This document shows positions 1 through 36,569 of a DNA stretch of 36,569 nucleotides, in pieces. The notes beneath the pieces were generated by a model. That model ran no database searches, was not told where the DNA came from, and saw only the letters and a list, made by a program, of their open reading frames with translations. Each line of letters begins with the position of its first letter. Within the stretch, counting starts at the first letter, position 1. Source of the stretch: a virus; IMG/VR virus record IMGVR_UViG_3300035698_014920, positions 1 to 36,569 of that record, one strand, 5' to 3'. The position numbers and the translations under genes were made by a program.

Positions 1-115
1 AATTGGTATGTCAAGAAGAAAAGTGAATATAACAAGATTATAACATATTGAAATAACAAAGGATAAAGATAGATAATTCCTATAATGTCATAGTGTATTA
101 TATATGATTCGTGGA
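1..115. other. AT-rich non-coding flank
   Basis: This stretch is strikingly AT-rich compared with the GC-rich phage genes and carries no credible open frame. The composition changes at about position 115. It lies beyond the last phage gene, where the right end of a Mu-like prophage would be expected, so it could be host DNA or a phage end region. No junction is proven. Confidence 0.4.
48..77 (+). promoter_or_regulatory. candidate sigma70-type promoter, plus strand
   Basis: A TTGAAA hexamer at 48-53 is followed after 18 bases by GATAAT at 72-77; a perfect TATAAT also lies at 81-86 but without a well-spaced -35. It points rightward, against every gene in the window, and an intrinsic terminator of the same orientation follows at 233-258. 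AT-rich DNA produces such matches by chance, so confidence is low. Confidence 0.3.
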
Positions 116-182
116 TGGGGGATCAGTGAAGCGCGTTGAGATAAGCGGAGCTGGATAACTGAGATAAGTCGCAGTCTGATAT

Positions 183-226
183 GGTTTGATATTGTCAAAG
201 CGGGTTTGATGGTAGGTGGTTTGGAT
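183..226. repeat. three spaced copies of a GGTTTGAT-like motif
   Basis: GGTTTGAT occurs at 183-190 and 203-210, and GGTTTGGAT at 218-226. Nearby, GAGATAAG occurs at 138-145 and GAGATAAGT at 161-169. Repeated short motifs near a Mu-type phage end could be transposase-binding sites, as the Mu R sites are, but no match to a known end is claimed. Confidence 0.3.
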
Positions 227-232
227 GAGTGA

Positions 233-258
233 GGAGCCGGTTGCTCGGCTCCTTTTTT
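233..258 (+). terminator. intrinsic terminator, plus strand
   Basis: A perfect 7-bp stem (GGAGCCG at 233-239, CGGCTCC at 246-252) with a 6-base loop is followed by six T residues at 253-258 on the plus strand. On the minus strand the same hairpin has no following U tract, so it does not look like the terminator of the phage late operon. It would stop transcription entering the prophage from the left, or end a short RNA started near position 85. Confidence 0.7.
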
Positions 259-319
259 GATCTGTTCGTGGTGGTTTACTCTATCCGGCCACCCATCGCG
301 AGAGGCATATGATCACCCC

Positions 320-1408
320 CTATTTGAATATAATTCCAGATGCCGTTAGAGTATTAACTGTGATGTTTGTACCACCACCAGTGCCCTCAGCGACTATAAT
401 AGATCCGTCGATGCAGTGTATATCCGTAGAAGCCGGAGACGCTCCCATCACCGTGCTCGCACTTTGAGCATATATGCGACTACCCATTCCCGCATATATG
501 CCATGAGCGACTGCGCCAGAAACATCTGCTCCCTTGGCATTTATGGAGCTTGATAACGCTGCAAAAAGACCACTTCCGCCTGCATTTTTGACACCGCAAT
601 CGGCACTAATCGAAGCCCTGCTATTGTCGAATACCGCTATGCCGTGTTTATCTGGATAATAGGCGCCGCTTTCGTCCATATTAAATAAGGCGTGTATAAG
701 TGGCAACGTACCACGTACTGCACCGAATGCAGGTCGACTTTGATAAGGATCCATAAAAAATTCGGTCATTGCGTGTCTGGAAATTGTCACCTCTGCGTCA
801 TCGGCTAGAATCGTGATCCAGCCATAGTCACGGCCTTTTACCAGCACTTGTTCTGCCATAACAAATCCAGTCAGCAGCCGGATCGTGACCGTGTATCCTT
901 CTGCCACATACATCGGGTAGCGCCCGCTCAGATATGCGAGCGCCTTATTGATGGTACTGAAATCCCCGACGGATCCGACCGTGACCTCGGTGTTGCTTTG
1001 TATGGGATTTGCGATGGTTGTTAACAGAGAAAAGCAGGAGGCATCGCTATCATATACCACCATGTACATCTGCCCGGACTGGATCTGTCCTTCCGCCAGG
1101 GCCTGGCCTGATCTCTTTATCGTCACGGCCCCCAGAGAGTTTATATTCAGCGTAGCGGTGCCTGTGTTGGTATGGTTGGCCCGGAAGATTATCGGCATGC
1201 CTGTAATGTTTCCGGTCAGCGCAGGGATCAGGGTGAGGACGTATGCCTTGCCGCTGCCGGTAGTGGCCGCATAGTCAAGCGCGCCGTTTCCGTCTACGTC
1301 CAGGCCCGTGTGCCTGTGGTTATTCAATGCATTTAGAAAAGCTGCGGTCACCATTGTGCCCTCAATGCCCCGTGACGGTATGCCGTCTGAAAATATTGTT
1401 TTAGACAT
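320..1408 (-). CDS. tail fibre / beta-helical adhesin-like protein
   Basis: This 362-aa protein is the last gene of the late operon, in the position of the Mu tail fibre gene S. A strong AAGGAG Shine-Dalgarno sequence precedes its ATG. Residues about 50-130 resemble a domain common in phage fibres, with the pattern aTlNinslGa followed by a G-Q-I-x-S-G-Q turn. Residues from about 140 onward are rich in G, S, A and V in short strands (DFSTINKAL at the start), as expected for a right-handed beta-helix that could bind or cleave surface glycans. No catalytic residues can be assigned. No tail-fibre assembly chaperone (Mu U-like) follows. The fibre role rests mainly on position and composition. Confidence 0.75.
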   Translation of the reverse strand: MSKTIFSDGIPSRGIEGTMVTAAFLNALNNHRHTGLDVDGNGALDYAATTGSGKAYVLTLIPALTGNITGMPIIFRANHTNTGTATLNINSLGAVTIKRSGQALAEGQIQSGQMYMVVYDSDASCFSLLTTIANPIQSNTEVTVGSVGDFSTINKALAYLSGRYPMYVAEGYTVTIRLLTGFVMAEQVLVKGRDYGWITILADDAEVTISRHAMTEFFMDPYQSRPAFGAVRGTLPLIHALFNMDESGAYYPDKHGIAVFDNSRASISADCGVKNAGGSGLFAALSSSINAKGADVSGAVAHGIYAGMGSRIYAQSASTVMGASPASTDIHCIDGSIIVAEGTGGGTNITVNTLTASGIIFK

Positions 1409-1429
1409 ATTTGTAGGTCTCCTTTTTCC

Positions 1430-3046
1430 TTAGTCCGGTATGTCGTAATTGGCCGATATTTTTACATCATCGATCACAAAAGGCCCGTTTGTTTCGTAGT
1501 CGGGGCTGCACCCGATATGGACCTCCGATGCCGCCGAGGTCCAGGGTACATCTAGAAAATCATTGCCGTCGCTCTCACTGTCAACATGCAGATACCAGCG
1601 CCCTGTCAAAAAATCCCATTGGCACACGATCAGATGATATTGCCCTGCAATCCAGTCGCTTACTACCAGATATTCAAACGTCACCCCGGTAGCGTTTCCA
1701 TACTCAAAATAGATAGCGCCTGTCCTCTGGAACAGGCCGAGCACAGCGGTGCCGGGGCCATGTAAATGCATTATATAATGGCGTGGGGAGGGAGGTATGT
1801 CTGTTATGTCTACCAGCAATTTCACCCTTAGCGATAAATGGCCGACCGGGGTCATCTGATAGGGATATATCAGCAGGCCGGCAGCTCGTGATGTTGCCGT
1901 ATACGACGTGCTGCAACAGCATTTTTCGAGCTGGGCCGCATCTATCCATATATGGCCCGGGCTCGGCGTACCGTTTGCCCGCACAGCACAGCGGGCCTCG
2001 ACGGTGCCAGATGGGGCCACCAGGCCTTGGTATGCGTATCTTGCCCACTCAGTCGATAATGTGATGAGCAGGGAATCCTCCCTGATTAGGGTATCCCCTG
2101 ATGACAGCCAGAAAATAACGATTTTGAATCCGTCGGCCTGGGTAAGTGTGTCCGTTTTAAGCTCCGCCGCGAACGACACAACATCTGCAGGCGAAATTAA
2201 TATATCCGGCAAAACGACCCCTGCGTCGGACACTTCGTCTCCGTCCCACTCCACATCCAGAGAATAGTCTCCCTCATATACGCCCACTGTCTCGATGGCC
2301 AGCGTAGTATTCCCGATGGCGCTCCACGATGTTGTGTCCCCGCTTGCCAGACCAGGGTTGCATGCGCTCAGCAGGTTGGTCGTGGCAGGCTCCACATCGA
2401 CCCCACCCCCATCCCATCCGTCGTCACGCAGGACAGTGCCGATTGCGGCGGAAGGGTCTCTCGAAAGGAGGTCCTCCACCAGGGTACCATTGAATGTACA
2501 CCAGAACATATAGTCGGAATATGTATAATTACAGAGCGTGTGCGCCGGTTTGAGGCTGTTGAACAGCCCCTCCAGGCTCGGCTCGCCCGTCCACCAGGAG
2601 AGATGCTCGCCGCACGTGGACTCGCCTACGCGGAAATAATATACCTCTCCGAAATCGGCGACAAAAACCGTTACCAGCCACACCCATATCCCGTCAGCTC
2701 CATACGTGCCATCGTCGGCACCGAGCTCTTCGATGGCGATGATCATCCCCATTTCTGCGGCGAGCGCTATGAAATAGGGGATTGATAACCCGCCTTTAGA
2801 CCGTATCTTTTTAACCACGGAATCCCTGCGCTGCTGGAGGATAGCCGTGGAGTCTGGGGTGAGGCTGCAGACACGCTCCCAGAATAAGATCATCTCGTCA
2901 GTGGTATCGGGGAAACACTCCGCCAGGAGCTGCTCTGCGCGGGCCATTACTGCGTCGAGATGCGCTCCCTCGATCGTTGCATCACCATCATACACACCGT
3001 CGAGCTCCACCGGCATCAGTGCATTTAAAACGTCTTTATGTGACAT
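1430..3046 (-). CDS. gp48-like baseplate/tail protein fused to carbohydrate-binding-like domains
   Basis: This 538-aa protein overlaps the gp47 gene by 11 bp; the ATG at 3046 is chosen because the conserved N-terminus starts there. Residues 1 to about 177 fit the DUF2313/YmfQ (Mu gp48) family: an acidic helical start, then LTPDSTAILQQRRDSV and a later GTYGADGIW region. Mu gp48 is a protein of roughly that size alone. Here it continues into about 360 extra residues. Residues about 220-375 begin with a TTNLL-type motif and resemble a jelly-roll carbohydrate-binding module. Residues about 390-538 resemble a LamG/concanavalin-like sandwich ending in VIDDVKI. I infer a baseplate protein carrying receptor-binding domains next to the tail fibre gene. 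Confidence 0.75.
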   Translation of the reverse strand: MSHKDVLNALMPVELDGVYDGDATIEGAHLDAVMARAEQLLAECFPDTTDEMILFWERVCSLTPDSTAILQQRRDSVVKKIRSKGGLSIPYFIALAAEMGMIIAIEELGADDGTYGADGIWVWLVTVFVADFGEVYYFRVGESTCGEHLSWWTGEPSLEGLFNSLKPAHTLCNYTYSDYMFWCTFNGTLVEDLLSRDPSAAIGTVLRDDGWDGGGVDVEPATTNLLSACNPGLASGDTTSWSAIGNTTLAIETVGVYEGDYSLDVEWDGDEVSDAGVVLPDILISPADVVSFAAELKTDTLTQADGFKIVIFWLSSGDTLIREDSLLITLSTEWARYAYQGLVAPSGTVEARCAVRANGTPSPGHIWIDAAQLEKCCCSTSYTATSRAAGLLIYPYQMTPVGHLSLRVKLLVDITDIPPSPRHYIMHLHGPGTAVLGLFQRTGAIYFEYGNATGVTFEYLVVSDWIAGQYHLIVCQWDFLTGRWYLHVDSESDGNDFLDVPWTSAASEVHIGCSPDYETNGPFVIDDVKISANYDIPD

Positions 3047-4238
3047 TGATCGCCCCCACGCGGATGACTTCATTGTTGTCCGCTTCCAGGTCGGCAGCAG
3101 GCGTGCTGACCACGGCATTGACTGCTCCGTTATCCAGGGCTATCTGCTGCAGCTTGGATATAAAAAGGGTCTGTCCCGGGATGAGCGTGTCCATATACGC
3201 CTCGATGTCGTCTGATATTGCGGTGAGGTTCAGGTCTGTCCCGGTGGTGACCATCGTGACGGCCTGGGACACTACTGAGGGAGGCAATACCCGCACCGAG
3301 ATGTTGCCGGGGCCGACAGGCCGGACCGTATCTATATAATCCTTCGCCTGCCGGCACAGAGATGTGATCTCGTAATCCTGGGCAGTGTCCGTGAAAATAT
3401 CTGCATCGAGTGCCAGTTGAGTCTCGCTGTCAACGGCCGTGACGTTCGCCTCTTTGCTGGTTGTGGTGTTGGTAACCTTATCCCCTATGGTGACGCCGTC
3501 AGTATCGAATGCGCCGCCTGAATCCACGAGCTTGTCAGAGGTGGCCGAGGTGTTTGTGCCGGCATACGGGATGATAACTATGTAATCCTGGGCAGTGTCC
3601 GTGAAAATATCTGCATCGAGAGCCAGTTGAGTCTCGCTGTCAACGGCCGTGACGTTCGCCTCCACGCCACTTGTGATGTTCTGCACGATATCACCGGCAG
3701 CCACGCCATCGGTGTCGAAGGTGGCGCCTGTATCGACGAGTTTATCGGACGTGGCCGAGGTGTTTGTGCCGGTCAGATAATTATATGATGATGGTGTCTC
3801 CGATCCTGTGCCTGCCTCGTTTGCCTGGATTACGACATCCACCGTTCCGATCCCTCGCTCCAGGGGAAAGCACCAGGCAGCATATACATTATCGATCGAG
3901 AGTGCCCACTGCTCATAATCTGTCTTATTGCCTCCTGCAGGCGGGGTGCGGATGTAGGTCAGCACCCGGGCGAGCAGGGCCGCGTCCGTCTCACAGGAGG
4001 TGCGGGTGATCCCGTAGACCCAGGCATGATGATCCAGGGCAGCAGTGTCGGCCGTGTCCGGATAGATCTGGTCTGCAATATAGTCCTGATATTTATAAAG
4101 CCCCCACAGTGCTGATGCCATGCATGCGGCCTTTATGAACAGGAGCGAGCCCTGGGATATGTCTGCAGCAGGAAACTGGTTTTCATAGTCTGTCAGGATC
4201 CCGTTCAGCAGTGTGTCAAAGTCCTTTTGAAAACTCAT
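3036..4238 (-). CDS. baseplate J-like protein, Mu gp47 homologue
   Basis: This 400-aa protein belongs to the baseplate J/Mu gp47 family, which joins the wedge to the hub. Visible hallmarks are the N-terminal helix with DISQGS, the DHHAWVYGITR segment and the AALLARVLTYIRTPPAGGN region, followed by the C-terminal PPSVVSQAVTMV and IPGQTLFISKL stretches. It starts 4 bp inside the end of the gp46 gene. The unusual part lies at residues about 157-296: two copies of a 70-residue unit starting GTNTSATSDKLVD, inserted into the middle of the family fold. Without the insert the protein would be a more typical length. The core assignment is firm; the role of the insert is unknown. Confidence 0.88.
   Translation of the reverse strand: MSFQKDFDTLLNGILTDYENQFPAADISQGSLLFIKAACMASALWGLYKYQDYIADQIYPDTADTAALDHHAWVYGITRTSCETDAALLARVLTYIRTPPAGGNKTDYEQWALSIDNVYAAWCFPLERGIGTVDVVIQANEAGTGSETPSSYNYLTGTNTSATSDKLVDTGATFDTDGVAAGDIVQNITSGVEANVTAVDSETQLALDADIFTDTAQDYIVIIPYAGTNTSATSDKLVDSGGAFDTDGVTIGDKVTNTTTSKEANVTAVDSETQLALDADIFTDTAQDYEITSLCRQAKDYIDTVRPVGPGNISVRVLPPSVVSQAVTMVTTGTDLNLTAISDDIEAYMDTLIPGQTLFISKLQQIALDNGAVNAVVSTPAADLEADNNEVIRVGAINVT
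3351..3770 (-). repeat. tandem 210-bp in-frame duplication inside the gp47 gene
   Basis: Two adjacent units (3561-3770 and 3351-3560) each encode about 70 residues. Within them, 3372-3452 and 3582-3662 are identical over 81 bases except for one substitution. The beginnings of the units have diverged more, so the near-identical 3' parts suggest recent duplication or gene conversion. The period is a multiple of three and keeps the frame open. Confidence 0.9.
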
Positions 4239-4600
4239 ACCACCTCCATGAATTTCTCGAACGTAACCACGCGGCCGTCTGCCTGGGTTGCCGTCACCAG
4301 GATCTTGAGCCGATGCAGGTCCTCAATGCGGTCACGCTCCACCTGCACGTCGATGGCACTGGCCCGGCCGGCCTCAATGATCCACGCCAGGGCCTCTTTA
4401 CAATATTCTTTGGCCAGCTCCGCGGTTTGCTCGGTGTTCTTGGCCCGGGCCAGCTCGTGGAGCCGGGAACCGAACCCCGGGTTGAAAAACCAGTTGCCGC
4501 GCTTTATTGCCAGGCTCAGGTAGATGTTGTTCATGATCGATGATGTCTCATCAAAGGTCATCTGCCCGCGTCCCGCCATTGTCTCGATCGCAAAGTCCAT
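4235..4600 (-). CDS. baseplate wedge protein, Mu gp46 / gp25-W family
   Basis: This 121-aa protein fits the GpW/gp25 (T4 gp25, Mu gp46) family of lysozyme-like wedge proteins that start sheath assembly. It shows the short N-terminal strand, the ETSSIMNNIYLSLAIKRGNWFFNPGFGSRL region (residues about 19-47), a helix with KEYCKEALAWI, and a final strand LKILVTATQADG. Genes for gp45 upstream and gp47 downstream (4-bp overlap) place it exactly as in Mu. Length is typical. Confidence 0.88.
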   Translation of the reverse strand: MDFAIETMAGRGQMTFDETSSIMNNIYLSLAIKRGNWFFNPGFGSRLHELARAKNTEQTAELAKEYCKEALAWIIEAGRASAIDVQVERDRIEDLHRLKILVTATQADGRVVTFEKFMEVV

Positions 4601-4608
4601 AATAAATC

Positions 4609-5193
4609 CTATATGTGCGAATGATGATTGCTGTTGCCGGTAGTATCAAGGATGGTGCCGGTGGCCGTGATGTTGCCGGTGACGTCCAGACCGCCTGTGA
4701 TGCTCACTGTGCCTGTGATGTCCAGATCGCCTGTGATGTCCAGGTTGCCTGTCAGGGTCAGGTCTCCTGTGATGTCCAGGTCTCCGGTCATAACGATGTC
4801 CGCCTGGATAGTGGCACTCTGCGATGCCGTGGCCGTCAGTGTCTCACAGTCCACCGTCACGGCCGGTGCCTCGACCTCGACCGTGCCCTTGCTCTCGACG
4901 TGAATGATATTATCCCTTTTGAAGTGGATGCAGTCTCCCTCGTCCGTGTACAGGGCCACCTCTCCGTTTTCCAGGCTGATGCGGTACCGGCTGTCATCGC
5001 TCGCGATCATGAAGACCTGCCCGTCTTTGATCAGGGCCACACCCTGCGCGCCCTCAAGCGGCCGAGAGGTGAATCCGTAGTGCTGAAAGTATTCACGGGC
5101 AGTAAATGCCTCGTTCGGCCGGCCCGTGCCGGTAAACCGCTTTATCAGGCCCTCTATAATCGATGATATGGCAACGCGCGCAAGATTAATCAT
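4609..5193 (-). CDS. baseplate spike protein, Mu gp45-like
   Basis: This 194-aa protein is the probable membrane-piercing spike at the tail tip. Residues about 30-105 form the OB-fold-like start (AREYFQHYGF, GVALIKDGQVFMIASDDSRYRI). Residues about 125-185 are short repeats of the type DITGDLxLTGN, as in the triple beta-helix of Mu gp45 and P2 gpV spikes. The C-terminus contains HHSHI; an HxH motif at the tip of such spikes coordinates an iron ion, so the tip seems intact. The ATG overlaps the stop of the gpP gene (ATGA). Confidence 0.87.
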   Translation of the reverse strand: MINLARVAISSIIEGLIKRFTGTGRPNEAFTAREYFQHYGFTSRPLEGAQGVALIKDGQVFMIASDDSRYRISLENGEVALYTDEGDCIHFKRDNIIHVESKGTVEVEAPAVTVDCETLTATASQSATIQADIVMTGDLDITGDLTLTGNLDITGDLDITGTVSITGGLDVTGNITATGTILDTTGNSNHHSHI

Positions 5194-6230
5194 GCCGGCA
5201 GCACCCCCAGGTTTGAAAGTTTCAGCGCGGTGGTCGTGCCCTTGGTGCGGTCGCGCTCGAATGTGCGGCCATAGCAGAGCAAGTCGCGCTTTATGTCGAG
5301 ATCTTCGTCGTGGACGTGATAGACGGCATTGACCGCATAATTGCTGCCCTGTTGGCTGTGTCCGGGCACGCTGCAGCTCAGAGAGTACCCGGCGAATTTC
5401 TGCGCATCGAGCAGGACCCGGGCATAGTTTTCCGGGGCCTGGCCGTCGCTGGTGAGCTCGGCAAGGAACGGCTTGCTGAAGGCCGGGAAGGTCTTGTCCT
5501 CGATCGTGGTTTCAAAGTTTGCATCGGTGTCATCCCATTCATCCTGATTCTGTTTCTGACCGATGATGGTCACGCGTGAGAAGCGCTGCGAGATGTCGTC
5601 GGTCTCCTCGGCGCTGATGATGTTGTTGCCTTTGCCGTCGTGCCTGCAGGTCAGAAAGAACTTGGCCTTTCCGGACGTGACCGGCTCACCGAATACGATC
5701 GTGCCGCCGGGCAGGGCAAAAAAGAGCTTGCCCCGGGCCAGGGCATATTTCTTGAGGACATCGAATATGGTCTCGCTGGGTGATATGTTTGTATAGTCAT
5801 ATTCCTCGTCCTCGGTCTCCAGGGTGACGGCGCGCGACTTGCTGCCCTTGACGAAGGTTATGTCCTTGCGGTTGATAAACGGCACGTCTGCAAGCAGCTC
5901 TGCCGCCAGGGCCTTCAGGCCCTTGGAGCGATAGTCGGGCAGGTCTGTACAATAGGAGTCCACCAGCAGGCCCATGAGGTCGCGGCCCTCGAGGGTCAGG
6001 GTGCGGGCCCTCATGTCATGGCTGCGGAGCCGCCGGTCGATCAGGCCGTTAAGTTCCAGCACTCCGTTGACATACAGCTTGCAGGTCTGGCCCGGCGTGA
6101 TATCCACGCCCGGGTTTGCCAGGGTCAGCGTAAACGCGTCGGCCGCCTCGAACAGATCGCACTCGATGCGGTATGACTCGAAATCGGTCATCTTTTTCCC
6201 GGCAATGAGCAGCTCGACACTATCTGACAT
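5190..6230 (-). CDS. baseplate hub protein, Mu gpP / gp44-like
   Basis: This 346-aa protein matches the Mu P (gp44-type, P2 gpD-related) hub family that connects tail tube and spike. The N-terminal domain (residues about 1-90) contains DFESYRIECDLFEAADAFTLTLANP followed by a beta-barrel ending LTLEGRDLMGLLVDSYC. A second domain with SPSETIFDVLKKYA (about 150) and a C-terminal domain ending in RDRTKGTTTALKLSNLG complete the family pattern. Its start overlaps the N gene by 11 bp, and its stop overlaps the spike start. Confidence 0.86.
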   Translation of the reverse strand: MSDSVELLIAGKKMTDFESYRIECDLFEAADAFTLTLANPGVDITPGQTCKLYVNGVLELNGLIDRRLRSHDMRARTLTLEGRDLMGLLVDSYCTDLPDYRSKGLKALAAELLADVPFINRKDITFVKGSKSRAVTLETEDEEYDYTNISPSETIFDVLKKYALARGKLFFALPGGTIVFGEPVTSGKAKFFLTCRHDGKGNNIISAEETDDISQRFSRVTIIGQKQNQDEWDDTDANFETTIEDKTFPAFSKPFLAELTSDGQAPENYARVLLDAQKFAGYSLSCSVPGHSQQGSNYAVNAVYHVHDEDLDIKRDLLCYGRTFERDRTKGTTTALKLSNLGVLPA

Positions 6231-7491
6231 AGATCCTCACAGCGCCCTTGACGGCATTGGGCTTTGCAATGGTGTTGACCGCACAGATGCGGTCGCCATA
6301 CTGATATGGCAGGCCGTGCTGTGCACAGAGCAAGTGCAGGGGCGTCTCGTCCGCCACGACGATGGTGATGAGGCGCTCGTATTCGATCTTGACCTGGCGT
6401 GCGTGGTCGGTCAGGGTGCGGGCCAGGGTCTTCAGTGCCGGCATGGTCCGTGTCTCGGCGACGGCCGCTGCAATGGCAACGTGGGCCGAGGATAACGATG
6501 TTTCTATCTGTGTGACCGTGAGCAGCTCAGGGCTTGTCTCGGTGCTTATATAGCGGCCCAGGGCATCAAAGCTCTGCCGGTTTTCGAGTGTGCGAGCGGT
6601 CTGGCGGTCGACCTCGTCCGCTGCATAAAGATAGCCCAGGTCGAGAGCGGCCCGCGATGCCGTGGCGATCCGGACATGCTTGACCATGCTTGAGTCAATC
6701 CCTGCCTCCAGCGCTGTCATGCCGTCCCGGAACGAATCCATAAACCGGGCAGGCGCGTCCTTGTTGTCCGCATACAGCAGGCTGTAGCGTTCGGCCGTTC
6801 GAGCGAGCGCGCCGATCACCCTGCCGGGCAGGGTCGTGCCAAACTCGATCGCGGCAATCAGGGTGTTTGCCGGCTGGGCAATGTCGGAGAGCTGCTCTTC
6901 CAGTTCGCCGACAAAGGTGGCGACCGTTTTCGTATATTCCCGGGCCGCGGACGATATCCCGGTGAACTGCCCGAGGATCCCCGTGTCCGGATCAAGGCTC
7001 ACACCTAGTATGGTTGCGGCCTCGGCGCCGAGTTCGTCGCGCATATCCGTTGCAAATTCCGCCTTGTGTTCGTCGATCGCGCTTTGATATGCGGCCTCGA
7101 CCTCGCTGTCCACGTCGGGCCAGCGGCCAGGGTCGGTGGCAGTCTTCAGCGTTTCGATGAATGTGATGTCGATCTCGGCCGTGAGCTGCCGGTCGTCATG
7201 ACGAACGCCTAGGCGTTCGATGCAGCCAGACATGATGCCGTATTTGGGATGGACCAGCTCGAACAATTCGCGACTGGCCAGGTGATCCAAAAATGCGCGG
7301 TGCCCCTCATAGGTGGCATCGTAGAAATAACAGCGGATCCTCACCTCGCGGGCCTTGAGGCCCATATCCTCCAGGAGCGCGCCGCCTGCATACGGGATCT
7401 CGTGCCGCGCGATCGCCTTTGAGAGTGAATCGGAGATGTCCTCGATCTCCAGGGCATACCCGTCGATGGCGGCTGCATATTTATCGGCCAA
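6220..7491 (-). CDS. tail/DNA circularisation protein, Mu gpN-like
   Basis: This 423-aa protein fits the Mu N family (DNA circulation N-terminal domain, gp43-type). The first about 95 residues carry the diagnostic pattern IARHEIPYAGGALLEDMG, REVRIRCYFYD and FLDHLASRELFELVHPKYG. A long helical middle follows and the C-terminus (LHLLCAQHGLPYQYGDRI) resembles a LysM-like region. It lies between tape measure and gpP as in Mu, overlapping each by 11 bp. In Mu, N is needed for tail assembly; any role in DNA circularisation is only a family label. Confidence 0.85.
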   Translation of the reverse strand: MADKYAAAIDGYALEIEDISDSLSKAIARHEIPYAGGALLEDMGLKAREVRIRCYFYDATYEGHRAFLDHLASRELFELVHPKYGIMSGCIERLGVRHDDRQLTAEIDITFIETLKTATDPGRWPDVDSEVEAAYQSAIDEHKAEFATDMRDELGAEAATILGVSLDPDTGILGQFTGISSAAREYTKTVATFVGELEEQLSDIAQPANTLIAAIEFGTTLPGRVIGALARTAERYSLLYADNKDAPARFMDSFRDGMTALEAGIDSSMVKHVRIATASRAALDLGYLYAADEVDRQTARTLENRQSFDALGRYISTETSPELLTVTQIETSLSSAHVAIAAAVAETRTMPALKTLARTLTDHARQVKIEYERLITIVVADETPLHLLCAQHGLPYQYGDRICAVNTIAKPNAVKGAVRIYVR

Positions 7492-9142
7492 AGAATGCCC
7501 CCCTGTTTTCCACGCTCAGTTTTGCCCCCATATTGTCCACTGTGCTGATGGTGCGCCCGTGCTCGTCTATCTGGTTTATAATGTTTATCTCCGGCTTGAT
7601 CTCGGGCTGCTCCCTGTCGTGCAGCACATCGTACAGCCATGACCCCAGCGCCCCTGAAGGATCGCCGAGGGCCTTATTGATGGCCGTGGTTATGCCGTAG
7701 GCTGCCAGCCCCGTGGCGGCTGCCACGGCAACGGATGTGCCCAGGCCTGCGCCGGTCATAGGGACTGCCTTGGTGAGAAATTGTTTTGCCAGGGTCTTTT
7801 TTGCCACACCCGGCACATTGAGCCCCCCGGTGTAGGGATTGGCTACTATTTTGGAAAGAGATGGCGCCGCGCCTGCCGGAACCAGCCCCTTGAGCGATTT
7901 GCCCATGCCGACCAGGCCCGTGATCGCTCGGGTGCCCAGGGCGACCCCGCCCAGCCCCAGCAGCCCCCACAGCCCGCCTTTTGTCATGCTCGGGTGCTTG
8001 TTGAGCTTCTTGAGCATCGGGTTGATGGTAGAGAGCGGGCCGGAGATCTGCTCGTCCGAGAATTTCTTCAGCTCGCGGTTGAGGTCGCCGAAGCTGACCG
8101 CGGCCTGTTCGCTCCAGAACGCAAAATCGCGCATGATCATGGTGCCGTCGCCGCCTGCGGCTGCCAGGGCGTCAAACTCCCGGAAGTCGCCAAATTGCTG
8201 GTATGATGCGGCCATCGGGGTTATGGCCCGGATCGATTCTTCACCGAAGATTTTTGCGAGCTTGATCGTGTCGCCCTTTGTGCGCCTCACGATCTCCTTT
8301 ATGACCAGGTCAAAGTCCTTGAGCACGGTGCGGCCTGCCTTTTTTGAGGCCGGGGCGTCTATGATGGAGAATCCGGTAAGCCGTCGGATCTCTTTTTGCT
8401 TTGAGATAATATCTGCAATGGTGCGCTCCACGGCCGTGGCTGCCTGCTCCGATGTGCCGGTGCCGCGTCGGGCGATCTGCAAAAATGCGCCGAATGTGCG
8501 CATGCCCTCAACACCCTGGATATTGAACCTGCTCCCTGCCGATAGCAGCCGCTCAAATAGAGAGGCCATGTTCTGCAGGGTAAACGATCCCTTTTTGCCC
8601 TGGGCGTCGAGGATGTCAAACACGGTGATAATCTCGCCCGATGTTATGTGCATCTTTTCCTGCAGGTTGCTCGCAGTGGCCCCGATGTCGGCCATGCCCG
8701 CGCCCGTGGCCGATGCCACGATGCCCATGTTCTTGAGCGATCCGATCGCATAGCTGAAATTGCCGGTGCGCTCCACAATGGCCTCGATGCCTGCGAGCAG
8801 GTTCTCGGGGTTCTGCTTTGTCGCGTCCCCCAGGTCAAAGAGCTCTTTTTTCAGCGCCAGCATCTCTTTTCCGCTCAGGCCCGCCTGGATGGCAAGCCTG
8901 GCAAGCCGGGCGTCAAACTGTACTATTCCCTTGCCCAGCATGCCCAGGCCGGCCCCTGCGATCAGGCCGCTAAACCGGGTGAGATAGCGTGAGGAGACCC
9001 TGTTGATGGAGCGGCCGACATGGGCAAAGGTTCTTGTTGTGCGGGTCTTGAATTTGCCCAGAGAGCGGGTCGTGCGGCCCAGGTCGGACCGCACGCGCGA
9101 TGTGTCGGTTGCAAAAACGACTCTGGTGTTATAGTCGGTCAT
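7481..9142 (-). CDS. tail tape measure protein
   Basis: This 553-aa protein belongs to the TP901-type tape measure family. It has a basic N-terminus, an early Gly-rich hydrophobic segment (LIAGAGLGMLGKG), the conserved region around residues 85-200 (AGLSGKEMLALKKELFDLG, GAGMADIGATASNLQ) and a second hydrophobic segment in the last third (GLLGLGGVALG, SVAVAAATGLAAYG). Such proteins set tail length at roughly 0.15 nm per residue, which would give a tail of about 80 nm. The ATG overlaps by 2 bases the stop codon of the -1 frameshift extension of the gene upstream, which supports that extension. Confidence 0.9.
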   Translation of the reverse strand: MTDYNTRVVFATDTSRVRSDLGRTTRSLGKFKTRTTRTFAHVGRSINRVSSRYLTRFSGLIAGAGLGMLGKGIVQFDARLARLAIQAGLSGKEMLALKKELFDLGDATKQNPENLLAGIEAIVERTGNFSYAIGSLKNMGIVASATGAGMADIGATASNLQEKMHITSGEIITVFDILDAQGKKGSFTLQNMASLFERLLSAGSRFNIQGVEGMRTFGAFLQIARRGTGTSEQAATAVERTIADIISKQKEIRRLTGFSIIDAPASKKAGRTVLKDFDLVIKEIVRRTKGDTIKLAKIFGEESIRAITPMAASYQQFGDFREFDALAAAGGDGTMIMRDFAFWSEQAAVSFGDLNRELKKFSDEQISGPLSTINPMLKKLNKHPSMTKGGLWGLLGLGGVALGTRAITGLVGMGKSLKGLVPAGAAPSLSKIVANPYTGGLNVPGVAKKTLAKQFLTKAVPMTGAGLGTSVAVAAATGLAAYGITTAINKALGDPSGALGSWLYDVLHDREQPEIKPEINIINQIDEHGRTISTVDNMGAKLSVENRGAFFGR

Positions 9143-9719
9143 CTCCGCACCTTATGGGTTGCCCCTTTTTTGATGTCTTTTGCATACAGCTCCATGCTCA
9201 GGATGTAGAGCCACTGTCCGTCTGTGAGATCTCTGGCGGGCAGGCCAAAGAGATAATGAGCCGTCTCGCGGTGGCAATATCTGAAATACTCAAGGCCGTC
9301 GTCCCCGGCGTTTTTTTTACCTCGGCGATCAGGTCCTCGACCTCCTTGTCCGTCATTTTATCCGGCCTCGGTGAGCACTCCTTTTCAAGCGCCAGGTATT
9401 CCTCCGCCAGGATATCCTGCTCGTCTGTCGTTATTGCTGCCTTGAAATCGTTGATGGTTTTTGCAACCGGTTGCCCGGGGTTTTCCGGGTCTGACAGGGC
9501 ACGGTAGAGCATCTGCACGGTGCGCTCGTCCTCGTACTCGTCCGCGGTCATGAGGTTCGGCTCGATACCGGCCTGTTTAAACGTGTTCTCGGCCGCATAG
9601 CGCGCCTGAGAGATCTGCGCGCGGGAGAGTACTGTGATGCCCACCCCCTGGTCGGTGCCCGGCCAGGAGATGCGCTTTATGTTTTCCTTGCCGGCTTTGA
9701 GTTTTTCCAGCAGGGTCAT
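9139..9719 (-). CDS. tail assembly chaperone, -1 frameshift long form
   Basis: Reading the first 136 codons in frame and slipping back one base on the A run at 9311-9318 gives a product of about 193 residues. The new segment (57 codons, 9312-9142) begins NAGDDGLEYFRYCHRE and continues TAHYLFGLPARDL, GQWLYILSMELYAKDI and KKGATHK before a TGA that overlaps the tape measure ATG. It is protein-like, with aromatic and charged residues and no stop, and it abuts the tape measure gene exactly. Tail chaperone frameshifting is a conserved feature of long-tailed phages. The slip itself is inferred. Confidence 0.75.
9198..9719 (-). CDS. tail assembly chaperone, short form (Mu gp41-like)
   Basis: This 173-aa acidic protein lies between tail tube and tape measure, where contractile and siphophages keep a tail assembly chaperone pair. 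It starts MTLLEKLKAGKENIKRISWPG and its ATG overlaps the tube stop (ATGA). Codons 134-136 contain a run of eight A residues. Downstream of that run the zero frame reads only about 37 more codons and ends in low-complexity SQTDSGSTS, whereas the -1 frame stays open to the next gene. The short product is therefore probably the G-type partner of a frameshifted pair. Confidence 0.8.
   Translation of the reverse strand: MTLLEKLKAGKENIKRISWPGTDQGVGITVLSRAQISQARYAAENTFKQAGIEPNLMTADEYEDERTVQMLYRALSDPENPGQPVAKTINDFKAAITTDEQDILAEEYLALEKECSPRPDKMTDKEVEDLIAEVKKTPGTTALSISDIATARRLIISLACPPEISQTDSGSTS
9311..9318 (-). promoter_or_regulatory. slippery A8 site for -1 ribosomal frameshift
   Basis: On the minus strand the zero-frame codons are GTA AAA AAA ACG, giving a heptamer of the form A AAA AAA that lets both tRNAs re-pair one base back. 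A GC-rich stretch (CGCCGGGGACGACGGCC) follows within a few bases and could stall the ribosome. The -1 frame downstream is open for 57 codons. Confidence 0.78.
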
Positions 9720-10069
9720 TCCGTTACCTTCCCGGTCGCGCCGAGAGTGATGGCGCGGGTGGTCTCGTTTTCACCGTCCGCCTTTTCATCGCCCACCGTG
9801 AGCGTGCACACGCCGGTATAGGTGACGCGCTTGCCGTTTTCATATTCCAGCGTCAGGCGACCGTCTTTGACCGCTGTCCAGTCAAACTCTCCGGAGTACG
9901 GCACCACATACTCGACCTCCACGCCATAGCGCGGGGTTGCCGCCATGAACCCGGTCTTGTTCATCAAGTTGACCCGCTTATTGAGCTCGACCTCCTTGTC
10001 GGTCGCGCTCTTGAAATCATCGATCTGAACGCCGTTGACGTCCAGCAACACTCTGCTGAGATATTCCAT
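9716..10069 (-). CDS. tail tube protein, Mu gpM-like
   Basis: This 117-aa protein follows the sheath gene, in the Mu M position. Family-like features are the LDVNGVQIDDFKSATDKEVELNKRVNLMNKTGFMAATPRY start and the alternating beta strands YSGEFDWTAVKDGRLTLEYENGKRVTYTG, typical of Hcp-like tube folds. The length matches Mu M. A good AGGAGG ribosome-binding site precedes the ATG, fitting the high expression a tube protein needs. Confidence 0.85.
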   Translation of the reverse strand: MEYLSRVLLDVNGVQIDDFKSATDKEVELNKRVNLMNKTGFMAATPRYGVEVEYVVPYSGEFDWTAVKDGRLTLEYENGKRVTYTGVCTLTVGDEKADGENETTRAITLGATGKVTE

Positions 10070-10084
10070 AATTTTACTACCTCC

Positions 10085-11497
10085 TTAGAGGATCAGATCT
10101 ATGCGGCCGGCAAAGACGTGCAGCCCGTTGACCACATCGGCCGGGATCTTGGCATTGAGCCGGTTGGCATCGGTAGCGGATCGCTCCACCACCAGTGCGT
10201 CCTTTTCATCGTCCACGTTTTCCACGATCTCAAGCTCTTCGAGAGCATAGAGCACGGAGAGCAGCTCCGACCGCACGCTTGAGACTACCCGCGCGTTGAG
10301 CTTTTCCCGCGGGAAACGCAGTGCAATGCGCTCTCTGCAGGCCTTGCGCACATAGTCGAGCGTGCGGATCGTGGTGATGTCCAGCATGGACACATCCGAG
10401 ATACTCGATGCATTGAGCGTGTAGGTGGTTATTGCCCTCACGATCTGCACATCACCGCCAGGACCCACCTCGCACGGGGCCACGCCTGCCCACAGGCAGG
10501 TTTCCTGCTCGGTGCGGGAGAGCCGGCTGGCGATAGCGGGCGCGTGGATCCCGGTGAGAGCCAGTGTGTTAAGCGGCCGGGCCGGGTCCTCCTCATATGC
10601 CAGGATCGCCCCGAACGCGGCCGCGATCTCGCAGTCGAGCGACCTTGTGCCCCGCACAAACGGGCAGACCGCGCGTTCGTGGTTGATATTGCCGGCCAGG
10701 GTGGTGCCGGTGGCCAATACGCCGGAATAGCCATACACGCCCACGCCCGGGCGCTGTTCGAGCGGGCCGGATACCAGGTCCAGGTGCGTCGTCATCAGGC
10801 CGATCGAGGTGGCATCGTTGAGGCTCAGCGCAATGATGTCATACTGCGTCGCCACGCATGCCGCCAGGGCGTTTGTCGCATCCGGATCGGTTGCTCCGGA
10901 TGCCATGTCCACGATCACGGCCGCGCAGCAGGAGTTTGCCGCCTCATAGCTCACCGCAATGGTGTTGCCCTGGATGCCGTCGTTTTTCGCGGTGAGCGTG
11001 ACCACGGCAGCGTCAGCGGCCGCGGTTACGGGCAGCGATGGTGTGGCGGTGATCTCGGCTGCCAGGGCCGTGGCGATGACGCCCACGGCGTCGGCGATGG
11101 TGACCGCGATGCTCACGCTCTGGTTGCCCACCCACAGGGTCAGGGTGCCGGTGGCTGGAGCGGGATCGCTGATGGTGACCGTTCCGGTGGCTGCCACGCC
11201 TGCACCTGCATCGTCCATCGCGCAGATGCTTAGCGCGACATAGGGGTTGGCATCGATCGCGGCCTTGGCCATTAAGTGCGCCTGCGAGCCATCCCCGAAA
11301 TATTCCGCAGCCTCCACGTCCGAAAAGACCTCGGTCGGGACAAGCTCGGCCACGGATCCGCCCGTGGTCCTTTGCGCGATGATGAGCAGTTTCTGCCGGT
11401 TCGTCGGCAGGGTCCTCACGGCCAGCGCCGTGTTGAACTCAAAGTATTTGCCCGGCTTCCGGATGGACGACGGGATATCAGTGAATGTTATGGTCAT
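10085..11497 (-). CDS. contractile tail sheath protein, Mu gpL-like
   Basis: This 470-aa protein matches the Mu L sheath family. It opens with TITFTDIPSSIRKPGKYFEFNTALAVRTLPTNRQKLLIIAQR, the conserved N-terminus, and ends with a C-terminal domain containing RKACRERIALRFPREKLNARV and DVVNGLHVFAGRIDLIL. Between them lies an inserted beta-rich domain at residues about 105-195 (many VTI, TLT and AAE segments), and the TTLAGNINHERAVCPFVRG segment follows. The start overlaps the gp38-like gene by 4 bp. Its presence establishes a contractile tail (myovirus morphology). Confidence 0.92.
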   Translation of the reverse strand: MTITFTDIPSSIRKPGKYFEFNTALAVRTLPTNRQKLLIIAQRTTGGSVAELVPTEVFSDVEAAEYFGDGSQAHLMAKAAIDANPYVALSICAMDDAGAGVAATGTVTISDPAPATGTLTLWVGNQSVSIAVTIADAVGVIATALAAEITATPSLPVTAAADAAVVTLTAKNDGIQGNTIAVSYEAANSCCAAVIVDMASGATDPDATNALAACVATQYDIIALSLNDATSIGLMTTHLDLVSGPLEQRPGVGVYGYSGVLATGTTLAGNINHERAVCPFVRGTRSLDCEIAAAFGAILAYEEDPARPLNTLALTGIHAPAIASRLSRTEQETCLWAGVAPCEVGPGGDVQIVRAITTYTLNASSISDVSMLDITTIRTLDYVRKACRERIALRFPREKLNARVVSSVRSELLSVLYALEELEIVENVDDEKDALVVERSATDANRLNAKIPADVVNGLHVFAGRIDLIL

Positions 11498-11736
11498 GGT
11501 TTTTTATCCTCCCTCTTTTTCTCCCGTGTGCCCTGCGGCTTTTCAGCCTCGGCGGCGGGTTTTTCTTTGATTTTTCCTGGTACCGGTACCCGGGGCACGG
11601 CCACAAGTGACCCCTCCATTAACAACCGGCGATAATATGCCGTGCCCGGAACATCGACCGGGTCGGTGTCGGTGATGTGCTGCCTTTTCTTGCCCTCCAT
11701 CGGGCAGCGGCTCCCTTTAATCGCTATAACAAGCAT
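11494..11736 (-). CDS. small tail-region protein, Mu gp38-like (DUF2635)
   Basis: This 80-aa protein sits directly before the sheath gene and shares the gp38/DUF2635 layout: a short strand LVIAIKG, then the YYRRLLMEGSLVAVP motif, then a charged tail rich in K and E. The function of this family is unknown. An AGGAGG site precedes its ATG. Its stop overlaps the sheath start, so the two are translationally coupled. Confidence 0.78.
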   Translation of the reverse strand: MLVIAIKGSRCPMEGKKRQHITDTDPVDVPGTAYYRRLLMEGSLVAVPRVPVPGKIKEKPAAEAEKPQGTREKKREDKKP

Positions 11737-11745
11737 ACGTCCTCC

Positions 11746-12267
11746 TTATGTGCCCAGCGTCACCACGTCGGATGCGTCGCTGATATCGTCATCGACCGGG
11801 TCCTGCAGGTAATAGGACAGCCCGATCGACAGCAGATCTTCATCGATCTCTGCGGTCTTTTTCACGTCAAACCCGGTCGACAGCTCTATCTCATAGACGG
11901 TCAGGCCGAGCTTGTGAAAGTCCTCGTCCGTGATATTGCTCCAGCCCTTTGGCCTGACAGGTTCGATATCGAGCCCCAGGGTCTTTCCGAGCAGGCGCTG
12001 CACAATACCCGTGATAATGGGATAAATGCCCCGGCGCCGGTCCTTTTCGCTCTTGACACTCCGGAAGACCACAACCAGGGAGATCTCGATCGTCAGCCCG
12101 TACACCTGCAGGGTCTTTTTCCTGTACACGCCTGCCTCGGTGGAGATGAGCACGGCCGGGTGTGCCGTGCCCTTTTTTATGGTGTCGATATCAAAATCGC
12201 GCACATTCAGCCCGGCAGCCTCCAGGTCGTTCTCAAGAGCTTCTTCGATGGCTGATATCGGGTCCAT
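11746..12267 (-). CDS. tail completion-type protein, Mu gp37-like (DUF1834)
   Basis: This 173-aa protein fits the Mu gp37 family. Residues 1-20 (DPISAIEEALENDLEAAG) form an amphipathic helix, and the middle has the strand QVYGLTIEISLVVVFRS followed by RRGIYPIITGIVQRLLGKTLGL. The C-terminal segment YEIELSTGFDVKK is also family-like. It is probably a neck or tail terminator protein, inferred from position between gpG and the sheath. The start overlaps the preceding stop by one base (TAATG). Confidence 0.8.
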   Translation of the reverse strand: MDPISAIEEALENDLEAAGLNVRDFDIDTIKKGTAHPAVLISTEAGVYRKKTLQVYGLTIEISLVVVFRSVKSEKDRRRGIYPIITGIVQRLLGKTLGLDIEPVRPKGWSNITDEDFHKLGLTVYEIELSTGFDVKKTAEIDEDLLSIGLSYYLQDPVDDDISDASDVVTLGT

Positions 12268-12776
12268 TATTTCACCCCCAGAAAATCTTTCAGGATATGG
12301 ATGCCGGCACGCCGGTCGGCATCGGTGATGCCCAGATATGCCCTCTGCGGGATCTCCACCTTGCGGCCCCGGCCTGCCTTGCCGCCGAGCTGGTGGATGG
12401 CCCCATAAATCTTGTTTGTGCCCTCCTCGACAAAATCAGCCCCGGCGCGATAGGTCAGGCTGCGGCGCAGCTGGTGGCTGCGGGTGAGGATCTTGCGGCC
12501 CTTTGCGTTTCTCATCGCGCGGGACGTTACCTTGCCGCGCTTTCCGTGAAAATTTCCCTTGCCCAGGGAGGCCAGGATCGTGCGCGATGCCAGAGGCTGC
12601 CAGGGGTTGCCGTCCGGGTCCTCTTCGGCGGTGAATCTCTCTTCCGTGGTGAGCAGCAATCTCTCGCCGATGGCCTTCATGGCCGGGCGCAGGTTGCGCG
12701 CCCTGGTGGTGATGTGGTCGAGCAGGCCGGAAAGCTCGGCGTCTTGGATGCGCACGGTCATGGTGGCGCCGGCCAT
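12267..12776 (-). CDS. virion morphogenesis protein, Mu gpG-like
   Basis: This 169-aa protein belongs to the phage virion morphogenesis family (Mu G, P2 gpS-related), needed to complete tails or join them to heads. The pattern is clear: ITTRARNLRPAMKAIGERLLLTTEERF, then DPDGNPWQPL, ILTRSHQLRRSLTYR, and a GAIHQLGG motif before a basic C-terminus ending in a short helix. Length is as expected. It overlaps its neighbours by one base on each side. Confidence 0.88.
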   Translation of the reverse strand: MAGATMTVRIQDAELSGLLDHITTRARNLRPAMKAIGERLLLTTEERFTAEEDPDGNPWQPLASRTILASLGKGNFHGKRGKVTSRAMRNAKGRKILTRSHQLRRSLTYRAGADFVEEGTNKIYGAIHQLGGKAGRGRKVEIPQRAYLGITDADRRAGIHILKDFLGVK

Positions 12777-13204
12777 TAGTAGTTTTCCAATGTGGTGCGG
12801 GTAAAGATGCGGTCAGACGAGCTCGTCTGGATCTCGTCATCCGATGTGGACTCGTCCGGCGTGTTGGCCCCCAGGGTCACCGTGCCCTTTGAGATGTTGG
12901 TCAGCAGCTTGATAGCATTGGCATGGCGCTTTTCGATGTGCTCGGGCGCGCCGAGCTTGCGGTCGTAGAGGTTGAAAATCGTGATGTCGACGCTGAGTTT
13001 GGCGATGATGGCCGGGACCGGGGAAAAAGGCAGCGAGTCGCGGTACCGCTCGCCGCAATATACCTCGATCTCCGCGTCCGCGTCGCTGATTGCCTGGGCG
13101 ATCACGCCCTCGTCAGCCACGCCGGTGTCAAAATCGTCGGTGAGACCGACGAGGGTTTCCTCGTCGGTCTGCTTTACGATGTCTGTCCTGGTACAGTACG
13201 CCAT
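12776..13204 (-). CDS. head-tail connector protein, Mu gp36-like (DUF1320)
   Basis: This 142-aa protein matches the gp36/DUF1320 family: MAYCTRTDIVKQTDEETLVGLTDD at the start, DADAEIEVYCGERYRDSLPF in the middle and KLSVDITIFNLYDRKL further on. The helical fold resembles head-tail adaptor proteins of the gp6/gp15 type. Stop and start of it and the following G gene overlap (TAATG). Confidence 0.86.
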   Translation of the reverse strand: MAYCTRTDIVKQTDEETLVGLTDDFDTGVADEGVIAQAISDADAEIEVYCGERYRDSLPFSPVPAIIAKLSVDITIFNLYDRKLGAPEHIEKRHANAIKLLTNISKGTVTLGANTPDESTSDDEIQTSSSDRIFTRTTLENY

Positions 13205-13207
13205 AGC

Positions 13208-13516
13208 CTACTCCTGGGCCAGTGCGTCCTCTTCAAACGCGTCTTTGGTAAGGGTCCAGAGCTCCACAAGTTCGGCCTTTTTCATCTTCTTGTAGACGTC
13301 CTCGTCGTAAAAGAGTGCCAGGTCGGAGGTGAGCTGGGCAATGGTCATGGCCCCGGGGTCGACCTGCCCGGCTATGGCCGTAAACCGCTGTTTTTTGCTC
13401 GTGGCGATAAGCTCTTCCCCAAACTCGGCCGGGTATTCCTTGACCTCGCCCTTTGCATGGCTGCCATACGGCTCCACGTTTACGCTGGGCGACGGTCCGT
13501 CATATCTGATATTCAT
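13208..13516 (-). CDS. small head-region protein, Mu gp35-like position
   Basis: This 102-aa protein lies between capsid and gp36, the place of Mu gp35. The N-terminal half is a short beta region (NIRYDGPSPSVNVEPYG); the C-terminal half (DEDVYKKMKKAELVELWTLTKDAF) looks like a helical SAP- or Rho-N-like segment, which is common in proteins at this locus. The function is unknown and family membership is inferred from position and the C-terminal helix. Confidence 0.7.
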   Translation of the reverse strand: MNIRYDGPSPSVNVEPYGSHAKGEVKEYPAEFGEELIATSKKQRFTAIAGQVDPGAMTIAQLTSDLALFYDEDVYKKMKKAELVELWTLTKDAFEEDALAQE

Positions 13517-13587
13517 GAATAACTCCTTATAACCGGCCCGGGGACCGATCCGATGCGCCCCCGAGCCTCTTACATTTGGTTGTCAAA

Positions 13588-14571
13588 TTATGTGCCGTAC
13601 GTGTCTTTCCAGAGGTAGCCCGTGTCCGCGCATACCTGGACGATATCGGTCTCTTCGGCCGACTCGTAGACGTCCTGGTGAGGTGCAGCCTCTCTCCAGG
13701 TGGTGACCCGCCTGGGCTGGCCGTCCTCGTAGGCAATTCGCGCCTGCACCCCGGAGGTAAGCACCTTGAGCCCGAGCTTTGGCGCCCGGTAGAACAGGAA
13801 CCCCATGCCCTTGCCCGCGTTGACCTCCCAGATGTTGGCAGCGGTGAAGTCGTCGGCTGCCGCGGTCTCTTCGGCCGTGGAATATATTGCCTTGCCCACC
13901 ATCACCTCGTCGAGATCCAGGATGGCCGCGAGCAGATCCAGGGTCAAAACGCCGCGCTGCGTGTACTTGATCTTTGCCAGGATCTCGGCGCACTCTTTGA
14001 GCGCCAGGTATGTGGCATTGTCGATGATCAGGCAGTTCGGGTCCATCCCGCATGCGCTGCGTATGGCCTTGGTACCGGTGACAAGGTCCGCCAGGAAGGT
14101 GTTGGTGTCTCCTGTCGGCTCCCACAGGCCCTCGGCGTCTACGCCTCCGGAGTTGCCGTCCACCCAGGTGCCGCCGGTGACGATAGTCGCCAGGCGTCGC
14201 TCCTTGCTCAGGTCGATCTTGTCCGCCGTGAGTTCGATGGCGTCGGTGTCGGGCTGGAGAGGCGGTGCGTTCTTGCGCTGGGCAAACCTTCGGTCCTCGT
14301 CGGTGACCGCCGATGCAAAGGCATACTCGTCGGTTGATATACTCACAGGGCTCATGGTGAGCTTGCCGCGGGCTGCCGGTGTGCCTGGCGCGCGGATTGC
14401 GGCCTCGTCCCGGAACCAGATGCCCTTGCTGTATTTGTAAATCTTGGCCTTGGGGTCGCCCCCGTCCAGGATCGGGAAGACCCGATCCGCGATATAACCC
14501 TTGTTACGGTACGCGATGGAAACGTCCTGCAGCGGCCCGGCAACCATCATTTCTTTAACATTTTGTCCCAT
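13588..14571 (-). CDS. major capsid protein
   Basis: This 327-aa protein lies after protease/scaffold and decoration genes and before gp36, the place of a Mu-like head subunit. Features are an N-terminal arm (VAGPLQDVSIAYRNKGYIADRVFP), the TDEYAFASAVTDEDRRFAQ stretch, a long helix with TADKIDLSKERRLATIV, and the P-domain-like CLIIDNATYLALKECAEILAKIKYTQRG. This resembles HK97-fold capsid proteins of the major capsid protein E type more than classical Mu T. A strong AGGAGG site precedes the ATG. The assignment rests on position, length and these segments. Confidence 0.82.
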   Translation of the reverse strand: MGQNVKEMMVAGPLQDVSIAYRNKGYIADRVFPILDGGDPKAKIYKYSKGIWFRDEAAIRAPGTPAARGKLTMSPVSISTDEYAFASAVTDEDRRFAQRKNAPPLQPDTDAIELTADKIDLSKERRLATIVTGGTWVDGNSGGVDAEGLWEPTGDTNTFLADLVTGTKAIRSACGMDPNCLIIDNATYLALKECAEILAKIKYTQRGVLTLDLLAAILDLDEVMVGKAIYSTAEETAAADDFTAANIWEVNAGKGMGFLFYRAPKLGLKVLTSGVQARIAYEDGQPRRVTTWREAAPHQDVYESAEETDIVQVCADTGYLWKDTYGT

Positions 14572-14606
14572 TTTGTATTACCTCCTTATGGGGATGTGTC
14601 GGTGGA

Positions 14607-15356
14607 TTAATGCACCACGGTGCCGAGAGAGTAGATGGTGACTGTGGTGGATGCCGTAACCACGCACAGAAACCTCTTGGTGTTGTTCTGGGCGATGGTC
14701 ATGGTGCCGGTGAGCGTGACGTCCGAGCCTGCGGTGACCGTGATGGTCTCTGCCGCATCCGACGTGTTGGTGATGGTGAACTCGAAGGAATTCCCCACGC
14801 CTGCCTGGGTGATGGCCGCGATGATAAGCGCCGCGGTCGGGCTCACGTCGGAACGTGCGCCGCCGGCGCAGTCGCGCAGGATGAGCCCGCCTAAGAGCTG
14901 GGCCGCGGTATACGTTGCCACCCCTGCGGTCTCGACCGTGGCGACCGATGACTGGCCGATGAGCGTGCCGAGCCCCTGTGGAAACGGCCCCACGAGCAGC
15001 ACGGTGGCCAGGTCATCCTCGGCTCCGGAGGCGCCGGTCACCCAAGCGCGCGCAGCCTTCCAGTTTGGCCCGGCGTCCTGGCCCTTGCCCGCGTCTGTCG
15101 CTGAGACGTATTCGGGAGAGACGAACTTGCCGACAGCGACCGCCCCGTTCATCCAGAGCTTGCTGATGCCGTGGACCATCACCGATGCTGCCTGGCCGGA
15201 TTCCGGGCAGTTCTGCAGGATGCCATAAGGCACCTCGTCGGCGCTGTCGGGCCGGCGCACGCCGGAGCTGGTCCGCACCACGTATTTATACTGGTCGTCG
15301 CTCAGATCCTCTGCCGCGACGACAGCCTCATCAAGAATAGGGATTTCCACTGCCAT
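14607..15356 (-). CDS. head decoration-like protein (DUF2190-like) with extra C-terminal domain
   Basis: This 249-aa protein sits between the scaffold and capsid genes. Residues 1 to about 125 look like the DUF2190/decoration fold: VVRTSSGVRRPDSADEVPYGILQN, GQAASVMVHGISKLWMNGAV and GKFVSPEYVSATDAGKG. Residues from about 130 onward form a second, Thr/Ala-rich beta domain (SFEFTITNTSDAAETITVTAG) that resembles an Ig-like or jelly-roll surface domain. It may trimerise on the capsid surface. The second domain is longer than is usual for this family. Confidence 0.7.
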   Translation of the reverse strand: MAVEIPILDEAVVAAEDLSDDQYKYVVRTSSGVRRPDSADEVPYGILQNCPESGQAASVMVHGISKLWMNGAVAVGKFVSPEYVSATDAGKGQDAGPNWKAARAWVTGASGAEDDLATVLLVGPFPQGLGTLIGQSSVATVETAGVATYTAAQLLGGLILRDCAGGARSDVSPTAALIIAAITQAGVGNSFEFTITNTSDAAETITVTAGSDVTLTGTMTIAQNNTKRFLCVVTASTTVTIYSLGTVVH

Positions 15357-15358
15357 GA

Positions 15359-15934
15359 TTACTCACCTCCCTTGGTTTCGATCTCGTATTCATGCGCGAG
15401 ATCAGGGTTATCCTGCTGTACCTGGGCGAATGCCTGGGCAAAGGACTTCTCCTTGTTGTCGGTCATGTGTTTCCTGGTCAGGGTGCTGAGCTTCTCACCC
15501 GCCGTGTTTCCGCCGGCACTCGTGTCCGTGCCCCTCTTGGCGATCTCGCCGAACTCGACCACCTTGTCGATCTCGGCCAGGAACGCTTTCATGAAATCGA
15601 GCTGGCTGGTCTTGCCTGCGCCCTCGGCAAATTCGATTGTTGTCTCATGGCCAAGAGAGGCCATGAAGTCCTGCAGGCCGAGCTTTTCCCATGCCGGCAG
15701 GAGCTTGCCGTCCTTCTTGCGTGCCTCGCAGAACGCCGCAATCTCGCCTGCTACGGCCTTGCCCCGGGCTTCTTTGTTTCTCTGTGCAAACTCGTCCGCG
15801 GCCTCTTTCTTGCCTGCCTCTTTTGCGGCATTGAGATCCGCCTCGCTGAACTGCCCGCCCGGAGAAGCGGTATCGACCTCCAGGCCATCCGGCAGCTCAT
15901 CCACTTTTTTCTTGAGCAAATCTTTGAAACCCAT
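15359..15934 (-). CDS. internal in-frame scaffold protein, Mu gpZ-like
   Basis: An ATG at 15934, in the same frame as the protease, follows an almost ideal AGGAGGT site at 15939-15945 with 4 bases between. It would give a 191-aa protein starting MGFKDLLKKKVDELPDG, rich in K, E, A and D with long helices, as expected for a scaffold that is removed before DNA packaging. Mu makes gpZ in the same nested way. The start site is seen; its use is inferred. Confidence 0.72.
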   Translation of the reverse strand: MGFKDLLKKKVDELPDGLEVDTASPGGQFSEADLNAAKEAGKKEAADEFAQRNKEARGKAVAGEIAAFCEARKKDGKLLPAWEKLGLQDFMASLGHETTIEFAEGAGKTSQLDFMKAFLAEIDKVVEFGEIAKRGTDTSAGGNTAGEKLSTLTRKHMTDNKEKSFAQAFAQVQQDNPDLAHEYEIETKGGE

Positions 15935-16564
15935 AGATACCTCCTGTTTTTTTTCTTTTCCTGCATAGGAGCTAAGCGGTACCTCTTCCGGTACGCTCGC
16001 TCCCGCCTCTTTTATGTCATCGATGTCCCAGTCCCTGATGATCTTGTCCGCCTCGTCGGCTCCCTTTTCCTCGATGAGCCAGTCGCGCAGCCTGCGGAAG
16101 ATCCGGGCGATGGACTCAAAGGCCCATGACTCGCCGAACTCGATGGTGAGCGCCTCATCGTCCTGCGCAAACGCCACATCCTTGAGCCCCTTGACCGCAG
16201 GCGGCACCGCACCCAAAAACCCGATGTGCTTGAGTTTGTTGCCGGGCAGGAGCGATATGGAGCGCTTCTTGAACCGCCCGTCTTTCACCATATCCTCGAA
16301 CTCGGGCATGACATCCTTTGCCTTGGCAAACAGAACTCCGCCTTCAGCCTTGAGGCCCTCTGTCCAGCCGTAGGCCGGGGCGTTGATTTTGGGATGACCC
16401 ACCACGAGGGGTGCCTCGTGCTCCGCAGGGTCGTACCCGGCTGCGATGGCATCGATATCCTCGGCGGTAAAAATCAAGGTCTTCCCGTTCATGGCCGTGT
16501 GCGTTCCGCTTCGGAATACCTCGAACCAGTCTGTGAGCCCTGCGAATTCAAACTTTTTCCCCAT
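15359..16564 (-). CDS. prohead protease with scaffold domain, Mu gpI-like
   Basis: This 401-aa protein is the Mu I-type maturation protease fused in frame to scaffold sequence. The ATG at 16564 follows GGGAGGAAAT and is preferred over an upstream ATG without a site. The protease part spans residues 1 to about 180: FTAEDIDAIAAGYDPAEHEAPLVVGHPK (His57 in VGHPK) and KKRSISLLPGNK (Ser102/Ser104), then LKHIGFLGAVPPAVKGL, as in Mu-like proteases with a His-Ser catalytic pair. A variable linker follows, then residues from about 211 form a charged helical scaffold. In Mu the scaffold Z is made separately from an internal start of the same frame. Confidence 0.88.
   Translation of the reverse strand: MGKKFEFAGLTDWFEVFRSGTHTAMNGKTLIFTAEDIDAIAAGYDPAEHEAPLVVGHPKINAPAYGWTEGLKAEGGVLFAKAKDVMPEFEDMVKDGRFKKRSISLLPGNKLKHIGFLGAVPPAVKGLKDVAFAQDDEALTIEFGESWAFESIARIFRRLRDWLIEEKGADEADKIIRDWDIDDIKEAGASVPEEVPLSSYAGKEKKQEVSMGFKDLLKKKVDELPDGLEVDTASPGGQFSEADLNAAKEAGKKEAADEFAQRNKEARGKAVAGEIAAFCEARKKDGKLLPAWEKLGLQDFMASLGHETTIEFAEGAGKTSQLDFMKAFLAEIDKVVEFGEIAKRGTDTSAGGNTAGEKLSTLTRKHMTDNKEKSFAQAFAQVQQDNPDLAHEYEIETKGGE
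15939..15945 (-). promoter_or_regulatory. internal ribosome-binding site for scaffold Z
   Basis: AGGAGGT on the minus strand, preceded by a run of A (transcript AAAAAACAGGAGGTATCT then ATG), lies inside the protease reading frame. It is as strong as the sites before independent genes in this window and decides the separate scaffold start at 15934. Confidence 0.75.
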
Positions 16565-16583
16565 ATTTCCTCCCTTGGCGAAC

Positions 16584-16646
16584 AAAAAAAGCCGCCCAGG
16601 GCAAAAGGATCTTTGCCTTGGGCGGCCCGGTTTTTCCGATACCGCG
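16584..16646 (-). terminator. intrinsic terminator with conserved leader, copy 3
   Basis: Reading on the minus strand, a leader GCGGTATCGGAAAAACCGG is followed by GCCGCCCAAGGCAAAG, a short loop, its near-perfect complement and seven U residues (plus-strand A run 16584-16590). The leader is shared almost exactly with 24131-24188 and 27819-27880, but the stem here has a different sequence of the same shape. It separates the small zinc-type gene from the protease gene. Between 16647 and 16679 there is a further CCCGGG...CCCGGG hairpin and nothing else. Confidence 0.8.
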
Positions 16647-16679
16647 TATTGTCTCCCGGGGCGCTGCCCGGGTTGCGCT

Positions 16680-16883
16680 CTATACTATCTCTTCAAAAAG
16701 GATGCCTCCGTCGCCCTCATAGGGCTCGGTGTGTATATGTTCGTGGGCCAGGATCTCGTGCGGAATGCCGCCCGGGAAGGCGTCACAGTTGCCGTCATCG
16801 TGATAGTGCCTGCATACGTGACACTGGATCTCGCCGAAAAGATCTTCGGCGAAGTCTTTGTCGTGCTCGGGGTTATATGACAT
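16680..16883 (-). CDS. small Cys/His protein, paralogue 2 downstream of the MuF gene
   Basis: This 67-aa protein starts at the ATG at 16883, after AAGGAAAAG, 11 bp inside the preceding gene. It has Cys21-x2-Cys24, then Cys33 in CDAFPGGIPHEI, a His-rich AHEHIHTEPYEGDGG and an FEE end. The AFPGGIP, H-x(2-3)-PYEGD-x-G and FE blocks are shared with its upstream neighbour, so the two are tandem paralogues. The Cys/His layout suggests zinc binding. I do not know the function; an immunity or accessory role for the adjacent MuF extension is a guess from position. Confidence 0.72.
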   Translation of the reverse strand: MSYNPEHDKDFAEDLFGEIQCHVCRHYHDDGNCDAFPGGIPHEILAHEHIHTEPYEGDGGILFEEIV

Positions 16884-17100
16884 CTTGCTTTTCCTTGTCC
16901 TGCGGCTCGAACCGGAGGCCCAGGTCTCCTTCATACGGCGAGCGGTGGTCGTTTTCCCCCAGCCATATCTCCAGAGGGATGCCTCCCGGAAAGGCCGCGC
17001 AGGTTCGCTCGGGTCCGGGGATCACATGAGTGCAATAAGAGCAGACCGCGCTATATGCCGGGATCTCCAGCTCCTTGTCAATAACTGTTATCACTGCCAT
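16873..17100 (-). CDS. small Cys protein, paralogue 1 downstream of the MuF gene
   Basis: This 75-aa protein starts 10 bp inside the end of the MuF-like gene, after AGGGAAG. It has Cys20-x2-Cys23 (CSYCTHV), then Cys34 in CAAFPGGIPLEI, a GENDHRSPYEGDLG block and an RFEP end. Residues after the first Cys pair match the next gene block by block. Translational coupling to the MuF gene suggests production in proportion to it. No function is known to me. Confidence 0.74.
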   Translation of the reverse strand: MAVITVIDKELEIPAYSAVCSYCTHVIPGPERTCAAFPGGIPLEIWLGENDHRSPYEGDLGLRFEPQDKEKQDVI

Positions 17101-18782
17101 TCTTCCCTCGCATACTCAAGCCATTTGATCTCGTGAGATGTCCGGCTCCATACCTCATGATGGTGAAGGATGTTTGCCTCTTTGATGGTCATGTCTTTGC
17201 TGTTTATCTTATCGGTGAATTCTCTGTGAATATTCGCATTATTAATATTATAAGCATCTTTAAGCAATTGTAAAGCCGTATCTGTATCGGCGGGGCGGTT
17301 CGGAGCCGTCATCACATAGCGATATTTTTCGCCCACGGCGCGCATCTCCTTGATGCCTGTTTTCATCGTGAGATTGATGTCTTCCCACGAAAAAGAGCCC
17401 CCGCTGGGATGGTTGTGCGTGCATACCAGGCCCTTGAATCCGGAGACCTCTTCGTTTGTAAACGCGACGCTGCTCTTGCGGCCTTCCTTTTCAAAGGCGA
17501 TCTTGCCGGCATCATCCAGCGCGATAAACTTTTCCGTATCGCGGCCCACGATCGAACGCTCTGCCTTATAAAGGGATGCCTGAACTTTATCCAGACGCAT
17601 GAGAACCACGTCGGGCCGGCCCTTTGTCGCATAGTCCCATCCGGCCGGGGCATATTCGTCGCTCCATGTCCACCGATCGTATTCCCTGAAACCGAACGTC
17701 CGATAAAACTTCGGCAGCTTGCCGTCAAAACAATCCAGCGTTGTGGCGCCGTTTTTAATGGCATCCTTGATGATCGCGGCGCCCTGGTGTCCTCCCGGCT
17801 GCGAGAAAACAGAGATCAGGTCGCCGTCATGCAGGGCATATCCTGCCGACTTCTCGGCATTTAAAAAAACCCGGGCATTCATCTCAATATATTCCTGTGG
17901 GGTATATGGCGTGACATAAACGCGCAGGGCCTCGGGTAGAGCGTCGCGGATCGCGGTAAACTCTTTAAGGGATGCTGCACCCCCGGGCCCTGTTACCTCT
18001 TTGAATGTTGCCGGCACCGCTTTTTTGAACCGCGATGATGGCGGTGGCGGTGGCGTGACCTTCTTCGATGCATTTCCTGCGCCTGGCATCCCCGGGATAT
18101 TATCGTATGCGGCCTTGCCACAGTTGTAATCCCAGCCCGGGTCGATGCCTTTTGGTATTGTATGAGTCGTGCCGCGGCGGTCAGTCCATTCATAGGTGCC
18201 GCCCTCCGGGGCCGTGTCCGGCCCGGCCTTGCCCATGCCGTCGAGGTCGCGCTGAGAGAGAGAGAATGCGCTGCAGTGACACCCCCATCCATTGGGCGGG
18301 TAGTGGGTATTCCACCACGGATCGTCTGCAGGCAGGACAAGCCCGTCCCAGGCAAGATGTTCGGGCCTGGGGTTGACGGAGTCGCCGTGGCGATAGCCCA
18401 GGTATGGTCTCAGCTTGAGCACCTCCGGATCGGTCATCTGTTTCCAGCGCCCGGCGGAATACGCGGTCGTCAGGTTGGTGTTATAGATCAGGCCGGTGCG
18501 CCAGGCGCGCGTGCCGTGATAGCTCCAGCCCGTATTCTCGACGGTTTTATCAAAGCTCTTTTGAAAATCGCGCAACGTGGTGCCGTCTTTCAGTGCCCGC
18601 TCGATCGCGGCATTGAAATCGCCCAGCATATCCTCTTCCATTGCGCCTGCGACCATGAAGGCCCTGGAGTGCATGCCGCGCCAGAGATCATCCCAGTGCC
18701 GGGTAGGTACGTTCAGTTTTGCCTGAAAAAAGGCGATCGCCTCTTCAAAAGGGAGATCTTTCCAGATAACGTCACTTTTCAT
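17091..18782 (-). CDS. MuF-like head protein with C-terminal GNAT-like and JAMM-like extension
   Basis: This 563-aa protein has a MuF/SPP1 gp7-type minor head domain at residues 1 to about 235 (RAWRTGLIYNTNLTTAYSAGR; NPRPEHLAWDG; PPNGWGCHCSAFSLSQRDL with Cys168 and Cys170). A Pro-rich hinge (residues 243-248) follows. Residues about 285-397 look like a GNAT acyltransferase fold: GYALHDGDLISVFSQPG, GATTLDCFDGKLPKFYRTFGF, then WDYATKGRPDVVLM. Residues about 405-500 contain HNHPSGGSFSWED (His456, His458, Ser465, Asp468), resembling the JAMM/RadC metal motif but with one residue fewer between His and Ser. Mu gp30 alone is about 425 residues. DNA for the last about 60 residues is clearly more AT-rich. 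Such C-terminal additions to MuF proteins are often toxins delivered with the DNA; activity here is inferred. Confidence 0.83.
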   Translation of the reverse strand: MKSDVIWKDLPFEEAIAFFQAKLNVPTRHWDDLWRGMHSRAFMVAGAMEEDMLGDFNAAIERALKDGTTLRDFQKSFDKTVENTGWSYHGTRAWRTGLIYNTNLTTAYSAGRWKQMTDPEVLKLRPYLGYRHGDSVNPRPEHLAWDGLVLPADDPWWNTHYPPNGWGCHCSAFSLSQRDLDGMGKAGPDTAPEGGTYEWTDRRGTTHTIPKGIDPGWDYNCGKAAYDNIPGMPGAGNASKKVTPPPPPSSRFKKAVPATFKEVTGPGGAASLKEFTAIRDALPEALRVYVTPYTPQEYIEMNARVFLNAEKSAGYALHDGDLISVFSQPGGHQGAAIIKDAIKNGATTLDCFDGKLPKFYRTFGFREYDRWTWSDEYAPAGWDYATKGRPDVVLMRLDKVQASLYKAERSIVGRDTEKFIALDDAGKIAFEKEGRKSSVAFTNEEVSGFKGLVCTHNHPSGGSFSWEDINLTMKTGIKEMRAVGEKYRYVMTAPNRPADTDTALQLLKDAYNINNANIHREFTDKINSKDMTIKEANILHHHEVWSRTSHEIKWLEYAREEWQ

Positions 18783-18784
18783 TT

Positions 18785-20314
18785 CTAGTCAGCTTCGTCC
18801 CTGCCTGCCAGTTCGGCCGCGATAAAGGCCCGCTGCATAATCTCGCCCAGCTCGTCAGGGGCAATCTTTCCCTTCAGGGCGGTGATGCCGTCTTGGATCT
18901 CAGCAAAACTCTTTGCCCCCATCACAACCGCCTTGACCTCGTCGATCATGCCGTCCAGATAATCGGCCGTGACATCGCCGAGCTGGTCCGCGTACAGCTT
19001 CGATGTTTTCTGCGCGTCAGATGCGCCACGTTCGTTTTCGGCGAACGAGTTGGGATCGTTGGGCGCCCCGGGCGCAGGAGGCGGGCCTTGCGGCTTTGGT
19101 GGCGATACCAGCTCCTCCCCCTCTTCAGGCTCCGGGATGTTATACGTTTCATAAAAATATTTTTTGCTCACGGGCAGGCCGATGTCATTGACCAGCGTCT
19201 TGTCGATATCGCTCTGTTTTTTCAGGTCCGGTTTCTTGCCGGCAAAGGTCTCGATGGTGGGGTAGCTCGTAACCCCGGGGAAATTATAGTCCACCAGCCA
19301 GCGTACGAGAGTCCCATTTAAGGCCGCGTCGAGCAGGTCGGCATCCGCCTCGATGATCTCCTGGCGCACATCGTCCTGGGCCTGTTCATTGCCGAGCTTG
19401 CCGGGCGTGCCCTCGGTGGACGCGGTCTGTCCGAGCACGGCCTTGCTGATTGCCCGGTCCATGTACTCGCACATCTCCTTATAGGAGACCGTGCCGCCGC
19501 GCGCCGCCTCCAGCAGGTCGATGACCATGTTGTCGGGAACCACGATCCCGGTCTCGGTGTGGATGCACTCGATGGCGTCGAGCAGCTTGTCCTGCTCGGG
19601 CTTGCCCGTGCCGGTCGGGTACTTGCCCACGGGCGTGGGCTGGCCGAACTTGTCCAGGAAAATGAGCCAGAACTTGATGCCGTTTTTCTTGAACCATAAC
19701 GGCCACCACAGCGTGCGGCCCAGGCCCTCGCCATAGGGATTGTCGGAATCGCCATAGGTGAACGTGATGAACTTGCGCTCCGGAACCGGTTCCCCCTCAA
19801 TCATGCTCGCAGGTGTCAGCAGCCTGAGCTCGCGCTCGGTGGTGAAGCAGAACCGCCTGGGGTGCTTGCCGATGATCTTTCTTATCGCAATGTCTCCGAT
19901 CTCGTTGATCCACCACATGACCTCTGCACTGCGGAAGCCGTAGAGTATTGCCCGGAGCAGCTCCTGTCGGGCCTGGTCAAAGTTGCATGCCGTGAATGTC
20001 TTTTCCACAAAATCGGCGATGGCCTCGTCAAGATCCGTTGAGGCGGCCCGGCCGTCTGTCATGCCGCTCTTGCCGGGCAGGATCCGCCATTCCTTGCCAA
20101 CAACTGAGAGCGCCCTGGTCTGGAGCACGCTGCTTGCATGCGGGTCCCGGGCGATCTCGTCGTAGAGCTTTATGCCCTTGCCGCCCGCTTCGGCGCGCAG
20201 GACCGGGTCCGGGTTTACCAGCCGGGTCAGGTACCCGGCAAAGATATCGATATCCTTTTGCGTGGTGGCGATCTCGTCGGTGACGGGTTTCTTTTTTATT
20301 TTGTCCTGCTCCAT
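18785..20314 (-). CDS. portal protein, Mu gp29-like (DUF935)
   Basis: This 509-aa protein is the DUF935 portal, the dodecameric ring through which DNA enters the head. Recognisable parts are RALSVVGKEWRILPGKS near residue 85, FGFRSAEVMWWINEIGD-type sequence near 130, LDKFGQPTPVGKYPTG near 235, and the diagnostic YMDRAISKAVLGQTAS near 295. The C-terminal 100 residues (PPAPGAPNDP then a helical tail) vary in this family. It lies between the large terminase and MuF genes, with gaps of 1-2 bases. Confidence 0.92.
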   Translation of the reverse strand: MEQDKIKKKPVTDEIATTQKDIDIFAGYLTRLVNPDPVLRAEAGGKGIKLYDEIARDPHASSVLQTRALSVVGKEWRILPGKSGMTDGRAASTDLDEAIADFVEKTFTACNFDQARQELLRAILYGFRSAEVMWWINEIGDIAIRKIIGKHPRRFCFTTERELRLLTPASMIEGEPVPERKFITFTYGDSDNPYGEGLGRTLWWPLWFKKNGIKFWLIFLDKFGQPTPVGKYPTGTGKPEQDKLLDAIECIHTETGIVVPDNMVIDLLEAARGGTVSYKEMCEYMDRAISKAVLGQTASTEGTPGKLGNEQAQDDVRQEIIEADADLLDAALNGTLVRWLVDYNFPGVTSYPTIETFAGKKPDLKKQSDIDKTLVNDIGLPVSKKYFYETYNIPEPEEGEELVSPPKPQGPPPAPGAPNDPNSFAENERGASDAQKTSKLYADQLGDVTADYLDGMIDEVKAVVMGAKSFAEIQDGITALKGKIAPDELGEIMQRAFIAAELAGRDEAD

Positions 20315-20315
20315 A

Positions 20316-21851
20316 TTATCTCCCTAGAAACCGGTCGAGCCCGGCGGTCGCGCGCTTTTTGCCTGTGGATTTGTATTCGATGATGCCGCCCCCGCCCTGC
20401 AGCAGGCTCACCGCGCCCTCAAGCGCATCCGGGCCGTCGTCATGGATATTGGCATTCAGGATGTAGATGAGCTGCTCGACGAGCAGGTCCTGGTCACTGT
20501 GGCCCTTGATGAATTTGATCTTGCCGTACTCCACCAGGTAGGAGAGCGTGCCGATGATCCGGGCCTCCTTGTTCGTGGTGTGCCTGCACGGCGCCCAGGG
20601 CAGGTAGCGGCCCGCAGCCTTGGCATAGTTGAAGATTGCCTCGTGGAGGAAATCTTCGAGCATGTTTTCCTCGATGCCCATGCGCCCGTGATAGGCGTCG
20701 TGCTGGTCGTAGCAGGCCTTGAACATCTCGCCGATGGATGCCTTGCGGATCCATGCATGCCGCACGTAAAAGATCATGCTCGCCCGGTCGAGCCCCACGG
20801 TGACCGTGCCCTTGTAGTCGTTGCCTTCGCCGTTCTTTGCCGACGGGTCGGTGAAAGATGCGGTCAACAGCTCACGGCCGGCCAGCTCTTCGAGTTCGTA
20901 GTACTTGAACCACTGCTCCTGGAAGGGTGACTCGCCCGCGCCGGTGAGGTTGCGCATCTCTGCATTGAAATCCACGCTGCCCATCTGGCGGTGCTTCTTT
21001 TCGAGCCTCTCTGCAGACCATAGGGCGGGCCACAGGGGCCTTTGATCGGACTTGCCGAAGTCGAGCCAGCAGTCATATATGCGGCTGACATAGAGTTTTC
21101 CCCCGTCTTCGTCCTTTTCCGCGATAAACTGGGAAAGCACGCTCTTGGGGTGAAAGAGGTTGCCGATCATGAGGAAGGTATACCCCTCGCCCATAGACCC
21201 GATAACGGCCCGCTTGAGCCAGCGGATCCCTTTGACCACGAGCTTCGGGTTCTCGACATTCTCGTCGTTCTCAAAGTCGTCCACCACGGCGAAGTCGGGC
21301 CGGTGCTGCCGGCTCTTGAGTCCGCGCACCTTTTCCCCCTTGCCGCGGGCCAGGGTGCGCACGCCGCCCTTTGTGGTGAAATCATTTTTCTTCCATGTGG
21401 GGCCGGTCAGGTCGCCGAAGTCGTGGCGGATCCTCGGGTTCTCTTCCAGCTCGATGCGAATCGGCAGGGTGAAGCCCGTGGCCTGGTCGTTTGTGTCGGA
21501 AATGATTAGCTGGAACCAGCGGAGGCCGTAGCAGATGTTGCGCACAGGCACACCAAAGGTGAAAAACGTTGACTTGGCATGCTCGCGCGGGGCGGCCACA
21601 AAGATGGACTCGTCTCTGATCTCGGTGAGCTCCTCCCAGTCGCTGTGAAAATCCCCAAACTCAACGGAGAAATAGTGAGGCAGGTACGTCTCGCAGAAAT
21701 AGAGCTCGTCGTGCTTTGCCCTGGCCTTGCGCGCCTTTTGTTTTTCAGGCGTGTCGTTCTCAAACGGCGAGACCGATTCGGCGATCCAGCCCTTGAGCTG
21801 GTCGACCCACTGATCGAAGCGGTTCTCCGAAAGATTAGGCCGTTTTCTCAT
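20316..21851 (-). CDS. terminase large subunit
   Basis: This 511-aa protein is the packaging motor ATPase and nuclease. Residues 87-95 (APREHAKST) are the Walker A-type loop, 187-195 (FAVVDDFEN) the Walker B, and FLMIGNLFH near 227 the coupling motif. The nuclease part starts with SFTDPSAK (Asp335) and ends with DDGPDALEGAV near the C-terminus, giving the acidic residues of an RNase H-like fold. The start at 21851 follows AAGGAGGATC and overlaps the small terminase gene by 17 bp. Length matches Mu gp28-type terminases. Confidence 0.93.
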   Translation of the reverse strand: MRKRPNLSENRFDQWVDQLKGWIAESVSPFENDTPEKQKARKARAKHDELYFCETYLPHYFSVEFGDFHSDWEELTEIRDESIFVAAPREHAKSTFFTFGVPVRNICYGLRWFQLIISDTNDQATGFTLPIRIELEENPRIRHDFGDLTGPTWKKNDFTTKGGVRTLARGKGEKVRGLKSRQHRPDFAVVDDFENDENVENPKLVVKGIRWLKRAVIGSMGEGYTFLMIGNLFHPKSVLSQFIAEKDEDGGKLYVSRIYDCWLDFGKSDQRPLWPALWSAERLEKKHRQMGSVDFNAEMRNLTGAGESPFQEQWFKYYELEELAGRELLTASFTDPSAKNGEGNDYKGTVTVGLDRASMIFYVRHAWIRKASIGEMFKACYDQHDAYHGRMGIEENMLEDFLHEAIFNYAKAAGRYLPWAPCRHTTNKEARIIGTLSYLVEYGKIKFIKGHSDQDLLVEQLIYILNANIHDDGPDALEGAVSLLQGGGGIIEYKSTGKKRATAGLDRFLGR

Positions 21852-22353
21852 GATCCTCCTTGAACCGCGCGACGATCACGTCGAAGTTCCGGCCGAAGAC
21901 CTTGAGGCCCTCGGGGTCGAGCTCTTTGAGAACACCGGCGATAAACTCGATATCTTCAAGAAAGAGCTTGGGCCGGTCGATGTCGGCCGTGTTCTGCTCT
22001 TTGGGGCGCAGGTCCACGATGGTTTTCAGGATGTTGCTGTAGGCATAGACGGCCTGATTGTCCACCTGGCCTGCAGGCAGCGCCTCGAAATAGCCCTCGT
22101 ACTTTTTCTTCTGGATGAGCATGACGGCGATGAGAGCATCGTCCCCCAGGCCATCTGTCTGGCTGTCCTGCTCAGCCTCGGCCCGGGCCGCACGCTGTAG
22201 CCAGTCATACTTGCCCCGCCACTCCGTCAGGGTCTGCCTGCTCACCGTGAAGTTTTGGTCGGCCTTGAGCAGGCGCACAGTCTCGGTGATGTTCTGGCCG
22301 CAGGAAAGCCATGCCTCATAAGCGACGATTTTCATGTCGTGGGATTGTGCCAT
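21835..22353 (-). CDS. terminase small subunit-like protein
   Basis: This 172-aa protein precedes the large terminase. Its N-terminal third reads YEAWLSCGQNITETVRLLKADQNFTVSRQTLTEWRGKYDW, a helix-turn-helix of the type small terminases use to bind phage DNA; the rest is helical (KKKYEGYFEALPAGQVDNQAVYAYSNILKTIVDLR). The ATG at 22353 starts just after the preceding stop; a longer reading to 22443 would run through that neighbour. DUF1804/DUF3486-like families fit this position in Mu relatives. Confidence 0.8.
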   Translation of the reverse strand: MAQSHDMKIVAYEAWLSCGQNITETVRLLKADQNFTVSRQTLTEWRGKYDWLQRAARAEAEQDSQTDGLGDDALIAVMLIQKKKYEGYFEALPAGQVDNQAVYAYSNILKTIVDLRPKEQNTADIDRPKLFLEDIEFIAGVLKELDPEGLKVFGRNFDVIVARFKEDHEKTA

Positions 22354-22357
22354 CGGG

Positions 22358-22648
22358 TCAGTCCAGTTCGATGCCGGGCTCGATGATGCGGCCATCGAGG
22401 AGGTCGAGACCCTTGGCCGTGATGGATGCCATCGTGATGTCAAAATCCTTTTTCTCTGTGATGGTGACGCAGCCGCGCTCTGCCAGATAGGCCAGGTACG
22501 ATTTCAGCGAGTGTTCGGCAACGGGATATCCAAAATCGGCCAGGCACCGGCGCAGGAGTACTGCGTCGGTTGGGTTGGGATGCTGGGGCGCCAGGATCTT
22601 CAGGATGAGGACCCGGATCCGGTTGTGCTTTTCCGCCTCAATGTTCAT
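22358..22648 (-). CDS. winged-helix phage protein between DUF2730 and terminase genes
   Basis: This 96-aa protein looks like a small winged helix: HNRIRVLILKILAPQHP, then AVLLRRCLADFGYPVAEHSLKSYLAYLAERGCVTI, then a hairpin and ITAKGLDLLDG. Mu-like phages commonly keep such a gene directly upstream of the small terminase (the VpaChn25_0724-type family). It could act in packaging recognition or late regulation, but the role is not established. Confidence 0.78.
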   Translation of the reverse strand: MNIEAEKHNRIRVLILKILAPQHPNPTDAVLLRRCLADFGYPVAEHSLKSYLAYLAERGCVTITEKKDFDITMASITAKGLDLLDGRIIEPGIELD

Positions 22649-22650
22649 TT

Positions 22651-23013
22651 TTATAACCTCGCGACATGTCCGGCGCGCGGGCCGGGATCTGCGCCCAGGC
22701 GGGCAATGGTCTCTTCCTGGACCTTGACGGCTATGGATAGTTGCTGCACCTCTTTGATCACCACCTGGAGATCACAAAGGATCTCCCGGTGGTCGGAGTT
22801 GTCCCGCATGACGAAGGCACTCACCGTGTCTTTCATGCCGCGCAGGCATGTTGCCTGCTCGGTCATGGCACGGGCCTGCTCCCTCTGTGCATCGATAAAC
22901 GGGTTGCCGAACCGCACGGCCAGCTTATAGATCATCCAGATGAGCAGGGCCGCAATGATCACGCCCGCGCCCTGGGCGATGAACAGCTTGATGATCTCGG
23001 ACGACAGGCTCAC
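22651..23013 (-). CDS. DUF2730-like membrane protein (Mu gp25-like)
   Basis: This 120-aa protein starts at a GTG overlapping the holin stop (GTGA). It has one N-terminal transmembrane helix (GAGVIIAALLIWMIYKLAV), followed by a charged coiled coil (residues about 45-105) containing AMTEQATCLRGMKDTVSAF and QVVIKEVQQLSIAVKVQEE. This is the DUF2730/Mu gp25 layout. It sits between holin and terminase; a role in lysis (holin partner or spanin-like) is inferred from place and topology only. Confidence 0.78.
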   Translation of the reverse strand: MSLSSEIIKLFIAQGAGVIIAALLIWMIYKLAVRFGNPFIDAQREQARAMTEQATCLRGMKDTVSAFVMRDNSDHREILCDLQVVIKEVQQLSIAVKVQEETIARLGADPGPRAGHVARL

Positions 23014-23525
23014 CTTGCCCCCTTATCCGCCAGAAGTGCGGTCTTTTGTGCGGATGATTTCGATGACCCGAAGAAGTACTGCAGCACCATGCCGAAGCCC
23101 GTGGCCAGTGCCCCGAAGAGCTGATTGACCGGGCCGATGTTTGCCTGTACCGGTGTGGCCCAGATCATAATGCCGATGAGTATAAAGAAGCCCGAGACCA
23201 CGAGCCATGCCAGGGCATAGAGGTTGATGTCGCGAGATCCGAGCGCCTTGGTGAGCTCGATCTCCCGGCCCCGAGCGCCGGCGATGTCTCCCAGGCGTGC
23301 GCGTTCCTCCTCCAGTGCGAGCTGCCCGAGCTTTTCCTGGTGTGAGTACTCCAATTTGCGGAGCTTGAGCAGCGCATCCGGATCCGCGGCGATTGCTGCA
23401 TCGATGGCGTCGGGTGTGTCCTCGCAGCCGAACAGGCTTGCGATGAGCGTGCCTGCCGCACCCCCTGCAGGTCCTGCCAGCACCTTGCCGAGCAGCGGGG
23501 CTGCGCTGGCGATCTTCTGTGCCAC
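23010..23525 (-). CDS. holin (3-TM, GTA-type)
   Basis: This 171-aa protein resembles the holin-of-3TMs family: an N-terminal AAPLLGKVLAGPAGGAAGTLIASLFG segment, an acidic helical middle, then two membrane helices (LYALAWLVVSGFFILIGIMIW and NQLFGALATGFGMVLQYFFG) and the typical short FGSSKSSAQK tail. It follows the amidase, as expected of a lysis pair. The GTG at 23525 has AAGGA almost touching it. A CTG at 23540, overlapping the amidase stop as CTGA and preceded by AAAGGAG at good spacing, may be the true start and would add five residues. Confidence 0.83.
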   Translation of the reverse strand: MAQKIASAAPLLGKVLAGPAGGAAGTLIASLFGCEDTPDAIDAAIAADPDALLKLRKLEYSHQEKLGQLALEEERARLGDIAGARGREIELTKALGSRDINLYALAWLVVSGFFILIGIMIWATPVQANIGPVNQLFGALATGFGMVLQYFFGSSKSSAQKTALLADKGAR

Positions 23526-23536
23526 TTCCTTGAGGG

Positions 23537-24109
23537 TCAGACGGAACTCCTTTGATCTTCGCTACCCCTGCCGAAATCGTGGATGCCCTGGGCAATGGCG
23601 CAGGCGATGGATAGCTGGTTGAACGGCTCTTTTAAAAACCGGCGCTGGTCAGGGTTGCTGACAAACTCGCACTCGATGAGCACGGCCGGCATGCCCGTCC
23701 CGCGCAGGACCTGAAAATCGCTTTTTTTGAGCCCGCGGCTGACGTGGTCCGGAAAGACCTCGGTCAGGTCTTCGAGGATGACGCGGCCCAGGGTGATGGT
23801 TCGGGGCGTGCAGTGCGGATAGATATGCGTCGAGATGCCGGAGGTGGTCTGGCTGTGCCAGGCATCGGCGTGGATGGAAACAAACAGATCCGCCAGCCAG
23901 GAATTTGCCAGGGCGCAGCGCCTGCCCAAAGACACGGCCTCGTCGGTCTCCCGGGTCATGTGCACCTCGTGCCCCTCTAGCATGAGCCGGTACCGGAGCA
24001 GGAACGCAATAGCGAGATTGAGATCGTCTTCTTCGAGGTAGTCGAACTTATCGCCATAGGCAGCGCCGTTGTCATCTCCGCCGTGCCCCGGGTCGACCAT
24101 GATTTTCAT
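23537..24109 (-). CDS. N-acetylmuramoyl-L-alanine amidase (endolysin)
   Basis: This 190-aa protein is an Amidase_3 zinc hydrolase that cuts the amide bond between muramic acid and the peptide stem. It starts MKIMVDPGHGGDD (zinc ligand His9), has an early Glu pair in YLEEDDLNLA (Glu26/27), VSIHADAW (His80) and VLIECEFVSNPDQ (Glu146, probable catalytic Glu) near the C-terminus, so the active site is complete. There is no signal peptide, so it needs the adjacent holin to reach the wall. ATG at 24109 follows GGGGGTGAT. It replaces the lysozyme-type endolysin of Mu. Confidence 0.93.
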   Translation of the reverse strand: MKIMVDPGHGGDDNGAAYGDKFDYLEEDDLNLAIAFLLRYRLMLEGHEVHMTRETDEAVSLGRRCALANSWLADLFVSIHADAWHSQTTSGISTHIYPHCTPRTITLGRVILEDLTEVFPDHVSRGLKKSDFQVLRGTGMPAVLIECEFVSNPDQRRFLKEPFNQLSIACAIAQGIHDFGRGSEDQRSSV

Positions 24110-24130
24110 AACATCACCCCCTTTAAACGC

Positions 24131-24188
24131 AAAAAGGCCGGGCACTCAGGTGATCCCGAATGCCCGGCCCGGTTTTTCCGATACCGCG
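24131..24188 (-). terminator. intrinsic terminator with conserved leader, copy 2
   Basis: On the minus strand the leader GCGGTATCGGAAAAACCGG runs into a 9-bp perfect stem (GGCCGGGCA with TGCCCGGCC; plus-strand arms 24136-24144 and 24161-24169), with further pairing inside, then five U residues. It separates the virion-like cassette from the lysis genes. Positions 24189-24234 hold only a small CCCCG-GTGA-CGGGG hairpin. Confidence 0.85.
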
Positions 24189-24234
24189 TTGTTATCTATA
24201 ATCATGCCCCGGTGACGGGGTACGTGTCAAGCCG

Positions 24235-24582
24235 TCATTCAACCACCAGCCGGACGCGGCCCCATACGATGCCCAGGGTGTTCTCGGCATCGTACACGGT
24301 CAGTTGTGCGGCCTGTGCGCCTGCAGTAATGCCTGCGCTGCCCAGAGCCAGCACGAGCTTGCTGTCTCCTGCATCGGCGCCTGATATGCCGGCTGCCTCG
24401 GCTGCAGTGAGCGTCTGTGACCAGTCAAAGGCGGCTGCATCCACATCGCTGTCGATGATGGTGTCATCGTCCAGGGTCAGGGTCATGCGGGTGACCGATG
24501 CCAGGGAAGGCGCCGCCTCGTCTGCCATGAGTACGAGGTCGATGGTGTTGTCGCGGCCGGTATAAATAATCTCGGCATGCAT
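24235..24582 (-). CDS. beta-rich structural-type protein of unknown function
   Basis: This 115-aa acidic protein has the pattern IIYTGRDNTIDLVLMADEAAPSLASVTRMTLTLDDDTIIDS, alternating strands typical of immunoglobulin-like or BppU-like phage appendage domains, and ends with VWGRVRLVVE. It is the last gene before the terminator at 24131-24188. The fold suggestion comes from strand pattern only. No enzyme motif is visible. Confidence 0.72.
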   Translation of the reverse strand: MHAEIIYTGRDNTIDLVLMADEAAPSLASVTRMTLTLDDDTIIDSDVDAAAFDWSQTLTAAEAAGISGADAGDSKLVLALGSAGITAGAQAAQLTVYDAENTLGIVWGRVRLVVE

Positions 24583-24592
24583 AGCTCGCCCC

Positions 24593-24997
24593 TTATGCGC
24601 TGGCTGTGATCTGGGCGGTCAGTGCGCCGATCGCGAACCGCGCAGTGTCCCCGTTGCCGATGATCTTGCTCTCGTTCAGTGCCCCCCAGCCGAGGAAGTT
24701 GCCGCCGGTGAGCGCATCGTGCAGGCCAAAGTGCGTGAGGGTGCCCTGGGCACCGGTTGACTCGACGAACTCCAGGGCATTGGCGTTCGTGACGGCGCGG
24801 GCGGCAGCAACGTTCCAGTCCGCCGCCGCCGTCGCCTTACGCGCATAGCCGTTGCCCGAGGGCTCGGCAATGGTTCCGCCTGCGTCTCCGGGTGCCGCAG
24901 TGGATAGCGACACATAAATGGTGGGCGGCGTGTATGCCCCCTTGCCGAAAAGGTGGTCGAGGATCTCGTTTGCCAGATAGTCTCCGAAATTTCCCAT
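24593..24997 (-). CDS. phage tail fibre-like protein (Gp80-like family)
   Basis: This 134-aa protein begins GNFGDYLANEILDHLFGKGAYTPPTIYVSLSTAAPGDAGG and continues NANALEFVESTG, THFGLHDALTGGNFLGWGAL and ARFAIGALTAQI. This arrangement is shared by a family of small phage structural proteins annotated as tail fibre or Gp80-like. GGAGGTATAAA precedes the ATG. Together with its neighbours it suggests a virion appendage module. Confidence 0.75.
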   Translation of the reverse strand: MGNFGDYLANEILDHLFGKGAYTPPTIYVSLSTAAPGDAGGTIAEPSGNGYARKATAAADWNVAAARAVTNANALEFVESTGAQGTLTHFGLHDALTGGNFLGWGALNESKIIGNGDTARFAIGALTAQITASA

Positions 24998-24998
24998 T

Positions 24999-26012
24999 TT
25001 ATACCTCCAGGATTGATCGTTTTATGGTTATGGATATGAGCGTGCGCTGATCCTTGACCCCCTCGATGGTCCGTACAGGAGTGACGCTGACGATGGACAG
25101 GTCGAGCGGCTCGCCCAGTGTCGATGGTATATACGCGCTGATGGCCCCGAGCAGGTCCGCCAGGGCGTCGACACTGCCGGCAAAGCTCAGCGTGAGCTTG
25201 AGCCCGCCGGAGATGTCCACGCTCCCGGCAATGGCGCCGGTGAGCGCCTTGTCCGTCTTGATGAGCCCGGTGATGTCGCAGGCAGCCGAGACGTCGCCGG
25301 AGATCCCTCGTATGGGCAGGGCCGCGCCGGTGAGGTCGGCGATCCCTTCCAGGGCGCCGGAGATGCTCCGGAAGATTTTCATGGCACCCGTGATCTCGGG
25401 CGCTGCGTCCGCATTGCCTTCCAGCGCATAGACCACCTTTATGCCTGCAGACATGTTGCCCACGGCATCGACGGTGCCGGCCAGTTCGATGGTGCCGGCA
25501 ATGGACAGGGTCCCGGTCAGGTCGGCGCTTGCAGTTATGGCGCCGATGATGTTCCGATATAGCCCGGCATAGGCGCTCGTCTCTGCCGTGGCATCGATAG
25601 TGCCTGCCAGGCCCATGAACGGGCTCATGCCGGCAGCGATCTCCGGGGATGCCTGCATGGCCCCGCTGATGGATCTCAGAGGAGAGAGGGTGCCGGCGGC
25701 TGCAGGGAGGGAGTCGAGGACGCCTGCAATGTTGCGGGTGATTTTTGCAGCACCTGTCAGGTCTGTGTCCGGGTCTGCCTGGCCCGAGATATTGCGGATC
25801 GGGCTCATACCGCTGGAGGCATCTGCCACAATAGCGGCCGTACCGACCAGGCCGAGCGTGCGTTTCATGGATGCCGAGATGCCGGGCGCGATGGCAATGG
25901 TGCCGGCAAGGTCGACGTAGGTCGTCCCGCCCGTATCTACTGCAAGCCACCCCGGAAACATTCTCCGGGGTGGAATGATACGAGGACGCCCCCTGTATAC
26001 TCCCGAAGACAT
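24999..26012 (-). CDS. 20-residue-repeat protein, probable beta-solenoid structural protein
   Basis: This 337-aa protein is built largely of thirteen 20-residue repeats (residues about 35-297), each with a hydrophobic residue, one residue and Gly at the start, and another hydrophobic-x-Gly near position 11 (for example ISGALEGIADLTGAALPIRG). Repeat length is almost invariant, with exceptions of 21 and 22. The first about 34 residues are basic (RGRPRIIPPRRMF) and the C-terminal 40 residues form a non-repeat beta domain ending TLISITIKRSILEV. Lack of Cys, Trp and charged clusters fits a regular solenoid or fibre. No known family is recognised. Confidence 0.8.
   Translation of the reverse strand: MSSGVYRGRPRIIPPRRMFPGWLAVDTGGTTYVDLAGTIAIAPGISASMKRTLGLVGTAAIVADASSGMSPIRNISGQADPDTDLTGAAKITRNIAGVLDSLPAAAGTLSPLRSISGAMQASPEIAAGMSPFMGLAGTIDATAETSAYAGLYRNIIGAITASADLTGTLSIAGTIELAGTVDAVGNMSAGIKVVYALEGNADAAPEITGAMKIFRSISGALEGIADLTGAALPIRGISGDVSAACDITGLIKTDKALTGAIAGSVDISGGLKLTLSFAGSVDALADLLGAISAYIPSTLGEPLDLSIVSVTPVRTIEGVKDQRTLISITIKRSILEV
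25122..25910 (-). repeat. degenerate 60-bp tandem repeats encoding 20-residue units
   Basis: About thirteen consecutive coding units of 60 bases, diverged in sequence but keeping period and Gly positions. Divergence suggests an old expansion under protein constraint. The repetition also creates long false open frames in other frames. Confidence 0.8.
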
Positions 26013-26477
26013 TTACCCCCCTATCTCCTCAAATACGACGTAGCCGCTGATGTTGATCGAGGCGCCGGGCGCTGCATCGAGCTTCACAACAAGATTCTCG
26101 CTCGGTGATATCACTATCTGGCATTCCGGCGTGGGTAGGATGTGCCAGCCGTTGAGCACATTCTGAGATTGCCTGAGCAGTATGGTGGTCTCCGTGGCAA
26201 GCGTCGCGGCCGCAAGAATGTTGGTCCGTGCCGTGCCGCCGAACGCAGCGTCTCCTGCTTCCAGAGGCGCCGGGGTATTACTCGTCCCCTTACCCGATTG
26301 ATCGGTTGCCGTACGAAAGACATTGATCGGAAGTTGTTCGCTCGTCTCGCTGACATCCTGCGTGATGCAGATCTCATGAATTTTTACGATTGCATCAGAT
26401 GGTGCTGCGATAAAAAACAGTTCACAGACCGCTGCCACTGCCTGCGCGTCGAGTACTGCCGTGTATATACGTCCCAT
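26013..26477 (-). CDS. jelly-roll-like virion protein of unknown function
   Basis: This 154-aa protein starts MGRIYTAVLDAQAVAAVCELFFIAAPSDAIVKIHEICITQDV and ends SENLVVKLDAAPGASINISGYVVFEEIGG, an all-beta pattern typical of small phage surface or appendage proteins. AAAGGAG, formed by the last codons of the preceding gene, precedes its ATG. The next gene starts directly after its stop. Confidence 0.72.
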   Translation of the reverse strand: MGRIYTAVLDAQAVAAVCELFFIAAPSDAIVKIHEICITQDVSETSEQLPINVFRTATDQSGKGTSNTPAPLEAGDAAFGGTARTNILAAATLATETTILLRQSQNVLNGWHILPTPECQIVISPSENLVVKLDAAPGASINISGYVVFEEIGG

Positions 26478-26480
26478 AGG

Positions 26481-27026
26481 TTATCTCCTTTGTAGCGTAT
26501 TTTGTTTGCGTGAAAACAGGGGGGGGAATGCCAGCGATGTCTCGCCATAGGTGATTTCAATATAAACCTGAGTGCAGATAGAATACCCTTTATCGCTTAC
26601 TGCGGCTAAGGCAATTCCAGCAAGTAAATCATCCAAATCATCCCATGTCCATGCTGCATCGGTATCGGGATTTGTAGTCCATTCATGACTATAAGACGTA
26701 TAATCAGTTTCATCACATGTCTCTATATCGCCATAGTAATTAGTTGAATCAATACATAATAAAGGTTTTGCGTATACAGGATCTTCACCACTGGCTGCCT
26801 TAGCAACAACAAAGTGAACTTTTATTCCACTTATAGTTCCTGACCCAGAAGTATTACCAAAACCATAAATGTCCTCTTTGTATGTATCCCAACCATTCTT
26901 TACATTAGTTGTTACTCCGTCATTACTTCCTTGAGTATCATCCACGAGGGCATAATTATCTGATCCCGTATTTGGGGTTAATGCTATAGTATCATCAGAT
27001 GCGGGATAGATGTACTCAATAGCCAT
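26481..27026 (-). CDS. AT-rich beta-sandwich virion-like protein
   Basis: This 181-aa protein is encoded by DNA far more AT-rich than the genes to its left. Pattern features are NYALVDDTQGSNDGVTTNV, ISGIKVHFVVAKAASGEDP, EWTTNPDTDAAWTWDDLDDLLAGIAL and YSICTQVYIEITY. The NP-D-T-x-AWTW block followed by CTQVYxEI is common in phage proteins of beta-sandwich type whose exact role is unknown. ATG follows the upstream stop directly (TAAATG). Codon use points to a different recent origin. Confidence 0.75.
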   Translation of the reverse strand: MAIEYIYPASDDTIALTPNTGSDNYALVDDTQGSNDGVTTNVKNGWDTYKEDIYGFGNTSGSGTISGIKVHFVVAKAASGEDPVYAKPLLCIDSTNYYGDIETCDETDYTSYSHEWTTNPDTDAAWTWDDLDDLLAGIALAAVSDKGYSICTQVYIEITYGETSLAFPPLFSRKQNTLQRR

Positions 27027-27575
27027 TTATTTTGTTACCTCAGCTGCTTTAATCGAATCATACTTATCTGTAGTTATATCAGATGCTTCCATCCCCCAAT
27101 AAATATCAAAAGCAGGGCCAGTTATTGTTGACTTAAGCTGAAAGTACATAGAACAACCTGGGGGAGAATTTCCCTCACAATGTCGCCAGTGTAGAAAGTC
27201 TTGAGCGCAACCAATAACTGAAGTTCTGTCAGCACTTAATTCAAGTTTGTCTGTGCGAGTTTCATAGCAAGTGTTGAAACAACCTCTCGTTTTATCCTTG
27301 CACCCATCACAAGTGCCGCACTTATCATAACAGCGATCTATTTCTGCGAAATTTAGCTCCTTGTTTTTGTTGTAAAAATCTTGAAGGTCTTTGAATCCGA
27401 GCTTAACCAGCCCGTCTTTTAGTGTTGTTAATGAAACATCTATTTTCTCATGATCGGCACCGGAAGATGTATGATCAGCCAGGTATGCCTCGACTAAGTT
27501 TCGGCCACTTAGAATAGCATTTTTAATATCGTGAATACCTGTGCTTGGTTCTTCTTCTTGGACTATATCTGCCAT
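27027..27575 (-). CDS. Cys-rich protein of unknown function
   Basis: This 182-aa protein starts at 27575, where its ATG overlaps the preceding stop (TAATG). A helical first half (GIHDIKNAILSGRNLVEAYLADH) leads to a cluster CYDKCGTCDGCKDKTRGCFNTCYE near residues 97-122, with two more Cys around 140-160 (IGCAQDF, HCEGNSPPGCSMYF). Nine Cys in 65 residues suggests metal binding, or disulphides after export or in the virion; no signal peptide is seen. DNA is AT-rich like the next gene. I do not recognise the family. Confidence 0.7.
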   Translation of the reverse strand: MADIVQEEEPSTGIHDIKNAILSGRNLVEAYLADHTSSGADHEKIDVSLTTLKDGLVKLGFKDLQDFYNKNKELNFAEIDRCYDKCGTCDGCKDKTRGCFNTCYETRTDKLELSADRTSVIGCAQDFLHWRHCEGNSPPGCSMYFQLKSTITGPAFDIYWGMEASDITTDKYDSIKAAEVTK

Positions 27576-27790
27576 TATTGCCCTTCCTGTTGTTCCGTGG
27601 CCTTTGTGATCCCCATCCCCAGCCACAGCGCCAGGGCCTGGACAAAACCGATGTGATACGTGATGGCCTGGATCATGTCTTCCGTGACCTGGCCGCCTTT
27701 CTCGATGGCATCGAGCCCGTCGATGACCCCGGGCAGGTGCTTTTCCCTGATCATCTTTATTGCCCGTCTGTGCTCTGCTGTGAGCCGCAT
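27575..27790 (-). CDS. small helical protein of unknown function
   Basis: This 71-aa protein is read from the ATG at 27790 (MRLTAEHRRAIKMIREKHLPG), because GGGAGCAAG lies upstream of it while the ATG 15 bases earlier has no site. It contains an amphipathic helix pair and a hydrophobic segment (YHIGFVQALALWLGMGI) that could be a membrane or buried helix. It is the first gene after the terminator at 27819-27880 and is coupled to the Cys-rich gene. Confidence 0.65.
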   Translation of the reverse strand: MRLTAEHRRAIKMIREKHLPGVIDGLDAIEKGGQVTEDMIQAITYHIGFVQALALWLGMGITKATEQQEGQ

Positions 27791-27818
27791 TGTTCTTGCT
27801 CCCATGCGCTGTGCGCAT

Positions 27819-27880
27819 AAAAAAAGGGCCGGACACTCAGGGATGATCCCAAGTGCCCGGCCCGGCTTTTCCGATACCGC
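27819..27880 (-). terminator. intrinsic terminator with conserved leader, copy 1
   Basis: On the minus strand GCGGTATCGGAAAAGCCGG precedes a 12-bp stem (plus-strand arms 27826-27837 and 27852-27863). The single mismatch in DNA terms becomes a G-U pair only in minus-strand RNA. Seven U residues follow. The G-U pair supports use in the minus direction. It separates the 92-aa gene from the virion-like cassette. Confidence 0.85.
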
Positions 27881-27898
27881 TTGTTTAGGTATTACGTT

Positions 27899-28177
27899 TT
27901 ACGTGCCGCCCAGGTCGATCTTGATGCTGGGATTAAGCAACACCCCTTTGATCCTTCCTGCCGTGCACGGTAATCTCAGCGTGCCATAAAACCCCGGCCC
28001 GGTCAAGCTCCCGAACACCTCGGCCAGCTTTGCGAACAGCTCTTCATTGCTGATACTCTCGCCCAGGTGCACGTGCACCACTCGGCCCGCCTCCCAGGTG
28101 ATTTTCAACTCGCAGTACTCCAGCGTGGATGCGGCGCGCGTGGCCGTGATGAGTTCAATCGGGTCGGTCTTTTTCAT
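27899..28177 (-). CDS. small protein of unknown function after GemA
   Basis: This 92-aa protein begins MKKTDPIELITATRAAS and has a strand-rich core (EYCELKITWEAGRVVHVHLGE), a helix (NEELFAKLAEVFGSL) and a final GTLRLPCTAGRIKGVLL. It lies between a heptamer array and a terminator, so it ends the early transcript. The upstream site (CAGGATG) is weak. It occupies a place where Mu has its middle-gene activator Mor, but shows no Mor-like sequence. Confidence 0.65.
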   Translation of the reverse strand: MKKTDPIELITATRAASTLEYCELKITWEAGRVVHVHLGESISNEELFAKLAEVFGSLTGPGFYGTLRLPCTAGRIKGVLLNPSIKIDLGGT

Positions 28178-28197
28178 GTCGTTTTCATCCTGTTTTT

Positions 28198-28231
28198 CCC
28201 AGTGCCTAGTGCCCAGTGCCTAGCGCCTAGC
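28198..28231. repeat. heptamer tandem array 1
   Basis: Four and a half units of a 7-base repeat (AGTGCCT with C/T variants) fill the space between the GemA stop and the ribosome-binding site of the next gene. Arrays with the same unit occur at 29581-29612 and 30071-30106. Confidence 0.85.
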
Positions 28232-28232
28232 T

Positions 28233-28766
28233 TCACCGGTATTTCTTCGGACAGTGCTCCTCAATATACGTCCGGATGTCCGGGTCTGCCCAGTATTTGA
28301 CCCACCAGTCCGCGCCATACTCCTTTTTCATCTGATGCTCGAACATCTTCTTGAGCCCCTCAATGACCCGATATGCCTCGTCCGCGGTCTTTACTTTTGC
28401 GATATGCATGCGCTTTCCCAGCCATGCCTGGTACCCGCCCTCGACCCGCCAGGTGATGAGCCCGGTGAGCGCCGCAATTTTTTCGGTTTCTTCGGTGCTG
28501 GGCAGGGCAATGATCGTGCTGTTTTGCCGGGGTGCTTTCCTGCGGAAATTGCGCGGGCGATCGCCCCCGGGCTTCCTGCGTATCTCAAAACCATAGCGCT
28601 GCACCAGCTCGTCTATCACGCGGCCCGCCTCGGGACCGGTGAGCTCCGCGCGCGACGTCTTGCCGGTGAGGTCTTTCAAAACAGATTTGAAATCATCGGC
28701 GTCCATGCCGAGCTGAGCCGGGGCGATGTGCAGGAGCCGGAGCTGGGCCTTTGAGATGTCAGGCAT
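28233..28766 (-). CDS. gemA: GemA-like regulator (DUF1018)
   Basis: This 177-aa protein matches the phage GemA family of Mu and relatives. Visible marks are SKAQLRLLHIAPAQLGMDADDFKSVLKDLTGKTSRAELTGPEAGRVIDELVQRYGFE at the start, GLITWRVEGGYQAWLGKRMHIAKV in the middle and a helical C-terminus with WADPDIRTYIEEH. Mu GemA modulates host gene expression and DNA relaxation. Its ATG overlaps the stop of a 32-aa frame (TAATG). Confidence 0.87.
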   Translation of the reverse strand: MPDISKAQLRLLHIAPAQLGMDADDFKSVLKDLTGKTSRAELTGPEAGRVIDELVQRYGFEIRRKPGGDRPRNFRRKAPRQNSTIIALPSTEETEKIAALTGLITWRVEGGYQAWLGKRMHIAKVKTADEAYRVIEGLKKMFEHQMKKEYGADWWVKYWADPDIRTYIEEHCPKKYR

Positions 28767-28864
28767 TACGACTCCGTTTGATTTTCCGTATCCTTGCGCG
28801 CACGATCGACGGACGTGCAGCAGATATTCAATTTCACGTAGTATTTTCTGACCTTATTCTTCAT
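28766..28864 (-). CDS. putative 32-aa small protein between PilZ and GemA genes
   Basis: A frame of 32 codons, MKNKVRKYYVKLNICC followed by TSVDRARKDTENQTES, starts 11 bp before the end of the PilZ gene and ends with TAATG shared with gemA. Both junctions fit translational coupling, and without it an 87-bp gap would remain. The ribosome-binding site (CGGGTAAAAG) is poor. It may be a real peptide, a coupling leader for gemA, or chance. Confidence 0.45.
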   Translation of the reverse strand: MKNKVRKYYVKLNICCTSVDRARKDTENQTES

Positions 28865-29240
28865 CTTTTACCCGCGCCCACGCCTTCAGAAACTCGTCCG
28901 AGGTTGTCGACACGATCCGCAGGCCCAGGCCCCAGCCTGCGGTCACGCGCACGATTGTTGTGAACAGGGAAAAATGCCGGTTGGATTTCTCGACGCCCAC
29001 CAGGATCACGCTCGTGCCTGCGGTCACGTGCACACGGCTGCATGCGGTCACGTGGGAGAGGAGGTCTGTCTCCACCAGCACGCCGGACAGGGACACGTTT
29101 TTGGCCGTGGCAAACGAATACCCTGCCCAGTTTTCCAGGCCAACCTTGATCATGAATTTGCCCGAGGCCTGCAGCCTGGGATACTCCCGGCGCTCCGGGG
29201 TGAGGCCGTATTTGCTGAGGTCCTGCTCCTGCCCGCTCAC
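28854..29240 (-). CDS. PilZ-domain protein, probable c-di-GMP receptor
   Basis: This 128-aa protein starts at a GTG (29240) overlapping the stop of the 40-aa membrane gene (GTGA), with AAGGGGGCGA upstream; a longer reading to 29459 would cross two better-supported genes. It carries both PilZ signature motifs: RREYPR (R-x3-R) near residue 17 and KNVSLSG (N-x-S-x2-G) near residue 50, followed by the strands expected of the barrel and a C-terminal helix (SDEFLKAWARV). PilZ proteins bind cyclic di-GMP and control motility, biofilm and surface traits. It is a stand-alone domain, so it must act through a partner, possibly its membrane neighbour. Confidence 0.85.
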   Translation of the reverse strand: MSGQEQDLSKYGLTPERREYPRLQASGKFMIKVGLENWAGYSFATAKNVSLSGVLVETDLLSHVTACSRVHVTAGTSVILVGVEKSNRHFSLFTTIVRVTAGWGLGLRIVSTTSDEFLKAWARVKDEE

Positions 29241-29359
29241 TCTTCGCCCCCTTCGAGCCTGTCCAGCCGCCGGGACCCGTCGAGCCTTGCCGCGCCATCG
29301 AAAAACAGCATCATAGGCACGAGCGAGAGAATCACGAGGAGACAAATAAACCCGTTCAT
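29237..29359 (-). CDS. 40-aa single-pass membrane protein
   Basis: The product starts MNGFICLLVILSLVPMMLFF, one membrane helix, followed by a charged tail (DGAARLDGSRRLDRLEGGEE). It has one of the strongest sites in the window (AAAAGGAGGGCGGC before ATG). The start overlaps the preceding stop (ATGA) and its own stop overlaps the PilZ start, so it is embedded in a coupled string. The topology and proximity suggest a membrane partner of the PilZ protein or a small toxin-like peptide; neither is shown. Confidence 0.65.
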   Translation of the reverse strand: MNGFICLLVILSLVPMMLFFDGAARLDGSRRLDRLEGGEE

Positions 29360-29556
29360 GCCGCCCTCCTTTTATGCCTGGCACGCGCATTGCGGGATGC
29401 GTGCAGCCGGTTCGGCCGGGATCTCCTCGGCGCGCCCTTGCCGCGGGGCCTGCCCGCATACCCGGGCCTGCCGGATGCCCTCGGCCCGGACAGCATTTTA
29501 ACGAGCGGCTCGGTCTCTATCATCCTCATCAAAGATTGTATAATTCCTAAATTCAT
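29356..29556 (-). CDS. 66-aa basic protein
   Basis: The product begins MNLGIIQSLMRMIETEPLVKML, a short amphipathic helix, then turns into a Gly/Arg/Pro-rich basic tail (RPGYAGRPRGKGAPRRSRP onward). GAGGAGGGA precedes the ATG and its stop overlaps the next start. The tail could bind nucleic acid. No family is recognised. Confidence 0.6.
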   Translation of the reverse strand: MNLGIIQSLMRMIETEPLVKMLSGPRASGRPGYAGRPRGKGAPRRSRPNRLHASRNARARHKRRAA

Positions 29557-29580
29557 AAAATCATTCCCTCCTCTGTTTTC

Positions 29581-29612
29581 CCTAGCGCCTAGTGCCCAGT
29601 GCCCAGCGCCTC
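29581..29612. repeat. heptamer tandem array 2
   Basis: Four units (CTAGCGC, CTAGTGC, CCAGTGC, CCAGCGC) followed by CTCATCTTCATGCCA. The last part is shared with array 3 except for one base and includes the stop codon of the gene to its right. It lies between the papain-like gene and the site of the 66-aa gene. Confidence 0.85.
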
Positions 29613-29616
29613 ATCT

Positions 29617-30057
29617 TCATGCCATCATCATGTATTCTGCCGAATCCAGGATCCTGCAAAAAATTGCCGGGTCCTTTACTACAAAAACATCATACTCAAA
29701 GGGCTCGCCGATTATTCCACGGTGATCTGTCGGGTGCGGATCATGGACAATTCTCCCGTTTCTCCATACCACTGCGTGGTTCTGTTCAGCCTTGACAGCC
29801 CCTGGTGATTCTCCTATGGCGACAACATAGGTGTCCCGCAGGAACTCTTTCGCGATAGTCCCCTCAATAAACTTTATAGGGAGGAACAATAATCCTTTGC
29901 GGGCACACCATGCCTGCAGATGTTCCAAATATTTTTCATGGCCATCGGCCATAAAGTTCGGTACTGATTCAATCGGCAACTCAAAGATTGAGGCAACGCA
30001 TGCCCTCATACAATCGCCTGTCTTAAAATTGGTGATAGTCTGATTTACTGGTTTCAC
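29617..30057 (-). CDS. papain-like Cys/His/Asp protein
   Basis: This 146-aa protein starts at GTG 30057 after AAAGGAG. It has TGDCMRACVASIFELP (Cys16 at the start of a helix), EQNHAVVWRNGRIVHDPHP (His94, Asp106) and ends with acidic segments. This Cys, His, Asp order, with His starting a strand followed by a turn and the Asp in HDPHP, is the layout of papain-fold peptidases and related phage proteins. It may cleave peptides or amide bonds, or be a regulatory relic. Heptamer arrays flank it on both sides. It is somewhat less GC-rich than its neighbours. Confidence 0.72.
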   Translation of the reverse strand: MKPVNQTITNFKTGDCMRACVASIFELPIESVPNFMADGHEKYLEHLQAWCARKGLLFLPIKFIEGTIAKEFLRDTYVVAIGESPGAVKAEQNHAVVWRNGRIVHDPHPTDHRGIIGEPFEYDVFVVKDPAIFCRILDSAEYMMMA

Positions 30058-30070
30058 AGTTTCTCCTTTC

Positions 30071-30106
30071 CCTAGCGCCTAGCGCCTAGCGCCCAGCGCC
30101 TCATCC
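30071..30106. repeat. heptamer tandem array 3
   Basis: Units CTAGCGC three times, then CCAGCGC and CTCATCCTCATGCCA, almost the same as the end of array 2. It fills the gap between the 218-aa gene and the papain-like gene. Confidence 0.85.
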
Positions 30107-30763
30107 TCATGCCACTTCCTTCAGCTGCTCCTGCAGAGCCTGCATGGCATCCCGGATCGCTGTGAGCCGCTCGCGCGACACGAACACGTCGCCGTAGCGC
30201 TTCTGGATGGCCCTGATCTCGGCCGCGTATTTGTCCGGGTCGAACCGGATCTTGTCCAGGTAGCGGGTGACCAGGCTCACCCATGCCGGGGTCGTGTTGG
30301 TCTCCGGGGTGAGACGCAGGCGCTCGAATGCCTGGGTGCCGGCCTCGTCGTCAAACGCAAAGGTGAGCTGCTCCACGATGTCGACAAACGCGGCCTTTTT
30401 CCCGCGGGACGCCTTGACCAGGCCGGTCATGGCGCGCTTGTGAAATGCTTCATAAAACTGCTCCACCTCGGATGCATCCCCGGGCATGTAATAGCCCCCG
30501 CCGAGGCCGGACATGCAGATGATCGGAATGTCGTGGTTGATGATCAGGTGATTGATCAGGCGACGCGTCTCGCGCTTTGCCTGCTCGGGGTCGCAATAGC
30601 AGCCGAACAGACTCAGGGCAAGTTCTGTGGCCGGGCATGCTCTCTCCCGGCCGACATGGGCTTTAAGTGCCTTTAAACATGCCTGCTCGTCCTCGGTCAG
30701 TTCCAGGGTGTGCGTGCCGTCGGGCAGGATCCCCAGCCAGTTTTCCTTTATTAATTTACCCAT
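30107..30763 (-). CDS. helix-rich, possibly DNA-binding protein of unknown function
   Basis: This 218-aa protein has a winged-helix-like first half: TEDEQACLKALKAHVGRERACPATELALSLFG, then RETRRLINHLIINHDIPIICMSGLGGGYYMPG, where the last glycine-rich hairpin resembles a wing. The second half is helical with Arg-rich stretches (YAAEIRAIQKRYGDVFVSRERLTAI). It lies among transposition accessory genes, and a role in regulation or replication is possible. The family is not recognised. Confidence 0.72.
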   Translation of the reverse strand: MGKLIKENWLGILPDGTHTLELTEDEQACLKALKAHVGRERACPATELALSLFGCYCDPEQAKRETRRLINHLIINHDIPIICMSGLGGGYYMPGDASEVEQFYEAFHKRAMTGLVKASRGKKAAFVDIVEQLTFAFDDEAGTQAFERLRLTPETNTTPAWVSLVTRYLDKIRFDPDKYAAEIRAIQKRYGDVFVSRERLTAIRDAMQALQEQLKEVA

Positions 30764-30773
30764 AATATCCTCC

Positions 30774-31118
30774 TCAGATCCTCTGTAGGATCCAGTCGAG
30801 CTCGTCTCGGATCATACTGCAGAGCGTGTCCGCATTATCCGACTGTATGGTGATTGATACGGTGACCCGCTCCTTGCGATGTTTGTGCGTTGTGATCTCT
30901 GTGTGGGTGCCGGGTGCGTCCGGCAGGGTGCGTCCCTGGGCCGGATCTCCTGCGCCGGTCTCAGGCGTGTGAGCTTTTGTCCCTTTCGGGTAGAGCTCCT
31001 CCAGGAGGCCTTTATTCCGCAGGATGTTGTAGCAGTTGACGCACAGGCCCCTCGCCACGAGTTTTTTCTCTTTTCTGCAGTGGCGGCAGGGTGCCGGATC
31101 CCTTTTTGGTCTTGCCAT
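30774..31118 (-). CDS. zinc-finger-like protein
   Basis: This 114-aa protein starts MARPKRDPAPCRHCRKEKKLVARGLCVNCYNILRNKGLL, with Cys11-x2-Cys14 and Cys26-x2-Cys29 making a four-Cys zinc site. A Pro/Thr-rich linker follows and then a small C-terminal strand-helix unit (RVTVSITIQSDNADTLCSMIRDEL). Such proteins usually bind DNA or RNA. GAGGAGAAACT precedes the ATG. Confidence 0.75.
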   Translation of the reverse strand: MARPKRDPAPCRHCRKEKKLVARGLCVNCYNILRNKGLLEELYPKGTKAHTPETGAGDPAQGRTLPDAPGTHTEITTHKHRKERVTVSITIQSDNADTLCSMIRDELDWILQRI

Positions 31119-31127
31119 AGTTTCTCC

Positions 31128-31994
31128 TCAACTCCTGAAAGATTTGTGCTGCAGGTCCTCGGGCCGCGGGTTGTCCACGGCCACCCCGAGCTCGGCCGCG
31201 ATCTGCCTGCCCTGTTCACAATTCCAGCACTCGGTCATGATGTGCCCGGTGCCATCCTTTAAAACCTCGGTCTGTCTGCGTATGCAGACTAATTTGCGGA
31301 GCGTGCAGCTCATGCGCGTGCACAAAAAATACTCATCGTTTTCGTGGATATCGTCGAACGGGATAGACCGCTGCTCGGGCTCGGGCAGGTCCTTGTGAGT
31401 CGGCTGCTGTTGTCGCGGGATCCCGGTGAGCGTCCGAACGAACCAGTATTTGTCCACCTTGCGGATGTCGATCTCGTGCAGGTTTGCGATGATATATGTG
31501 CCGATGTCCGCGTCGCGGATAAACCATGAGTCGCCGCCCTGCTGAGGGGTACGCCTGGTCTCGCGCTTTTCCGCGCGCAGGCTCTTTTCCGAGATGGCGC
31601 GCATCACGAAATGCCGGTCGACCCCGAGGCATGCAGCCAGGCGCGTGGCAGACATGCCCCCCAGGTCCTTGAGCATGCCCATGCGCTTGCGCTTGAGCAC
31701 GATGCCCTGGGCACTGCGAGTGTAACCCTGCTCCATGAGCTTGCGCCGGATCACGGGCGGGGTATAGCGGGCAAAGGCCTTGAGGAGCCGCAGCTCTTCC
31801 GGGCCCCAGATCGGTTCCTTTTTTTGTTTGGCGATCCAGCCGTTCTCGATGGCATAGCGTGTGATTTTCCACCTGGGCAGGTCCAGGCGCGCTGCCAGGT
31901 CGTTGACCTGGTTGTCGCCCGTGGCGCATTGATACACACAGCGGATCTCCTCGTGCTGCTCGGGAGAGACCGGGTATTTATACGCGCCAGCCAT
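31128..31994 (-). CDS. multi-HTH DNA-binding regulator with C-terminal Cys cluster
   Basis: This 288-aa protein contains three helix-turn-helix-like units: VNDLAARLDLPRWKITRYAIENGW (residues about 31-54), PEELRLLKAFARYTPPVIRRKLMEQGYTRSAQGIVLKRKRMG (about 66-107, Myb/SANT-like) and ATRLAACLGVDRHFVMRAIS (about 115-134). The C-terminal third has Cys pairs (CTRMSCTLRKLVC, CWNCEQG) fit for zinc. It is the best candidate in this window for a phage transcription regulator. The target is unknown. Confidence 0.75.
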   Translation of the reverse strand: MAGAYKYPVSPEQHEEIRCVYQCATGDNQVNDLAARLDLPRWKITRYAIENGWIAKQKKEPIWGPEELRLLKAFARYTPPVIRRKLMEQGYTRSAQGIVLKRKRMGMLKDLGGMSATRLAACLGVDRHFVMRAISEKSLRAEKRETRRTPQQGGDSWFIRDADIGTYIIANLHEIDIRKVDKYWFVRTLTGIPRQQQPTHKDLPEPEQRSIPFDDIHENDEYFLCTRMSCTLRKLVCIRRQTEVLKDGTGHIMTECWNCEQGRQIAAELGVAVDNPRPEDLQHKSFRS

Positions 31995-31998
31995 GACC

Positions 31999-32658
31999 CT
32001 ATGACGCCTCTTTCAGCGCCGTTGCCGTTGCTGCCGGGGCGGCATCGGGCAGGGTGCGGCAAACATGCTCGGCCTCGGCAGCCAGGCACATCATGGCAAA
32101 GGTCAGCTGCTCGGGCAGACCGGCCTTTTCGATATCGCCGGTGTCGCGCTCCATTAAGCCGCAGAACCGGATCCATTTCTCGATAGACTCGTGGACACCG
32201 TCGCACACCTGCAGCGTGTAGCCGTCGCGCGTGATGCGCACGATTGCCTGCGGCTGGGGTGCTATCCATGCCCCACAGGTGCGGGCCTTTTTCGCGGTCC
32301 ACCGGTTAAGGTGGTCGCACCATATCGGGTCAAAGCCGGGCAGCTCGTGACGGTGGCCGCAGGTGCCGCAGTTCCCGCCGTGCCAGTTTTTCAGCTCCAG
32401 GATCCGCCCGAGATTGAGCACGAACATCATCTCGCCGTCGACCGCGCGGAAATCATAGCCGCGGTACTCGCGCCGCATAAACGGGTGCTTTGACGGGTCA
32501 TAGCCGTTGCACAGCCATACTTCATCGTAGTTTTTATCCGCGATGCGCTTTGACCAGTAGCGCTTATTTTCCCGGAATTCTTCGTTCTTTTCGCCGCGCG
32601 CCATCGCGTCGAACGGCTCGCGTTTTAATGTCAGATGCAGTACTTGCTTTTTATCCAT
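31999..32658 (-). CDS. ASCH-domain-like protein with Cys cluster
   Basis: This 219-aa protein is read from the ATG at 32658, preceded by AGGAGAG; an earlier in-frame ATG falls inside the upstream gene. Residues 1 to about 90 fit an ASCH-like fold: LHLTLKREPFDAMARGEKNEEFRENKRYWSKRI, then DEVWLCNGYD and AVDGEMMFVLNLGRI. ASCH/PUA-related domains bind nucleic acid or modified nucleotides. A Cys-rich segment (NCGTCGHRHEL, WCDHLNR, ARTCGAW) follows near residues 95-130 and then a helical tail. The combination is unusual. Confidence 0.72.
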   Translation of the reverse strand: MDKKQVLHLTLKREPFDAMARGEKNEEFRENKRYWSKRIADKNYDEVWLCNGYDPSKHPFMRREYRGYDFRAVDGEMMFVLNLGRILELKNWHGGNCGTCGHRHELPGFDPIWCDHLNRWTAKKARTCGAWIAPQPQAIVRITRDGYTLQVCDGVHESIEKWIRFCGLMERDTGDIEKAGLPEQLTFAMMCLAAEAEHVCRTLPDAAPAATATALKEAS

Positions 32659-32669
32659 GATCTCTCCTT

Positions 32670-33029
32670 TTAAAATTTCAGCCGACACAGCAGATAATTG
32701 TGCCTGACATAATTGAGCTCCATCGCGATTGTGCCGGCCAGAAAAACCTTTCTCCACTTAGGCGGCAGGGAGTCTGCAATGAAATACTGCATGATCGTGC
32801 AGACGATGACAGATACCGCGACCCGGTTGTTGCTCGGATACTCCGGCATGAAGGTATTACGCTCGCATCCGCCGCGGCGGATGACCCTGCACGTGGTAAG
32901 CCCGTCGGCAATATTCACCGCGATCGCGGCCGCCATGAGGCCCTTGTCATAGTTGTCCCACGGATCCCCGGCAAAGACCTGCAGAGGCAAAAGGGTTAAA
33001 ACCACCAGGGCCATGATCGCGCGTCTCAT
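32670..33029 (-). CDS. small membrane or exported protein
   Basis: This 119-aa protein has a signal-peptide-like N-terminus (MRRAIMALVVLTLLPLQVFA followed by GDPWDNYDK) and later hydrophobic stretches (GLMAAAIAVNIADGL; VAVSVIVCTIMQYFIA; VFLAGTIAMELNYV). It is probably an inner-membrane protein. The order after MuB suggests an early accessory function such as superinfection exclusion, which is inference. Confidence 0.68.
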   Translation of the reverse strand: MRRAIMALVVLTLLPLQVFAGDPWDNYDKGLMAAAIAVNIADGLTTCRVIRRGGCERNTFMPEYPSNNRVAVSVIVCTIMQYFIADSLPPKWRKVFLAGTIAMELNYVRHNYLLCRLKF

Positions 33030-33038
33030 ATTATAACC

Positions 33039-34223
33039 TCACGCCGCCAGGATGATCTCGGCGGTCACGGTCTGCTCGCCCATCTGCGCGGCAAGGTTCA
33101 TTGCCCGGGCCACGAGGTTGTTGACACTGAGCGGATAAGCCTTTTTCGGCAGGCGCTGCAGCACGGCATCGATGGCATCGTCGACAAAGATCTCAGCGTA
33201 ACGCCCGGCAGCGGCCCGGTCGAACTTGTGCTTGAGATAGTTTGCCGTCTCGGCACCCAGGTCGGTGATCTCGGCGATGGTGACGCGCCTGATCACCTCG
33301 CGCAGCTCCGGGTGCATGGACTCGTCCAGCAGGTATTTCAGCTCGGGCTGGCCGAGCAGGATGATGCCGAGCAGTTTCCGGTACCCGTCTTCAAGCTCGT
33401 GGATCTGCTTGAGGCACTTGATGGCCTTGACGCTCAGCAGGTGAGCCTCTTCGATGATGAGGACCTGGGTGAGCCCGGATGCTGCGCGGTTCTTGAGCAG
33501 GCGGTGTGCCTGGCGGGTTTTGGCTTCGAGCGATCGCCTGGGCGTCTCCTCAGAGATGTCCATGATGATCGCGTCGATAAGGCTCGATGGTGTGATCCGC
33601 GATTTGTCAATGATCACGGGAAAGATCACCTTGATGCCCTCGGCTGCCAGGCGGCCGGCAACGGCCTTGCGCATGATGCTCTTGCCGGATCCACACTCGC
33701 CATTGATGCCGGTAAACCCTGCGTTGCGGGCCGTCTCCATCATCATCTCGCGCAGGAAGATGTGCTCCTCCCCGAGATAGATGTCCTTTTCCTGCCCGAT
33801 CTCTCCGATAAACGGCGACCGGAAAAGTTTAAAGTGTTTCATTGCTGCATGTGTCAACATAATAACTCCCTCCTTTTGCTCTACGTTTTGCGGGTTGCCC
33901 GGTACCATCGCGGGCTGGGCCTGGGGTGCATGCACCTTGCGGCCGTGGCTCGTCGGGTAGCGCCGTCTGATCGGCGCGGGGCCGATCGAATCCCATATCG
34001 CGACCATAGCCAGGCCGTGTGCGTACAGCCATGCCATGCAGGCAGGCGTGCGCCGGATAAATGTCTCGATTGCCGCCACAAGGCGCGCATGTTCGGCAGG
34101 ATTACGGTGATGCAGTTCGTGGACAAAGGTGCGGGTGAACCGGTCGCGGTTGATCCCGGTGGCACCGGCAAGGTCGCGGCGGCTGATGCCTGCATCGATG
34201 AGCAGGTCACATATCCTCAGCAT
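33039..34223 (-). CDS. MuB-like AAA+ transposition target ATPase with N-terminal HTH
   Basis: This 394-aa protein has two parts. Residues 1 to about 65 form a helix-turn-helix (DLLIDAGISRRDLAGATGINRDRF) similar in place to the N-terminal domain of MuB. Residues from about 128 form an ExeA/MuB-type AAA+ ATPase: GECGSGKS (175-182, Walker A), VLIIEEAH (254-261, Walker B), LLGQPELKYLL (289-299, sensor region) and ELREVIRRV. MuB picks target DNA and stimulates transposase A. The ATG at 34223 overlaps the transposase stop. A second, strong site lies before the in-frame ATG at 33860 (residue 122), where most ExeA-type ATPases begin, so two forms may be made. Confidence 0.88.
   Translation of the reverse strand: MLRICDLLIDAGISRRDLAGATGINRDRFTRTFVHELHHRNPAEHARLVAAIETFIRRTPACMAWLYAHGLAMVAIWDSIGPAPIRRRYPTSHGRKVHAPQAQPAMVPGNPQNVEQKEGVIMLTHAAMKHFKLFRSPFIGEIGQEKDIYLGEEHIFLREMMMETARNAGFTGINGECGSGKSIMRKAVAGRLAAEGIKVIFPVIIDKSRITPSSLIDAIIMDISEETPRRSLEAKTRQAHRLLKNRAASGLTQVLIIEEAHLLSVKAIKCLKQIHELEDGYRKLLGIILLGQPELKYLLDESMHPELREVIRRVTIAEITDLGAETANYLKHKFDRAAAGRYAEIFVDDAIDAVLQRLPKKAYPLSVNNLVARAMNLAAQMGEQTVTAEIILAA
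33866..33874 (-). promoter_or_regulatory. internal ribosome-binding site within the MuB-like gene
   Basis: AGGAGGGAG on the minus strand, 5 bases before the in-frame ATG at 33860, lies inside the MuB-like reading frame between its HTH and ATPase parts. It is stronger than the site before the full-length start, which relies on overlap with the transposase stop. Confidence 0.65.
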
Positions 34224-35917
34224 GCAGCGCCCCCTGCGGCCGCGATCTTCGGCGGGGTAAAGGTGCCGGTGGCTGCGATCTCAGCCGCTATGCGATCGGC
34301 CTCGCCCTCGGGGATGCTCGCGCCATAGGTGCTCCTGATGGCCGTATTGAGCCCCAGGCTGATCTGACCGTGCTCTGCGATCAGGCGCTTGAATAGGGTG
34401 GTGACAGGGATGTCCTTCTGTGGCAGGTCCGCGCTTGTCAGTGCGTGCGGCACTCCCTTGCGCGGCATGAAATCGTGGGCGACACGCTCGGACAGGTTGC
34501 CCATGACCTGCAGGTCGGAAAACGGGATCGCGCCCTTTTTCTTCTCGTCTCCATACGCCAGATTGTCCGCGCGTTTTGCTGCGCGCTGGACCGGGGTCTC
34601 GGGTAGGGATTTAAACTCCTGGCCGATGATGGCGGCGTCTGTGGCAAAACCGGCCGCATCCTTTTCGATCGGCCCGGCAGCATATTCCTGGCCGTCATAG
34701 ATCACTGAGATCTCCGGCCAGGAAAACGGCCGCATGACCACGGAGACCTTTGCGCCAGGCATAAGGTTTTCGATGTGGCGGAGGCTGTACTCCTGCTTTT
34801 CATACCGGGCATTTCCCGGCCTGTATGATATGCTGTAGCGGCTTGATACGGTGCGCTCTTCGCTCGGGTGTGCAAACAGGTGGCGCAGCAGATCTCGGTC
34901 AGGCATCTCCCGAAGTTTGTCGCTGGGGATCCGCAGCCACATAGTGGTGCGGGCCTGGCCGTGGCGGGTATGTTTCTTTGTGGCATTATACCATACACAC
35001 CAGTCGAGTGCGCATTCGTTGAGCTCCTCGATGCTGCTCGCCGGGTTGAATTTCAGACCGGACTCGAACCAGCGCTCGACCAGGTCCTGCGCCTTCTCGA
35101 CGCTGCCGTCACGCGTCGGTGTGCCGGGCAGGCCCGCGGGCACATCCACATCCAGGTGGCGCAGCAGGGCAACCACCGGCTTGCTCTTGTTCGCGGCACC
35201 CGGGTCCATCATGAGGATCTCAGGCACGCCGCGGACGGGAAATTTCTCGTGTTTTGGTTCCCAGGCGCTGGCCAGGAAGTCGAAGAGGTCCTCGGCACGC
35301 TCGCCTGCGCTCTGGTAGTATTTCACATAGATGGCGCCGCTGTAGTGGTCGGTGAGGACCCAGCGGATGATCTTCCTTTTAATTTTGGCATAGTTTTCAA
35401 ACTTGTTTTTATAAAAGAGTTCGCGCGGCAGGATCTGCAGGGGCGAGCCCGGCCGCAGGTAATACTGGATACAGATCGATGCGTCGACCTGGTGCACGTG
35501 GTTGGGGTAAAGGCTCCGCATAGGGATATGCGGATCTGTGGCGAGCTGGCAGGTCTTGCTCATCTTGCGCTCGCGCAGCAGGGTCTGCAGACGCGATGCC
35601 GTGATCAATCCTCGCTCTATGATGCCGTTGTCCTCGGCAATGATCAGGGCCTTTTCCACCGGCATGATCGGGCCTTTGCGCTCCCGGCCGGAGACATGAA
35701 TCAGGGCAAATATGCAGTCAATCTGCTGTTCGGTCAGCACACTGCGGCCGGCATCAGCGCGCACCTTGCGGCCCGGAGCATAGCCGTGCCGCTTCGCGAT
35801 GCGGTAGAGCGTCTGGCGTGATTTGCCGGTGAGCGCCATGTATTCGTCCATGACGAGGTCTTTCTCGCCGTTAACGGCCTGTTTCAGCCGGGATACCATG
35901 TCGTCCTGCCAGGCCAT
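34217..35917 (-). CDS. Mu-type DDE transposase A
   Basis: This 566-aa protein is read from the ATG at 35917 (MAWQDDMVSRLKQAV), four bases after the preceding stop with AAGGGGTGA upstream; a longer reading would run into that gene. Residues about 20-45 form a HTH (DEYMALTGKSRQTLYRIAKRHG). The rve catalytic core has HQVDAS (Asp145), LMMDPG (Asp238) and SVEKAQ (Glu274), i.e. DD-x35-E. Residues about 385-470 form the Mu-transposase C-terminal barrel (ISYRPGNARYEKQEYSL; GAKVSVVMRPFSWPEISVIYDG) and the last about 90 residues probably contact MuB. It performs replicative transposition of the phage genome. Confidence 0.93.
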   Translation of the reverse strand: MAWQDDMVSRLKQAVNGEKDLVMDEYMALTGKSRQTLYRIAKRHGYAPGRKVRADAGRSVLTEQQIDCIFALIHVSGRERKGPIMPVEKALIIAEDNGIIERGLITASRLQTLLRERKMSKTCQLATDPHIPMRSLYPNHVHQVDASICIQYYLRPGSPLQILPRELFYKNKFENYAKIKRKIIRWVLTDHYSGAIYVKYYQSAGERAEDLFDFLASAWEPKHEKFPVRGVPEILMMDPGAANKSKPVVALLRHLDVDVPAGLPGTPTRDGSVEKAQDLVERWFESGLKFNPASSIEELNECALDWCVWYNATKKHTRHGQARTTMWLRIPSDKLREMPDRDLLRHLFAHPSEERTVSSRYSISYRPGNARYEKQEYSLRHIENLMPGAKVSVVMRPFSWPEISVIYDGQEYAAGPIEKDAAGFATDAAIIGQEFKSLPETPVQRAAKRADNLAYGDEKKKGAIPFSDLQVMGNLSERVAHDFMPRKGVPHALTSADLPQKDIPVTTLFKRLIAEHGQISLGLNTAIRSTYGASIPEGEADRIAAEIAATGTFTPPKIAAAGGAAC

Positions 35918-35921
35918 TATG

Positions 35922-36569
35922 TCACCCCTTGTCACCGATATCGCCGATGTCGAGCTTGAAATCATCATCATAGGATGCAGAGCCTTTCGGCGGCGTCCAG
36001 CCATTGTCCATCTCCGGGGTGCCATAGTGCTCTATCGCCGTATCGTGCAGGGCCGTTGCCAGGCGGCGGATATATCCGACGGTCTCCAGGTAGGCGGCCA
36101 TCATGTGCGGAGTGGCGTCGATCAGGTCGATCGCGTCCGGCTCGATGCGGGCGCTCATACCCGTGAACTGCAGTTTTATGGCCTCCAGCTGTTTGAGGAA
36201 TTCTTCTTCGCCCGGGGCAAACCCGCGCGCCTTGATCTCTCTCTCGTGGCGGGCAAGGTCGCGTTCCTGTTTGATGATGACCCGTTCCTTTTCTTTCATG
36301 ATGCGGTCTTTTGCCTTGAGTGTTAAGCCCTGTTCGGTGATGGTTTTGTCGCGGGATTCAAGCAGTGTCTCGATCGCTGCTTCGAGATCCTCGACATGAT
36401 CCGGGTCGAGAGGGATCTTTTCCTCGCCGATGGTCACGCCCTCGGCCTCGATGAGCAGGTCGCCGTCTGCGGCCGCGTAGCGGAGCTTTCTCAGCTCGCG
36501 GTAGCCGACCTTAAAACTGGCGACCGTCGCCAGAAAATCTTGCCCAAAATTTTCAAGGTTTTGAAGATC
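35922..36569 (-). CDS. coiled-coil early protein, 5' end outside the window
   Basis: The frame is open from the stop at 35922 to the window edge (216 codons without a stop), so the start lies beyond. The first visible residues (DLQNLENFGQDFLATVASFK) and the middle (LEAAIETLLESRDK; RIMKEKERVIIKQERDLARHE) are helical and coiled-coil-like, followed by a helical domain (MMAAYLETVGYIRRLATALHDTAIE) and an acidic end. A GTG at 36437 exists in frame but the coding character continues upstream. It directly precedes transposase A. No family is recognised. Confidence 0.75.
   Translation of the reverse strand, partial: DLQNLENFGQDFLATVASFKVGYRELRKLRYAAADGDLLIEAEGVTIGEEKIPLDPDHVEDLEAAIETLLESRDKTITEQGLTLKAKDRIMKEKERVIIKQERDLARHEREIKARGFAPGEEEFLKQLEAIKLQFTGMSARIEPDAIDLIDATPHMMAAYLETVGYIRRLATALHDTAIEHYGTPEMDNGWTPPKGSASYDDDFKLDIGDIGDKG

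Follow-up and report, generated by a model that had tools for sequence, protein, structure and literature searches.

The stretch of viral DNA examined here (36,569 nucleotides, IMG/VR record IMGVR_UViG_3300035698_014920; hereafter the window) carries a Mu-like gene set, with PHROG matches to a transposase, a MuB-like protein, a terminase, and sheath, tube, tape measure and baseplate hub proteins. Its tail genes follow the order sheath, tube, chaperone, tape measure protein (TMP), and the chaperone thus lies between the tube and tape measure genes (Table 1). Near the 3' end of the chaperone ORF, a run of eight Ts on the plus strand corresponds to A8 on the coding minus strand, read in the register GTA AAA AAA ACG (9320-9309). 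The zero frame then terminates at 9198 after ...SGSTS*, whereas the -1 frame stays open over 9357-9139, 15 codons of it upstream of the slip site. The 57 codons that would be read after a -1 slip encode NAGDDGLEYFRYCHRETAHYLFGLPARDLTDGQWLYILSMELYAKDIKKGATHKVRR. A first-pass annotation had proposed a -1 site on this A8 run, followed by 57 open codons whose TGA overlaps the tape measure ATG, and our analysis bears it out on each count: the coordinates of the site are right, the codon count is correct, and the TGA (9141-9139) does overlap the ATG (9142-9140).

Table 1. Tail genes of the window and parts of the chaperone locus.
Feature	Position	Strand	Support
Tail tape measure protein (TMP)	7481..9142	-	phrog_973, E 1.7e-27
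Stop codon (TGA) that ends the extension and overlaps the TMP ATG	9139..9141	-	
-1 frame extension, T-like domain, 57 codons	9142..9312	-	conserved domain in all relatives
End of the unshifted product past the slip site (37 zero-frame codons and a stop); overlaps the extension	9198..9311	-	
Tail assembly chaperone ORF in the zero frame (G-like product; 173 aa from an ATG)	9198..9719	-	N-domain conserved in 24 relatives
Slip site (A8), with the heptamer A AAA AAA at 9318-9312	9311..9318	-	same alignment position in 25/25
Chaperone N-domain through the slip codons, 136 aa, common to both products	9312..9719	-	25-sequence alignment; model
Tail tube protein, upstream of the chaperone	9716..10069	-	phrog_185, E 6.8e-10
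Contractile tail sheath, Mu gpL type	10085..11497	-	phrog_165, E 4.2e-159

Three further features of the window deserve mention in their own right. A putative protease gene (15359-16585, minus strand) contains, at 15932-15954, an A8 run followed by CAGGAGGTAT and an in-frame ATG (MGFKDLLKKK...), likely an internal start for a scaffolding protein; such an internal start has been described for Mu. At 16680-17100 on the minus strand, the products of two adjoining short ORFs resemble each other: both are small, have paired cysteines and contain the motifs AFPGGIP and EPYEGD/SPYEGD. The pair is probably a tandem duplication. Finally, a baseplate J-like ORF (3036-4238, minus strand) holds a repeated segment, GTNTSATSDKLVD...ALDADIFTDTAQDY, present twice in tandem.

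An open -1 frame is weak evidence by itself, since in the genes of this genome about 31% of codon boundaries are followed by a -1 frame open for at least 57 codons; the evidential weight for the slip site comes instead from its conservation. A single-sequence search with the fused protein found no match in viral contigs, genome contigs, Pfam or PHROGs and gave chance-level matches only in NCBIfam; a search of phage records with ORF1 found no match, and a tape measure search of viral contigs returned no relatives. The entry route was the neighboring tube gene, for which a three-tube alignment led to 50 loci. Eight of these (six distinct), found by the tube gene alone with the chaperone unused in the search, carry the window's chaperone type. 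In each of the eight, an A8-A10 run of the same phase precedes the extension, which is in the -1 frame. Querying with the extension then added more viral contigs, a phylum-wide genome search added one further sequence, and a search with the fused alignment added three MAG contigs (Deltaproteobacteria, Nitrospirae and one labelled "bacterium"). With near-copies removed, the final set consists of 24 relatives plus the window, 25 sequences with a median pairwise identity of 36% and a maximum of 72%; tube, chaperone and TMP stand in the expected order in those relatives whose flanks are on the sequence.

The pattern nnA AAA AAA A occupies one alignment position in all 25 sequences, with A8 in seven of them (the window and six relatives), A9 in seventeen and A10 in one. 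The frames of the N-domain and C-domain stand in a -1 relation in every case, and no sequence has an in-frame fusion. The codon ahead of the two lysines is GTA, CTA, TTA, ATA or GCA and so ends in A throughout, even though A-ending codons are mostly rare at these loci. Given the codon use of each locus, the joint chance of an A-ending codon plus AAA AAA in all 25 is ~1e-43, and that of the A-ending first codon alone is ~1e-22, both figures treating the sequences as independent irrespective of their relatedness and hence somewhat overstating the significance. Neither a broken A run nor a stop in the -1 frame, the two findings in relatives that the first-pass annotation had named as telling against the site, occurs in any of the 24 non-redundant relatives. 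Within the window's genome, moreover, the A8 at 9311-9318 is the only one of four coding-strand runs of seven or more As to lie in slip phase; a second A8, at 15947-15954, is out of phase.

The extension is itself a conserved domain, FGxPAxxLTxGQWLYIL...TYxVxR, present in all relatives. Where the extension overlaps the zero frame, in its first 26 codons, conservation is highest in the -1 frame (mean BLOSUM62 score 2.10, identity 44%), ahead of the zero frame (1.09, 34%) and the third frame (0.57, 29%). Across the 650 codons of the overlap, the -1 frame contains no stops and the third frame 45, and the divergence of the -1 frame is greatest at its third codon positions. The zero-frame tail past the slip site runs to 26-42 codons in all 25 sequences.

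The N-domain common to both products was modeled with AlphaFold (mean pLDDT 88). The closest named phage protein to this model is the HK97 tail assembly chaperone 2OB9 (Foldseek TM-scores 0.54/0.66, the latter by target length; probability 0.99, E 0.085, identity 14%), and BFVD matches include several proteins annotated as tail assembly chaperones. The model is thus suggestive of a tail-chaperone fold, with matches to solved structures that are weak in E-value (best E 0.055). HK97 itself has a long non-contractile tail, whereas the tail predicted for the window is Mu-like and contractile.

Taken with the gene position, these observations make it highly likely that the gene is a tail assembly chaperone of the phage lambda G/GT type, with a predicted programmed -1 ribosomal frameshift. 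We infer slippage at a rate that would leave most ribosomes in the zero frame, to stop at 9198 and release the 173-aa chaperone, with the ribosome itself as the slipping agent. In a minority of cases, the lysyl-tRNAs on the two AAA codons would shift back by one base along A AAA AAA (9318-9312) and pair anew, and the slipped ribosome would then read the 57 codons of the -1 frame to yield a 193-aa "G-T" fusion, ending at the TGA that overlaps the tape-measure start. By analogy with lambda, for which the roles of the two chaperone products have been described (PMC5009743), the shared N-domain would coat the tape measure protein and the extension would recruit tail tube subunits. The slip site is a bare A run, because it has neither a conserved downstream structure nor a correctly spaced Shine-Dalgarno element: the mean z for downstream RNA structure is 0.33, 0.15 and 0.07 for 40, 60 and 90 nt (control 0.06), and a search for a correctly spaced Shine-Dalgarno stimulator at the site found none as a conserved feature. 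Beyond the heptamer, then, nothing ribosome-specific is seen.

That bareness invites consideration of the RNA polymerase as the slipping agent, which would add one A (or drop two) on the A run, so that normal translation of the changed transcript produced the fusion. Nine As or Ts are enough for efficient slippage by bacterial RNA polymerase (PMC5009743), an A11 run causes it to slip in tssM (PMC4256274), and reporter frameshifting climbs with the length of the A run, from 10% at A7 to 40% at A9 and 63% at A11 (PMC3711429). The runs in this family are 8 to 10 long, never interrupted and lack a ribosomal stimulator. A AAA AAG, a known slip heptamer, is used in none of the 25 sequences and the eighth A is invariant, which would fit the need for an unbroken A run and suits the polymerase equally well. 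A productive transcriptional slippage site would have a homopolymer of about nine or more and mRNAs of heterogeneous length; the seventeen A9 runs and the one A10 run reach that length. Against polymerase slippage, the run in the window and in six relatives stops at A8, and its phase is fixed. No A9 or A10 run has lost the first A of the heptamer, the third base of a rare A-ending codon, even though eight As would be left if it were gone; a tandem P- and A-site slip needs this base, and a simple requirement for a length of eight would not. Tail assembly, moreover, calls for only a little fusion, below the usual yield of long A runs; the chaperone:fusion ratio in lambda is about 30:1 (PMC5009743). 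On balance we consider ribosomal -1 tandem slippage the best explanation and transcriptional slippage unlikely. A ribosomal -1 slip and a single polymerase-inserted A yield the identical peptide, ...EVKKNAGDD..., and the detection of extension peptides by proteomics would therefore prove the product rather than the mechanism.

The remaining alternatives carry next to no probability. Translation of the extension as a separate gene, from its own start or by reinitiation, could draw on the 15 open codons upstream of the slip site in the window, but it leaves the conserved A run unexplained and is largely refuted by the absence of start codons: no ATG, GTG or TTG precedes the conserved extension core in the -1 frame of 19 of the 25 sequences (the window and 18 of 24 relatives), and the few found in the others are at unrelated positions. 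Homopolymers are prone to indel errors and the window is a metagenome contig, and one might accordingly suppose a sequencing or assembly error concealing a single true frame, or else a dead gene with a decayed extension; this is refuted by the same two frames recurring, never fused, in 25 independent loci, among them three bacterial MAG contigs and a further genome, and by runs of 8, 9 and 10 all keeping the -1 relation because neighboring codons compensate. Mere chance, a functionless A run where the -1 frame happens to be open, might appeal to how commonly that frame is open and to the second A8 in the genome, and is refuted in its turn by the out-of-phase position of that A8 and by a site absolutely conserved, and an extension conserved at the protein level, across 25 sequences of such low median identity.

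We return, then, to a programmed ribosomal -1 shift and its place among known systems. The likeness to lambda G/GT extends to the position between tube and tape measure, an in-register A AAA AAA in all 25 sequences, a -1 extension without a start of its own, and two products with a shared N-domain, whose modeled tail-chaperone fold, given its weak E-values, lends support rather than proof. The window's family differs in using the heptamer A AAA AAA A and in that its fusion is predicted from sequence. According to PMC5009743, and to Xu et al. (2004) as relayed in PMC2628397, -1 is the majority mode for the tail chaperones of tailed phages, with the -2 shift of Mu as the exception (PMC2628397, PMC5009743, PMC4378225). 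The suggestion in the first-pass annotation that a -1 site in a Mu-like tail would be a variant thus stands with respect to Mu only: the site does differ from Mu's, but its direction is the usual one among tailed phages. A -1 site in the tail assembly genes was proposed earlier for another group of transposable phages, the D3112-like siphophages, although there the proposed sequence is T TTT TTC and the tail is flexible and non-contractile (PMC4378225).

Mu gp41 occupies the same place in a homologous tail module, and the short KTYxVxR motif at the C-terminus of the window's extension recurs in the second ORF of gp41-type relatives (hhalign probability 88.9, E 2.4e-6), a hint that this end of the protein contacts the same partner in both. 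The frameshifts themselves are different, since the second ORF lies always in the -1 frame in the window's family, on an A run, and not in the -2/+1 frame reached in Mu by a -2 shift, presumably on GGGGGCGA. Homology between the N-domains was also considered and rejected (hhalign probability 0.45%, E 0.13, 9 columns).

The tube-related loci of gp41 type offer an observation of their own. In them the +1/-2 frame carries the second ORF, which ends in KTYxVxR, and at about 25 distinct loci (L003:1591, L004:3837, L016:4645, L042:4646 and ~20 more) an in-phase TTT CGA/CGC sits at the ORF overlap. CGA is found at the site in 19 of 25 such loci as against ~1.8 expected; the loci were picked for TTTCG, and the TTT itself is thus no independent test. 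The sequences look like a conserved +1 frameshift site, UUU CGA/CGC, apparently undescribed, as a limited literature search found no paper describing it. The proposed event is a slip of tRNA-Phe from UUU onto UUC ahead of the slow CGA codon, which is the way in which the +1 shift of influenza PA-X occurs. Seven gp41-type loci without TTT CGA/CGC (L014, L030, L032, L041, L043, L044 and L047) have junctions that, judged from their translations, look like TTT CCG, TTT CAA or a T run, possible variants of the +1 site. In phage Mu (L092), Vibrio phage martha 12B12 (L006) and Shewanella phage MuM16-2 (L008), the chaperone ORF overlap contains GGGGGCGA, presumably the Mu -2 site. With -1, -2 and +1 sites, related tails would thus employ three recoding modes. 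A further locus (L057:1406-1947) has a chaperone outside the window's family, with a KKK stretch where its second ORF follows in the -1 frame, and an A-run -1 site may therefore have arisen more than once.

Two more far-reaching readings can be named. In one, the unbroken A8-A10 run, which lacks a stimulator and has no A AAA AAG variant, is a transcriptional slippage site, and the G:GT ratio of these tails is set in the RNA polymerase instead of the ribosome. In the other, broader one, homologous Mu-like tails exchange non-homologous chaperone cassettes, and the type of recoding travels with the cassette: -1 for the A run, -2 for GGGGGCGA and a probable +1 for UUU CGA/CGC. We regard these readings as tentative and rather doubtful.

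The window's chaperone family is recognized by none of Pfam, PHROGs and NCBIfam, and our literature search, whose incomplete coverage makes absence a weak argument, found no description of it. The site is real, and a programmed slip on A8 very probably produces a longer tail-assembly helper protein. A -1 chaperone frameshift is the usual route in tailed phages, and this case joins a known type. What it adds to the Mu-like contractile tails, for which Mu's -2 shift has until now been the known case, is a chaperone family that appears not to have been described and whose recoding site is fully conserved. Gene callers will cut the chaperone short in every such genome, and both the fusion and its 57-codon domain deserve annotation. 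Comparison with the gp41-type neighbors provides a natural set for tracing how one recoding mode gives way to another in a constant tail machinery.

Follow-up and report, generated by a model that had tools for sequence, protein, structure and literature searches.

The window analysed here is the complete IMG/VR record IMGVR_UViG_3300035698_014920 (36,569 bases), whose genes lie on the minus strand. Read from the high-coordinate end, they run from a transposase and a transposition ATPase through a series of early genes to GemA, an amidase, a terminase, a Mu-type portal, a Mu F-like protein, and the sheath and tail genes. The portal matched Portal_Mu with 338.8 bits, and the Mu F-like protein, the tail sheath, GemA and the AAA_22 transposition ATPase were also matched. 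With a Mu-type transposase, a transposition ATPase, a portal and an F-like protein all present, the element is, on its gene content, a contractile-tailed Mu-like phage. The record stops about 540 bp past the start of the transposase gene, and the left end of the phage is missing. A 210-bp near-tandem duplication (3372-3772) within a gene of 400 aa (3036-4238) gives rise to two similar protein repeats. The features that bear on this study are the following.

34217-36025, minus strand: transposase (phrog_310, 2e-63)
33039-34223, minus strand: transposition ATPase (AAA_22; profile matches)
30107-30763, minus strand: conserved early gene of 218 aa (phrog_2113; codon z 10.9; homologues in relatives), at the upstream edge of a variable slot
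29617-30057, minus strand: accessory gene of 146 aa (phrog_5845, E 1.3e-27), with low GC3, flanked by two heptamer arrays
29356-29556, minus strand: strongly basic ORF of 66 aa, of doubtful coding status
29237-29359, minus strand: ORF of 40 aa, a predicted single-pass membrane peptide
28854-29240, minus strand: probable divergent stand-alone PilZ-domain protein of 128 aa
28766-28864, minus strand: ORF of 32 aa, of doubtful coding status
28233-28766, minus strand: GemA homologue of 177 aa, kept in relatives
27826-27863, minus strand: intrinsic terminator (16-pair stem and T run; fold z -5.7)

The nearest named genomes, as judged by the transposase, are MAGs of Deltaproteobacteria/Desulfobacteraceae (48-51% identity), while relatives in IMG/VR share 32-49% identity with it. 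The nearest relatives with the same gene order (L093-L095 and L186-L188, which are the same three contigs retrieved twice) have identities of 70-78% for TerL, 46-51% for MuB and 50% for GemA. As far as such sequence likeness can tell, the host probably belongs to the Desulfobacterota.

A preliminary description had presented positions 28,766 to 29,556 as a coupled operon of five genes, from the basic protein to GemA. The five ORFs and their four junctions are exactly as it gave them: the 66-aa and 40-aa ORFs overlap by 4 bp (ATGA), the 40-aa ORF and the PilZ gene by 4 bp (GTGA, the GTG being the PilZ start codon), the PilZ gene and the 32-aa ORF by 11 bp, and the 32-aa ORF and the GemA gene by 1 bp (TAATG). 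The interval itself contains only the first four ORFs; it stops at the start codon of GemA, which lies outside it. Moreover, the five ORFs are not equally well supported as genes. Scoring by codon statistics, with 12 long genes from the window as the training set and z computed against shuffles, gave coding support for the 40-aa ORF (3.6), the PilZ gene (7.5) and GemA (7.8); the 66-aa ORF is unsupported (0.1) and the 32-aa ORF weakly supported (1.5), neither being clearly above chance. Ribosome sites read from the sequence add to this picture: AAGGAGG lies 5 bases ahead of the ATG of the 40-aa ORF, a G-rich site precedes the PilZ GTG, and the GGAG of GemA sits within the 32-aa frame, which has no clear ribosome site ahead of its own ATG. 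A GAGGAGG precedes the ATG of the 66-aa ORF, which may thus still be a gene despite its codon score. We take the 40-aa ORF, the PilZ gene and GemA as genes and regard the 66-aa and 32-aa frames as doubtful. The reading of the 40-aa product as a single-pass membrane peptide holds as a prediction, with one hydrophobic segment at residues 4-20 (hydropathy 2.86 over 17 residues). The coupling, on the other hand, loses its special character: in a plausible gene set, start-stop overlaps were found at 15 of the 43 junctions outside the cassette, the tail genes holding a run of 11, 11 and 4 bp. Because overlaps are so common across this phage, those of the cassette are not distinctive.

PilZ domains are bacterial receptors for c-di-GMP, the main bacterial lifestyle signal, and stand-alone members like PA4608/MapZ bind it first and a partner protein afterwards. 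The match of the 128-aa protein to the Pfam family PF07238 is marginal (23.2 bits, E 9e-5), as it lies 0.7 bits above the cut-off of 22.5. Such a score, together with the lack of any PilZ match in an NCBIfam search, leaves room for an unrelated protein that resembles a PilZ domain by chance; BLAST matches to a carboxyltransferase are just as weak, and the likeness to propionyl-CoA carboxylase was taken as chance. In PHROGs, the protein weakly matches an unnamed family only. Against a chance match, an independent profile, based on 18 PilZ domains from four Desulfobacterota genomes and run with filters off, scored the protein at 12.8 bits, whereas the best of 2000 shuffles reached 5.7; hhalign aligned residues 15-121 (P 1.7e-5). 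Furthermore, the two ligand motifs, R18xxxR22 and N48xSxxG53, align with the positions of the PA4608-type family; R18, R22, S50 and G53 are all in register and invariant in the alignment with host PilZ proteins, and a profile of that alignment finds solved PilZ structures including PA4608. As to the six-stranded beta-barrel typical of the family, a single-sequence structure prediction of the protein gave an uninformative pLDDT of 35. Altogether, these comparisons point with high confidence to a divergent PilZ member that carries both ligand motifs, as the preliminary description had it, and leave a non-PilZ protein only a small chance.

The PilZ cassette sits towards the end of the early run, at a variable accessory position flanked by a conserved early gene and GemA. 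Homologues of this early gene (phrog_2113) also lie upstream of GemA in L002, L069-L071, L073, L078 and L093-L095. At the other edge, GemA is well identified (PF06252, 45 bits against a cut-off of 27), and it follows the transposition genes in the same order as in relatives. What lies between the two varies: the slot is empty in L002, where the conserved early gene is directly upstream of GemA, and holds a DUF2786/DUF7168 protein in L032 (and, by eye, in L022 and L080), a DUF3164 protein in L114, cysteine-motif proteins in L100-L113 and a 102-aa protein in L094, with other contents elsewhere. In several phages devoid of PilZ, small membrane ORFs (43-69 aa) lie near GemA, none of them similar to the 40-aa peptide. 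In the window, the 146-aa product of the slot shows, by eye, a Cys/His pattern resembling that of papain-like enzymes. The intrinsic terminator (27863-27826), a strong one, sits behind the gene next after GemA and is likely the end of the early transcript. The terminator region (27826-27880) shares sequence with a hairpin at about 24125-24187; GCGGTATCGGAAAA precedes both the terminator and this hairpin (~24.13 kb) on the minus strand and recurs at 16632-16645 (~16.64 kb), perhaps marking a repeated operon-end element.

Three tandem arrays of the heptamer GCCYAGY (28201-28230, 29587-29610 and 30071-30101) are confined to the variable slot, where they bracket the 146-aa gene as well as the segment that runs from the 66-aa ORF to GemA. 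In one Desulfobacterota genome (G164), similar arrays are scattered between genes, with 10 matches (L138, L142, L144-L149), and none was found in the transposase-relative loci examined from Deltaproteobacteria/Desulfobacteraceae MAGs. A reversed control pattern also matched a few other genomes, so that such arrays appear to be a common repeat type. It is possible that the GCCYAGY arrays are the borders of DNA exchanged with the host, and a clue to its identity.

We then asked how widely the PilZ gene is shared. No close relative of the protein was found in IMG/VR, GTDB genomes or phage records. Among 395 Desulfobacterota genomes, and 198 genomes related to one of these, there were just weak chromosomal PilZ or chance matches, the best BLAST relative in the 395 genomes being a 108-aa chromosomal PilZ protein (L058, 28%) in a non-phage neighbourhood. 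No PilZ above the Pfam cut-off was detected in 29 transposase relatives or in 50 GemA-bearing records. The local PilZ profile likewise found none among the ORFs of the transposase and GemA loci, 18 GemA loci from Desulfobacterota genomes and 46 terminase relatives, although some of the loci searched are fragments stopping short of the slot and an equally divergent PilZ could be missed. With default filters this local profile missed the window protein itself, and the final negatives hence come from filters-off runs; a weak profile match in L022 was rejected on inspection. The pattern DIS-x-GG-x-F-V gave four matches in viral contigs, one of which is a true PilZ in a context not shared with the window. 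This clear PilZ-domain protein (L133:2094-2528, 23.4 bits) is encoded on a 119-kb IMG/VR contig that may be a large phage or host sequence; homologues of window proteins are absent nearby. The PilZ cargo was thus found in a single record, and no phage-encoded PilZ-domain protein of this kind was found in the open-access literature. What the evidence shows is one rare cargo gene and not a recognisable system.

As to its role, we tentatively propose that a host-type stand-alone PilZ adaptor has become a rare cargo of the early region, where it would bind c-di-GMP and act on surface functions of the host. A host-type origin is suggested by the best BLAST relative, a chromosomal PilZ in a non-phage neighbourhood. 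The adaptor would have been captured from such a source into the variable early slot and might be expressed during early infection or in the lysogen. It could then bind c-di-GMP through its R18xxxR22 and N48xSxxG53 motifs and, like PA4608/MapZ, contact a host protein, most likely one governing pili, flagella or chemotaxis. The shifted surface state of the host could in turn change adsorption or superinfection. The 40-aa peptide would be a small membrane protein, whether or not it contacts the PilZ protein. A host-modulating role had been anticipated in the preliminary description, and the place of the gene in a variable early region fits it.

The main rival to this reading is that of a neutral passenger: the PilZ gene would have come in with host DNA by recombination, be of no use to the phage and experience little selection. 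Its presence in one phage only, the chromosomal location of its nearest relative, and the bracketing of the segment by heptamer arrays of the kind found between genes of one Desulfobacterota genome are all consistent with such a history. The state of the gene argues the other way. Indeed, its frame, its codon signal and the two motifs have all stayed intact, and its GC3 (0.80) equals that of the phage core genes, which suggests that the gene is being kept up. We therefore consider a passenger somewhat unlikely, while giving it more weight than the readings that follow.

The protein could also act as a c-di-GMP sponge or a second-messenger counter-defence, lowering free c-di-GMP and blunting biofilm signalling or an immunity that uses this messenger. 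The early position, the intact ligand motifs and the small stand-alone domain would suit such a function. A sponge would, however, require high copy and affinity, and we know of no sponge with a PilZ fold. Moreover, PADLOC models match neither the PilZ protein nor its neighbours, a weak argument since the library mainly covers defence rather than counter-defence. We regard this function as improbable.

The preliminary description had suggested a link between the PilZ protein, a membrane partner and GemA, in which a complex of the 40-aa peptide and the PilZ protein would form a membrane-tethered switch that reads the lifestyle state of the host. The two ORFs overlap by 4 bp and each has a coding signal, and a hydrophobic segment is clear in the 40-aa ORF; the sequence offers adjacency as the sole pointer to a complex. 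By contrast, the pair was absent from every relative searched, and neither the 40-aa frame nor the pair proved to be conserved, a test which the description had itself proposed. The unrelated membrane ORFs near GemA in phages without PilZ and the frequency of overlaps in this genome also speak against a dedicated partnership, and the tie to GemA reduces to position, as many different genes lie upstream of GemA among the relatives. There is little to recommend the tethered complex, and its fuller form, a c-di-GMP-gated switch in which the 40-aa peptide keeps an early PilZ adaptor at the membrane to read the motile/sessile state of the host and tune adsorption, superinfection or the lysis-lysogeny choice, is slightly less probable still.

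The stand-alone PilZ adaptor that we favour can be compared with several known systems. With the single-domain receptors of the PA4608/MapZ type (PF07238), it shares a stand-alone domain of about 125 aa, an ERRxxxR near the N terminus and a (D/N)xSxxG some 28 residues further on. It differs from them in being encoded by a phage, in its low identity to the aligned host PilZ proteins (10-24%) and in about nine extra residues ahead of the last strands, and its c-di-GMP binding is putative, from the motifs. It is also distinct from phrog_22946, a family with no function label that chromosomal PilZ proteins match (down to 2.5e-10) and that probably represents PilZ proteins of phages or prophages; the window protein does not match it.

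The location of the gene recalls the plastic regions of Pseudomonas Mu-like phages, which carry small accessory genes (PMC4378225). Both have short unconserved genes at fixed sites between core genes, whereas here the host group differs and a signalling domain can be recognised in one accessory gene. In these phages, the slot ahead of GemA can be seen as a place to seek host-control genes. Finally, a role in surface functions, the most likely one, is proposed by analogy with Tip, Aqs1 and Zip of Pseudomonas Mu-like phages, an analogy of place and role only; these proteins target PilB or PilZ, with effects on pili and superinfection (PMC11656802). Of the three, Tip and Zip are encoded by phages D3112 and JBD26, and Zip works through the host PilZ (PMC11656802). 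Like the window protein, Tip, Aqs1 and Zip of D3112, JBD26 and relatives are small accessory proteins of Mu-like phages (PMC11656802), and a surface role is proposed here too. While the three are small, unrelated peptides binding PilB or PilZ without having a PilZ domain, the window protein appears to be a PilZ domain itself, with its ligand motifs. Should it bind c-di-GMP and alter the host, it would represent a receptor for the main bacterial lifestyle signal that is carried by a phage, unlike the unrelated small proteins through which known Mu-like phages act on pili.
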